Assembly: GCA_035285325.1 (NCBI GenBank)
Contig: JAYKJB010000135.1
Span: forward strand, 1 to 46,266
Origin: Candidatus Sericytochromatia bacterium
Lineage (GTDB): Bacteria > Cyanobacteriota > Sericytochromatia > S15B-MN24 > JAQBPE01
Direction of reading: 5' to 3'
Length of the DNA: 46,266 nucleotides
The notes beneath the pieces were generated by a model, which did no database searches, was not told the DNA's origin, and saw only the letters and a program-made list of their open reading frames with translations. Shown piece after piece: positions 1 to 46,266 of this stretch. Position 1 is the first letter of the stretch; each line of letters opens with the position of its first letter. The position numbers were made by a program, and so were the translations under genes.

Positions 1-9
1 GCGCACAAA

Positions 10-1161
10 GTGAATGCCGCGGCCGTCGAGCAAGCGCTTCGCTCCTATGTGCAAGAGCGCCAGAAACTGCCCCCCACGCCCAACGCGATCGAATTGCATC
101 TGTTTCGGTTGGACCTGGACCCCCGCAGCCCTTACGACCCGGCTGAACCGATTGTGATCGTGTTCGGCAACCGCCCCAAGGTGCGACCGGGGGCCGTGAT
201 GGTCGAATTCGGTCGTAGCGACTACGTGATCCGGGTGGCCGCGAGAACCGGGCGGGCGCTGATCGAAAAAGATAAGGAGTACACCTTGCGGGGGGACCTG
301 GCGAGCCTCGCGCCCCAGCTGGCCACGGCCTACACCACCAAACCCGGCGACACCAGTGTGGGGGTTGTGCCCTGGCCCAAGGACGTGCCCTGGATGTCGC
401 CACTGATGGCGCCCCCAAGTGGGGGCCCCACTTCGGGCCAATCCTCCCTGCCTCAGACCTCGGGCTCCACCTCCGTTTCAGCACCGGCCACGGGCAAGCA
501 GAACGTGTCCTCGCCTGCCTCCGGCAAGTCCGGTCCGGTGCGCCTGACCACCGGCAAGGCGGGCGCCGCGCAGCCGGTGCCTGCCCGCCCGACCCCCAAG
601 CAGTCACTGGCTGGAAAGGCGACGGCAGCGCCACCTCCGGTCGCTCAGCTGAATCAGCCTCAGCAGGTGGCCGCGGGGGCACTTCCCGCACAACGGGCGT
701 CGGGCCCTGTTCGCCGCTCCCGGGACGGCGCACCCAGGCGCCAGACGGGCGCGGAGTCCAGGCGTCCCGATACCGCAGCGACGCCGGCCGCCGAGCCGCC
801 CGCGGGCTTTGTACATCCGGATTACGATCTCAAGCGGGTTGCCAACAACGAGATCACGCAACGCAACCGAGAGTTCGACAAGCTCCGCCTGCGCGGCATC
901 GCCCTCGTGTACGAGCACCGCAGCACGGAGGCACTCGCCTGTTTCCGGGAAGCCTTGCAAATCCGCCCCGGGGATCCCGCGGTGATGGCCTGGCTGGAGC
1001 GCCTCGAGGTGGCGGTGACGCAGACGATCGTGAACGAACGGGAACGGCGGGGCGAGAACGTGGATGCCGCCTTGCGCGCACGGGAGCTGATGATTCGACA
1101 GAAGATGCGCGATCTGGGAAATTGGGATGGTAAGCCCACTGCCCCGCGTGAACAAGGTTAG
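10..1161 (+). CDS. Hypothetical protein with low-complexity middle and TPR-like tail (5' end possibly cut)
   Basis: I do not recognise the family. Up to about residue 125 the protein looks folded and mixed alpha/beta. Residues about 130-265 are rich in Pro, Ala, Ser, Thr and Lys/Arg and are probably a disordered linker. Residues about 285-330 look like one tetratricopeptide-type helix pair (ALVYEHRSTEALACFREALQ). The given start is GTG at 10, but the frame stays open to the window edge, so the true start may lie upstream. There is no membrane segment or signal peptide in the visible part. The stop lies 8 nt before the GTG of engB, so the two are probably co-transcribed. A scaffold or interaction role is only a guess. 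Confidence 0.7.
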   Translation: MNAAAVEQALRSYVQERQKLPPTPNAIELHLFRLDLDPRSPYDPAEPIVIVFGNRPKVRPGAVMVEFGRSDYVIRVAARTGRALIEKDKEYTLRGDLASLAPQLATAYTTKPGDTSVGVVPWPKDVPWMSPLMAPPSGGPTSGQSSLPQTSGSTSVSAPATGKQNVSSPASGKSGPVRLTTGKAGAAQPVPARPTPKQSLAGKATAAPPPVAQLNQPQQVAAGALPAQRASGPVRRSRDGAPRRQTGAESRRPDTAATPAAEPPAGFVHPDYDLKRVANNEITQRNREFDKLRLRGIALVYEHRSTEALACFREALQIRPGDPAVMAWLERLEVAVTQTIVNERERRGENVDAALRARELMIRQKMRDLGNWDGKPTAPREQG

Positions 1162-1169
1162 TTGCCCTC

Positions 1170-1823
1170 GTGTTCAAACCCCAAGCCAGATTCATCACCA
1201 CCGCCATGGACCTGGCCTCCTGTCCCACTTTCAGCTGCCATGAGTTCGCGGTGGTCGGTCGTTCCAACGTCGGTAAGTCATCGCTTATCAACGCCCTGGC
1301 CCAGCAAAAAGCGTTGGCCCGCATCTCCAAGACGCCCGGGCGAACGCAGGGGATCAATTATTTCGACTTTGGCCCATTCTTGATCGCGGACCTGCCCGGA
1401 TATGGCTATGCGGCCGTCTCAAAGGCCATGCAGGAACGCTGGCGGCGGGAACTGTCCCGCTATCTGGCCGGGCGCGAGAGCCTGGCGGGCGTGCTGCACC
1501 TCATGGACAGCCGTCATCCGTTGCAGCCGAATGATTTGCAGATGCGCGCCTTCTTGATGGAGCACGAGGTGCCCCTGGTGGTGGTGCTGACCAAGATCGA
1601 CGAACTCAAGCAGGCCGACCTGGCCCGCACCGCCAAGCGGGTGGCGGAGGAGACCTCCCAGGACCCGATCCTGTTCTCCTCCCGCACCGGCCGGGGTCGG
1701 AAGGAACTGCTCAAACTGTTGGTGGCCGGCCCTGCGGCCGAGGAGACCTCCCTGGAGGGGGACGACGCCGACCCTGAGGAAGCCCCGTTGGATGGGGCGG
1801 ACCTCGACGCGCCGGCCGATTGA
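1170..1823 (+). CDS. engB: Ribosome biogenesis GTP-binding protein EngB (YsxC/YihA)
   Basis: This is a TRAFAC-class GTPase needed for late assembly of the large ribosomal subunit. Diagnostic motifs are present in order: Walker A GRSNVGKS at residues 30-37, the KTPGRTQ switch I region at 54-60, DLPGYG (G3) at 74-79, TKID (G4) near 141, and an SSR-type G5 motif after it. At 217 aa it is slightly longer than typical EngB (about 195-210 aa) because of an acidic, Asp/Glu-rich C-terminal tail. The start is GTG at 1170, 8 nt after the upstream stop. The tail is unusual but does not touch the GTPase core. The family assignment is secure. Confidence 0.96.
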   Translation: MFKPQARFITTAMDLASCPTFSCHEFAVVGRSNVGKSSLINALAQQKALARISKTPGRTQGINYFDFGPFLIADLPGYGYAAVSKAMQERWRRELSRYLAGRESLAGVLHLMDSRHPLQPNDLQMRAFLMEHEVPLVVVLTKIDELKQADLARTAKRVAEETSQDPILFSSRTGRGRKELLKLLVAGPAAEETSLEGDDADPEEAPLDGADLDAPAD

Positions 1824-2085
1824 GCCAGCCGCTGCGCCGGGGTGGTCGCCCCCAGGCACCCGAGACTGGCATCCTGCCGTTCGGGATGGTTAACGAGCCA
1901 TCAGCTACTCTTTACCTCCCCTCAAATTTGAATGGCCCGAATGCAACGGGATTGCAACCCATCTGCACGATGTATAGCGTGGCAGTGGACCTCGCCAGGT
2001 GACTCCGGAACGCCTCGTTCCAGCCGCTCTGGTCAGCCCTGCAGGTCGTCGGCGTTGTCACGCGTACCCGAGGGAGGTTGCCCCC

Positions 2086-2472
2086 GTGCGAGCGAAGAAA
2101 ACCCATCCACATCACGTCAAGACTCGCCTCTTCGGCGAGGTCGAAAAGGTGCTGCGTGCCGGTGGCAGCGAAATCATTCTGTCCTTGCCGGCACCGGGTT
2201 GCGAGCAGGCGGGTGGCTTGCGCCGTAACCAGCTGGTGGCGATGCACGTCTGGGGCGATCGCGTGCTGTTTTTCGACCCTGCGCGCAATCCGGAACGGTC
2301 TTACGCCGCGGAATGTGGCGAGGTGGGTCGGCCTGAGGCGGACTATCCGGGCATGCGCTATGAGGGCCGCGGACTCCATTCGTTATCTTGCGCCGTGTTG
2401 AAGGAGATGTTCTGCGAGGGCAAAGCGTTTGCCTTGGTGCCGCTCGCTCACCGCACGGCCTTGACGGGCTAA
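2086..2472 (+). CDS. Conserved-looking hypothetical protein, 128 aa
   Basis: I do not recognise this small soluble protein. I chose GTG at 2086 because GGGAGG sits at 2072-2077, 8 nt upstream; upstream in-frame codons read as low-complexity sequence. The protein is basic at the N-terminus (MRAKKTHPHH), followed by a predicted helix and then a stretch of alternating hydrophobics (QLVAMHVWGDRVLFFDP) typical of beta strands. It contains two cysteines in the C-terminal half and no membrane segment. It stands alone, with 262 bp of non-coding DNA upstream and a convergent dusB 13 bp downstream. Coding character is good from base use, but the function is unknown. Confidence 0.6.
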   Translation: MRAKKTHPHHVKTRLFGEVEKVLRAGGSEIILSLPAPGCEQAGGLRRNQLVAMHVWGDRVLFFDPARNPERSYAAECGEVGRPEADYPGMRYEGRGLHSLSCAVLKEMFCEGKAFALVPLAHRTALTG

Positions 2473-2485
2473 CCCTGGCGAGCCG

Positions 2486-3469
2486 TCAGGCGGCCGTGGC
2501 GAGCACGTCGTGCCCCAGGCAAGCCAGCATTTCTTCTGCGGTGCGAGCCCGGTTGATGCGCTGACGCAGCTCGGCTGAGCCAGGCAGGCCACTGGTGTAC
2601 CAGGACAGGTGCTTGCGACACTCGAACACCCCGATGCGCTCCCCCTTGAACGCCATCAAGGCCTTGGCGTGGCGCAGGGCCACGCGCAAGCGCTCGCTGG
2701 GCGTCGGTTCAGGGAGCAGCTCGCCGGTGGCCAGCAGATGCGCCGTGCGAGCGATGATCCAGGGATTCCCCATCGCGGCGCGGCCGATCATGACGCCGGC
2801 GACCCCGGTTTGGCGCATCCGCTCCCGCGCCCGCTCGGGCGAATCGATGTCCCCGTTGCCGATGATGGGAATGTCCACCGCCCGGACGATCTCGGCGATC
2901 GCCTGCCAGTCGGCTTCCCCGCTGTACCCTTGCTCGCGCGTGCGACCGTGGACCGCAATGGAGTGGGCCCCCGCCTCGGCGATGATGCGGGCGACCGTCA
3001 GGTAGTTGCGGGAATCCTCATCCCAACCCAGGCGCATCTTGCACACCATCGGCAGGCGGGTCGCCTTGACGCAGGCCTCGACCAGTTCCCCAATGCGCTC
3101 CGGGGTCTTCAGCAGGTAGGCACCGTCGCAGTTCTTGACGATTTTCTTGGCCGGACAGCCAAAGTTCATCGAGATCAGGTCAGCGCCGGCTTCTTCGATG
3201 ATGCGACTGCCGGCTGCCAGCGCGCCCACGTCGTGACCAAAAATTTGAATCATGACCGGGCCATCAACCGTATGAAAATCCACCATTTCGGTGGTGTTGC
3301 GCCCCCCATGCACGAGCCCGTTGGCGGACACCATCTCGGTGGCCAGCACGCTCACGGGGTCGATTTCCCGGCAAATTTCCAGGTAGGGGCGATCGCAGAC
3401 GCCACACATCGGGGCCAGGAAGACCCGGCTCTGCAGCGTCACATCACCCAGTTGAAGTGTTTGGTTCAT
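2486..3469 (-). CDS. dusB: tRNA-dihydrouridine synthase, DusB-like
   Basis: This FMN-dependent enzyme reduces uridine to dihydrouridine in the D-loop of tRNAs using NADPH. It has the full TIM-barrel length (327 aa). The N-terminal substrate strand VFLAPMCGVCDRPY is at 16-29, and the family motif NFGCPAKK at 102-109 carries catalytic Cys105. Later come the KMRLGW strand, the VHGRTREQGYSG loop that binds FMN and phosphate, the IGNGDI strand and the MIGRAAMGNPW loop. The ATG start is the natural N-terminus of the family. It lies 26 nt downstream of a co-directional TPR-like gene, so the two are probably one transcript. Its DusB subtype is judged from overall motif style and is less certain than the Dus assignment. 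Confidence 0.94.
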   Translation of the reverse strand: MNQTLQLGDVTLQSRVFLAPMCGVCDRPYLEICREIDPVSVLATEMVSANGLVHGGRNTTEMVDFHTVDGPVMIQIFGHDVGALAAGSRIIEEAGADLISMNFGCPAKKIVKNCDGAYLLKTPERIGELVEACVKATRLPMVCKMRLGWDEDSRNYLTVARIIAEAGAHSIAVHGRTREQGYSGEADWQAIAEIVRAVDIPIIGNGDIDSPERARERMRQTGVAGVMIGRAAMGNPWIIARTAHLLATGELLPEPTPSERLRVALRHAKALMAFKGERIGVFECRKHLSWYTSGLPGSAELRQRINRARTAEEMLACLGHDVLATAA

Positions 3470-3495
3470 GCCTCAGGCCTCGGGGTCGTGCTGGG

Positions 3496-3915
3496 TCAGG
3501 CCATTTCCTGCAGCCAGCGCAGCATCTTCTCCGCAGCCGGAAACACGCCACCTTTCCGCTTGATGGCATCGTTCAGGTTCTCGATCGCATCCTTGCGCCC
3601 CTCGTCCCCACCGAGGCGATAGGCTTCATCGAGCTTGTCGCGAACCCCCTTCTCGTTGAAGACGAGCAAAGCGAGGGCGTGGTTGTAACGGCCTTGCGGC
3701 ACGGCCTTGGCTTCGCGGCAGAAATGCAACGCGCGCTCCTTCTGGCCGGTCAGGATGTAGAGCCAACCGAGCGCAACCGACACCCTGACATCCGCCCTTT
3801 CTTGACGCAGCTTCTGAAACTCCAGGACCAGTTCCTGCGGGGCGGCACCCGCCTCGTAGCGCTCCAGAAGGGTCTGGTAACGCTGGTCGAAGTCAACGGC
3901 GGTCGGTGCGGTCAT
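3496..3915 (-). CDS. TPR-like helical hypothetical protein, 139 aa
   Basis: This is a short all-alpha protein. Residues about 45-80 resemble a degenerate tetratricopeptide repeat (VALGWLYILTGQKERALHFCREA), followed by more amphipathic helices. There is no signal peptide or membrane segment. The ATG start at 3915 has AGGAGAAG upstream and a perfect TATAAT -10 box about 35 nt away. It is the first gene of a likely two-gene transcript with dusB. Its cellular partner cannot be read from sequence, and a link to tRNA modification rests on neighbourhood only. Confidence 0.75.
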   Translation of the reverse strand: MTAPTAVDFDQRYQTLLERYEAGAAPQELVLEFQKLRQERADVRVSVALGWLYILTGQKERALHFCREAKAVPQGRYNHALALLVFNEKGVRDKLDEAYRLGGDEGRKDAIENLNDAIKRKGGVFPAAEKMLRWLQEMA

Positions 3916-3950
3916 GGGGGGGCTTCTCCTGCAAACGGGGGATGCCCCTC

Positions 3951-3979
3951 ATTATATCGCGTCACATGGGCGAAAGTCA
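3951..3979 (-). promoter_or_regulatory. Promoter for the TPR-like gene and dusB
   Basis: On the minus strand a perfect -10 box TATAAT (3951-3956) is preceded by a CTGACT-like -35 (4 of 6 to consensus) at 18-nt spacing. Transcription would start near 3944 and leave a leader of about 30 nt that contains the AGGAGAAG ribosome site of the 3496-3915 gene. Confidence 0.55.
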
Positions 3980-4261
3980 GGTGCTGGCGCCCCCGGGAGG
4001 GACGGCATTATCAGGATGCAAGGCCATGCAGGCTCTGATCCAGTGGCGCTCGAGCGCGCGTTGCTGGCTGCGCAAGCGCTGCAACATGAAATAGATGAAG
4101 TCGCGCAGCTGTTCGCTGTCGGATTCGATCACAATCTGGGTCGCGTGGGGGGTTTCGATGTGCTTGACCCGCAGCCGCTGCCGATGTTCCCTGGCCAGGT
4201 CCTCGAGCAGGATCAACTCGGCCTTGGTGCAGGTGGCGAAATAGCTCGTTGAAAGTTCCAC
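3977..4261 (-). CDS. Small hypothetical protein, 94 aa
   Basis: I do not recognise this small soluble protein. The chosen GTG at 4261 has a strong AAAGGGGG ribosome site ending 5 nt upstream. The frame is open further upstream to an ATG at 4411, but that part would be read through a transcription terminator and looks non-coding. The protein alternates helix and strand (KAELILLEDLAREHRQRL, then TQIVIESDS, then a long helix). It carries no signal peptide. It follows the small transcription unit at 4394-4751 but is separated from it by an intrinsic terminator, so it probably has its own promoter. Confidence 0.6.
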   Translation of the reverse strand: MELSTSYFATCTKAELILLEDLAREHRQRLRVKHIETPHATQIVIESDSEQLRDFIYFMLQRLRSQQRALERHWIRACMALHPDNAVPPGGAST

Positions 4262-4393
4262 GCCAGCCCCCTTTCGCCTTCCCGACGGAATCCGCTGGAT
4301 GCGACGTGGCGGAGCGAGCGCCCCGAACCCGTGCCCCCGTGTCACGACTCTAAGCGTCAGGGCGGGTTTCACCAATGAGCGACCGAAGTTTTC

Positions 4394-4423
4394 AAAAAAA
4401 AACCCGCCCAAGTCAGGGCAGGT
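4394..4423 (-). terminator. Intrinsic terminator of the small locus
   Basis: Read on the minus strand, ACCTGCCC pairs with GGGCGGGT (8 bp with one G-U) around a 6-nt loop TGACTT, followed directly by nine T residues. This is a textbook rho-independent terminator. It lies 15 nt after the stop of the 60-aa frame at 4439 and closes the unit that starts near 4716. Confidence 0.9.
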
Positions 4424-4438
4424 CCTTCTTTCCGGCGC

Positions 4439-4621
4439 TCAGGCGGGCCTGGGTTGTTCCGTCAGTGGCCTTCCAATCAGGAAGATGCGCGGTTCCAGGC
4501 GGTCCGAGTCTCCTCGATCGCCGCGATTGGCGACCTGAGGGTGTGTTTGCGGTGTTTCGTGCGTTCCGTTGGTCTCACGGACCATTCCGGGCCTGTCTCC
4601 ATTGACAGCGTGAAACGTCAT
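4439..4621 (-). CDS. Candidate 60-aa small protein in an independent transcription unit
   Basis: This hydrophilic 60-residue frame (MTFHAVNGDRP...) starts at ATG 4621, with GAGAAAGGGA just upstream as a ribosome site. It stops 15 nt before a strong intrinsic terminator. A promoter, a leader of about 95 nt and this terminator make it a self-contained unit. Third-codon-position GC is clearly lower (roughly 60%) than in neighbouring genes, and no known motif is present. The alternative is that the locus makes a non-coding RNA of about 320 nt and the frame is incidental. I cannot decide between these from sequence alone. Confidence 0.4.
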   Translation of the reverse strand: MTFHAVNGDRPGMVRETNGTHETPQTHPQVANRGDRGDSDRLEPRIFLIGRPLTEQPRPA

Positions 4622-4716
4622 AGATCCCTTTCTCTCGAAGATAGGTGCCACAAGTCGAGATGTCGTCGGCGACACGTCAACACGCATCACGCCCCCTCGT
4701 GTGGCGTCTCTCTCAT
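4622..4716 (-). promoter_or_regulatory. Structured 5' leader of the small locus
   Basis: The leader of about 95 nt contains three short hairpins in series on the minus strand: ACGCC/GGCGT around 4692-4709, TGTCG/CGACA around 4661-4674, and TCTCGA/TCGAGA around 4633-4660. The last closes immediately before the AAAGGGA ribosome site at about 4624-4630. This arrangement suits control of translation start or RNA stability. No known riboswitch consensus was recognised. Confidence 0.4.
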
Positions 4717-4722
4717 AAACTT

Positions 4723-4777
4723 ACTTTAACCTATTTGCATCGAAATGTAAAGAGGTTTCAGGCGTTATGTAAATAGG
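4723..4777 (-). promoter_or_regulatory. Promoter with overlapping inverted and direct repeats (operator candidate)
   Basis: On the minus strand, TTTACA (4746-4751, 5 of 6 to the -35 consensus) and TAAAGT (4723-4728, 4 of 6 to the -10) are spaced by 17 nt. The inverted repeat CCTATTTGCAT (4730-4740) and ATGTAAATAGG (4767-4777) matches at 10 of 11 positions. One arm lies in the promoter spacer and the other just upstream of the -35. ATGTAAA also recurs directly at 4745 and 4767, 22 bp apart. The stretch is strongly AT-rich against a high-GC background, as expected of a regulator-binding site. Confidence 0.55.
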
Positions 4778-4784
4778 AAGAGGC

Positions 4785-4815
4785 AAAAAAAAACAGCCTG
4801 GCTTTCACCAGGCTG
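4785..4815 (-). terminator. Intrinsic terminator of tRNA-Asp
   Basis: On the minus strand a perfect 8-bp stem CAGCCTGG/CCAGGCTG with a 6-nt loop is followed by nine T residues. It begins 12 nt after the 3' end of the tRNA and is a canonical rho-independent terminator. Confidence 0.93.
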
Positions 4816-4827
4816 AATCGCATTGAG

Positions 4828-4901
4828 CGGGGCTGACGGGGCTCGAACCCGCGACCTCCTACGTGACAGGCAGGCACTCTAACCAACTGAGCTACAGCCC
4901 C
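4828..4901 (-). tRNA. tRNA-Asp (anticodon GTC)
   Basis: The 74-nt cloverleaf folds fully: acceptor GGGGCTG/CAGCCCC, D-arm GCTC/GAGT, anticodon stem CCTGC/GTAGG with loop CTGTCAC (anticodon GTC), T-arm GCGGG/CCCGT with TTCGAGC loop, and discriminator G. The CCA end is not encoded. It is read on the minus strand 59 nt downstream of the phosphatase gene. It has -10 candidates at 4921-4931 and its own terminator, so it can be transcribed alone. Confidence 0.97.
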
Positions 4902-4920
4902 AGCGCCCAAAGGCTTGATC

Positions 4921-4931
4921 ATCATACTATA
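4921..4931 (-). promoter_or_regulatory. -10 region for tRNA-Asp
   Basis: The minus strand reads TATAGTATGAT, giving two overlapping -10 hexamers (TATAGT and TATGAT, each 5 of 6 to consensus) about 20 nt before the mature tRNA 5' end. No convincing -35 hexamer is visible at 17 nt. Confidence 0.45.
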
Positions 4932-4960
4932 CCCTTCCCGGAGGCGCCAGTCCTGCCGGA

Positions 4961-5800
4961 TCAAATCTCAGCTGATGACGGCGCCAGCGTGATCAGCACC
5001 TGTAAAATCTCCGCCAACTCCTGCATGGTGGCGTTGGGAAGGTTGTCATTCATGGGAATCAGGACGAAGTTCTCCCCCTCCGCCGCGGCCACGGCCAAAG
5101 CCGGATCATTGGTGTCCATGGGCACGAGGCAGGGGATATGACGGTTGAGGCAGGCCCCGGCGAAGCCGTGATCGACGAAAGCCAGGTCGGGCGGCGACGG
5201 CAGACGGTCCAGGTAGGCGTCCATGGCCAGCGGGGTGTGAGTATGTTGCACGCTGCAGGTGTCGCTCACGCAGGCAACCGGTCCGACGAAGTCCAGGAAC
5301 CAGTCAGGGGCAACCTCCGCCCCTGGGGCCACCAGCGGAACGCGGCAACCGCCGGCTTGTAAAAACTGTGCCAGCAGGCTGTAGGCCCCCAGCATGGTGC
5401 CGGGGTGCCCGCTGCCGAAGACGACGCTTCCGCGGCGGTCACGAACGCGCCTGAGCCGCTGGGCCGCCTGCCACAGACCCCGCAGGCAAGCCCGGGGGTT
5501 GATGTAGTTGGGCCCGTGCGTGACCTCAGGGTCGCGGTTGCAGCCCGTGAAGCCAGCCACGGCCTCCAGGACCGCCAGCCGGTCCAGCCGCCCACTGCGC
5601 ACCAGGTTTTCGACCCGATGGATGCCAAGGGTGTAGAACGGGTCGCCTTCCAGCAATCGGTCGATCGCCTTCAAGTTCGCTTCCCGCGTGTGGCTGAGGT
5701 CGCGCCCCGCGATTCGCAGGGACAGCAGGCGGTCGATCAAGGTTTCGATCAGCGGGGGGGGCAACTCGACCGCGATCTCCACGGCACTGCGTTTGGGCAT
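4961..5800 (-). CDS. Phosphatase-like protein coupled to the GT20 synthase
   Basis: This 279-aa protein resembles the family annotated simply as phosphatase in actinobacteria (as I remember it, Pfam PF15698). Recognisable blocks are GSGHPG at 129-134, HTHTP at 186-190, DHGFAGA at 210-216 and TNDPA at 230-234. These give several His and Asp candidates for metal or phosphate chemistry. It is not a HAD enzyme, so it differs from OtsB. The start is ATG 5800: an AGGAGG that overlaps the TGA of the upstream synthase gene lies 6 nt before it. The neighbouring synthase would make a disaccharide phosphate, and this enzyme may dephosphorylate it. That role is inferred from context. Confidence 0.6.
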   Translation of the reverse strand: MPKRSAVEIAVELPPPLIETLIDRLLSLRIAGRDLSHTREANLKAIDRLLEGDPFYTLGIHRVENLVRSGRLDRLAVLEAVAGFTGCNRDPEVTHGPNYINPRACLRGLWQAAQRLRRVRDRRGSVVFGSGHPGTMLGAYSLLAQFLQAGGCRVPLVAPGAEVAPDWFLDFVGPVACVSDTCSVQHTHTPLAMDAYLDRLPSPPDLAFVDHGFAGACLNRHIPCLVPMDTNDPALAVAAAEGENFVLIPMNDNLPNATMQELAEILQVLITLAPSSAEI

Positions 5801-5811
5801 GGACATCCTCC

Positions 5812-7425
5812 TCACTCCGGGAAGTGCGCCCAATGGCGCTGGGCGAATGGGGTCTGGTGTTCCGGCTCTTCATGGGGCGCGAGCAGCGCCCGCAGATGGT
5901 CCTTGGCCCAGCGGTGGATCGTGTTTTGCGCGATCACGGCCCGCTGCTCCCGGATCATGTGGCGTCGCACCTCGACCGGCTGACAGAGGCCATCGTGGAT
6001 CGCCTCTGCCAGGCCGAGGATGTCGAACGGATTGACCACCCGCGCCACGGGCCCGAGTTCCTGCGCAGCCCCGGTGCATTCGGACAGCAGCAGCACCCCA
6101 CTCCGGCGGTTCAGGCAGGGCCCCTCTTTGGCCACCAGGTTCATGCCATCCGCCACTGAATTGACGATCAGGACGTCATAACGCTTCAACAGGGCGATCG
6201 CCTTGGCCTGGTCGTGGGCGAAATGCAGGTCGATCGGCTTCCAGCGCGGAGATTCCCAGCTGGCGTTGATGCGGGCGGCCGTGTGCAGCAAGTCCTCCAC
6301 GTGCGAGGCATAGGCACTCGTCGACTGACGGGACAGCGGGAGCAGCGCCAGCAACTGCACCGATCCTTGCCAGTCTGGATGCCGCGCCAGGAACGTTTCA
6401 AACGCCAACAGGCTGCGAATCAGGTTCTTGCTGGGATCGGTCCGGGCAATCATGGCCACCAGGCGCTCGGGGCGATCGCCCAGCCAGCTGTGCTCCAACG
6501 CGCGCACCTCCGGGCTCTCAGCCATCCGGCTCAGTTCGCTGGGGTCCACGGAAATTGGAAACGATCGCACCTTGACCTGGCGGCCGTTCCAGCTGATGGC
6601 GCAGCGCTGTCGATCCACCGGCACTTCCAGCAAGACCTGGCAGCAATCCAGGAAGTTCTGCACGTAGCGCGGACAATGGAATCCGACCAGATCGGCCCCG
6701 AGCAGGCGCGTCAGAATGGCCTCGCGGATCGGCGCGGGCAAGCTCCGCCAGAGGTCCGCTCCGGGCCAGGCGATGTGAGTGAAGTGGGCGATCGGAGCGC
6801 GGGGGAACGCCTCACGCAGCAGGCCCGGCAGCAGATAGAGGTGGTAATCCTGCACCAGGAAGACCGGGGCCTCAGTACTCCGTTGCACGGCCTGGGTGAG
6901 GTGCCGGGCGAACAGCCGGTTGACGGCGACATAGCCATGCAGCCAGGCTTCCCAGCGGGCCTCGTCAAAGGCGGGAAAGCTGGATGATACGCCCACATTG
7001 TGCTGGACGAACCAGAGGATGTGGTTGGCGATCGCATCGTAGTAACGCGCATATTGGGTGCGGGACGGGGTGACGAAGCTGAGCTGAAGCGGCAGTTCCG
7101 GCATCGCGGAGGAGCGCTTCAGGCCGCTCTGGCGAGCCACGCGGGCATCTGCTCGGGTCATCGCGGAGGCGACCCAGTGCAGCGGCGTGGGCGTCTGATG
7201 CACCAGTGCCAGCAGGGCCGAGACCAGGCCCCCCTGTCCGCGCTCGGCGCGCAAACGCCCTTCGCACTCGTGCCAGGCGTAGGGGCCCCGGTTGCTGGCG
7301 AGCCAGAGCTGGCGACCTTGCAGGTTCCGACTGCAGAAGTCTCTCAGGTCCGCTCGCTGCCTCTCGACAGAGGCCCCAAACCAGCTGTTGCCGCTGAATT
7401 CCGGCACGCTCATGCGCTGGGTCAT
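5812..7425 (-). CDS. Glycosyltransferase family 20, trehalose-6-phosphate synthase-like
   Basis: This 537-aa GT20 enzyme transfers a sugar from a nucleotide donor to a phosphorylated acceptor, classically glucose to glucose-6-phosphate. Motifs seen: ASNRGP (43-48), QDYHLYLLP near 190, ARTDPSKN near 323 with the donor-phosphate-binding Arg and Lys, and DGMNLVAKE near 422. The NRGP and TDPxKN wording is unlike classical OtsA (SNRLP, RLDYxKG). It recalls the VldE/validoxylamine-phosphate synthase branch, so the acceptor may not be glucose-6-phosphate. The start is ATG 7425 with GGGGAGG 5-6 nt upstream; a GTG at 7431 overlaps that site and is less likely. It is followed 11 nt later by the phosphatase gene. 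The product could be trehalose, a glucosylglycerol-like solute or another disaccharide. Confidence 0.85.
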   Translation of the reverse strand: MTQRMSVPEFSGNSWFGASVERQRADLRDFCSRNLQGRQLWLASNRGPYAWHECEGRLRAERGQGGLVSALLALVHQTPTPLHWVASAMTRADARVARQSGLKRSSAMPELPLQLSFVTPSRTQYARYYDAIANHILWFVQHNVGVSSSFPAFDEARWEAWLHGYVAVNRLFARHLTQAVQRSTEAPVFLVQDYHLYLLPGLLREAFPRAPIAHFTHIAWPGADLWRSLPAPIREAILTRLLGADLVGFHCPRYVQNFLDCCQVLLEVPVDRQRCAISWNGRQVKVRSFPISVDPSELSRMAESPEVRALEHSWLGDRPERLVAMIARTDPSKNLIRSLLAFETFLARHPDWQGSVQLLALLPLSRQSTSAYASHVEDLLHTAARINASWESPRWKPIDLHFAHDQAKAIALLKRYDVLIVNSVADGMNLVAKEGPCLNRRSGVLLLSECTGAAQELGPVARVVNPFDILGLAEAIHDGLCQPVEVRRHMIREQRAVIAQNTIHRWAKDHLRALLAPHEEPEHQTPFAQRHWAHFPE

Positions 7426-7489
7426 CGCCACCTCCCCGCCCTGCCGACCCTAGCACTGGCCGGGATGTGACTCAAGGCTTCCTCCCGTG

Positions 7490-7518
7490 TTGGGAAACCT
7501 GCGCCTGCGCCGTATGCT
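7490..7518 (+). promoter_or_regulatory. Promoter for the GT4 glycosyltransferase gene
   Basis: TTGGGA (7490-7495, 4 of 6) and TATGCT (7513-7518, 4 of 6) are spaced by exactly 17 nt. This would start transcription about 20 nt before the ATG at 7545. It lies in the 119-bp divergent gap with the GT20 gene. Confidence 0.45.
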
Positions 7519-7544
7519 CCCCCCACACGCGAGAGGAGCGAACG

Positions 7545-8624
7545 ATGCGCATCGGCCTGCTGGCACCCCTGGCCTACCCCATCCCTCCTCGGGGATATGG
7601 GGGAACCGAACGCGTGGTGGCCAGTCTGGCCGATGGCCTGAGTCGACGCGGCCACACCGTGACCCTGTTTGCCAGTGGGGACTCGCGCTGTGCCGCCCGT
7701 CTGCGCACGTGTTTGCCGCATGCGCTCGGTAACGGGCCCGGTTCAGCCGCGCGCCAGGCGCTGTGGGAAGGCCTGCTGGCCCGCGAGGCCGTGGCCAGCG
7801 CCCGGGAACTGGATATCCTGCACGACCACACCAAAAGCGCCGGCATCCAGGCCGCAACGCTGGCGGATTGTCCGGTGCTGACGACCGTCCACAATGCGCT
7901 CACGCCGAAGCGGGAGGCGGTCTATTCACGCCACCTCGGGCATCCGCTGGTGGCCCTCAGCCAGGCGCACGCGCGCACGATGCAGGGCTTCTCGGTGGTG
8001 GAGGTCGTGCCCAACGGCGTGCCACTGCCGGTCTGCCCACGGCCACAGACCAAGGATTCCTATCTGCTGTTTCTGGGGCGTCTGGATGCGCCGAAGGGGG
8101 CCGATTGGGCGGCGCGTCTGGCCGCTCGCTACGACCTGCCGCTGGTCATGGCGGGCCGGGTCGCGAACGATGATGACTTCTTCGCGACGTGTGTGGCGCC
8201 TTGGCTGAATGGCGGGCGCAGGCGCTACGTGGGGGAGGTGGATGGCGAGGTCAAATGGCAATTGCTGGCCGGCGCTCGGGCCCTGCTGTTTCCGATTCGC
8301 TGGGCCGAGCCGTTCGGGCTGGTCATGGTCGAGGCGATGGCGGTGGGAACCCCGGTGGTGGCCTTTGGGCGCGGGGCCGTCCCGGAGGTCGTCGAGGACG
8401 GGGTGACCGGGCGGATCCTGCCGTCGGAGGCGGATGAACCGGCCTGGCGTCAGGCCTTGATGGAGGTGAGGCAGCTCGACCCCCAAGCGGCCCGCACCCG
8501 CGTGGCCCACCTGTTCTCGGAGGACGCCATGGTGGAGCGCTACCTCAAGCTTTACCAGCGCCTGATCGCAGCGCCGCAGGAATTGATGTCTCGAACGGCG
8601 GCAGGAGGACCCCCGCCTCCGTGA
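7545..8624 (+). CDS. Glycosyltransferase family 4
   Basis: This 359-aa GT-B retaining glycosyltransferase has the N-terminal acceptor-domain motif PRGYGGTERVV at about 15-25. It also has the donor-site motif EPFGLVMVEAMAVGTPVV, with the two glutamates of the EX7E signature. The start is ATG 7545 with GAGAGGAG 6 nt upstream; an in-frame extension to 7467 lacks a ribosome site. It stands divergently from the GT20/phosphatase pair, which may point to a shared sugar pathway, but acceptor and donor cannot be read. Its last 80 bp overlap the 3' end of mtnA on the other strand. Confidence 0.88.
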   Translation: MRIGLLAPLAYPIPPRGYGGTERVVASLADGLSRRGHTVTLFASGDSRCAARLRTCLPHALGNGPGSAARQALWEGLLAREAVASARELDILHDHTKSAGIQAATLADCPVLTTVHNALTPKREAVYSRHLGHPLVALSQAHARTMQGFSVVEVVPNGVPLPVCPRPQTKDSYLLFLGRLDAPKGADWAARLAARYDLPLVMAGRVANDDDFFATCVAPWLNGGRRRYVGEVDGEVKWQLLAGARALLFPIRWAEPFGLVMVEAMAVGTPVVAFGRGAVPEVVEDGVTGRILPSEADEPAWRQALMEVRQLDPQAARTRVAHLFSEDAMVERYLKLYQRLIAAPQELMSRTAAGGPPPP

Positions 8625-9603
8625 TGATGCCGCTGATGAGCGCCGCCGGCGTGACGTCGAAACCTGGGTTGGCCACGCGGACGCCTTCAGCGGCCACGCG
8701 CCGGCCCTGCACGTGGGTGAGTTCTTCCGCGGGCCGCTCCTCGATCGGAATCAGGCCGCCGTGCGCCAATCCCGCATCCACGGTCGACAAGGGAGCCGCC
8801 ACGTAAAAGGGCAGGCCGTGATGAGCCGCCAGCACGGCCACGCCATAGGTGCCAATCTTGTTCGCCGTGTCACCGTTGGCCGCGATGCGGTCGGCTCCCA
8901 CCACCACGCGGTCGATTTGCCCACGGGCCATGAAATGGCCGGCCATGCTGTCGGTGATGAGGGTGGCGGAAATTCCCGCCTGGACCAGTTCCCAAGCCGT
9001 CAGCCGGGCACCCTGCCAGAAGGGACGGGTCTCGTCGACCCAGACGTGCAGGCTGCGGCCCGCCGCGTGAGCCGCCCGCAAGACCCCGAGGGCAGTGCCG
9101 TAACCGGCGGTGGCCAGGGCCCCGGCGTTGCAATGCGTCAGCACCTGGGCCCCATCCGGCATGACGGCCAGGCCGTGTTGCCCGATCGCGCGGTTGATGC
9201 GCACGTCTTCAGCCAACATGGCTTCAGCGCCCCTCACCAGCGCGGCCGCCAGGTCAGCGCCCTCCCCGGGGGTGGCCTCAGCGATCGCCTGCATCCGCGC
9301 CACGCCCCAGGCCAGGTTCACGGCCGTCGGTCGTGCATGACACAGACGCTGGCCGGCGGCGGCCAGCTGCGCCAGGGCTTCGGCACGCGGCTGCCCGGCC
9401 GCCGCTTGGGCCGCCAGTGCCATCCCGAAGGCCGCGCTCACGCCGATCGCCGGCGCGCCGCGGACGACCATGTCGCGAATGGCCGTCGCCACCTCGTCTG
9501 CGGTGCGGCAGCTGACGCCTTCCCAGACGTGGGGCAGGCGGGTCTGGTCCAGCAACCAGAGGCGATCGCCCTCCCAGCGCATCGTTTCCACGTCCTGATG
9601 CAT
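8545..9603 (-). CDS. mtnA: S-methyl-5-thioribose-1-phosphate isomerase
   Basis: MtnA converts methylthioribose-1-phosphate to methylthioribulose-1-phosphate in methionine salvage. The family core is intact: VRGAPAIG at 47-54, HCNAGALAT with catalytic Cys158, ETRPFWQGARLTAWEL at about 191-206, TLITDSMAGHFM, and GADRIAANGDTANKIGTY with catalytic Asp238. The Cys loop reads CNAG where CNTG is common, a mild change. At 352 aa it has normal length. The ATG start lies 4 nt after the stop of the metallophosphoesterase gene, whose end supplies the GAGGG ribosome site. No other methionine-salvage gene is visible here. Confidence 0.95.
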   Translation of the reverse strand: MHQDVETMRWEGDRLWLLDQTRLPHVWEGVSCRTADEVATAIRDMVVRGAPAIGVSAAFGMALAAQAAAGQPRAEALAQLAAAGQRLCHARPTAVNLAWGVARMQAIAEATPGEGADLAAALVRGAEAMLAEDVRINRAIGQHGLAVMPDGAQVLTHCNAGALATAGYGTALGVLRAAHAAGRSLHVWVDETRPFWQGARLTAWELVQAGISATLITDSMAGHFMARGQIDRVVVGADRIAANGDTANKIGTYGVAVLAAHHGLPFYVAAPLSTVDAGLAHGGLIPIEERPAEELTHVQGRRVAAEGVRVANPGFDVTPAALISGIITEAGVLLPPFETSIPAALRSGAGKA

Positions 9604-9607
9604 GCCC

Positions 9608-10420
9608 TCAACCTCCCAGTTCGATCACGTGGGCCCGCGGGGGGCAATTGACGCGCAGCCGGATCAGGGTGCCCGCGCCAAGGCCCTCGCTGACATGCAC
9701 GGCCGTGCGTTCGACCCAGTGCACCCCGCGCGCGTGGCGACGCGGCAGGTCACACTGCGTGACCACCGCGCCGACGCCGGGCAGGCGAATTTGCCCGCCG
9801 TGGGTATGCCCGCTCAGCACCAGGTGAAAGCTGCGCTGGGAAAACGAGGCCAGATCGGTCGGCACATGCACGAGCCCGATCAGCACGTCGGCCTGTTTCA
9901 GGCCCCGCATCGCCTGGGCCAGATTGCCCTGCCCGGTGAAGGGGTCATCCACACCCACCACCGCCACCTTGCAGCCGTCGACCTCGTGGAGCACCGTCTC
10001 GTTGACCAGCACCCGCCAGCGAGCCTGGTCCTCGTAGCGGGCCTTCAGCTGGGCGGTGGGGGGCCGCTGCCCCTTGCCCGTGAAACGCTGGGTCAGGAAT
10101 TCCTCCAGCATCACGCGCCGCGGTTGCCGCAGCCGGTCGTGATTGCCCAGCACGATATAGGCGCCAAGCCGTGGCATGCGGCTCAGCAGGCCCGGTACCA
10201 GGTGCTCGGCGTCCTCATCCTCCGCCACGTCTCCGGTGAAGCAGACCAGGTCGTAATTGTCGTCCGTGACCTGGCGAATGAAGGCCTGTTTGGCGGTGTC
10301 GCGCGACAGCAGGTGCGCATCCGACAGGTGCAGGATTCTCAGCGGGCGAGGCAGCGCGGGACAGGGCACGCGATGGTGACCCAGGCGGAAGCCCCAGCGA
10401 TCATCGAGCGTCAACCACAT
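9608..10420 (-). CDS. Calcineurin-like metallophosphoesterase (YkuE-like)
   Basis: This dinuclear metal phosphoesterase has 270 aa. All five metal-ligand blocks are visible: DAH at 34-36, GD at 63-64, GNHD at 92-95, a VH motif around 183, and GHTHGGQ around 205. The GHTHGGQ ending resembles YkuE-type enzymes that act on lipids or nucleotides, but no substrate can be assigned. There is no clear signal peptide. Its ATG overlaps the recG stop by one base (TGATG), indicating translational coupling. mtnA follows after 4 nt. Confidence 0.88.
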   Translation of the reverse strand: MWLTLDDRWGFRLGHHRVPCPALPRPLRILHLSDAHLLSRDTAKQAFIRQVTDDNYDLVCFTGDVAEDEDAEHLVPGLLSRMPRLGAYIVLGNHDRLRQPRRVMLEEFLTQRFTGKGQRPPTAQLKARYEDQARWRVLVNETVLHEVDGCKVAVVGVDDPFTGQGNLAQAMRGLKQADVLIGLVHVPTDLASFSQRSFHLVLSGHTHGGQIRLPGVGAVVTQCDLPRRHARGVHWVERTAVHVSEGLGAGTLIRLRVNCPPRAHVIELGG

Positions 10421-12858
10421 CAGCCCACCTCGAGGAAAGCCATGTTGGCCTTGAAATAGCGGAACATATCGGCCTTGACCAGCGGATGCTGGCTGAGGTC
10501 GGGGTCACGGGCGAGCAGCAAAAGGGCGGCTTCGCGGGCGCGTTCGAGCAAGAGGGTGTCATTGACGAGGTCGGCGGCCTTGAGGTCCGGCAGCCCGCTC
10601 TGGCGGGTGCCGAGAAATTCGCCGGGGCCGCGCAGCGCCAGGTCTTGCTCGGCCACCACGAAGCCGTCGTTGGTGGCCTCCATGATGCCGAGCCGCTGGG
10701 CCGTCGTCTCCGACCGACTCGACGAAAAAAGGTAGCAATACGACTGAGCCGCGCCGCGGCCGACCCGTCCGCGCAGCTGATGCAACTGGGCCAGGCCGAA
10801 GCGCTCCGCGTTTTCGATCACCATGACCGAGGCGTTGGGCACATCCACCCCGACCTCGATCACGGTCGTGCTCACCAGCACGTGGCTCTGCCCCGCGCGG
10901 AATTTGGCGATCTCGCGATCCTTCTCCTCGCCGCTCATCTGGCCGTGCAGCAACGCCACCTGAAATTCCGGAAACACCTCGGTGGCCAGGCGCTCACGTT
11001 CGGCCGTGGCGGCCTTGACCGTCTCGAGTTTCTCGTTTTCGTCGATCAGGGGGTAGACCACGTAGCACTGGCGGCCCGCCTGCAACTCGCGGCGCACCGC
11101 CTCCCAGGCCTCGTCCTGATCCCGGCGGGTGCGCGCCCAGCGGGTCGCGACAGGCTTGCGGCCCGGCGGCAATTCATCGATCACCGAGACATCCAGGTCG
11201 CCATGCAGGGTCAGCGCGAGCGTGCGTGGAATCGGCGTGGCGGTCATGACCAGCACCTCCGGGTTCTGGCCCTTCTCTCTCAGCGTGGCGCGCTGACGCA
11301 CGCCGAAGCGGTGCTGCTCGTCGATCACCACCAGACCCAGCCGGGCAAAGGTCACCTGGTCCTGGATCAGGGCGTGGGTGCCCACCACGAGCTGGACCTC
11401 GTGCTGGGCGATCGCCCGCAAGGTCACCTGGCGCTCCTTGCGGCCCTGGCGCCCCGTCAGCAGCGCCACGCGCAGGCCCAGGGCCTCGACCCACTCCTTG
11501 AGCTTGGCGAAGTGTTGTTCCGCCAGAATTTCGGTGGGAGCCATGAGCGCCCCCTGGTAACCATTCTCGACCGCGACCAGCAGCGAGAGCAGCGCGACCA
11601 CCGTCTTGCCGCTGCCCACGTCGCCCTGGACCAGCCGGTTCATGGGGCTGGGCTTGGCCAGGTCGGCCTGGATTTCCCGGAACACCCGTTCCTGGGCGTG
11701 GGTCAGAGCGAAGGGCAACAGCGCGCGCAGGCGGGTGACCAGCTCGCCGGCCGGCGGCAGCTGCAGCGCCTGGGTCTGCGCCTCCAGCTGGCGCCGCCGC
11801 CACGTCAGCCCCAGCTGCATCCAGAACAGCTCGTCGAAGGCCAGGCGTATGCGGGCCGTGGCCAGTTCCTCGGCCTGATCCGGGAAGTGGATCGTCTCCA
11901 GCGCCTTGCGCAGGGGAATCAGGGCCACGCGCTTGTCTTCGGGGCCTGTGAGCAGGTGATCGCGCAGGCCGGTCGGCAGGCTGTCCCGCACCAGTTGCAG
12001 GTGATTGTCGAGCGCCGTGCGAATGGCCTTGCGCAGCGTCTTGGCGTGGAGGCCTTCGGTCAGGTCGTAGACGGGCACGACCCGTCCCACATGCAAGCTA
12101 CGCCCCTCCTCGTCATCGGCGGCGCCCAGGACCTCGACCTCGGGACGTTCGAAGGCCAGCTTGCCGGTGAAGCTGTCACGCTTCGGCTCGCCACTCAGCA
12201 GCAGGGTCGCGCCGAGCGGGAAGCGCGCCTTTTGGCGATCGAGCTGGGGCTTGTTCGATTTGCGCCCGAACCAGCGGGCGATCGCCGTGCCGCTGCCGTC
12301 CGAGATGGTCACCGTCACGATGCTGAGCGCCTTGGCGCTGGGCAGGTTGTAGGCCTCGACCCGCTGGATCGTGCCCCAGACGGTTGCCCGGGTGCCGGCC
12401 TGCAGTTGCCCGATGCGCACGCGCTGCTTGTAGTCGAGGTGCTGGCGTGGGTAGTGGCGCAGCAGGTCATCGACGGTGTGGATGTTCAGGCGTCCCAGCA
12501 AGGCGGCCAGGGCCGGCCCGATGCCCTTCACGAACTGGACCGGCTTGTCGCGCCAGTCGGCCGGCTCTTCGGGGCGGTGGCGCGGCTTGGGCTGCCAGCG
12601 CGGCAGCAGGGCCGCCAGGTCGCCCACGGCGCGCGCGCGCAGGTCGGGGTCGAGGTGTTCATAGCGCGCGAAGGCCGTGGTCAGCGGGGCGATCGCCTCG
12701 CGGTCGCGCGGCGGTACCTCGCGGGCCAGCGCGCTGAGCGTGTCGAGCACGAACTCGGCGAAGCACTGCGTGTTGCCGCGCAGGTTGGGGTACTGATGCT
12801 GCGCCTCGATGGCGAGGGCGCGTTGCAGGCGGGTGGTATCCGGCATGGGCTGCTTCAT
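10420..12858 (-). CDS. recG: ATP-dependent DNA helicase RecG
   Basis: RecG remodels stalled replication forks and branch-migrates Holliday junctions. Seen in order: an N-terminal helical extension of about 100 residues (LQRALAIEAQHQYPNLRG...), the helix-hairpin-like FVKGIGPALAALLGRLNI region, the OB-fold wedge domain, Walker A GDVGSGKT near 411, the DEQH box near 511, TATPIPRTL, and the C-terminal [11 protein letters not shown] arginine-finger motif. The extension is the type I associate with cyanobacterial RecG. I chose ATG 12858. A GTG at 12960 would add 34 low-complexity residues with no better ribosome site. The metallophosphoesterase gene overlaps the stop by one base. Confidence 0.96.
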   Translation of the reverse strand: MKQPMPDTTRLQRALAIEAQHQYPNLRGNTQCFAEFVLDTLSALAREVPPRDREAIAPLTTAFARYEHLDPDLRARAVGDLAALLPRWQPKPRHRPEEPADWRDKPVQFVKGIGPALAALLGRLNIHTVDDLLRHYPRQHLDYKQRVRIGQLQAGTRATVWGTIQRVEAYNLPSAKALSIVTVTISDGSGTAIARWFGRKSNKPQLDRQKARFPLGATLLLSGEPKRDSFTGKLAFERPEVEVLGAADDEEGRSLHVGRVVPVYDLTEGLHAKTLRKAIRTALDNHLQLVRDSLPTGLRDHLLTGPEDKRVALIPLRKALETIHFPDQAEELATARIRLAFDELFWMQLGLTWRRRQLEAQTQALQLPPAGELVTRLRALLPFALTHAQERVFREIQADLAKPSPMNRLVQGDVGSGKTVVALLSLLVAVENGYQGALMAPTEILAEQHFAKLKEWVEALGLRVALLTGRQGRKERQVTLRAIAQHEVQLVVGTHALIQDQVTFARLGLVVIDEQHRFGVRQRATLREKGQNPEVLVMTATPIPRTLALTLHGDLDVSVIDELPPGRKPVATRWARTRRDQDEAWEAVRRELQAGRQCYVVYPLIDENEKLETVKAATAERERLATEVFPEFQVALLHGQMSGEEKDREIAKFRAGQSHVLVSTTVIEVGVDVPNASVMVIENAERFGLAQLHQLRGRVGRGAAQSYCYLFSSSRSETTAQRLGIMEATNDGFVVAEQDLALRGPGEFLGTRQSGLPDLKAADLVNDTLLLERAREAALLLLARDPDLSQHPLVKADMFRYFKANMAFLEVG

Positions 12859-12971
12859 GATACCGGAGCCGCGGCCCGCGGGCCCCGCGGGCCCCAGGGA
12901 GGGCCGCGCCGCTGGCGGTTCCGGCTGCAGGAGATCCGCGCGGGGGGACGCGTCGGGCACCGAGGGCGACG

Positions 12972-14060
12972 TCAGGTGGCGATCGCCGCCGCGGGCGCCT
13001 GCAGCGGCGTTTCCTTCGCGATCACGCCCCCGGCCAGCATCAGCTCGCCGTCATAGAGGGCGGCCACCTGGCCGGGCGTGATGGCGCTTTGCGGCGTGAA
13101 GAAGCGCACCAGCCAGCGGTCGTCGGGGGCGGGTTCGACGATCGCCCGCGCCGGCTCGGAACGGTAGCGGATCTTGACCTCGCAGCTGATCGGTTCGCGG
13201 GGCGGGGCGATCGAGATCCAGTTCACGCGCTCGACCAGCAGGGTGCTGCCCAGCGTGGCCTCCTTGGGCCCGACCACGACGCGCGCCGCCTCCGCGTCGA
13301 TGCGGATCACGTAGAGCGGTTCGGCAGCCGAGACTCCCAGGCCCCGCCGCTGGCCGATGGTGTAGTTCACCACCCCGGGATGGCGTCCCAGCACGCGGCC
13401 TTCGAGGTCGACAATCTCACCGGGCTGGATGCGATCGCCCACCTGCTCCCGCAGGAAGGCCTGTGGATCTTCACTGAAGCAGAGATCCTGGCTTTCCGGC
13501 TTGTCCGCCACCACGAAGCCGAGGTCCTTGGCGATCGCCCGCACCTCCCGCTTGTGCAGTTCGCCGACCGGGAAGATGCAGCGCGCGAGCTGGTCCTGCG
13601 TCAGTCCGTAGAGCATGTAGGTCTGGTCCTTGCTGGGGTCCAGTGCCTTGAGCAGCTGCCAGCGGCCCGAGGCCTCGTCGAAGCGGACGCGCGCGTAATG
13701 ACCGGTGGCGACCCGTTCACAGCCGAACTTCTCGCGGGCCATTTCCAGCAGCGCCAGGAACTTGAAGTCACTGTTGCAGATCGCGCAGGGGTTCGGCGTG
13801 AAGCCCGACAGGTAGCTGCTGGTGAAGTGGTCGACCACCTTCTGCTTGAAGGTTTCCACGAAGTCGAAGCGGTGGAACGGCATGCCCACCTGGGCCGCCA
13901 CCTCCGAGGCATCGCGCATGGCCTCGGTGTTGCAGCAGCGCGATTCCGGCCAGATGACCATGGAAATTCCGATGCCCTCTACCCCTTGCTTGGCCAGCAG
14001 ATGGGCGCTGACGCTGCTGTCGACGCCCCCGCTCATGGCCACGGCGATGCGTTCTGCCAC
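12972..14060 (-). CDS. mnmA: tRNA-specific 2-thiouridylase MnmA
   Basis: MnmA installs the 2-thio group on the wobble uridine (U34) of tRNA Lys, Glu and Gln, using ATP and persulfide sulfur. The PP-loop SGGVDSS is at 10-16. The catalytic pair is Cys92 (NPCAICN) and Cys194 (SQDLCF). TGHYAR at about 119, the tRNA-binding DQTYMLYGL block and the IGQRRGLG loop are all present. The 362-aa length is normal. The start is GTG 14060 preceded by CAAGG. A perfect 13-bp palindrome lies 17 nt upstream of the start. recG follows on the same strand. Confidence 0.96.
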   Translation of the reverse strand: MAERIAVAMSGGVDSSVSAHLLAKQGVEGIGISMVIWPESRCCNTEAMRDASEVAAQVGMPFHRFDFVETFKQKVVDHFTSSYLSGFTPNPCAICNSDFKFLALLEMAREKFGCERVATGHYARVRFDEASGRWQLLKALDPSKDQTYMLYGLTQDQLARCIFPVGELHKREVRAIAKDLGFVVADKPESQDLCFSEDPQAFLREQVGDRIQPGEIVDLEGRVLGRHPGVVNYTIGQRRGLGVSAAEPLYVIRIDAEAARVVVGPKEATLGSTLLVERVNWISIAPPREPISCEVKIRYRSEPARAIVEPAPDDRWLVRFFTPQSAITPGQVAALYDGELMLAGGVIAKETPLQAPAAAIAT

Positions 14061-14076
14061 CTTGATAACCCCTCGA

Positions 14077-14089
14077 ACCGTCTGACGGT
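14077..14089. repeat. Perfect 13-bp palindrome upstream of mnmA
   Basis: ACCGTC-T-GACGGT is an exact inverted repeat with a 1-nt centre in the mnmA leader. On the minus strand it lies just downstream of a TAAAAT -10-like box at about 14110-14115. Its position suits an operator or a small leader hairpin. No T-run follows, so it is not an intrinsic terminator. Confidence 0.4.
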
Positions 14090-14248
14090 GCTGCCTTTGA
14101 CTGTTTTATTTTACGGGATCCAGGGCCTTCGCGGCGAGGGGCCCGCTGGCGTGCTGAGGTGGCGTCGTGCACTGCGAGCCCCGAACGGGTATACAAGCGT
14201 CGCGCCTGATGCGACGAGGCTCAGGCTCATATGAGAGGCCACTTCCCG

Positions 14249-14602
14249 ATGCGCCACGTTTTTCGCGCCATCCGTCCCTTCCTCGCTGCCCTCCTGTCGG
14301 CCGGTCTGGTGCTTCTGGCCCCGGCCGCGGCCGAAGCCCACATCGTCTACTTCAAGGACGGCACGGTCGTGCGCGGCAATGCGGTGGTCACCGAGAGCAC
14401 CGTCACCGTCACCGGCGGCGGTGCCGACATGAGTTTTCCGCTCTCGACCGTGCGGGCCATCTCCTTCAACGAGGAGCCGATCGTGCAGGAGCAGAAACGG
14501 GTCGAGGAGAGCCGCCTGCTCAACAGTGAACCGCTGCTCTGGTCGATGGTCGCGGCCAACGCGATCGGCGTGCTGGTCGGTGTGATCAGCCTGACGCGCT
14601 AG
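14249..14602 (+). CDS. Exported small protein, tandem paralog A
   Basis: This 117-aa protein has a clear signal peptide: a basic start (MRHVFRAIRP), a long hydrophobic core, and likely cleavage after AEA near residue 24. The mature part starts with a beta-rich stretch (HIVYFKDGTVVRGNAVV) shaped like a small Sm- or SH3-like barrel, then a charged helix (VEESRLLNSEP). It ends in a hydrophobic helix that may be a membrane anchor. The start is ATG 14249 with GAGAGG 10 nt upstream; ATG 14231 is possible. It aligns over its full length with the next gene, 10 nt downstream. I know no family name. Confidence 0.75.
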   Translation: MRHVFRAIRPFLAALLSAGLVLLAPAAAEAHIVYFKDGTVVRGNAVVTESTVTVTGGGADMSFPLSTVRAISFNEEPIVQEQKRVEESRLLNSEPLLWSMVAANAIGVLVGVISLTR

Positions 14603-14612
14603 GAGGAACGAC

Positions 14613-14990
14613 GTGCTGCGACGCGCACTGCTCACCACGACCCTGGTCTGGGCGCTGGCCTGGTCCCCTGCCGAGGCGGCGCTGGTCTACACCAAGGACG
14701 GCCGCGTGTTCGACGGGGCCCTCAAGGTGGAGCGCAACGGACTGGTGCTCGTCTTGCCCGAGAACCGTTCCTTGATCATCCCCTACGACCAGGTCATGGG
14801 CATCTCGCTGGATGGGCAACCCGTCTTCCCCGCCCCGCGCCGGGCCGAGGAGAGCAAGTTGCTCAACACCGAGGCGCTGGTCTGGGCCCTGGTGGCGGCC
14901 AACGCCGTGACCGTGTTGACGGCCCTGGTGGGCGTGATGCGTGGGGCTGCGGCGCCTGCCGGTGCGGCGGCTCCGGCTACCCCTCGCTGA
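14613..14990 (+). CDS. Exported small protein, tandem paralog B
   Basis: This 125-aa protein is a clear paralog of the preceding gene. Shared features in the same order are a signal peptide ending near AEA, a VYxKDGxVxxG barrel start, a strand pattern ending in an I/L-S-turn, the EESKLLNTEALVWALVAANAV helix, and a hydrophobic C-terminus, here followed by an Ala/Pro-rich tail. The start is GTG 14613. Its ribosome site TAGGAGG includes the stop codon of paralog A, so the two are translationally coupled. They probably act together at the envelope, but no function can be named. Confidence 0.78.
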   Translation: MLRRALLTTTLVWALAWSPAEAALVYTKDGRVFDGALKVERNGLVLVLPENRSLIIPYDQVMGISLDGQPVFPAPRRAEESKLLNTEALVWALVAANAVTVLTALVGVMRGAAAPAGAAAPATPR

Positions 14991-15025
14991 GCCACGGCGG
15001 CGCCTTCGCCGCCGCAACCCCGCCC

Positions 15026-17380
15026 TCAAGGGTCCGGCTCACCCGCCATCCGCGCTGGCGGGACCCAGGAACGCCACTCGCGCCAGCGGCTCGCGGCCGT
15101 GGTCGTACGCCAGCGCTGACCGTCGCTTTCGAGCAGGATGGCACCGTCACGGTCGGTGCGTAGCACGGCCACGCCGGAGCGTTCGAGCCTTGCCAGCGTG
15201 GTGCCGTGCGGGTGTCCGTGGACGCTCTGGCGCCCCACCGAGATCAGCGCCAGTCGGGGGCGCACCCGCGCCAGCCAGGCCGCCGAGGTGGCGTTGCGCG
15301 CGCCGTGGTGGCCGAGCTTGAGCACCTCGGCGCGCAGTTCGTCCGGACTTCGTTGCGCCAACCAGCCCTCTCCCGTCGTTTCCAGATCGCCAGGCAACAG
15401 CAGCCGGGTCCGCCCGTAATGCAGGCGCAGGACCAGCGAGGCATCGTTCTCGCGCTCGGGCGCAGGGGGGCGCGGCAGGACCTGCAGCCTGACGCCGTCC
15501 GCCTGCCATTGGGTGTTGGCCTGCGGCACCGTGAGCGTTACGCCGGCGCCGAGACAGGCGCTGAGCAAGGCCTGCTGGGCCTCGCCGGCCTCCGGGCGGC
15601 CGTTCTCCCACACCGCCGAGACCGGCAAGCGCGCCAGCACGGCCGGCAGGCCACCGAGGTGATCTTCGTGGGCGTGAGTCGCCACGATCAGGTCGAGGCG
15701 TTTCACGCCCAGACGCTGCAGGTAGGGCAGCACCGTGCGCTGGCCCTGGTCGGCCCCTCGGGCGGCAGGCCCCCCATCGACCAGCAGGGTCCGTCCGGCG
15801 GGGGTCTGAATCACGATCGCATCGCCTTGCCCCACGCTCAGCACCGCCACGCGCAGGACGGCCGGCGATCGCCCGCCCCCCCACCACACCAGCGCCCCGA
15901 GACTCACCAGCAGCGCCGCGCGGGGGTGCCGCAGCCCCAGGAACAAGGCCGCGTAGGCGGCGGCGATCGCCCCCGCCGACACGGCCGGCAGCGCCCACCA
16001 CTGCCCCGGCACGGCGACGGCCCATTCGGCGACCCGGATCAGCCCGCCCACCAGGGCGCCCGTCAGGCCCGCGAGCCCCCCCACCAGGCGCGGGGCCAAA
16101 CAACCGAGCAGCGCCAGCCCCAGTCCCCACGGTGTCAGCAGGGTGACCAGCGGGGCGGCCAGCCAGTTGGCCGGTACGCCCGCCAGCGGCAGACAGCCGA
16201 AGCTCAGGGCCTGCCAGGGGGCCACCCAGAGCCAGGTCACGCAGGGCGCCCAGCCGAAGGCCCAGAGCTGGCGCCGCCAGCCCTCGCTCGGGCCGTACCC
16301 GGCGTGGGCCAGCCGCAACAGGGCATAGGTCGCCAGCGCACTGAGCTGCAGCCCGAGGTCCGTGACCGCCGTGGGGTCGGCCCCCAGGATCAGGGCCAGC
16401 GTGGCCCAGAAGGCCGCAAACGGCACGGCCGAACGTCCCAGCACGAGGCCGCCCAGCCCGATCAGCCCCATCCAGGTGGCGCGGACCATGCCCGGCGTCG
16501 CACCCGTGAGCAGCAGGTAGCCGACCAACCCCAACGCCGCCAGAGCGCCGGAAGCCCCTGATCCCAGGCCCAGCCGGCGGGCCAGCCACCAGAGCAGGCC
16601 GCCCAGCAGGCTGACCTGGGTGCCGCTGGCAGCCAGCACGTGGGCCAGGCCGGCCTCGCGAAAGACGGACGCCAGCGCGGCCGGCACCGGGGCCGCCCCG
16701 CTGCCCAGCACCAGGGAGCCCAGCAAGGCCGCCTTTTCTGGGGGCAAGCCGACCGAGAGGCCTGCCAGGAGCGCCAGACGCACATGGTCGAGGGCGCGAC
16801 GGGCACGATCGTCCGCGCGGAGGCCGAACCCCGTGGCCGTGGCCTGTTCCGCCTGCATCAACGCGAAGACGCCCCGTGCTTGCCAGTAGGCCTGCGCATC
16901 GAAGCCGCCGGGGTTGCGCGGTCCCTCCGTCGCCAGCAAGCGCCCTTGCAGCTGCCACCCCTGCCCCGGACTCGGCCGCGCCGTGCCCGGGGGAAAGCGA
17001 ACGGCCAGGCGGCCGCTGACGGGTGGGCCCGTGGCCGTCGGCAAGACCCGCACCACGGCGCGCCAGCGCCCGTCGCCCCCCTCCGGCGGCGCCTCGACCA
17101 TCCCGGCGATCGCCACGAAGCGCCGCGGCGCCAGGAGCGACACGTCGTCCCGCGCGGGGCGGGGCTGCCGACGATGATGCCAGGCCGCCGCCGGCCCCAG
17201 CAGCGCCAGGACCAGCAGGCCGCGCACGATCAGCGACCATCCGGGTCGCGCCACGGCCGCCTCGTGGCCCCTCAGCAGCGCTGGAATCAGCAACCCCGTG
17301 AGCCAGAGCCAGGGGCTGTCAGGTAGGAACGGGGCCAGGGCCGCACCGGCGGCCAACCCCACGGCGATCGCCGCCAGCAC
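15026..17380 (-). CDS. comEC: DNA internalization competence protein ComEC/Rec2
   Basis: ComEC forms the inner-membrane channel that brings transforming DNA into the cytoplasm. The 784-aa protein has N-terminal membrane helices, a soluble OB-type domain (about 80-160), a large multi-helix competence domain in the middle, and a C-terminal metallo-beta-lactamase domain. The latter starts at the VGQGD motif and carries the metal motif THAHEDHLGG near residue 568, plus a later LKLGHHGARN block. The usual SHxHxDH is here THAHEDH, which keeps the ligands. The GTG start lies 12 nt after comEA, with which it forms an operon. Confidence 0.95.
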   Translation of the reverse strand: MLAAIAVGLAAGAALAPFLPDSPWLWLTGLLIPALLRGHEAAVARPGWSLIVRGLLVLALLGPAAAWHHRRQPRPARDDVSLLAPRRFVAIAGMVEAPPEGGDGRWRAVVRVLPTATGPPVSGRLAVRFPPGTARPSPGQGWQLQGRLLATEGPRNPGGFDAQAYWQARGVFALMQAEQATATGFGLRADDRARRALDHVRLALLAGLSVGLPPEKAALLGSLVLGSGAAPVPAALASVFREAGLAHVLAASGTQVSLLGGLLWWLARRLGLGSGASGALAALGLVGYLLLTGATPGMVRATWMGLIGLGGLVLGRSAVPFAAFWATLALILGADPTAVTDLGLQLSALATYALLRLAHAGYGPSEGWRRQLWAFGWAPCVTWLWVAPWQALSFGCLPLAGVPANWLAAPLVTLLTPWGLGLALLGCLAPRLVGGLAGLTGALVGGLIRVAEWAVAVPGQWWALPAVSAGAIAAAYAALFLGLRHPRAALLVSLGALVWWGGGRSPAVLRVAVLSVGQGDAIVIQTPAGRTLLVDGGPAARGADQGQRTVLPYLQRLGVKRLDLIVATHAHEDHLGGLPAVLARLPVSAVWENGRPEAGEAQQALLSACLGAGVTLTVPQANTQWQADGVRLQVLPRPPAPERENDASLVLRLHYGRTRLLLPGDLETTGEGWLAQRSPDELRAEVLKLGHHGARNATSAAWLARVRPRLALISVGRQSVHGHPHGTTLARLERSGVAVLRTDRDGAILLESDGQRWRTTTAASRWREWRSWVPPARMAGEPDP

Positions 17381-17392
17381 GCGCGCCGCGCC

Positions 17393-17992
17393 TCAATCCA
17401 GCACGAGATGAGGCCGCAGGCGCTGCAGGCGTTTGGCCCCGATGCCCGGCACCTCGCGTAACTCCTCCAGGCTGCTGAAGCGCCCGAGGCGGGTGCGCAC
17501 GGCCAGAATCCGTTCCGCCATGGCGGGTCCGACGCCCGGCAGGCTCTCGAATTGGGCCCGGGTGGCTCGGTTGAGGGCGATCGCCCCGCTGGGAAGCGCT
17601 CCCTTGCCTGGCGCGCGACGAGCGCGCCGGGGGCGTGAACCGCCCTGACCAGGCGCCCGGGCCGGCGACGCGCTCACGGGCGTGGTCGCCTGGGTCGGCG
17701 TCGGCACGTGGACGTGGTCTCCATCCTGCAGGCGCGCGGCCAGATTGAGGCGATGCAGGGCCGCCCCGGGGCGCGCGCCCCCTGCGGCGGCGATCGCCTC
17801 GGCCACGCGACTCGCCGAGGCCAGCCGGAACACCCCGGGCGAGCGAACCGCCCCATCCACGTGGACCTGAATGCCGGCCTGCAGCACCAGGATCGTGGCG
17901 GCGGCCGGTGCAGGGGGGAGCACGAGCAGGCTCAGGCTCACGAACAGCCCCGTCAGGGAGCGGGGCAGGAAACGGGACACGACATCGAACAC
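17393..17992 (-). CDS. comEA: Competence protein ComEA (DNA receptor)
   Basis: ComEA binds double-stranded DNA outside the inner membrane and hands it to ComEC. The 199-aa protein has an N-terminal membrane anchor or signal (about 12-33) and an SLBB domain at about 35-100 (VHVDGAVRSPGVF... DGDHVHVP). A basic, low-complexity linker follows. The C-terminal helix-hairpin-helix domain (ALNRATRAQFESLPGVGPAMAERIL... VPGIGAKRLQRL) starts at about 145. The start is GTG 17992 with the strong AAAGGAGG ribosome site 6 nt upstream. It is the first gene of the comEA-comEC operon. Confidence 0.95.
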   Translation of the reverse strand: MFDVVSRFLPRSLTGLFVSLSLLVLPPAPAAATILVLQAGIQVHVDGAVRSPGVFRLASASRVAEAIAAAGGARPGAALHRLNLAARLQDGDHVHVPTPTQATTPVSASPARAPGQGGSRPRRARRAPGKGALPSGAIALNRATRAQFESLPGVGPAMAERILAVRTRLGRFSSLEELREVPGIGAKRLQRLRPHLVLD

Positions 17993-18191
17993 GCAGGGCC
18001 TCCTTTGGCACGTTGGACATGCGTCGGGGCCAACTTGGCTGCGCCTGCGGGGTGGGGCCGTGCCGTCGCCATGACGGCTCGCGAACAGCGGGCCGCGTAG
18101 AGGGCCGGCGAATCCAGCCGTGATGGGCCATGGCGGCGGTTTGGGGTCTGTCGCGGTCGGTCTGATCGGCCCCGCTGACAGGCCCTCAGGG

Positions 18192-18211
18192 TGGTAGAAT
18201 GGCCTCCCATG
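18192..18211 (+). promoter_or_regulatory. Extended -10 promoter abutting the mfd start
   Basis: TGG-TAGAAT (18192-18200) fits the extended -10 pattern TGn-TAnnnT and lies only 8 nt before the mfd ATG. Transcription would start at or within 2 nt of the start codon, implying a leaderless mRNA. A CTGACA at 18175-18180 is too close (14 nt) to act as a normal -35. Confidence 0.5.
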
Positions 18212-21200
18212 TCACTGAATCATCTCCCTCGCTGGCTTGCTTCGACCGGAACCACCCAGCACCTGTTGAAACTGCTTCAGGCAGCCGCCGAGCCCACCGC
18301 CGGCCAGCGGACCGTTGGCTTGCACGGGGTGGCGGCGGCCTCCCGGCCGTTCGTGACGGCGGCGATCGCCCCGCACCTGCCTGGTGGCCTGGTCGTCGCC
18401 CGCGACGGCGAGGCGGCCCGCCGCTGGGTGGCGGAGCTGGAAGGCTTTGGCCTCGACGTGTGGTCCTTCCCCGCCGTCGAGACTTCTCCCTACGAAGGCG
18501 TCTCGCCGGAGGACGAGTTGCTGGCCCAGCGCCAGGCCACGCTGGCGGCCCTGCACGCGGGCGAGGCGCGCTGGGTCGTGACCACCCCCAAGGCCCTGGC
18601 GCTGCGGCTTCCGCTGCCGCCAGCCTGGGGCGGGGCGGCGATCGAGCTGGCCGTGGGCAGCCGCATCGCGCCCACCACCTTGGTCGGCCAGCTGGTGCGC
18701 CTCGGCTACCGTCCCGCCGCTCAGGTGGTCGAGCGCGGCAGCTTCTCCCGGCGTGGCGAGTTGCTCGACCTGTTTCCTCCGCAGCTCGACCAGCCGGTTC
18801 GCATCGAGTTCTTCGACGAAGACATCGAGCGCATGCGCGCCTTCGACCCTGATTCCCAGCGCAGCGACGCACCCCTGGAGCGTCTGGCCGTCTTCCCGAT
18901 GCGGGGCATCGTGCTGCCGGAGACAGGCTGGCCCGCGATCGAGGCGCGCATTCGCAAGGCCTTCGATGACCAGCAAAAGAAGCTGAAGTTCGTGGCCGGG
19001 CGTCTGAAGGCCCGCACCGATCAGGACCTGACCCGCTTCGCCGCCTTCGGCTATTTCGACGGCTGTGAAGGCTATGCGCCCTTCCTGTACGAGCGCATGG
19101 GCACCCTGGTCGATTACCTGCCGGGCGGCAGCGTGCTGGTCTGGGACGACCACGAGCACCTGTTCGGCGAGCTGGTTCGCTGGTGTCAGGCCCAGGATGC
19201 GGCCCTGGCCAAGAACCTGGAAGAGGGCAATATCCTGCCCCTGCCCTACCCGTTGCACCTCGACGCCGCGGGACTGGCCCAACTCGGCACCGGGCTGGCG
19301 CAGCTGGATGTGAGCAGTCGGGCCCAGGCGGCCGTGACCATCGACGCGCCGGCCTCGCCGCGCTTCCACAGCGACTTCGACCAGATCGCGATCCGCATCA
19401 ACGGCTGGCAACACGAGGGCCAGCGGGTCGTGATCGTGACTCAGCAGCCGCAGCGCGCCTTCGCCATCCTGGACGAACGCGGCGTCAACGCCTCGCTCTC
19501 TTCGCCCCCGGAGGACGCCGGGGGACAGGTCGGGGGCGTCTGGGTGGTGCGCGAGGGCCTGATTGAAGGTTTTAGCGTCGCCTCCTTGCGCCTGGTGGTG
19601 CTGACGGACCTGGAACTGTTCGGCCAGCAGCGCCGCGCCAGTGCCCGCCACCACAAGAAGTTCAGCTTCCAGGGCACCGCCTTCACCAACGTCGCGGAGC
19701 TCAAGCCGGGCGACTACGTGGTGCATGCCAAGCACGGCATCGGCCGCTTCGTGGGCCTGGCGCGACTGCCGGTCGACAACCAGGAGCGCGACTACCTGGC
19801 CCTGGTCTACCACAACGATGACAAGCTTTACGTGCCGGTGGATCAGGTCAATCTGCTGCACCGCTACCGCGGGCAGGGCGATGGCCCCTCGCCCAAGCTG
19901 CACAAGATGGGCGGCGTCGAGTGGGAGAACACCAAGAAGCGCGTCAAGAAGGGCCTGAAAGACCTGGCGGACGACCTGGTCAAGCTGTATGCCGCGCGGG
20001 CCAGCCTGGAAGGCTACGCCTATCCGCCCGACACGCTCTGGCAGCAGGAGATGGAGGAGGCCTTCCCTTACGAGCCCACCATCGACCAGCTCAAGGCCAT
20101 CGAAGAAACCAAGCGGGACATGGAACGGCCGCGTCCGATGGACCGCCTGGTCTGTGGCGACGTGGGTTTCGGCAAGACCGAAGTGGCGCTGCGGGCAGCC
20201 TTCAAGGCCATCATGGCCGGCAAGCAGGTGGCCCTGCTCGCGCCCACCACGGTGCTGGCGCAGCAGCACTACCTGGTCTTCCGTGAGCGCTTTGCGCCCT
20301 ACCCGGTGCGGGTCGGCTTGCTCTCGCGCTTTCGCACGCCCAAAGAGCAACGCGAGGTGATCGCCAAGCTCAAGACCGGGGAGATCGACCTGGTCGTCGG
20401 GACCCATCGCGTGCTGGGCAAGGACCTCGGGTTCAAGGATCTGGGCCTGGTGATCATCGACGAGGAGCACCGCTTCGGGGTCGCCAACAAGGAACGCCTG
20501 AAGCAGGTCAAGCGCCTGGTCGATGTGCTGACGATGAGCGCCACGCCGATCCCGCGCACGCTCTACATGGCGCTGAGCGGCGCGCGCGACATGAGCTTGA
20601 TTGCCACGCCTCCGCTCAACCGGCAGCCGATCAAGACCTTCGTGGGCCCCTACGACCCGGATGCCGTGCGGGCCGCGGTCCTGCACGAAATGGAGCGCGG
20701 CGGACAGATTTTCTTCCTGCACAACCGCGTCGAGTCGATCGGGCGCATCGCGGTCGAGCTCGAGGCGCTCGTGCCGGAGGCGCGCATTCGCTACGCCCAC
20801 GGGCAGATGAGCGAGGACGACCTCGAAGACATCATGCTGGCCTTCAAGGACGGCGAGTTCGATATCCTGCTCAGCACCACCATCATCGAGAGCGGGCTCG
20901 ACATTCCGCGCGCCAACACGATGATCATCGACGACGCCGATCGCCTCGGCCTGGCCCAGCTGTACCAGCTGCGGGGCCGCGTCGGGCGCAGCGAGACCAA
21001 GGCCTACTGCCATTGCTTCTACCGGGCCGGCAAGCAGCTGACGGACGAGGCGCGCGATCGCCTCGGCGCCCTGCAGCAATTCACGGCGCTGGGCAGCGGG
21101 TACCAGATTGCCCTGCGGGACCTGGAGATCCGAGGGGTCGGCAACCTGCTCGGCTCCGAGCAGCACGGCCACATGATCTCCGTCGGCTTCGACCTTTACT

Positions 21201-21706
21201 CGCGCTTGCTGGAAGAGGCGATCGAGGAATCGCGCGGGCATGTGGTCGAGGCGGCGGTCGAGCCCGCCACCGTCGACCTCCACGTGTCGGCCTTCATCCC
21301 CGACGAGTGGATCGGCGAGGGGGGCGACAAGATGGCGCAGTACCGTCGCCTGGCGGGGGTCTCCAGCGAGCGTGAGCTGGAGATTCTGGAAGCGGAGTGG
21401 AAGGATCGCTTCGGGGCGCTGCCGACCAGCGTGCGCAACCTCATGCGGGTGGTGCGGCTCAAGCTGCAGGCCAGCGAACTGGGCCTGGCCGCGATCCGGT
21501 CGGACACCAAGTTCATCCGGATCCAGGGCGCCATTCCGGCCTCGGCCTTCTACAAGGCGCAGGCCAGTGACAAGTCTCTGGTCAACTGGAAGTTCACGCC
21601 CCAAGAGGTCCAGATCGACCGCACCCGCATGCTGCCGGAAGACCAGCTCGTGGCCGTCGAAAAATTGCTCAAACCCCTGCTGGCCGCAGCTGCGGCCACT
21701 GTCTGA
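18209..21706 (+). CDS. mfd: Transcription-repair coupling factor Mfd
   Basis: Mfd pushes stalled RNA polymerase off damaged DNA and recruits UvrA. At 1165 aa it is full length. N-terminal UvrB-like module: [20 protein letters not shown] at about 89-108. RNA-polymerase-interacting CarD-like domain near 491 ([20 protein letters not shown]). Walker [10 protein letters not shown] near 650, DEEHRFG near 751, [12 protein letters not shown], and [18 protein letters not shown]. The C-terminal TRCF domain follows. The start is ATG 18209, chosen over a GTG at 18191 that falls inside the -10 box. A PPIase gene follows 8 nt later and YabN/MazG after that. The mfd-prsA/surA-mazG order is familiar from other bacteria. 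Confidence 0.98.
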
Positions 21707-21714
21707 GGCTTGCC

Positions 21715-22968
21715 GTGTCCCCCCATCCCCCTGACCCCGCTGCCAACGAGTCGGCACAGGCGCCCGAACCCGTGCCCCCAACCGGGACCCCGCCAGCTAC
21801 CGACGCGCTGTTTCCCGGTGCGCCTGCGACTGAATATGTCGGGCCTGCAGCGCCTGATGACACCAGCCCGGCCGCCACCCCCCTTGACCCGGAAGCGTCG
21901 GGGATGGCGGAGCAAGGTGTGGCCTCGGGTGAGGCTTCGCCAGAGGCTGAACAAGCCGCCTCACCGCGCCTGCGGGCGCTGAAGGGCCTGGCGCTGGCGG
22001 TCGTGTTGGGGGGACTGTCCGTGGCGATCGCCACCTGGGCCGAGCCTCGCACCGGCACGGTCGCCACGGTGGACGGTCAGAAAATCGCCAAAGCGGACTA
22101 TCACCGCATGCTGGGCCAGGCGCGCAGCCAGTATCAGGCGCGCTATCAGGTCCCGCCCGACAGTCCCTCCGGCTCCCAGATCGAGGCCGACCTGCGGGTC
22201 GGCGTCGTGCGGGAACTGGTGCAACGGGAGCTGGTGCGTCAGGAGGCCGAGAAGCGGGGCATCCAGCTGGCCGACCGTGAGGTCGAGGCGGAGATGACGC
22301 GCATTCGCCAGGGATTCAAGGACGAGGCCGAGTTTCAGAAATTGCTCTCCGACCAGGGCGCCGATGAGGCGGCGTTGGTCGAGCAGGTGCGTTCCGGCAT
22401 GCGCGCCGCGCGCCTGTCCGAGGCGCTGGCGACGGCCACCCCGATCACGCCCGCCGAGGTGCGGGCCTATTACGACCAGCACGAGGCCATGTACCGCCGG
22501 CCCGAGGAGGTGCGGGCCCGCCACATCCTGGTCAAGCAGGCCGACCTGGCTCGCACGCTGCAGGGCAAGCTGCGGGCGGGAGAACCCTTCGACGCGCTGG
22601 CCAAGGCCCACTCCGAAGACACGGGCAGTCGCGCCAATGGCGGCGACTTGGGCTTTTTTCCACGCGGCCAGATGGTGCCTCCTTTCGAGCAGGCGGCTTT
22701 CTCCTTGCCGCTGGGGCAGGTCTCGGAGCCGGTCAAGTCGGATTTCGGCTACCACCTGATCCGGGTCGAGGCGCGCCACCCAGCTCGCAAGTTACCGTTC
22801 GAGGAAGTGCGCGAGGAGATCACCACGCGGCTGACCCGCGAACGACGCGACACGGTTTTCCGGGCCTGGCTGGAGCAGCGGCGCGAATCGGCTCACATCA
22901 CCTACGGCGCAGGCTTCGCGCCACCGTCGCCAGCCGGACACGTCGGGCATGAGGGAGAAGGACACTGA
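21715..22968 (+). CDS. Membrane-anchored SurA/PrsA-like peptidyl-prolyl isomerase
   Basis: This is a parvulin-type foldase that helps exported proteins fold outside the inner membrane. The first 84 residues are Pro/Ala/Glu-rich and probably disordered in the cytoplasm. One membrane helix follows at about 90-107 (LALAVVLGGLSVAIATW). A SurA_N-like helical chaperone domain comes next, from VDGQKIAKADYHRML to about 245. The parvulin domain starts near 263 (VRARHILVKQ) and includes ANGGDLGFFPRGQMVPPFEQAAF. The C-terminus is His/Gly-rich (GHVGHEGEGH), perhaps metal-binding. The start is GTG 21715, 8 nt after mfd. Its stop overlaps the mazG ATG (TGATG). Confidence 0.93.
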   Translation: MSPHPPDPAANESAQAPEPVPPTGTPPATDALFPGAPATEYVGPAAPDDTSPAATPLDPEASGMAEQGVASGEASPEAEQAASPRLRALKGLALAVVLGGLSVAIATWAEPRTGTVATVDGQKIAKADYHRMLGQARSQYQARYQVPPDSPSGSQIEADLRVGVVRELVQRELVRQEAEKRGIQLADREVEAEMTRIRQGFKDEAEFQKLLSDQGADEAALVEQVRSGMRAARLSEALATATPITPAEVRAYYDQHEAMYRRPEEVRARHILVKQADLARTLQGKLRAGEPFDALAKAHSEDTGSRANGGDLGFFPRGQMVPPFEQAAFSLPLGQVSEPVKSDFGYHLIRVEARHPARKLPFEEVREEITTRLTRERRDTVFRAWLEQRRESAHITYGAGFAPPSPAGHVGHEGEGH

Positions 22969-24428
22969 TGACGCATCCCATCACGGTGGTGGGGCTCGGC
23001 CCCGGTGACCCTGACTTGCTGACGGTGGCGGCCGACCGCACCCTGCGCGCCGCCAGCCATCTGTATCTGCGCACGGCCCGGCATCCCACGGTGGCGGAAC
23101 TGGACGCGCAGGGCCTGGCGTACACCGCCTTCGACACCCTCTACGAGCGTGAAACGGATTTCGACCAGCTGTATGAGCGCATCGTCGACACCCTCGCGGC
23201 CGCTGCCGAGCAGGCGCCTGTCTGCTACGCGGTGCCGGGGCATCCGCTGGTGGCCGAGTCGACCGTCCAGCGCCTGTTGAAGCGTGAGGGCCTGACCGTC
23301 ACGGTGTTGCCCGGCCTGTCCGGTGTCGAGGCCACCTACGCCCTGCTGGGCATCGACCCGACCCACGGCATGCAGCTGCTGGATGCGCTGGCGCTGGAGG
23401 GCGTGCGCATCAACCCGACGCTGGGTGCGCTGGTGGTGCAGGTCTACAGCAAGCGCGTCGCGAGCCTGGCCAAGATTCAACTGATGCGCTTTTTCCCGGA
23501 TGAACACCCGGTCAAGCTGGTGCGCGCCGCCTCGGTGCCGGGCCAGGAACTGGTGCGGGAATTGCCGCTCTACGAGCTGGACCGCCACCCCGAGCTGATC
23601 GACCACCTGACTAGCCTGTATCTGCCGCCGGCGCCGGCCGTCTCGCTCGACCGCCTGCGCGACATCATCGCGCGCCTGCGGGGCCCCGGCGGCTGTCCCT
23701 GGGATATCGAGCAGACCCATGCCTCGCTGCGCAAGTACATGCTGGAAGAAGCCTACGAGGCGGTCGAGGCGATCGACGCCGACGATGATCAGGCCATGGC
23801 CGAGGAGCTAGGTGACGTCTTGCTGCAGGTGGTGCTGCACGCCCAGATTGCCGAGGAACGCGAGGCCTTCGACCTGGATGAGGTGGCCGAGACGCTCTGT
23901 GACAAGCTGGTCTTTCGCCATCCGCACGTCTTCGGCGAGGCCTCCGTGCGCGACAGCGCCGAGGTGCTGGCCAACTGGGACGTGCTCAAGGCGGCCGAAA
24001 AACAGGCGGCCGGGGCGTCCTCCGAGAGTCGCCTGGGGCGAGTCCCCCCGATGGCGGCCCTCAGCCTGGCGGACAAGGTCATGGGCCGGGCGGCCAAGGC
24101 CGGCTTCGACTGGCCGAGCCTGGACGAGGCCTTCGCCAAGGTCGATGAGGAGTGGGCGGAATTGCGTGAGGCGGTTCGCGGCGGCGAAGCCGAGGCGGTC
24201 TTTCACGAGTGGGGTGACTTCCTGTACGCGCTGGTGAACGTCTCGCGCCGGCTGCGGGTCGATCCGGAAGACGCGCTGCGGCAGGCGGTGCGGCGCTTCA
24301 CGGCTCGCTTTCAGGCGATGGAGGCGATCGCCGAGGAACGGGGCCTCGACTGGGAGGCGCTCGACCTGGCGACCCGCAAGTCGCTCTGGCAATCGGCCAA
24401 GCTGCAGGAACGGGCGCCGCAGCGCTGA
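22968..24428 (+). CDS. mazG: YabN-type fusion: tetrapyrrole methylase-like domain + MazG nucleotide pyrophosphohydrolase
   Basis: The first 225 residues form a tetrapyrrole (corrin/porphyrin) methylase-like domain with the VVGLGPGDPDLLTVAA glycine motif. The rest is a MazG NTP pyrophosphohydrolase: the CPWDIEQTHASLRKYMLEEAYE block near 245 with its metal-binding EExxE helix, and a second half with KVDEEWAELREAV and EWGDFLYALVN. MazG hydrolyses NTPs, including damaged ones, to NMP and pyrophosphate. The methylase-like part of this fusion has no established substrate. At 486 aa it matches YabN length. It is coupled to the PPIase gene by a 1-nt overlap. Confidence 0.94.
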   Translation: MTHPITVVGLGPGDPDLLTVAADRTLRAASHLYLRTARHPTVAELDAQGLAYTAFDTLYERETDFDQLYERIVDTLAAAAEQAPVCYAVPGHPLVAESTVQRLLKREGLTVTVLPGLSGVEATYALLGIDPTHGMQLLDALALEGVRINPTLGALVVQVYSKRVASLAKIQLMRFFPDEHPVKLVRAASVPGQELVRELPLYELDRHPELIDHLTSLYLPPAPAVSLDRLRDIIARLRGPGGCPWDIEQTHASLRKYMLEEAYEAVEAIDADDDQAMAEELGDVLLQVVLHAQIAEEREAFDLDEVAETLCDKLVFRHPHVFGEASVRDSAEVLANWDVLKAAEKQAAGASSESRLGRVPPMAALSLADKVMGRAAKAGFDWPSLDEAFAKVDEEWAELREAVRGGEAEAVFHEWGDFLYALVNVSRRLRVDPEDALRQAVRRFTARFQAMEAIAEERGLDWEALDLATRKSLWQSAKLQERAPQR

Positions 24429-24437
24429 AGGGGGCCC

Positions 24438-25511
24438 TCAGGCCTGGTTGCCCGCCTCGGCGATGCGCCGGATGATGGCCGCCTCGCCGCAGTTCCAGGG
24501 GTCCACCCCGGTGTAGGCGCCGGTGTTGACCAGCGAGACGCCGTTGCTGCGCCGGCAGAAACCGCGATCCGGGCACGGACCACACTGCGGGTAGTCGCTC
24601 AGCGTGAGCCCCCGGATCCGGTTCAGTTCCGGGGAGTCGCGCCAGACCTTCAGAAAACCGCCGTTGCGGATGTTGCCGCTTGGCAGCGGGGCGGCGATGC
24701 AGGGGTAGACCTCGCCGGTGGCGCTGATGGCCACCACTGCCTTGGCACAGGAGCACTGCATGTCGTGGTCGGGGCGGCAGGAGGGCTGGCCGAGCGCGGC
24801 CGCCAGGGGCCCTCGATACAGGGCTTCCAGCGTCTCCAGCGAGACGCGATGCCCGAGCGAACTGGTGCTGCCGTCGTAGCGCGCCGAGATCTGCGGGTCG
24901 AGCGTGTGCCCCACCCCCTCGCGGGCGGCGATCGCCAGCATGTCGCCCACTTCGTGGGCGTTCTCGGTCGTCACGCAGAGGCTCAACGAGGTGCGCAAGT
25001 CAGCTCCGCGGGCCGCGCGGACCCCGGCCAGCGTGCGCTCGAAACTGCCCGGCAGCCGGGTCAGGGCGTCGTGGACGGCGGGGGTTGCCCCGTACAGACT
25101 GAGGTCGATCGCATAGACCCCGGCCTGGTAAAGCGCCGCGGCCCGTTCGGGCGTGAGGGACACGCCGTTCGACTTGATGCGCACGGCCAGCAGGTGCCGT
25201 CGGGCGTGGCGGATGAAATCGTCCAGATGCGGGTGCAGCAGCGCCTCGCCCCCGGTCAGGCACAGTTCCAGACAGCCTGCGGCGACCAGCGCGTCGATCA
25301 CGTCACGGACCTCTTGCGGGCTCAATTCTTGTCCGGAAGGAGGCGGGCGGTCCCGATCGAAGTTGTAGCAGTGGGTACAACGCAAGTTGCAGCGCAACGT
25401 GAGTTCCAGCGAGGCGAACAGTGGCACGTGCGCTTCATAGGCGGCCTCCACCAGCGGGAGATCGTCGCCGCGCACGGGCTGGGTGGAAGACCGGGGGAAT
25501 TCAGGTGACAT
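24438..25511 (-). CDS. Radical SAM/SPASM domain protein
   Basis: This is a 357-aa radical SAM enzyme. The cluster motif CxxxCxxC is at Cys41, Cys45 and Cys48 (LRCNLRCTHCYN), followed by the SAM-binding LCLTGGEALLHP. A SPASM-type C-terminal region has cysteines in CSC, YPCIAAP, CGPC, FC and WNC, enough for one or two auxiliary iron-sulfur clusters. Such enzymes modify peptides or proteins or act in cofactor synthesis. No precursor peptide is visible beside it. I use ATG 25511; a GTG at 25529 would lie 5 nt after a TACAAT -10 box and would give a leaderless message. Its stop is 9 nt from that of convergent mazG. Confidence 0.88.
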   Translation of the reverse strand: MSPEFPRSSTQPVRGDDLPLVEAAYEAHVPLFASLELTLRCNLRCTHCYNFDRDRPPPSGQELSPQEVRDVIDALVAAGCLELCLTGGEALLHPHLDDFIRHARRHLLAVRIKSNGVSLTPERAAALYQAGVYAIDLSLYGATPAVHDALTRLPGSFERTLAGVRAARGADLRTSLSLCVTTENAHEVGDMLAIAAREGVGHTLDPQISARYDGSTSSLGHRVSLETLEALYRGPLAAALGQPSCRPDHDMQCSCAKAVVAISATGEVYPCIAAPLPSGNIRNGGFLKVWRDSPELNRIRGLTLSDYPQCGPCPDRGFCRRSNGVSLVNTGAYTGVDPWNCGEAAIIRRIAEAGNQA

Positions 25512-25534
25512 GCGATGGATGAGCCTCACGCAGG

Positions 25535-25540
25535 ATTGTA
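25535..25540 (-). promoter_or_regulatory. -10 box of the SPASM enzyme gene
   Basis: The minus strand reads TACAAT (5 of 6 to consensus), 5 nt before GTG 25529 and 23 nt before ATG 25511. If transcription starts near 25528, the message begins at or beside the GTG. GTGAGG could alternatively serve as a weak ribosome site for the ATG. Confidence 0.45.
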
Positions 25541-25640
25541 CCCCCGACACGGCGCACGCGGGCAGGGACCTTTTAGGATGGGGGGGCGTCCATTTGAGCC
25601 GGAATCGGGCATGGTGACGCGCGACCGAAGGAGTCAGGCG

Positions 25641-26981
25641 GTGAAAACCGGGAGCAAGTTGTTGGCGCTGATGCTGGGGCTCTGCCTGCTGGCCCCGCCG
25701 GCCGCGCTGGCCTGCAGCAAGAGCCCCATCTCGGATGAGGCCTTCGAGGAGCTGTTGCGCGACGGCTATGCCCGTGATCGTCAGGGCGACTATCGCGGGG
25801 CCGTGGAGGTGTTCCAGCGGGCGATCGCCCTGCGCCCCACCAACCGCAAGGTGCGCTACCTGATCGCCAACACCTTCTGGCGCGACAACCAGTGGGCCCG
25901 CGCGCGCTTCGCCTGGGAAACCGTGCTGCGCATGGGCGCCGATGACCGCATTGGCAAGGAAGCGGCCCAGTGGCTGAAGGAGAACGACCGCGAGGGCTGG
26001 GCGCCCGCGGTGCGCACGCTGGTGGGCAGTCGCCCCGGCTTCGCGGACGGCCTCGGTCGCGCCGCCCGTTTCGACCGGCCGCAGGGCATGGCCGTCTCCC
26101 CGGATGGGCAGCTCTACATCACGGACACCGGCAACCACCGGATTCGTCGGGTCAGCCCCGATGGCAAGGTCGTGACCGTGGCCGGGGCGGGCGTGCCCGG
26201 CTGGCTGGATGGGCCGGCGCTGCGGGCGCGCATGTACGCGCCGACCGGGGGCACGCTGGACCCCGTCGGCAACTATTTCTTCGCGGATGGCGCGCGCATT
26301 CGCTTCCTGTCGCCCGGTGGCCAGGTCGGCACGCTGGCCGGCGACGGGGTGCCCGGGTTCACCGATGGGGGCATCGGGGTCGGCCGCTTTGCCCGGCCGA
26401 TCGCCCTGGCCGCCGATTGGCGCGGCTTCGTGTTCGTGGCCGACAACGGTACGGCCATCCGCGGCATCTCGCCGGAGGGTGAGGTGCGCACCGTGGCCGG
26501 CAGCCTGGACCCGGGTTGGGCCGACGGCAGCGGCTCCTCCGCCCGCTTTCGCTACGTCACCTCGATGCAGATGCTCGACAAGGAGACCCTGCTGATTCTC
26601 GACACCGGCAACAACCGCCTGCGCGAGCTTCACATCCCGACCGGCATGGTCAAGACGCATCCGGGCTGCCAGAACGCCGGCTTCATCGATGGCCCGCTGG
26701 AAGTGGCCCACTGGCGAGAGCTGAGCGGCTTTGCCGTGGATGAGTACGGCAACTTGCTGATGGCCGACTCGGGCAACCGGGCCATTCGTCGCATCACCAT
26801 CGGTCAGGAGGTGCAAACCCTGTCCGGGGGCTGGGCGGGTGGTGAACCGGCTGACGGCAACGGCATATGGGCGCGCTTCGCTGATCCCTCCGATCTGGCT
26901 CTTTACGGCAAGACGCTCTATATTTTGGACCGGCGCCAGGGGGCCGTGCGGACCATGAACCTGGACGGCCTTTACCACTGA
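25641..26981 (+). CDS. NHL-repeat beta-propeller lipoprotein with TPR region
   Basis: This 446-aa exported protein has a signal peptide with a lipobox-like end (AALAC, Cys25), then a TPR-type helical region (about 33-100: DGYARDRQGDYRGAVEVFQRAIALRPTN is two helices). It finishes with a six-bladed NHL-like propeller from about 135 to the end. Repeats have the pattern F-x-RPxGMAVSPDG-x-LYITDTGNHRIRRVSPDG-x-V-x-TVAG. NHL propellers bind proteins or ligands and are not usually catalytic. The start is GTG 25641 with AAGGAG 7 nt upstream. The DUF47 gene follows after 13 nt. The lipobox is imperfect, so it may instead be a plain secreted protein. Confidence 0.85.
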   Translation: MKTGSKLLALMLGLCLLAPPAALACSKSPISDEAFEELLRDGYARDRQGDYRGAVEVFQRAIALRPTNRKVRYLIANTFWRDNQWARARFAWETVLRMGADDRIGKEAAQWLKENDREGWAPAVRTLVGSRPGFADGLGRAARFDRPQGMAVSPDGQLYITDTGNHRIRRVSPDGKVVTVAGAGVPGWLDGPALRARMYAPTGGTLDPVGNYFFADGARIRFLSPGGQVGTLAGDGVPGFTDGGIGVGRFARPIALAADWRGFVFVADNGTAIRGISPEGEVRTVAGSLDPGWADGSGSSARFRYVTSMQMLDKETLLILDTGNNRLRELHIPTGMVKTHPGCQNAGFIDGPLEVAHWRELSGFAVDEYGNLLMADSGNRAIRRITIGQEVQTLSGGWAGGEPADGNGIWARFADPSDLALYGKTLYILDRRQGAVRTMNLDGLYH

Positions 26982-26994
26982 AGCGGGTCTTTCC

Positions 26995-27621
26995 ATGTTC
27001 AAACCTTTTTCACGCTCCGCGGACGACCTGTTCGTGCATCTGTCCGCCCTGGGCACGAACCTGGAGCAGACGCTGTTTCGCTTCGATTACATGGTCCACC
27101 ACTGGGAGGAGCGGGAAGGTCGCTTCCAGGCCATCCGCGAGTGCGAGCACGAGGGCGATCGCCTGCTGCGCGAACTGCAGGACTACCTGAAGGAAACCTT
27201 CTTCGTGCCGGGCGATCGCGAAGCCATTTACGCGCTCACGGCCGAACTCGACGACATCGTCGACTGGGCGCTGAAGATTTCCAACACCCTGCTGCTGTAT
27301 CGGGTGGACACGCCCCCGAAGGCCTTCCTGGAAATGGTGGTGATCCTGCGTGATTGCGCCTCGGCCCTGCGTCAGGCGCTGGAGATGCTGCCGCAACGCA
27401 AGCTGCGGCAGGAGATCGATCAGCACTGCCTGCGGGTGGTGGCGCTGGAGGACCAGGCCGACGACGTCTACCGGCAAGGGTTGGAGGCGCTGTTCGACGC
27501 GCCGGAGGATCTGCTGGACCTGCTGAAGTGGAAAGACATCCTGGATGCCACCGATGATGCCGTCGACCACGCGAACCACGTGGCCTACCGGGTGATGCAG
27601 CTCAACGGTGCGCTGCACTGA
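26995..27621 (+). CDS. PhoU-like protein of the DUF47 family
   Basis: This 208-aa all-helical protein matches the DUF47/PhoU-like family (Pfam PF01865 as I know it). Acidic helix motifs ECEHEGDRLLRELQDYL at about 47-63, ELDDIVDWALKISNTL, VALEDQADDVYRQ and DATDDAVDHANHVAYR carry the Glu/Asp pairs that bind metal clusters in PhoU-like proteins. These proteins usually accompany a Pit-type phosphate transporter, but no pit gene is in this window. It is co-directional with the NHL lipoprotein 13 nt upstream, and an unknown gene converges 29 nt downstream. Confidence 0.88.
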   Translation: MFKPFSRSADDLFVHLSALGTNLEQTLFRFDYMVHHWEEREGRFQAIRECEHEGDRLLRELQDYLKETFFVPGDREAIYALTAELDDIVDWALKISNTLLLYRVDTPPKAFLEMVVILRDCASALRQALEMLPQRKLRQEIDQHCLRVVALEDQADDVYRQGLEALFDAPEDLLDLLKWKDILDATDDAVDHANHVAYRVMQLNGALH

Positions 27622-27650
27622 ACCAGACTCACCGTCCGGCCGGGGCGCGC

Positions 27651-29300
27651 TCAGTACATCGGGTCTTCTTCCCGCACGCGCGGTGAACTCTGCTTTTCCA
27701 CCGAGCGGGTCAGGCTCGTGTCCTCGCTCAGCGAGACGTCGTCGATGCGGTGGATGCCGTTCTTGTCGAGAATCACGCGGATGCGCCTGTACACCGGCCC
27801 TCCCGTGCCGTGGCCTTCGTCGCGCGGGGTCAGGCGAAACACCACGTTCAGGTGATAGACCTTGGGCGCGCGCAGGCGGCAGAAGACGTGGCTGTCGTTG
27901 TCATAGAACTGCACCCGGGACGTGGGGTTGTCGAGCCGGGGCAGCAGTTCCTCGATGCCGAAGCGCAGGATGTGCTTCACGTGCGTGCGGCGCTGATGCT
28001 CCTGCAGGATCTCGCGCGCGCGCAGGGTGACGTCGTTGCGATACAGCATCACGCTCTCCTTGCGCGCGGAATCGAGGTCCACCACGTGCGCGGCGTTGCG
28101 AATCGCCAGCACATCCGCCGGCACCTTGCCCTTGGGGAGGTGGCGCACCTTCTCGTTGCAGTGGCCAATGCGCAGCCCGTTGGCGGGGTCGACGACGGTC
28201 AGCCGGTTGTCCGGGAAATATTGGGACACCTTGTCCCAGACATATTCGCGCAGGACCTCCTTCAGGCGATCCTTGGCGACGTAGAAGGCCGCGAAGACCG
28301 TCACGGCCAGCCACAGGCCGTGCTGATACAGCGGCAAGGTCACGCTGCGGTCGGTGTAGCCGGCAAACAGGGCCGCGACCATGGCGCCCGCCCCGGCGGC
28401 GAGATTGCGCCAGCGATTGGTTTGCTGCTTGGTGCGCACGTCCAGATAGAGCACCTGGTCGATCAGTTTTTTCAACGCACCGCTGCGATAGGTGTAAAGG
28501 GCCAAGGCCTGCTCATCACCGGGGGAGAGTTGCAGGTAGCCCTGCCGTCGCCGATAGCCGGCTTCCTCATCGGCGGCCGCATGCAGCAAATCGCCCACGC
28601 GGTCCAGCTTGACGGGCGCTTCCCAGGCCGATGTCAGGATGAAATGCATGGCGGCCAGCGTGTGGTCGAAGCGGTAGGTCAGAAACTCGTCGACGTGTTG
28701 CAGGGCCTGCAGCAAGGCATCCGGCACGCGGCCCTGAAAGGTCTGGTAATCGGCGAGCAACTGGCGATACTTGGCCAGCAACTGGGGGATGCTGCGCACC
28801 AGCGTGGCGCAGCATCCCTCGAATTCGCGCCAGACCGCGACCTCGCCGTGCTGCTTGGCTCGGGTCATCAGGGCCTCGGCCTGGGCCTGGCGCGTGCGCA
28901 TGAGCTGGCTGACCACCGTGCCGAACAGGCGGGCCTCAGCCGGCGCCACCACCTCGTCCAGCGCTTCTCCCATGGCCAGTCGCTTCAGCAGAAACGAGAG
29001 CATGTTGATGGGAGAATTGCGGTTGAGCGGATCGAGCAGTTCCTCCTCGGACATGACCGGGGTCTTGAAGCGAAAGTAGGCGTGAAGGTTGCGGTAAAAG
29101 GCTTCACGCGGATAGTTGAGCTCCGTGATGCCGAGGTTGGAGGGGAAGAAGCAGAACGCTTCCACCCGAAAATGCTCGTTGGCCTGGCCCCGCACCAGGT
29201 GTTCCGCTGCCACGCCATAGGTGAACTGCACCTCGAACTGCGAGCGGTCGTGCAGCGTGACGTGCGTGTCGATGGTGTCGTGACGAGGGTCGGGACGCAT
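27651..29300 (-). CDS. Uncharacterised 549-aa membrane protein
   Basis: I know no name for this protein, though its opening (HVTLHDRSQFEVQFTYG... EAFCFFPSNLGI) looks like that of a conserved uncharacterised bacterial family. The long N-terminal region is mostly helical and soluble. Two closely spaced membrane segments follow at about 298-313 and 328-343, separated by a short loop. After them comes a C-terminal domain of alternating strands (VYHLNVVFRLTPRDE, RRIRVILDKNGIHRIDDVSL), giving a hairpin-anchored cytoplasmic protein. The start is ATG 29300; an upstream in-frame ATG at 29393 adds a low-quality segment. No catalytic motif is visible. Confidence 0.75.
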   Translation of the reverse strand: MRPDPRHDTIDTHVTLHDRSQFEVQFTYGVAAEHLVRGQANEHFRVEAFCFFPSNLGITELNYPREAFYRNLHAYFRFKTPVMSEEELLDPLNRNSPINMLSFLLKRLAMGEALDEVVAPAEARLFGTVVSQLMRTRQAQAEALMTRAKQHGEVAVWREFEGCCATLVRSIPQLLAKYRQLLADYQTFQGRVPDALLQALQHVDEFLTYRFDHTLAAMHFILTSAWEAPVKLDRVGDLLHAAADEEAGYRRRQGYLQLSPGDEQALALYTYRSGALKKLIDQVLYLDVRTKQQTNRWRNLAAGAGAMVAALFAGYTDRSVTLPLYQHGLWLAVTVFAAFYVAKDRLKEVLREYVWDKVSQYFPDNRLTVVDPANGLRIGHCNEKVRHLPKGKVPADVLAIRNAAHVVDLDSARKESVMLYRNDVTLRAREILQEHQRRTHVKHILRFGIEELLPRLDNPTSRVQFYDNDSHVFCRLRAPKVYHLNVVFRLTPRDEGHGTGGPVYRRIRVILDKNGIHRIDDVSLSEDTSLTRSVEKQSSPRVREEDPMY

Positions 29301-29524
29301 GGCGTGGCTCGCTTCAGGTTCGAAGGGCGGCCCCGGGCGGTCCGGCCCGTGGCTCCCTTGCCACGTGCAGCAGCGACCCGCCCAGGCCATCATGCCCCCA
29401 CGGGGCGGGTGCCAATCCTGCGCGTGTCCACGCCGCTCCGGCCAGCCTATTTCGGGCGAATCGGACGGGTCGGGCGGGCAGCCCGCGGCTAAGCTGGCGA
29501 GGACCGGCAGGTGGGAGGTGGGGG

Positions 29525-30022
29525 ATGGGGTGGCGACGCATCGCTGGGGTCGTGTGCCTGGTCTGGGCCTGTGCCCAGCAACCCGCCGTGTCCCAGGTAG
29601 GCATGACGGTGACGGAATTCGAAGCGATCAGCGGCAAGGCGATCGACCGCTACCGCACCGAGGAAGGCGGAGAGGGACGCATCTATCGGGACGTCTGGGT
29701 GAGCGAGCGCAGCAAGAAGCAGTTCAAGGGCCGCACCGCGATCGAACTGGGGGCGGACCGCCGCGTCATCAAGGAATTGTTCCTGTTCGACGACCCCCTG
29801 CCCAATTCGGATGAGGGCGCCATCGACGCGGTCGGCATCGCCTTCAATCTGATGCCGACGGGCACACCCCGGCGCTTCGTGGCGAGTGGCAAACGTCCCT
29901 ACGAGAATGGTTGGGTGCTCTGGTTCGACTACGGCGAGGGACGCTACCTCAATTTCTTCCTCGACCAGCAGGAATCCAGCATCGAAGCGGTGGTGGGGGG
30001 CCTGGAGGCCACCCCGATCTGA
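29525..30022 (+). CDS. Exported hypothetical protein, 165 aa
   Basis: I do not recognise this protein. It has an N-terminal signal peptide (hydrophobic core GVVCLVWACA, likely cleavage near AVS-Q at about 24). The mature part is of mixed charge with strand-rich segments (RYLNFFLDQQESSIEAVVGG at the end). A strong ribosome site GGGAGGTGGGGG lies directly before ATG 29525. It stands alone between the divergent 27651-29300 gene and the convergent lipoprotein gene at 30061. Extracytoplasmic location is the only supported statement. Confidence 0.68.
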   Translation: MGWRRIAGVVCLVWACAQQPAVSQVGMTVTEFEAISGKAIDRYRTEEGGEGRIYRDVWVSERSKKQFKGRTAIELGADRRVIKELFLFDDPLPNSDEGAIDAVGIAFNLMPTGTPRRFVASGKRPYENGWVLWFDYGEGRYLNFFLDQQESSIEAVVGGLEATPI

Positions 30023-30060
30023 GCGCGACGGTCCGGTGAGCCCGGCGCGTCGCGGCGCGT

Positions 30061-30645
30061 TCAGTGGGGGCGATCGGCGGGCGCCAGCGGTGCAGTGGCG
30101 GGCCCGTCCGGCACGAAGCCGTCCTGGAAGGCACTTTCGAGCAGATAGGCGAGTTTGACGCGGTACAGCCCGACGCAATAGAGCAGGGCGGTGGCGCTGT
30201 CCGGTGCCCGGCGCAACTGCTCGGCGGTCGGGCCGAGGCTGCGGAACCGCTGCTTGAGGCCCCGCATCCGGGGCGTCTGGACCCCTGTGTCGAGGGCCTG
30301 GTCGACCTCCTCGCTGGCGGCCGCCAGGTCTTTCAGCAGCGGCGCGAGCCCGCGGCGCACCACTTCCTCGCGTTCCGGCGTGAATTTGCGGCCGGCGGCC
30401 GTGTTCAACTTGAGGGCGTCATAAGCGAAACTCACCTGGTGGAGCGCGCCTTGGGCCACGATTGCCAGCTTGCGCATCAAGGCGGCCTCGGCCAGCTCCC
30501 GACTCTGGTCCGACCGGCTGGCGGCCGACAGGGCCGGCGCCTGACGCGCGAAGACGGGCGCCGGCGAGCGGCCGCAAGCCTGCAGCGTGGCACAACCGGA
30601 GGCGAGCCACAGGCACAGCGTCAAGAGGCGAGGGAGGCGCGACAT
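30061..30645 (-). CDS. Helical lipoprotein of unknown function
   Basis: This 194-aa protein starts with a lipoprotein signal: MSRLPRLL, a hydrophobic core, and the lipobox LASGC with Cys18 as the lipidated residue. The mature part is mostly helical (ELAEAALMRKLAIVAQGALHQ..., EVVRRGLAPLLKDLAAASEEVDQAL) and may form a bundle. The ATG start lies 20 nt after the stop of the MerR-type regulator on the same strand, so co-transcription is likely. Function unknown. Confidence 0.75.
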   Translation of the reverse strand: MSRLPRLLTLCLWLASGCATLQACGRSPAPVFARQAPALSAASRSDQSRELAEAALMRKLAIVAQGALHQVSFAYDALKLNTAAGRKFTPEREEVVRRGLAPLLKDLAAASEEVDQALDTGVQTPRMRGLKQRFRSLGPTAEQLRRAPDSATALLYCVGLYRVKLAYLLESAFQDGFVPDGPATAPLAPADRPH

Positions 30646-30665
30646 ACCTCCCTTGTGGCCTGCCC

Positions 30666-31487
30666 TTAGCCCAAACTTGCTTGAATCTTAGCCTCAAATT
30701 GAGATTCGGGCGCTTCCGACGTGGCCGCCGGCGCCGGCGCGGCCCCGCCGATTCGTTGCAGGACCGTTTCCAGCAGCTGGCGATCGGCCTCGGAGCGACA
30801 CAGATCCTCGACGCTCTGCATGCGGCCGCCGGGGCCCATGTAGTCGAGCCAGAGACGACCCTGCGTTTCGCGACGTCCCAGATACTGCAGCCGGCCCTGT
30901 CGGGCCAGCAAGGCCGAGAGCAGTTGCTTGAGCACGCCCTGCACGATCGCGCTGGGGTCGGGCCCACCCAGCGGGGGCGCTGGCGTGATGGGAGGAGCGG
31001 AGGACGTGCTTGCCTGGCCAGCCTCTGGCACCACGGCCTCGGCCGACGAAGCGGCCTCGGGCCCGTCCGGCACCGGCGCCTCCTCCGGGAGGCTGGCCCG
31101 CAAGGCCTCCAGCTGGGCTTGCAGGGCTTCGCGGGAGGCCAGGTAATCCTGCAGCACGCTCCGATGCTTCTGGATCAGGGCGTCTTCCTGGCTCTGCATC
31201 TCGCGCAGCCGACGCAGGCCGTTGCGCAGCTCGCTGCGCGGATCGTAGTCGCCTTCCCCCTGGCGTTCCTTGCGAAAGGCCTTGAGCGAGTTGCCGGCGT
31301 CGAGCCAGGCGCGCAGGCGGCGCAGTTGCGCGATGTCATCCTCGTTGAAGATGCGATGGCCCTCGGCGCTGCGTCGCACCTCCCAGTTGAGGTAGGCGAT
31401 CCAGGTGCGGACCAGCGAGGGCGAAACCCCCAGGTCCCGCGCCACTTCACTGGTGCTCCATTGAATCTCAGTGGATTGCTCGTTCAC
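30666..31487 (-). CDS. MerR-family-like transcriptional regulator with long coiled coil
   Basis: Residues 9-75 form a MerR-type winged helix: WSTSEVARDLGVSPSLVRTWIAYL is helix-turn-helix and EGHRIFNEDDIAQLRRLRAWLDAG is the wing and next helices. A coiled coil follows at about 85-130 and would dimerise the protein. After a Pro/Ala/Ser-rich linker there is a C-terminal helical domain of unknown type (GVLKQLLSALLARQGRLQYLG). No metal-binding cysteine cluster is seen, so it is unlikely to be a metal sensor. The start is GTG 31487, preceded by TGT-TAAGCT 6 nt away and no ribosome site, so the message may be leaderless. The target could be the adjacent mscS/envelope genes. Confidence 0.82.
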   Translation of the reverse strand: MNEQSTEIQWSTSEVARDLGVSPSLVRTWIAYLNWEVRRSAEGHRIFNEDDIAQLRRLRAWLDAGNSLKAFRKERQGEGDYDPRSELRNGLRRLREMQSQEDALIQKHRSVLQDYLASREALQAQLEALRASLPEEAPVPDGPEAASSAEAVVPEAGQASTSSAPPITPAPPLGGPDPSAIVQGVLKQLLSALLARQGRLQYLGRRETQGRLWLDYMGPGGRMQSVEDLCRSEADRQLLETVLQRIGGAAPAPAATSEAPESQFEAKIQASLG

Positions 31488-31502
31488 GGCAATAGCTTAA
31501 CA
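31485..31502 (-). promoter_or_regulatory. Extended -10 box abutting the MerR-like start
   Basis: The minus strand reads TGT-TAAGCT followed by ATTGCC and the GTG start, 6 nt apart. It matches the TGn-TAnnnT pattern also seen before mfd and the gene at 35863-36435, and no Shine-Dalgarno sequence lies upstream of the GTG. Confidence 0.45.
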
Positions 31503-31525
31503 TAAGACCGCAGAACCTGGCGTGT

Positions 31526-32602
31526 TCAGGGCGCCTTGGGGAATTCGGACCCTTCCGGTCGGCCCTCGGCGGGGACGGGCGGGCAGGGCGCCGGATGGCC
31601 TTGCGGGCCCTCGGTGAACGCGGTCGCGTCGCCCTTCGCGCCCTCGGCCCCCAGGGGCCCTTCACCCCTGACGCTGTCGGCGGTCGCCGAGGCCTCGCTG
31701 CCCTTGGCCTTCAAGGCGCCGATCGCCCGCAAACGCGGCCAGAGCCGCTCCCGGTAGGCCCGGGCCACCTTCCATTGGGCCAGGGGCGCGGTCTTGAACT
31801 GAATGCGCAGGACCGCTTCGCTCTCTTTCAGTTGCTCCACGCCCAGCAGTTCGGCCGGCTCGAGAATCTCCCGGCCCAGGTCGCGCGCCAGCGCCTCGGC
31901 GGTGTCCCGCATCGCGCTCAGCACCAGGCTCGGCTCGGCGCAGGTCGGGACCGTCACGTCGACCACGGCCCGCGCCCATCCCTTGGAGTGGTTGACCACG
32001 GTGGTGACCTGGCCATTCGGAATCGTGATCAAGGAGCCCTGGCCGTTGCGAATTTGCACGATGCGCAGGTTCATTCGCTCCACCAGGCCGTTGTGGCCGT
32101 TCAGGTCGATCACGTCGCCGACGCCGAACTGGTCTTCCATGACGATGAAGAAGCCGCTGATGACGTCCTTGACCAGGCTCTGGGCACCGAAACCCACGGC
32201 CAGACCGACGATTCCGGCCGAGGCCAGGATCGGCGCGACGTCGACGCCCAGGCGCGACAGCACGAAGACCATCGCGACGAACAGGATGGTGCCCTTGCCG
32301 ATGCTGCGCAGAATGGCCGAGGCCGTCAGCATGCGCTGCGTCAGCCGGGCCCCGGGTTCGGCGTTCATGCGAGAGGAGAGCAACTGGAAGAGCTGTCCCA
32401 CCAGGCGATCGCAAAGATGGAAGCCCAGCAGGGTAACGATCGCCGCGAGGGAGATGCTGAACAGGCCCCGCAGGGCGTCATGCCCCAACTGGTGCGCCAG
32501 GGAGGCGCTCCACGGCAGGTCACCCGTCACCAGCTGCACCAGGTCGGAGGGCGGCCCCGCCGCAGGGGAGGCCGCGGTGGGGAAGGGGCCTAAGGGCGGC
32601 AT
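31526..32602 (-). CDS. MscS-family mechanosensitive ion channel
   Basis: MscS channels release solutes when the membrane is stretched by osmotic downshock. This 358-aa protein has about three membrane helices up to residue about 145. The pore helix region is SAGIVGLAVGFGAQSLVKDVISGFFIVMEDQF, with Gly/Ala packing. The beta domain begins at FGVGDVIDLNGHNGLVERMNLRIVQIRN. The C-terminal tail after about 300 is low-complexity and Pro/Gly-rich, an unusual addition. The ATG start lies 9 nt after the upstream envelope-protein gene, so it is the last member of that operon. Function by family is well supported. Confidence 0.93.
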   Translation of the reverse strand: MPPLGPFPTAASPAAGPPSDLVQLVTGDLPWSASLAHQLGHDALRGLFSISLAAIVTLLGFHLCDRLVGQLFQLLSSRMNAEPGARLTQRMLTASAILRSIGKGTILFVAMVFVLSRLGVDVAPILASAGIVGLAVGFGAQSLVKDVISGFFIVMEDQFGVGDVIDLNGHNGLVERMNLRIVQIRNGQGSLITIPNGQVTTVVNHSKGWARAVVDVTVPTCAEPSLVLSAMRDTAEALARDLGREILEPAELLGVEQLKESEAVLRIQFKTAPLAQWKVARAYRERLWPRLRAIGALKAKGSEASATADSVRGEGPLGAEGAKGDATAFTEGPQGHPAPCPPVPAEGRPEGSEFPKAP

Positions 32603-32611
32603 CCCGTCACC

Positions 32612-34750
<2,139 letters not shown>

Positions 34751-34762
34751 GACGACCTCGTC

Positions 34763-35149
34763 TCAGGGAGTGCGGGCGGGTGGGGAGGGGAGGGTCGCCC
34801 CTTGCAGGGCGTCCGAAACGGACCAGACCTTGATGCCGAGGTTGGTGCCCACGGCAAACAGGCGCAAGTAGCCGCTGCCCATCAGGGTATCCAGGGCGTA
34901 AGCGACCGGAAACGCGAGCCAGCTGGCCAGCATGACCGTGCCCTTCTCGCTGTCGCCGTTGTAGTACTGGCCCAGGCCGTTGCAGGCAAGCGACAGGGAG
35001 ACCGCGATGGCGGGCTGCCGCCGGGGCAGCCCCAGCCAGCGATCGTCGCGCGGACTCGTGGCCTCGGCCGCTGCCCACGCCGTGCCGGCGACGAGGAGGT
35101 TCAACCCCACCGCCGCTGACAGCATCTGCAGAGACCTGATCACACTCAC
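34763..35149 (-). CDS. Small TM2/DUF5683-like membrane protein
   Basis: This 128-aa protein has an N-terminal hydrophobic segment (VGLNLLVAGTAWA, cleavable or a membrane helix). A second hydrophobic block follows with the pattern AVSLSLACNGLGQYYNGDSEKGTVMLASWLAF. The GxGQxYNGDxxKG wording is typical of TM2 and DUF5683-type small membrane proteins, whose function is unknown. A third hydrophobic stretch is at about 92-105. The GTG start at 35149 overlaps the stop of the upstream gene by 4 nt (GTGA), so it is translationally coupled. It is the second gene of the envelope operon. Confidence 0.72.
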   Translation of the reverse strand: MSVIRSLQMLSAAVGLNLLVAGTAWAAAEATSPRDDRWLGLPRRQPAIAVSLSLACNGLGQYYNGDSEKGTVMLASWLAFPVAYALDTLMGSGYLRLFAVGTNLGIKVWSVSDALQGATLPSPPARTP

Positions 35150-35757
35150 GGCTCGATTTTATCAGACGAGCGCGTGGAAGCGGGCACGGCCCGGAAGAAC
35201 TTCAGCCCCACCAGCTCGCCCTGGCCATTCCAGCCCAGTGTCAGCTCGATCGCCTCCGCGAGCCGATAGCCCAGTTCCACCCCGGCCTGGGCGCCCTCGC
35301 TGAGCAGGGCCGTGCGCGGGGTATCCGGCGCGGGCGAACCCGCGTAGCCCAGGCTGAGTCGCAGCGCGAGGCGGTCCCAGAGCCGCTGTTCGAGCGAGAA
35401 ACCCAGAAAAGGCCTAAGCAGGGGGCCGGGGCGATCGCCCCCCTGACGCCCCCAGAGCCCCACGGCCGCCGCGAAGCCGGGGGCCTGCGGGGTGGGCTCG
35501 ACCAGGTGCCAGCGCGCTCGCAGGTTCCAGCTGCGCGTGAGGTCCGCGTCCAGCGCGCAGGCCAGGCCCAGCTGCCACGGGTCGCGCCCGCGCCACTCGA
35601 GCGCGAGCCCGGCGCCGCTGCTCTGGTGGACCCCCAGCCCCAGGCCCGCGCCGACCACCGCCTGGTCGGGGGGCAGCGAGGGGGGCAGACTCGAGGCCGC
35701 CCCGGGCAGGGGCCAGCTGAGCAATCCCAGGGCGAGCAGGGCGGCGCGGGCGTGCAT
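35146..35757 (-). CDS. Exported beta-barrel-like protein, 203 aa
   Basis: The protein starts with a signal peptide (MHARAALLALGLLSWPLPGAAS). The mature part shows alternating hydrophobic residues in short strands (LGLACALDADLTRSWNLRARWHL, LALRLSLGYAG, AIELTLGWNGQGELVGLKFF), the look of a small outer-membrane barrel or periplasmic beta protein. The start is ATG 35757, supported by GGGGAGG 6 nt upstream, rather than an in-frame start at 35805. It is the first gene of a four-gene minus-strand run that ends with mscS. Its function is unknown. Confidence 0.65.
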   Translation of the reverse strand: MHARAALLALGLLSWPLPGAASSLPPSLPPDQAVVGAGLGLGVHQSSGAGLALEWRGRDPWQLGLACALDADLTRSWNLRARWHLVEPTPQAPGFAAAVGLWGRQGGDRPGPLLRPFLGFSLEQRLWDRLALRLSLGYAGSPAPDTPRTALLSEGAQAGVELGYRLAEAIELTLGWNGQGELVGLKFFRAVPASTRSSDKIEP

Positions 35758-35862
35758 GGGGGGACCTCCCCGGCCCATCTTGGGGCCGACCCGGCGACGC
35801 GCCAACGCCCGAGCGCCTCCGGCGCCCTTCGGCGGCCGGCGACGCGGGTGGGGGCCGCGCGG

Positions 35863-36435
35863 TCAGGAAGCTGAGCCGGAATCGGTCCCGTCTTGTCGGC
35901 GCCGCCAGTCGTCCCAGCCCTCGCGCACGGCGTTCTGCTGGTCGGCGGCGCAGCTGGGGTCGAGCTCCAGCACGGTGTGTTGCCACCACCCACGCGCATC
36001 GATGTGGCGGATCCGCAGGTAGGCCCCCGTCTCGTCGTCCGCGGCGAGCGCCCCCGCTTGCAGGCCGCGGATCGAGGCAGCGGCCGCCTGCATCTCGTGC
36101 GCGCTCAGGGCTTTGATCTCCTCGACGCTGGCCCAGGGAATGCTCCAGACCCGCTGGCGACGTGCCCCGCCCCAGAGCGTCAGACCGTCCTCGCGGACCT
36201 CCATCCAGGGCTGCGGCAACGGACCGGCGGCATCGGGATGGCCCCCGACGTAGCGCTGCGGGGTGAGCGTCACCCGCACGGGGCCCGCCGGTTCAGTGGG
36301 CGCCGCGTCCGCTCTCGGGGTGCCCCCGCCGCGCTCCTCCGGGGCCCGTGCAAACAGGTTCATGGCCGCCACGGCCATGCCGGCGAGCACGAATGGGGCA
36401 AACAGGATGCTCAGGGGGAGAAGGCCATCGAACAT
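35863..36435 (-). CDS. Single-pass membrane protein of unknown function, 190 aa
   Basis: An N-terminal hydrophobic helix (about 5-28, PLSILFAPFVLAGMAVAAMNLF) anchors the protein. After a Pro/Gly-rich linker, residues about 75-170 look like a PH-type or similar beta domain (PWMEVREDGLTLWGGARRQRVWSIPWASVEEIKAL). In such domains the pattern DGL-x-LW...R...IPW-x-x-V-x-x-I is common in bacterial PH-like proteins. The ATG 36435 start follows TGC-TAGCAT and GGGCCC with no ribosome site, suggesting a leaderless transcript. It stands alone, divergent from lgt. Confidence 0.65.
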   Translation of the reverse strand: MFDGLLPLSILFAPFVLAGMAVAAMNLFARAPEERGGGTPRADAAPTEPAGPVRVTLTPQRYVGGHPDAAGPLPQPWMEVREDGLTLWGGARRQRVWSIPWASVEEIKALSAHEMQAAAASIRGLQAGALAADDETGAYLRIRHIDARGWWQHTVLELDPSCAADQQNAVREGWDDWRRRQDGTDSGSAS

Positions 36436-36450
36436 GGGCCCATGCTAGCA
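36433..36450 (-). promoter_or_regulatory. Extended -10 box abutting the start at 36435
   Basis: The minus strand reads TGC-TAGCAT-GGGCCC-ATG: an extended -10 element with 6 nt to the start codon and no Shine-Dalgarno sequence between them. Confidence 0.45.
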
Positions 36451-36571
36451 CGAGCCGCCCGGGTCTTGGCTTTGACGCTTGCGCGGCCGCCCCGCTGACC
36501 GCGTGACAGGGCCGTCTGGTCACGGGGAAGTTCGGGCGCTCGGCTCCGCTGGTCGCTGGCCCGAGGGCGGG

Positions 36572-36580
36572 TGGTATGAT
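36572..36580 (+). promoter_or_regulatory. Extended -10 promoter of lgt
   Basis: TGG-TATGAT (36572-36580) fits the extended -10 consensus with 5 of 6 in the hexamer. It would start transcription near 36587, about 33 nt before the lgt GTG, leaving room for the GAGCGAGGA ribosome site. No clear -35 is visible. Confidence 0.55.
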
Positions 36581-36619
36581 GAATCCGCTTTGTCGCTTCA
36601 ACCGAGCGAGGATTTCGCG

Positions 36620-37429
36620 GTGATTCCATACCCTCAGATTGGCCCGGATATCGTGGCCTTGGGCCCCATCCACATCCGCTGGTACGGCATGTCCTACCTG
36701 ATGGGGTTTTTCCTGGGCTACCTGTTGCTGAAGAAACGCAACGTGGAGACGGGCTTGAAGCTCGACCAGGAGTTGCTTGCGGATTTCGCCTTCTATATCT
36801 TCCTCGGCGTGATTCTGGGGGGACGCCTCGGCTACGTGCTGTTCTACCACCCGATGCTTTACCTCACGCATCCGGAGGAGATCCTCTATATCTTCCGCGG
36901 CGGCATGTCCTTCCACGGGGGGATGATCGGCACCTGGATCGCGGGCTATCTGTTCTGCAAGAAGCACGGCATCCACTTCTATCGCCTGGCCGATGCGGTC
37001 ATCCCGGCCATCCCGATCGGGTTGGGGCTCGGGCGGCTGGGCAACTTCATCAACGGGGAGCTGTGGGGCCGTCCCACCGACGTGCCCTGGGCCATGGTGT
37101 TTCCCATGGACCCCACCGGGTTGCCGCGTCATCCCTCGCAGCTTTACGAGTTCGGCCTGGAAGGCGTGCTGATTTTCACCATCTTGATGGCCATGCGCCG
37201 GCTCCCGCTGCCACCGGGCTTCCTGTTCTGGTCCTTCGTGACGCTCTACGCCATGGCCCGCATCACCAGCGAATTCTTCCGTGAGCCCGATGCGCACCTG
37301 GCCTTCCTGTTCTCCCAGATCACCGCGGGCATGCTGCTGAGCCTGCCGATGCTCGTGGTGGGGATTGTCATGCTGGTCGTGTTGGGCTGGCGGAAGGACC
37401 GCGGCACCAACCTACCGGCTGCTTCCTGA
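36620..37429 (+). CDS. lgt: Prolipoprotein diacylglyceryl transferase Lgt
   Basis: Lgt transfers diacylglycerol from phosphatidylglycerol to the lipobox cysteine of prolipoproteins in the inner membrane. The 269-aa protein shows FRGGMSFHGGMIG around 95, the signature GRLGNFINGELWGR around 138-151 with essential Arg and Asn, RHPSQLYE, and several membrane helices. The start is GTG 36620 (MIPYPQIG), with GCGAGGA 8 nt upstream; upstream in-frame codons include the promoter. Several lipoprotein substrates are encoded in this window. The CPBP protease gene converges 12 nt downstream. Confidence 0.96.
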   Translation: MIPYPQIGPDIVALGPIHIRWYGMSYLMGFFLGYLLLKKRNVETGLKLDQELLADFAFYIFLGVILGGRLGYVLFYHPMLYLTHPEEILYIFRGGMSFHGGMIGTWIAGYLFCKKHGIHFYRLADAVIPAIPIGLGLGRLGNFINGELWGRPTDVPWAMVFPMDPTGLPRHPSQLYEFGLEGVLIFTILMAMRRLPLPPGFLFWSFVTLYAMARITSEFFREPDAHLAFLFSQITAGMLLSLPMLVVGIVMLVVLGWRKDRGTNLPAAS

Positions 37430-37441
37430 GACTCGGCCCGG

Positions 37442-38383
37442 TTACTCGGCGTCGTCCAGGTCGTCGGCTTCCAGGTAGCGGGGGCGCGTGGTCGGTCGGC
37501 CTTGCGAGGACGGCAGCGAGACCAGCCGGCGGGGCCCACTCGGCCCCGCGACGGCTGGCCCCTCCACTGGCGCCGAGAAGGTGTTCAGGCGATGCAGCAG
37601 CCAGGCCGCCCCGGCCAGACAAGCCAGGCTCACGCAGGTGATCAGCCACGGGGACAGGGTCAGGCTGCCCTGGGTGGACAGCCACAGCACGCCCCAGGTG
37701 TTGTTCCAGGCATGGGCCCAGGTGCTGGCCCACAGTGACCCGGTGCGCCAGGCCAGGTAGCCGAACCACAGGCCCATCAGCATGCGGGGCAGGATGCCGG
37801 CCGCCTCCATGTGCGAACACGCAAACAGCGCCGCCGTGAGGGTGATGCCCCAGCTGGGTCCCCAGCGATGCAGCAAGGACGATTGCAGCAGCCCGCGGTA
37901 CAGCAGTTCCTCGCTGACGGCCGGCAACAGGGCATATGCCAGCCAGAGGCCCAGCAGCGACCACCAGGCGGTCTGGGCGCCACCGGCAAACGAGGCCGAG
38001 GCTTGGGTGACCTGAGAGCCGTCTCCCAGGGTGGTGAAGATCATGGCACTCAGGCTGTACAGGGGAAAGGACACCAGCACCGCAACCCCCACGATCGACA
38101 GGGCCGGCCGGCGGTAGGTGGGCAGTTCCACGCGCTGGGGCAACCAGGGCCAGAAACACATCGCCAGAGAAGGCAGCAAGACGGCCAGCAGGGCCACCGT
38201 GCCGACGAAGAGGGGCAGGTGGTGAGGCACGCCCGGAAAGGCCAGAAACGCGAGGGACACCAGCCACATGCCGAGCAGCGAGGTGCCCCAGAGCGCCAGC
38301 GCGTGCCCCAGCGGCAACGGGGCCGCCAGGCCGGGCGGGGACGAAGGGGGCAGGTGTCGAAAGCCGGCCAGGTTCCAGGTCAT
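37442..38383 (-). CDS. CPBP-family (CAAX-like) intramembrane metalloprotease
   Basis: This 313-aa multi-pass membrane protein has the three motifs of CPBP/Abi proteases: SEELLYRGLLQ (Glu-Glu and Arg), FACSH and HAWNNTWG. These carry the metal-binding residues. The first membrane helices start near residue 30. The Pro/Ser-rich C-terminal tail is probably cytoplasmic. The start is ATG 38383 with GAGGGGG upstream, overlapping the stop of pgeF by 4 nt (ATGA). The substrate is unknown; relatives cleave prenylated proteins, bacteriocins or signalling peptides. Confidence 0.85.
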   Translation of the reverse strand: MTWNLAGFRHLPPSSPPGLAAPLPLGHALALWGTSLLGMWLVSLAFLAFPGVPHHLPLFVGTVALLAVLLPSLAMCFWPWLPQRVELPTYRRPALSIVGVAVLVSFPLYSLSAMIFTTLGDGSQVTQASASFAGGAQTAWWSLLGLWLAYALLPAVSEELLYRGLLQSSLLHRWGPSWGITLTAALFACSHMEAAGILPRMLMGLWFGYLAWRTGSLWASTWAHAWNNTWGVLWLSTQGSLTLSPWLITCVSLACLAGAAWLLHRLNTFSAPVEGPAVAGPSGPRRLVSLPSSQGRPTTRPRYLEADDLDDAE

Positions 38384-39183
38384 GCGGACCCCCTCGCGCC
38401 GCAGACGATGGTGGCGAGGTGGCGTCCCGAACGCCCGCCATCGCGACGCCAGGAATAGAAGGCGTCGGCATCGCAGGCGGTGCAAAGGCGGCTGAGATGG
38501 ATCGCGTCCGCCGGGACGCCGGCCCAGCGCAGTTGCCCTTCCAACGCTGTGAACAGGTCCAGGTGCGGATTTCCCCGGGTGCCTGGCCGCACGATGGCCG
38601 GATCGTACCAGGGCGTGGCGGCAAAGGTTTCCACCACCTCAGTGCCCACCTCGAAACAGCACGGCCCGATTGTCGGGCCGACGGCCACCGTCAACTGGTC
38701 GGGAGAAATGCCCGCCGCCTCGAAGGCGGCGACCGTCGCGCCCGCCGCACCGGCCACCGTGCCCCGCCAGCCCGCGTGGACGGCCGCCACGGCCGTGCCA
38801 TCCGACGAGGCCAGCAGCAGCGGCGCGCAGTCGGCGGTGAACACCCCGATGGCTCGCCCTGTCTGCCGGGTGAACAGCGCATCTCCCTGCCACTCGCCGG
38901 GCTGGGCCGCCGTGTCGGCGTCGACGTGGTGGAGAACGGCGCCGTGGACCTGATGCAAGCTGAACACCGGTTGAGTCAAGCCCAGGGCGGCTTGCCAGCG
39001 GTCGCGGTTGGCCGCCACGTCGGTCAGGTCATCCCCGGAACTTCGGCCCAGGTTCAGACTCGCAAACTCGCCACGGCTGACGCCGCCCGTCCGCAGGGAA
39101 AAACCGTGCCGCACCGGCAAGGCGGGACAGACCAGGAAGGTGACCCCGTTGGGCCCCGTTTGGCGCTGGAATTCGACAGCCAT
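38380..39183 (-). CDS. pgeF: PgeF/YfiH-family purine nucleoside phosphorylase-like (multicopper polyphenol oxidase family)
   Basis: This 267-aa protein belongs to the YfiH/PgeF family, described both as purine nucleoside phosphorylases/deaminases and, in E. coli, as a peptidoglycan-editing factor. Family motifs are QVHG, GDALFTRQTGRAIGVFTADCAPLLL, VHAGWRGTVAGA, GPTIGPCCFEVG, and a C-terminal CTACDADAFYSWRRDGGRSGR. These supply the His and Cys residues of the zinc site. I chose ATG 39183, since the next ATG upstream (39192) lies inside a perfect TATAAT box 7 nt away. The CPBP gene overlaps its end. Confidence 0.93.
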   Translation of the reverse strand: MAVEFQRQTGPNGVTFLVCPALPVRHGFSLRTGGVSRGEFASLNLGRSSGDDLTDVAANRDRWQAALGLTQPVFSLHQVHGAVLHHVDADTAAQPGEWQGDALFTRQTGRAIGVFTADCAPLLLASSDGTAVAAVHAGWRGTVAGAAGATVAAFEAAGISPDQLTVAVGPTIGPCCFEVGTEVVETFAATPWYDPAIVRPGTRGNPHLDLFTALEGQLRWAGVPADAIHLSRLCTACDADAFYSWRRDGGRSGRHLATIVCGARGSA

Positions 39184-39196
39184 CGCGCCCATTATA
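39181..39196 (-). promoter_or_regulatory. Perfect -10 box 7 nt before the pgeF start
   Basis: The minus strand reads TATAAT-GGGCGCG-ATG. The -10 box matches the consensus fully, and transcription would begin at or next to the start codon. No -35 is clear and there is no Shine-Dalgarno sequence before the ATG. Confidence 0.5.
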
Positions 39197-39223
39197 GCCT
39201 GTGAGCGCCCGGCACACGGGGCC

Positions 39224-40033
39224 TCACATCGAGAACTTGTCGGCGCTCAGGGTGGGATTGATCTGGATGTCGCTGACCTTCTTGCGGTAGACCAGTTGTC
39301 CGCCCGCCACCATCTCGATCATGGTGGGCAGACCGCGCTGAGGGTCGAGCGTCAGGCGCATCGCCTCCACCGTGCCGGCATAGCGCGCGGGGCGCTGCAA
39401 TTCCAGCATGAAACCCGTGCTGGGAGAACCGGCTGCCGACACGGCGGCGCCGGGCTGCAGGAACATTTCGATCTGCGTCGCGTAATCGGTCTGGTCGAGC
39501 GTCCAGCCCCGCAGCGAGCGCGAGCGGGTGTCGTCGAGCCCGCCCTTGATGGGCAGCAGACTGGCCACGCCGCCCAGGCGGGAGGTGATCTGTCGCGTCT
39601 TGGTGTCGAAAACCGAATTGCTGCCGTTCTTGATGCTGGTGCTGTGCTGCGCCACCTCGTAGCGGTAGCGGCCGGGCTTCTTGAAATGGAAGGTGACCTT
39701 GGCGGTCTCGACCTCGCTTCCTTTGGTTTCCCGCAGGTCATAGCGGGCACTGAGCGTCGAGACGGAATTCCATGCCTGGGCCAGCTGCGACAGGGCCTGT
39801 GAGGGCATTGGACCGGACATCCCCGGCATCCCGGTGGTCGGGGCAGGCAGGCCCGGCATCGCGCCCGGGGCGCCGGGCATCCCGGGCGCCGTGGGCACGA
39901 TGGGCAGCTGGCTCTGGCGCGGCGGGCTGGTGGGGCTGGCATCGTGCTGTCCGCAGCCGGTCAGCAGCCAGGCAGCCGCGCATCCGAGGTGAACGGCGTG
40001 ATGGCATCCCAACCAACGGCCCAGCAGCTTCAT
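39224..40033 (-). CDS. LolA/LolB-fold lipoprotein
   Basis: This 269-aa protein has a lipoprotein signal with lipobox LLTGC (Cys27). A Pro/Gly/Met-rich linker follows (repeats of GMPG, about 50-75). The remaining part looks like a LolA/LolB open beta barrel: NSVSTLSARYDLRETKGSEVETAKVTFHFKKPGRYRYEV, then matching strands such as MRLTLDPQRGLPTMIEMVAGGQLVYRKKVSDIQINPTL. LolA-fold proteins carry lipoproteins across the periplasm. Being a lipoprotein itself fits LolB better. The start is ATG 40033 with GGGAG 7 nt upstream. It precedes pgeF by 40 nt on the same strand. Confidence 0.78.
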   Translation of the reverse strand: MKLLGRWLGCHHAVHLGCAAAWLLTGCGQHDASPTSPPRQSQLPIVPTAPGMPGAPGAMPGLPAPTTGMPGMSGPMPSQALSQLAQAWNSVSTLSARYDLRETKGSEVETAKVTFHFKKPGRYRYEVAQHSTSIKNGSNSVFDTKTRQITSRLGGVASLLPIKGGLDDTRSRSLRGWTLDQTDYATQIEMFLQPGAAVSAAGSPSTGFMLELQRPARYAGTVEAMRLTLDPQRGLPTMIEMVAGGQLVYRKKVSDIQINPTLSADKFSM

Positions 40034-40178
40034 CACGCGTCTCCCAAGAAGTAGTGAACCCTGCTCTTATCGGGAGCCCGAACCTTCAGCAAGGTTAAGG
40101 TTTGATAAATTACTTGAAAAGGTTCGTTTAAGATGTTAGCGTGAATGGGCACCCTGTTGAACTGACCGGAGGATCCCC

Positions 40179-41444
40179 GTGGCCACCACTCGCCATCACG
40201 TCATCCTGCTCGCCGCCCTGCTCTCCACCGGCTGTGGACTCCAGCAACTCGACCGCGCCCCGATCAGCCAGCAGTCGGCCAGCACCCGCTTCCCGGCGGC
40301 GGCCTTCACGGCCCAGGGTGCGTCCAAGCAGCAAGTGGTCGTCAAGCTGAAAGGCACCCGCGTCCCGCAGACTCTCCTGCGTCAGGGCCGGGGCGCCCCG
40401 CGCGTGACTTCGCGGATCCAACCGCTGCGGGCCCTCGTGGTCGACGCCGCGCCTGGCGCGGACGTCTCTGCCTTGCTGGCGAGCCTGCGCGCCGATGACG
40501 CGGTGGCCTACGCGCACCCTGTTCAGCTGGCCATGATTGAAAAAGAAGTCGACGATCCCAAGCTGGCCTCGCAGTACTCCTTGAAGATCACCCAGACCGA
40601 CCTGGCCTGGGACACCCAGATGGGCAACCCCGGCACCGTCGTGGCAATCGTGGACTCCGGCATCGACATGGGGCATCCGGACCTCAAGGCCAAGATCGTG
40701 CCCGAGAGCTACAACGTACTCGACAAGGACAACAACCCCAAGGATGACCACGGCCACGGCACGCACTGCGCCGGCATCGCCGCCGCCATTGCCAACAACG
40801 CCGAGGGCGTCGCCGGTGTGGCGCCCGGGGTGGGCCTGATGTCCGTGAAGGTGCTGGATGCCAAGGGCCGTGGCTCCGACGCGACGATCGCCGAAGGGGT
40901 CGTCTACGCGGCCGACAAGGGCGCCAAGGTCATCTCGATGAGCCTGGGCCTCTACAAGCGCTCGCAGGTGCTGGAAGAGGCCCTGGAATACGCCCTCAAG
41001 AAGGACGTGGTGCTGGTGGCCTCCGCGGGCAACAACAACGCGCTGAACGAGCCGGTCAGCGCGCCGCACCTGCCCTCGACCCATCCGGGCGTGATCGAGG
41101 TGGCGGCCTCCGACGACAAGGATCAGAAGGCGCGCTTCTCGAACTTCGGCAAGACCGTCTCGGTCGCCGCACCCGGGGTGAACATCCTCTCAACCCTGCC
41201 CACCTATTCTGCGGGCCGGGAGAAGACCTACGGCACCATGAGCGGCACCTCGATGGCGGCTCCCTTCGTGGCGGGTCTGGCCGGTCTGGTGCGCAGCCAG
41301 TTCCCCCAGATGACGCAGGCGGAGGTCAAGGCCCACATCGAGAAGACGGCCGACGACCTCGGCCAGCCCGGCTTCGACGAGATGTTCGGCCACGGCCGGG
41401 TGAACGCCCTGAAGGCCGTGACGCCCGCGCCGGCGCGTCGCTGA
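40179..41444 (+). CDS. Lipoprotein subtilisin-like serine protease (S8)
   Basis: This 421-aa protease has a lipoprotein signal ending in LLSTGC (Cys19). A propeptide-like I9 region spans about 45-125. The S8 catalytic domain has VDSGID (Asp158), HGTHCAGIA (His194), the oxyanion ASAGNNN stretch, and GTSMAAPF (Ser357). The start is GTG 40179 with GGAGG 7 nt upstream. It is monocistronic: a strong terminator follows, and the divergent LolB-like gene lies upstream across a 145-bp AT-richer gap. Anchored at the envelope, it probably processes proteins there. Confidence 0.94.
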   Translation: MATTRHHVILLAALLSTGCGLQQLDRAPISQQSASTRFPAAAFTAQGASKQQVVVKLKGTRVPQTLLRQGRGAPRVTSRIQPLRALVVDAAPGADVSALLASLRADDAVAYAHPVQLAMIEKEVDDPKLASQYSLKITQTDLAWDTQMGNPGTVVAIVDSGIDMGHPDLKAKIVPESYNVLDKDNNPKDDHGHGTHCAGIAAAIANNAEGVAGVAPGVGLMSVKVLDAKGRGSDATIAEGVVYAADKGAKVISMSLGLYKRSQVLEEALEYALKKDVVLVASAGNNNALNEPVSAPHLPSTHPGVIEVAASDDKDQKARFSNFGKTVSVAAPGVNILSTLPTYSAGREKTYGTMSGTSMAAPFVAGLAGLVRSQFPQMTQAEVKAHIEKTADDLGQPGFDEMFGHGRVNALKAVTPAPARR

Positions 41445-41459
41445 ACCTCGAAAGCCCGC

Positions 41460-41497
41460 AAGGCCCCCTCCCAGGCGGAGGGGGCCTTCTTCTTTGT
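41460..41497 (+). terminator. Intrinsic terminator of the subtilase gene
   Basis: AAGGCCCCCTCC pairs perfectly with GGAGGGGGCCTT (12 bp) around a 5-nt loop and is followed by CTTCTTTGTT. It starts 16 nt after the stop codon. The stem is strong and the tail U-rich but interrupted by C and G. Confidence 0.88.
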
Positions 41498-41669
41498 TAT
41501 GTCTCAAAGGCAGATGGGACGTGCATCACAACCCGTTTTGGAAATTGGGGATCGGGGTCACACCGCCGGGGCACGGGGAGCGGCCTGAATGAGCCTTCAT
41601 GCGCTTTCTGGGGAACGTAAAAAAGTCTCAGATCGTGTGCTAGCGCGCACTTCTGGCGATTGGCCCCGG

Positions 41670-41678
41670 TGTTACGAT
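41670..41678 (+). promoter_or_regulatory. Extended -10 promoter upstream of xerD
   Basis: TGT-TACGAT at 41670-41678 matches the extended -10 pattern TGn-TAnnnT (hexamer 5 of 6). It would start transcription near 41685, about 48 nt before the xerD ATG. The stretch 41498-41669 between it and the subtilase terminator shows no gene that I can support. Confidence 0.45.
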
Positions 41679-41732
41679 ACGAGCATATCCGCCACGCATC
41701 GAACCGCGATGCAAACGACTGAGTGAGAATCG

Positions 41733-42692
41733 ATGGCCCAGACACCTCGGGAAAGGATTTTCCCTACGCCCCGCCCAGCCCTGGCAGTCGTCCCAGGCGA
41801 TCGTGAGCAGGTGAAATTGACAAGGATGCAGCACAAGATCCGCGAGTTTCTGGACCATCTTCTGGTCGACCGTGGCCTGGCGGAGAACACCATCTCGGCC
41901 TATCACAACGACCTCACGCAGTACCTCGGGCACTGCGAGGCGCTCGGCTTGAAGTCGTGGTCGGAGACGAACCAGGGCCACATCGCCGACTTTCTTCAGA
42001 CGTTGAAGGAGAAAGGGCTGTCGGCTTCCAGCGCGGCGCGCAAGCTGGCGGCGCTGAAGACCTTTTACCATTACCTGCTGCAGACCAGCGTGATTGTCGA
42101 CAACCCGGCCGTTTCGCTCGAACGCCCCAAGACGGGTCGCTACCTGCCCAAGGTGCTGTCGCGCGGTGAAGTCGAGCAACTGCTCAACCAGTCGACGCTG
42201 GCGCCCCGCGAGCGGGCCATTCTGGAACTTCTCTACAGCGGCGGGCTGCGCGTGTCGGAGCTGACGCGGGTCAATATCTCGGATGTGAACCTGCACGAAG
42301 GCCACCTGCGGATGGTTGGCAAGGAGAGCAAGGAGCGCATCATTCCGCTGTCCGAGACCGCGATCCAGGCGATCGAGGTGTACTTGAAGCAGGTGCGCCC
42401 CTCGCAGAAGAGCCGCCCGCAGGAGCGCGCCCTGTTTTTGAACTACGCCGGCCGGCGCCTGTCGCGCCAGTGCATCTGGAAGATCGTCAAGGAAGCCGCT
42501 CGCACGGGCCACGTGCCGCACGACATCACGCCGCACACCTTGCGCCACTCCTTCGCGATCCACCTGATCGAACGCGGTGTCGACATCCGCTCGGTGCAGG
42601 AGTTGCTCGGTCACGCCGACATCTCCACCACCCAGATCTACGCCCACGCCTCCAAGCGTCGGCTCAAGGGCGGCGTCGAGCGCAGCGCCTGA
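41733..42692 (+). CDS. xerD: Tyrosine recombinase XerD
   Basis: XerC/D recombinases resolve chromosome dimers at dif. The 319-aa protein has an N-terminal SAM-like domain (IREFLDHLLVDRGLAENTISAYHNDL at about 36-61). The catalytic domain carries RVSEL (Arg), GKESKERIIPLS (Lys), HTLRHSFA (His-x-x-Arg), GHADISTTQIYAH (second His and nucleophile Tyr). The end, RRLKGGVERSA, resembles the HPR-type tail. The ATG at 41733 adds about 31 residues before the usual family start, so ATG 41826 is an alternative. I see no dif-like site in the window. A terminator follows. Confidence 0.93.
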   Translation: MAQTPRERIFPTPRPALAVVPGDREQVKLTRMQHKIREFLDHLLVDRGLAENTISAYHNDLTQYLGHCEALGLKSWSETNQGHIADFLQTLKEKGLSASSAARKLAALKTFYHYLLQTSVIVDNPAVSLERPKTGRYLPKVLSRGEVEQLLNQSTLAPRERAILELLYSGGLRVSELTRVNISDVNLHEGHLRMVGKESKERIIPLSETAIQAIEVYLKQVRPSQKSRPQERALFLNYAGRRLSRQCIWKIVKEAARTGHVPHDITPHTLRHSFAIHLIERGVDIRSVQELLGHADISTTQIYAHASKRRLKGGVERSA

Positions 42693-42715
42693 GCGCCAAC
42701 CGCTTTCCAGGTCAG

Positions 42716-42741
42716 GCCCCCGCTTGCGGGGGCTTTTTTTT
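42716..42741 (+). terminator. Intrinsic terminator of xerD
   Basis: GCCCCCG pairs with CGGGGGC (7 bp) around the loop CTTG and is followed by eight T residues. It begins 23 nt after the xerD stop codon and is a canonical rho-independent terminator. Confidence 0.93.
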
Positions 42742-42776
42742 GTGCCGGCGCGGCTGTTCTTCCTGCCCGGGCGGGC

Positions 42777-42782
42777 TACAAT
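42777..42782 (+). promoter_or_regulatory. -10 box of the thiolase gene
   Basis: TACAAT (5 of 6 to consensus) lies 26 nt before the thiolase ATG, with GAGAGGAAG as ribosome site between them. No clear -35 is visible. Confidence 0.45.
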
Positions 42783-42808
42783 GACGGCGTCCGAGAGAGG
42801 AAGACGCC

Positions 42809-44017
<1,209 letters not shown>

Positions 44018-44045
44018 GCCACCCCGCGCGGGGCGGCCCAGCGCG

Positions 44046-44543
44046 TCAGCGGCGGCGACGGCCGGTCTGATCCGCCGGGGACGGGTGGTTGCTCGCGGGC
44101 CCCACGAAAGCGGCCAGGTCTTCCAGGCGATTCGCGTTGGCGCTGAACAGGCTCAGGAAGGCCTGACCATCCAGCGTGTCGGAGGCCACGGCGTCGCCGG
44201 CCGCTCGGGCGCGGCGGGGGCGGCGGGTCGTTTCGGCGACCGCGGGCAGATCCATCGGCTCCACCGCGTGGACCAGGCTCTGCCAGCTGGGTGGCCAGTC
44301 GTTGGCCACGGCCGGCAGGGCCACCGCCGGCGGCGTGTCGGGGCCTTCCAGCGGTCGGGCGGGGCGAGCGACCTCGACCCCGCGCTTGGCCAGCCAGCGC
44401 GCCCGTTCGCGGCGCCCGCTGGCCGTGCCTGGCATCGGCAAGCGTCCCAACCACGCGGTCAGGGCCGCCAGCGGCGTGCCGGCGGAGACCGCTTTGCCTT
44501 GTTCCAGCAGGGTGGCGATCGGGGGGGGCAGGGTCAGGTCCAT
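44046..44543 (-). CDS. Hypothetical protein, 165 aa
   Basis: I do not recognise this protein. It is a soluble, Ala/Pro/Arg-rich protein with a short helical N-terminus (PIATLLEQGKAVSAGTPLAALTAWLG), a basic middle and a C-terminal helix (DTLDGQAFLSLFSANANRLEDLAAFVG) that resembles a small interaction helix. The ATG at 44543 has CGGAG 9 nt upstream; an upstream ATG at 44573 is possible. It converges with the thiolase gene, 28 nt apart. Composition makes a disordered adaptor likely, but nothing specific is supported. Confidence 0.5.
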   Translation of the reverse strand: MDLTLPPPIATLLEQGKAVSAGTPLAALTAWLGRLPMPGTASGRRERARWLAKRGVEVARPARPLEGPDTPPAVALPAVANDWPPSWQSLVHAVEPMDLPAVAETTRRPRRARAAGDAVASDTLDGQAFLSLFSANANRLEDLAAFVGPASNHPSPADQTGRRRR

Positions 44544-44808
44544 GGGGTGGAACTCCGGAACGGGTGGCTGCAAGGCCCCCGGGGTTTCATCACGTCGGGC
44601 CGCGGGGCGGCGCGGGTCATGTCATCGAGCGGGTGGATTCTAGCGTGGATGGCCGGTCGGGCGCTGTGCGTTACGTCACCCGTGGGGGCGCGCTTGGGGG
44701 ACGCAAAGGACCTGACCACGCGGCTCATGGACAAGCCTGCCAAGGTGTCGCACAATGACCAGGTATTCCGCGGCAATGACGCCGTGAGGCAGAAAGGCAG
44801 GATCCTTC
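44544..44808. other. Divergent intergenic region between the hypothetical gene and the aldehyde dehydrogenase
   Basis: This 265-bp gap separates two divergent genes. I found no convincing -35/-10 pair, no tRNA and no clear hairpin with a T-tract. A CACAAT sequence near 44750 is the only -10-like hexamer toward the dehydrogenase. Confidence 0.4.
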
Positions 44809-46266
44809 GTGACCATGACGCTCGAACAGACGCCCCACCCCATGTGGATCAACGGCGCGCAGGCGCCGGGACAGTCCGGTCAATCTCTGGCGATCACCAA
44901 CCCCGCCACCAACGAGGCGATCGCGCAGGTGGCGGTGGCCGCCGAGGCCGACGTCGATGCTGCGGTGCAGGCCGCCCGCGCCGCCTTCGAGGGTGCCTGG
45001 GCCAAGGTGTCGGCCGCCAAGCGGGCCAAGCTGCTCGGCAAGCTGGCCGATGCGATCCGCAGCCAGCTCGACGCGCTGGCCGAGCTGGAGACGCGCAACA
45101 CCGGCAAGCCGATCAGCGCCTCCAAGGGCGAGATGTCGCACGCCGCGGATGTTTTCGACTACTACGCCGGTCTCGCCGGCAAGGTGCAGGGCGAGACGGT
45201 GCCCTGCCCGCCCAACTTCATGGCCTACACGCAGTGGGAGGCGCTGGGCGTCTGCGCGTTGATCGTGCCCTGGAACTTCCCGCTGGTCATGGCGGCCTGG
45301 AAGCTGGCGCCCGCGCTGGCGGCCGGCAACACGGTGGTGTTGAAACCGTCCGAGCTGACGCCGCTGACGGTTCTGCGTCTGGCCGAACTGGCCGGTGAGG
45401 TGGGCCTTCCCGCCGGCGTGATCAACGTGGTCAACGGCCCCGGTGAAACGGTCGGTGCCTACCTGGCCGGCCATCCGGGCATCGACAAGATCGCCTTCAC
45501 GGGCGGCACGGAGACGGGCCGCGCGATCATGTCGGCCGCTGCCAAGGGCATCAAGCGCGTCACGCTGGAGCTGGGCGGCAAGAGCCCCGGCATCGTCTTC
45601 GCCGATGCCAACCTCGACGAGGCCGTGGCCGGCTCGCTCTACGGCATCTACGACAACGCCGGTCAGTGCTGCAACGCGCGCAGCCGCGTGTTGATTCAGG
45701 AATCGATTTACGACGCCTTCGTGGCCCAGTTCGTCGAGAAGGCTCAGAAGCTCAAGCTGGGCGACCCGATGGACCCGACCACCCAGGTGGGCACGATGAT
45801 CTCGCAGGAACATTGGGCCAAGGTCGACAGCTACGTGAAGCTGGGGCAGCAGGAAGGCGCCAAGCTGCTGGTCGGCGGCGGCAAACCGGAAGGCCTGGCG
45901 GGCCAGTTCTACGCCCCCACCGTGCTGGGTGAGGTCACCAACGCGATGCGGGTTGCCCAGGAGGAGATTTTCGGGCCGGTCGTCACCTTCATCAAGTTCA
46001 AGGACGAGGCCGAGGCCATCAAGATCGCCAACGAGAGCGACTTCGGCCTGTACGGCACGGTCTGGACCCGCGACGTCGCCCGCGCCCTGCGCGTGGCCGG
46101 CAAGCTGAAGACCGGCGGCCTGACGATCAATACCCCGTTCAGCTCGTTCCTGGGCGTGCCGTTCGGCGGTTACAAGCAGTCGGGCTTTGGCCGCGAGCTG
46201 TCGCAGGCGACGCTGAAGCAGTACATGGAGGAGAAGAGCGTGCTGGTGTACACCGGCGATCGCGTC
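44809..46266 (+). CDS. NAD(P)-dependent aldehyde dehydrogenase (3' end cut by window)
   Basis: This member of the ALDH superfamily oxidises an aldehyde to a carboxylate. The frame is open to the right edge, so the C-terminus is missing; 486 codons are seen of about 490-500 usual. Present are the cofactor motifs PWNFPL, KPSE and FTGGTETG; the general-base stretch ELGGKSPG; the catalytic NAGQCCNARSR with the Cys pair; EEIFGPV; and the PFGGYKQSGFGRE end region. The overall wording suggests the betaine-aldehyde or phenylacetaldehyde dehydrogenase type, but the substrate is not settled. The start is GTG 44809 with AGGA 6 nt upstream; ATG 44815 is equally possible. Confidence 0.94.
   Translation, partial: MTMTLEQTPHPMWINGAQAPGQSGQSLAITNPATNEAIAQVAVAAEADVDAAVQAARAAFEGAWAKVSAAKRAKLLGKLADAIRSQLDALAELETRNTGKPISASKGEMSHAADVFDYYAGLAGKVQGETVPCPPNFMAYTQWEALGVCALIVPWNFPLVMAAWKLAPALAAGNTVVLKPSELTPLTVLRLAELAGEVGLPAGVINVVNGPGETVGAYLAGHPGIDKIAFTGGTETGRAIMSAAAKGIKRVTLELGGKSPGIVFADANLDEAVAGSLYGIYDNAGQCCNARSRVLIQESIYDAFVAQFVEKAQKLKLGDPMDPTTQVGTMISQEHWAKVDSYVKLGQQEGAKLLVGGGKPEGLAGQFYAPTVLGEVTNAMRVAQEEIFGPVVTFIKFKDEAEAIKIANESDFGLYGTVWTRDVARALRVAGKLKTGGLTINTPFSSFLGVPFGGYKQSGFGRELSQATLKQYMEEKSVLVYTGDRV

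Follow-up and report, generated by a model that had tools for sequence, protein, structure and literature searches.

The window, a stretch of 46,266 nucleotides that is one contig of the 3.8-Mb genome of a Candidatus Sericytochromatia bacterium (G000, in 138 contigs), carries on its minus strand what is very probably, judged by comparison with related genomes, a stand-alone gene encoding a small protein that is conserved within, and restricted to, its lineage. The gene is real and undescribed, and it adds a small protein family with clear gene anatomy from a little-known lineage next to the Cyanobacteria. Small protein families that lack a Pfam domain have been described in great number and make up most of those catalogued (GMSC, PMC11364881); new as it is, the gene is therefore of an ordinary kind, one among very many such small genes. 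The present family resembles those of GMSC in being spread over several genera and lacking a Pfam domain; here the anatomy of the gene and a cis element that is conserved are described in addition. With members of fewer than 100 codons in several genera and selection at the protein level, the group has the characteristics of a lineage-restricted smORF family.

Gene anatomy and promoter region

The small-gene unit is situated directly behind tRNA-Asp and the terminator of that tRNA, a position absent from the initial annotation of the locus. The features of the region are as follows.

4827-4901, minus strand: tRNA-Asp (GTC), the upstream neighbour (ARAGORN and Rfam RF00005), at the same position in G001
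4794-4815, minus strand: intrinsic terminator of tRNA-Asp, separating the tRNA from the small gene (terminator scan)
4746-4770, minus strand: conserved element upstream of the gene, ACATAAC-N9-CTCTTTACA, which overlaps the -35 box and is identical, with the same spacing, in G001
4730-4777, no strand assigned: the two repeats of the initial annotation, one inverted (4730-4740 / 4767-4777) and one direct (ATGTAAA, starting at 4745 and at 4767)
4723-4751, minus strand: predicted sigma-70-type promoter TTTACA-N17-TAAAGT, with TTTACA at 4751-4746
4622-4716, minus strand: predicted untranslated leader of about 95 nt, placed from promoter and start codon
4439-4621, minus strand: small ORF of 60 aa, MTFHAVNGDRPGMVRETNGTHETPQTHPQVANRGDRGDSDRLEPRIFLIGRPLTEQPRPA, with ATG at 4621 and TGA at 4439
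4394-4430, minus strand: intrinsic terminator of the small gene, a hairpin with T9 at 4394-4402
3977-4261, minus strand: downstream gene of 94 codons with no assigned function, ELSTSYFATCTKAE... / ELSTSYFATCTKAELILLEDLAREHRQRLRVKHIETPHATQIVIESD..., conserved in G001
35 sites across the window, e.g. 2255-2262, 2895-2902 and 46256-46263: HIP1 octamer GCGATCGC

The locus had been described as self-contained, and this description is borne out, since the gene has its own promoter and terminator and is kept as a unit in G001, the only other genome of the window's family (f1) in the set. The 17-nt-spaced promoter was recovered by the scan with 9 of 12 matches, the 60-codon frame is preceded by the ribosome site AAAGGG, which is weak, and the T9 terminator hairpin (47 nt) folds far better than shuffled sequences (z = -3.8). 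Transcription of the small gene would start from its own promoter and end at its own terminator. The codon use of the frame is atypical, as had been noted, with a CAI of 0.44 and a GC3 of 0.62 against 0.60–0.76 and about 0.8 in the neighbouring genes, and this CAI lies below that of every in-frame 60-codon stretch taken from those genes. Downstream, the 94-codon gene adjoins a TPR gene, shares 79% DNA identity with G001 over 209 bases and gave no match in a Pfam search. At 4961-5833 and 5812-7431 on the minus strand, a gene for a Pfam 'Phosphatase' protein (PF15698, E 7e-43) adjoins a trehalose-6-phosphate synthase-like gene; a glycosyltransferase-like gene of this kind lies beside the tRNA in G001 too.

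An operator had been proposed from the inverted repeat around the promoter. The repeat itself is present, its arms CCTATTTGCAT (4730) and ATGTAAATAGG (4767) matching at 10 of 11 positions, as is the direct repeat of ATGTAAA 22 bp apart, but the operator role is not supported. The shuffle P of the inverted repeat is 0.013 in the 100-bp promoter region, a nominal value, and 0.125 over the whole unit; inverted and direct repeats arise in approximately 1–2% of local shuffles and 13–16% of those over the whole unit, and the promoter-proximal arm ATGCAAATAGG is absent from the G001 locus. An operator for a dimeric regulator was accordingly set aside, as the repeat with its spacing is not conserved in this relative. 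The conserved putative promoter element is ACATAAC-N9-CTCTTTACA and not the inverted repeat; it occurs once per genome in G000 and G001, at the small-gene locus, even when up to two mismatches are allowed. It adjoins the -35 box and is probably a contact site for a regulator or for RNA polymerase.

Conservation of the small protein across the order

In G001 the order of tRNA-Asp, promoter, small ORF, terminator, 94-aa gene and TPR gene is kept. The small gene there has the promoter TTTACA-N17-TAATCT, an AAGGAG site, 63 codons and a hairpin followed by T8, and its start codon is fixed because an in-frame TGA immediately precedes the ATG. The two proteins share 46% identity over 54 residues (BLASTP, E = 4e-16), with three common blocks: FHAVNGD at the start, GDRG-SD midway and R-FLIG-P near the end. 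Fifteen of the 25 identical residues are encoded by different codons, and selection therefore acts on the protein; the nucleotide differences number 18, 18 and 36 at the three codon positions (36 of 72 at the third), in a frame without stops. Conservation in close relatives, on which the initial annotation had made its claim depend, is thus found for the frame and not for the inverted repeat or the hairpins.

In all, the family has members in six genomes, which represent five genera from three families of one order. Its more distant members, of 37–65 aa, belong to two other families (f3 and f4) and carry the motif N-x-G-D-R-G-x-S-D-R/Q. A profile built solely from the two f1 proteins gave weak matches in G008, G006 and G005 (E 0.004, 0.02 and 0.03), each the best or among the best in its genome, to short ORFs that end in N-R-G-D-R-G-D-S-D-R/Q and a short tail. 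Conversely, with a profile built solely from f3 and f4 the window ORF was the top match in G000 (E 0.006), and the G001 ORF likewise ranked first in G001 (E 0.02). A GDRGxSD pattern scan returned 50 matches, many of them HIP1-driven in unrelated frames, and revealed the member in G003; the pattern GTNAAYGGNGAY, tried first as a family search, had been too short to be of use. Profile–profile comparison of the window's family with f3/f4 yielded E = 4e-8, a link that rests on about 10 residues. The motif codons of G000 differ from those of G006 or G005 almost only at third positions, with five synonymous and no non-synonymous changes relative to G005. Strong ribosome sites precede the G003 and G006 members (AAAGGAGG and AGGAGG), and a hairpin with a T-rich tail follows those of G001, G003 and G006.

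No credible member was detected in G002, G004, G007, G009 or the rest of the class, and a search of 386 genomes of the phylum gave none outside the order; the profile matches obtained there were rejected, all being without a plausible gene on inspection. Phage and viral collections, including viral contigs, likewise contained no member. The earlier remark that the unit fits no known family agrees with searches of Pfam, NCBIfam, PHROGs and PDB, in which the small protein had no significant match, and with Rfam, where only the tRNA was found in the window, whether matches were taken at the gathering score or up to E = 10 (the best sub-threshold score being 18.6 bits, with the cut-off at 50).

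RNA products and shared composition as alternatives

The initial annotation had offered a small RNA or a 60-aa protein and leaned towards the RNA; the protein stands, conserved in relatives, and the RNA does not. A regulatory small RNA, with the ORF incidental, would be in keeping with the promoter and strong terminator, the whole-transcript fold (z = -2.0), the atypical codon use and a near-identical 24-nt block around codons 3–10 in G001 that can form CTGTC-loop-GACAG. It is nonetheless highly unlikely, as changes concentrate at third codon positions, the frame is kept in five genera and no Rfam match exists, while the leader, described as three hairpins, folds no better than shuffles (z = -0.9) and is not conserved. 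Because the protein is conserved, in four genera besides that of the window, atypical codon use is no evidence for an RNA; neither it nor a hairpin-rich leader marks an RNA gene, and it is the comparison of relatives that decides. A novel structured small RNA was also rejected, since the leader folds differ between relatives without being significant and a DNA similarity search with the whole unit in 17 relatives matched only the 24-nt coding block in G001. We regard as very unlikely a dual-function RNA, in which the mRNA doubles as a regulator or translation is under the control of the leader: a leader of about 85–95 nt is present in both f1 genomes and the near-identical block lies just past the start codon, but neither sequence nor structure of the leader is conserved between the two sequences available at this locus.

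An unlikely reading of the wider family is that it joins two small ORF families without common origin, whose short common motif arose by chance or from the HIP1-rich composition of these genomes. The approximately ten-fold enrichment of GCGATCGC favours GGCGATCGCGG and therefore G-D-R-G; however, G003, G006 and G008 use GGxGACCG codons without a HIP1 core, and the reciprocal profile matches rank at or near the top. Even if it were true, the window gene would keep its G001 orthologue.

Neighbours, known systems and possible role

In G003, G005, G006 and G008, the small gene invariably has a C39-like peptidase gene beside it in divergent orientation. It lies between rpe (rnc-rpe) and the divergent gene in G005 and G006 and beside that gene at a contig end in G008, and the pairing is kept in G003, where the outer neighbours have changed. 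The neighbouring proteins, in f3 and f4, are of secreted or lipoprotein type and match Pfam PF13529/PF03412 (Peptidase_C39_2/Peptidase_C39). This arrangement, seen in two of the three families, would suit a small protein that is the partner or substrate of the peptidase, for example a peptide that it processes. In the window's family such linkage is missing: the closest C39 homologues of G000 and G001 lie on other contigs, and no NxGDRGxSD ORF adjoins the C39 loci of G000, G001, G007 and G009 among the output listed. Moreover, the N-termini of the C39 proteins are of export or lipoprotein type, whereas the small protein, inspected by eye, has no signal or membrane segment and lacks leader-peptide features. 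A C39-processed precursor peptide was rejected because the members have no conserved double-glycine (GG) site. This lead is weakened because the window's family shows no such linkage and the small protein has neither an export signal nor a double-glycine site, and we consider a C39 partnership unlikely. Across the order, no partner gene conserved next to the small gene was found.

Returning to the stand-alone small protein, its product would be soluble, some 60 residues long and, by prediction, disordered, with the C-terminal motif as its conserved part. AlphaFold modeling from the six-sequence alignment gave a mean pLDDT of 57, a pTM of 0.12 and no secondary structure; the protein is probably disordered, although a low-confidence model from only six sequences is compatible with disorder and no proof of it. 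Most likely the small protein acts as an adaptor or modulator, the motif binding a protein partner. Docking of the GDRGxSD motif on a partner, taken by itself, is a tentative proposal of somewhat less than even likelihood. The fuller hypothesis of an order-specific disordered regulator that docks through GDRGxSD on a conserved target, either an enzyme or a surface system, under a dedicated promoter element and as an equivalent of small-protein enzyme control among non-photosynthetic relatives of the Cyanobacteria, is speculative and on balance improbable.

In photosynthetic cyanobacteria, control of enzymes by small proteins is established for CP12 and the glutamine synthetase inactivating factors (PMC7760959). 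These resemble the present protein in being short, theirs controlling enzymes by direct attachment, and in apparently belonging to the same phylum, but there is no sequence match and the family described here is found only in a non-photosynthetic order. CP12 is characterized by conserved cysteine pairs. Cysteine is absent from all six members of the small protein family, and identity with CP12 was rejected on this ground. The small gene resembles no specific known system among those tested. If the motif docks on a known enzyme, small-protein enzyme control would reach beyond photosynthetic cyanobacteria.

The class Sericytochromatia includes the Tanganyikabacteria (PMC8245535). The photosystem reaction centre family PF00124 was detected in none of the 12 tested genomes of the class, whereas nearly all phylum mates tested carry such genes, which indicates the phylum Cyanobacteriota and a non-photosynthetic class; the sole tested phylum mate without PF00124 belongs to f9, in a different class of 1.8–2.2-Mb genomes. 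In the window the HIP1 octamer, which photosynthetic cyanobacteria are known to carry, is over-represented, with 35 sites observed and 3.3 expected.
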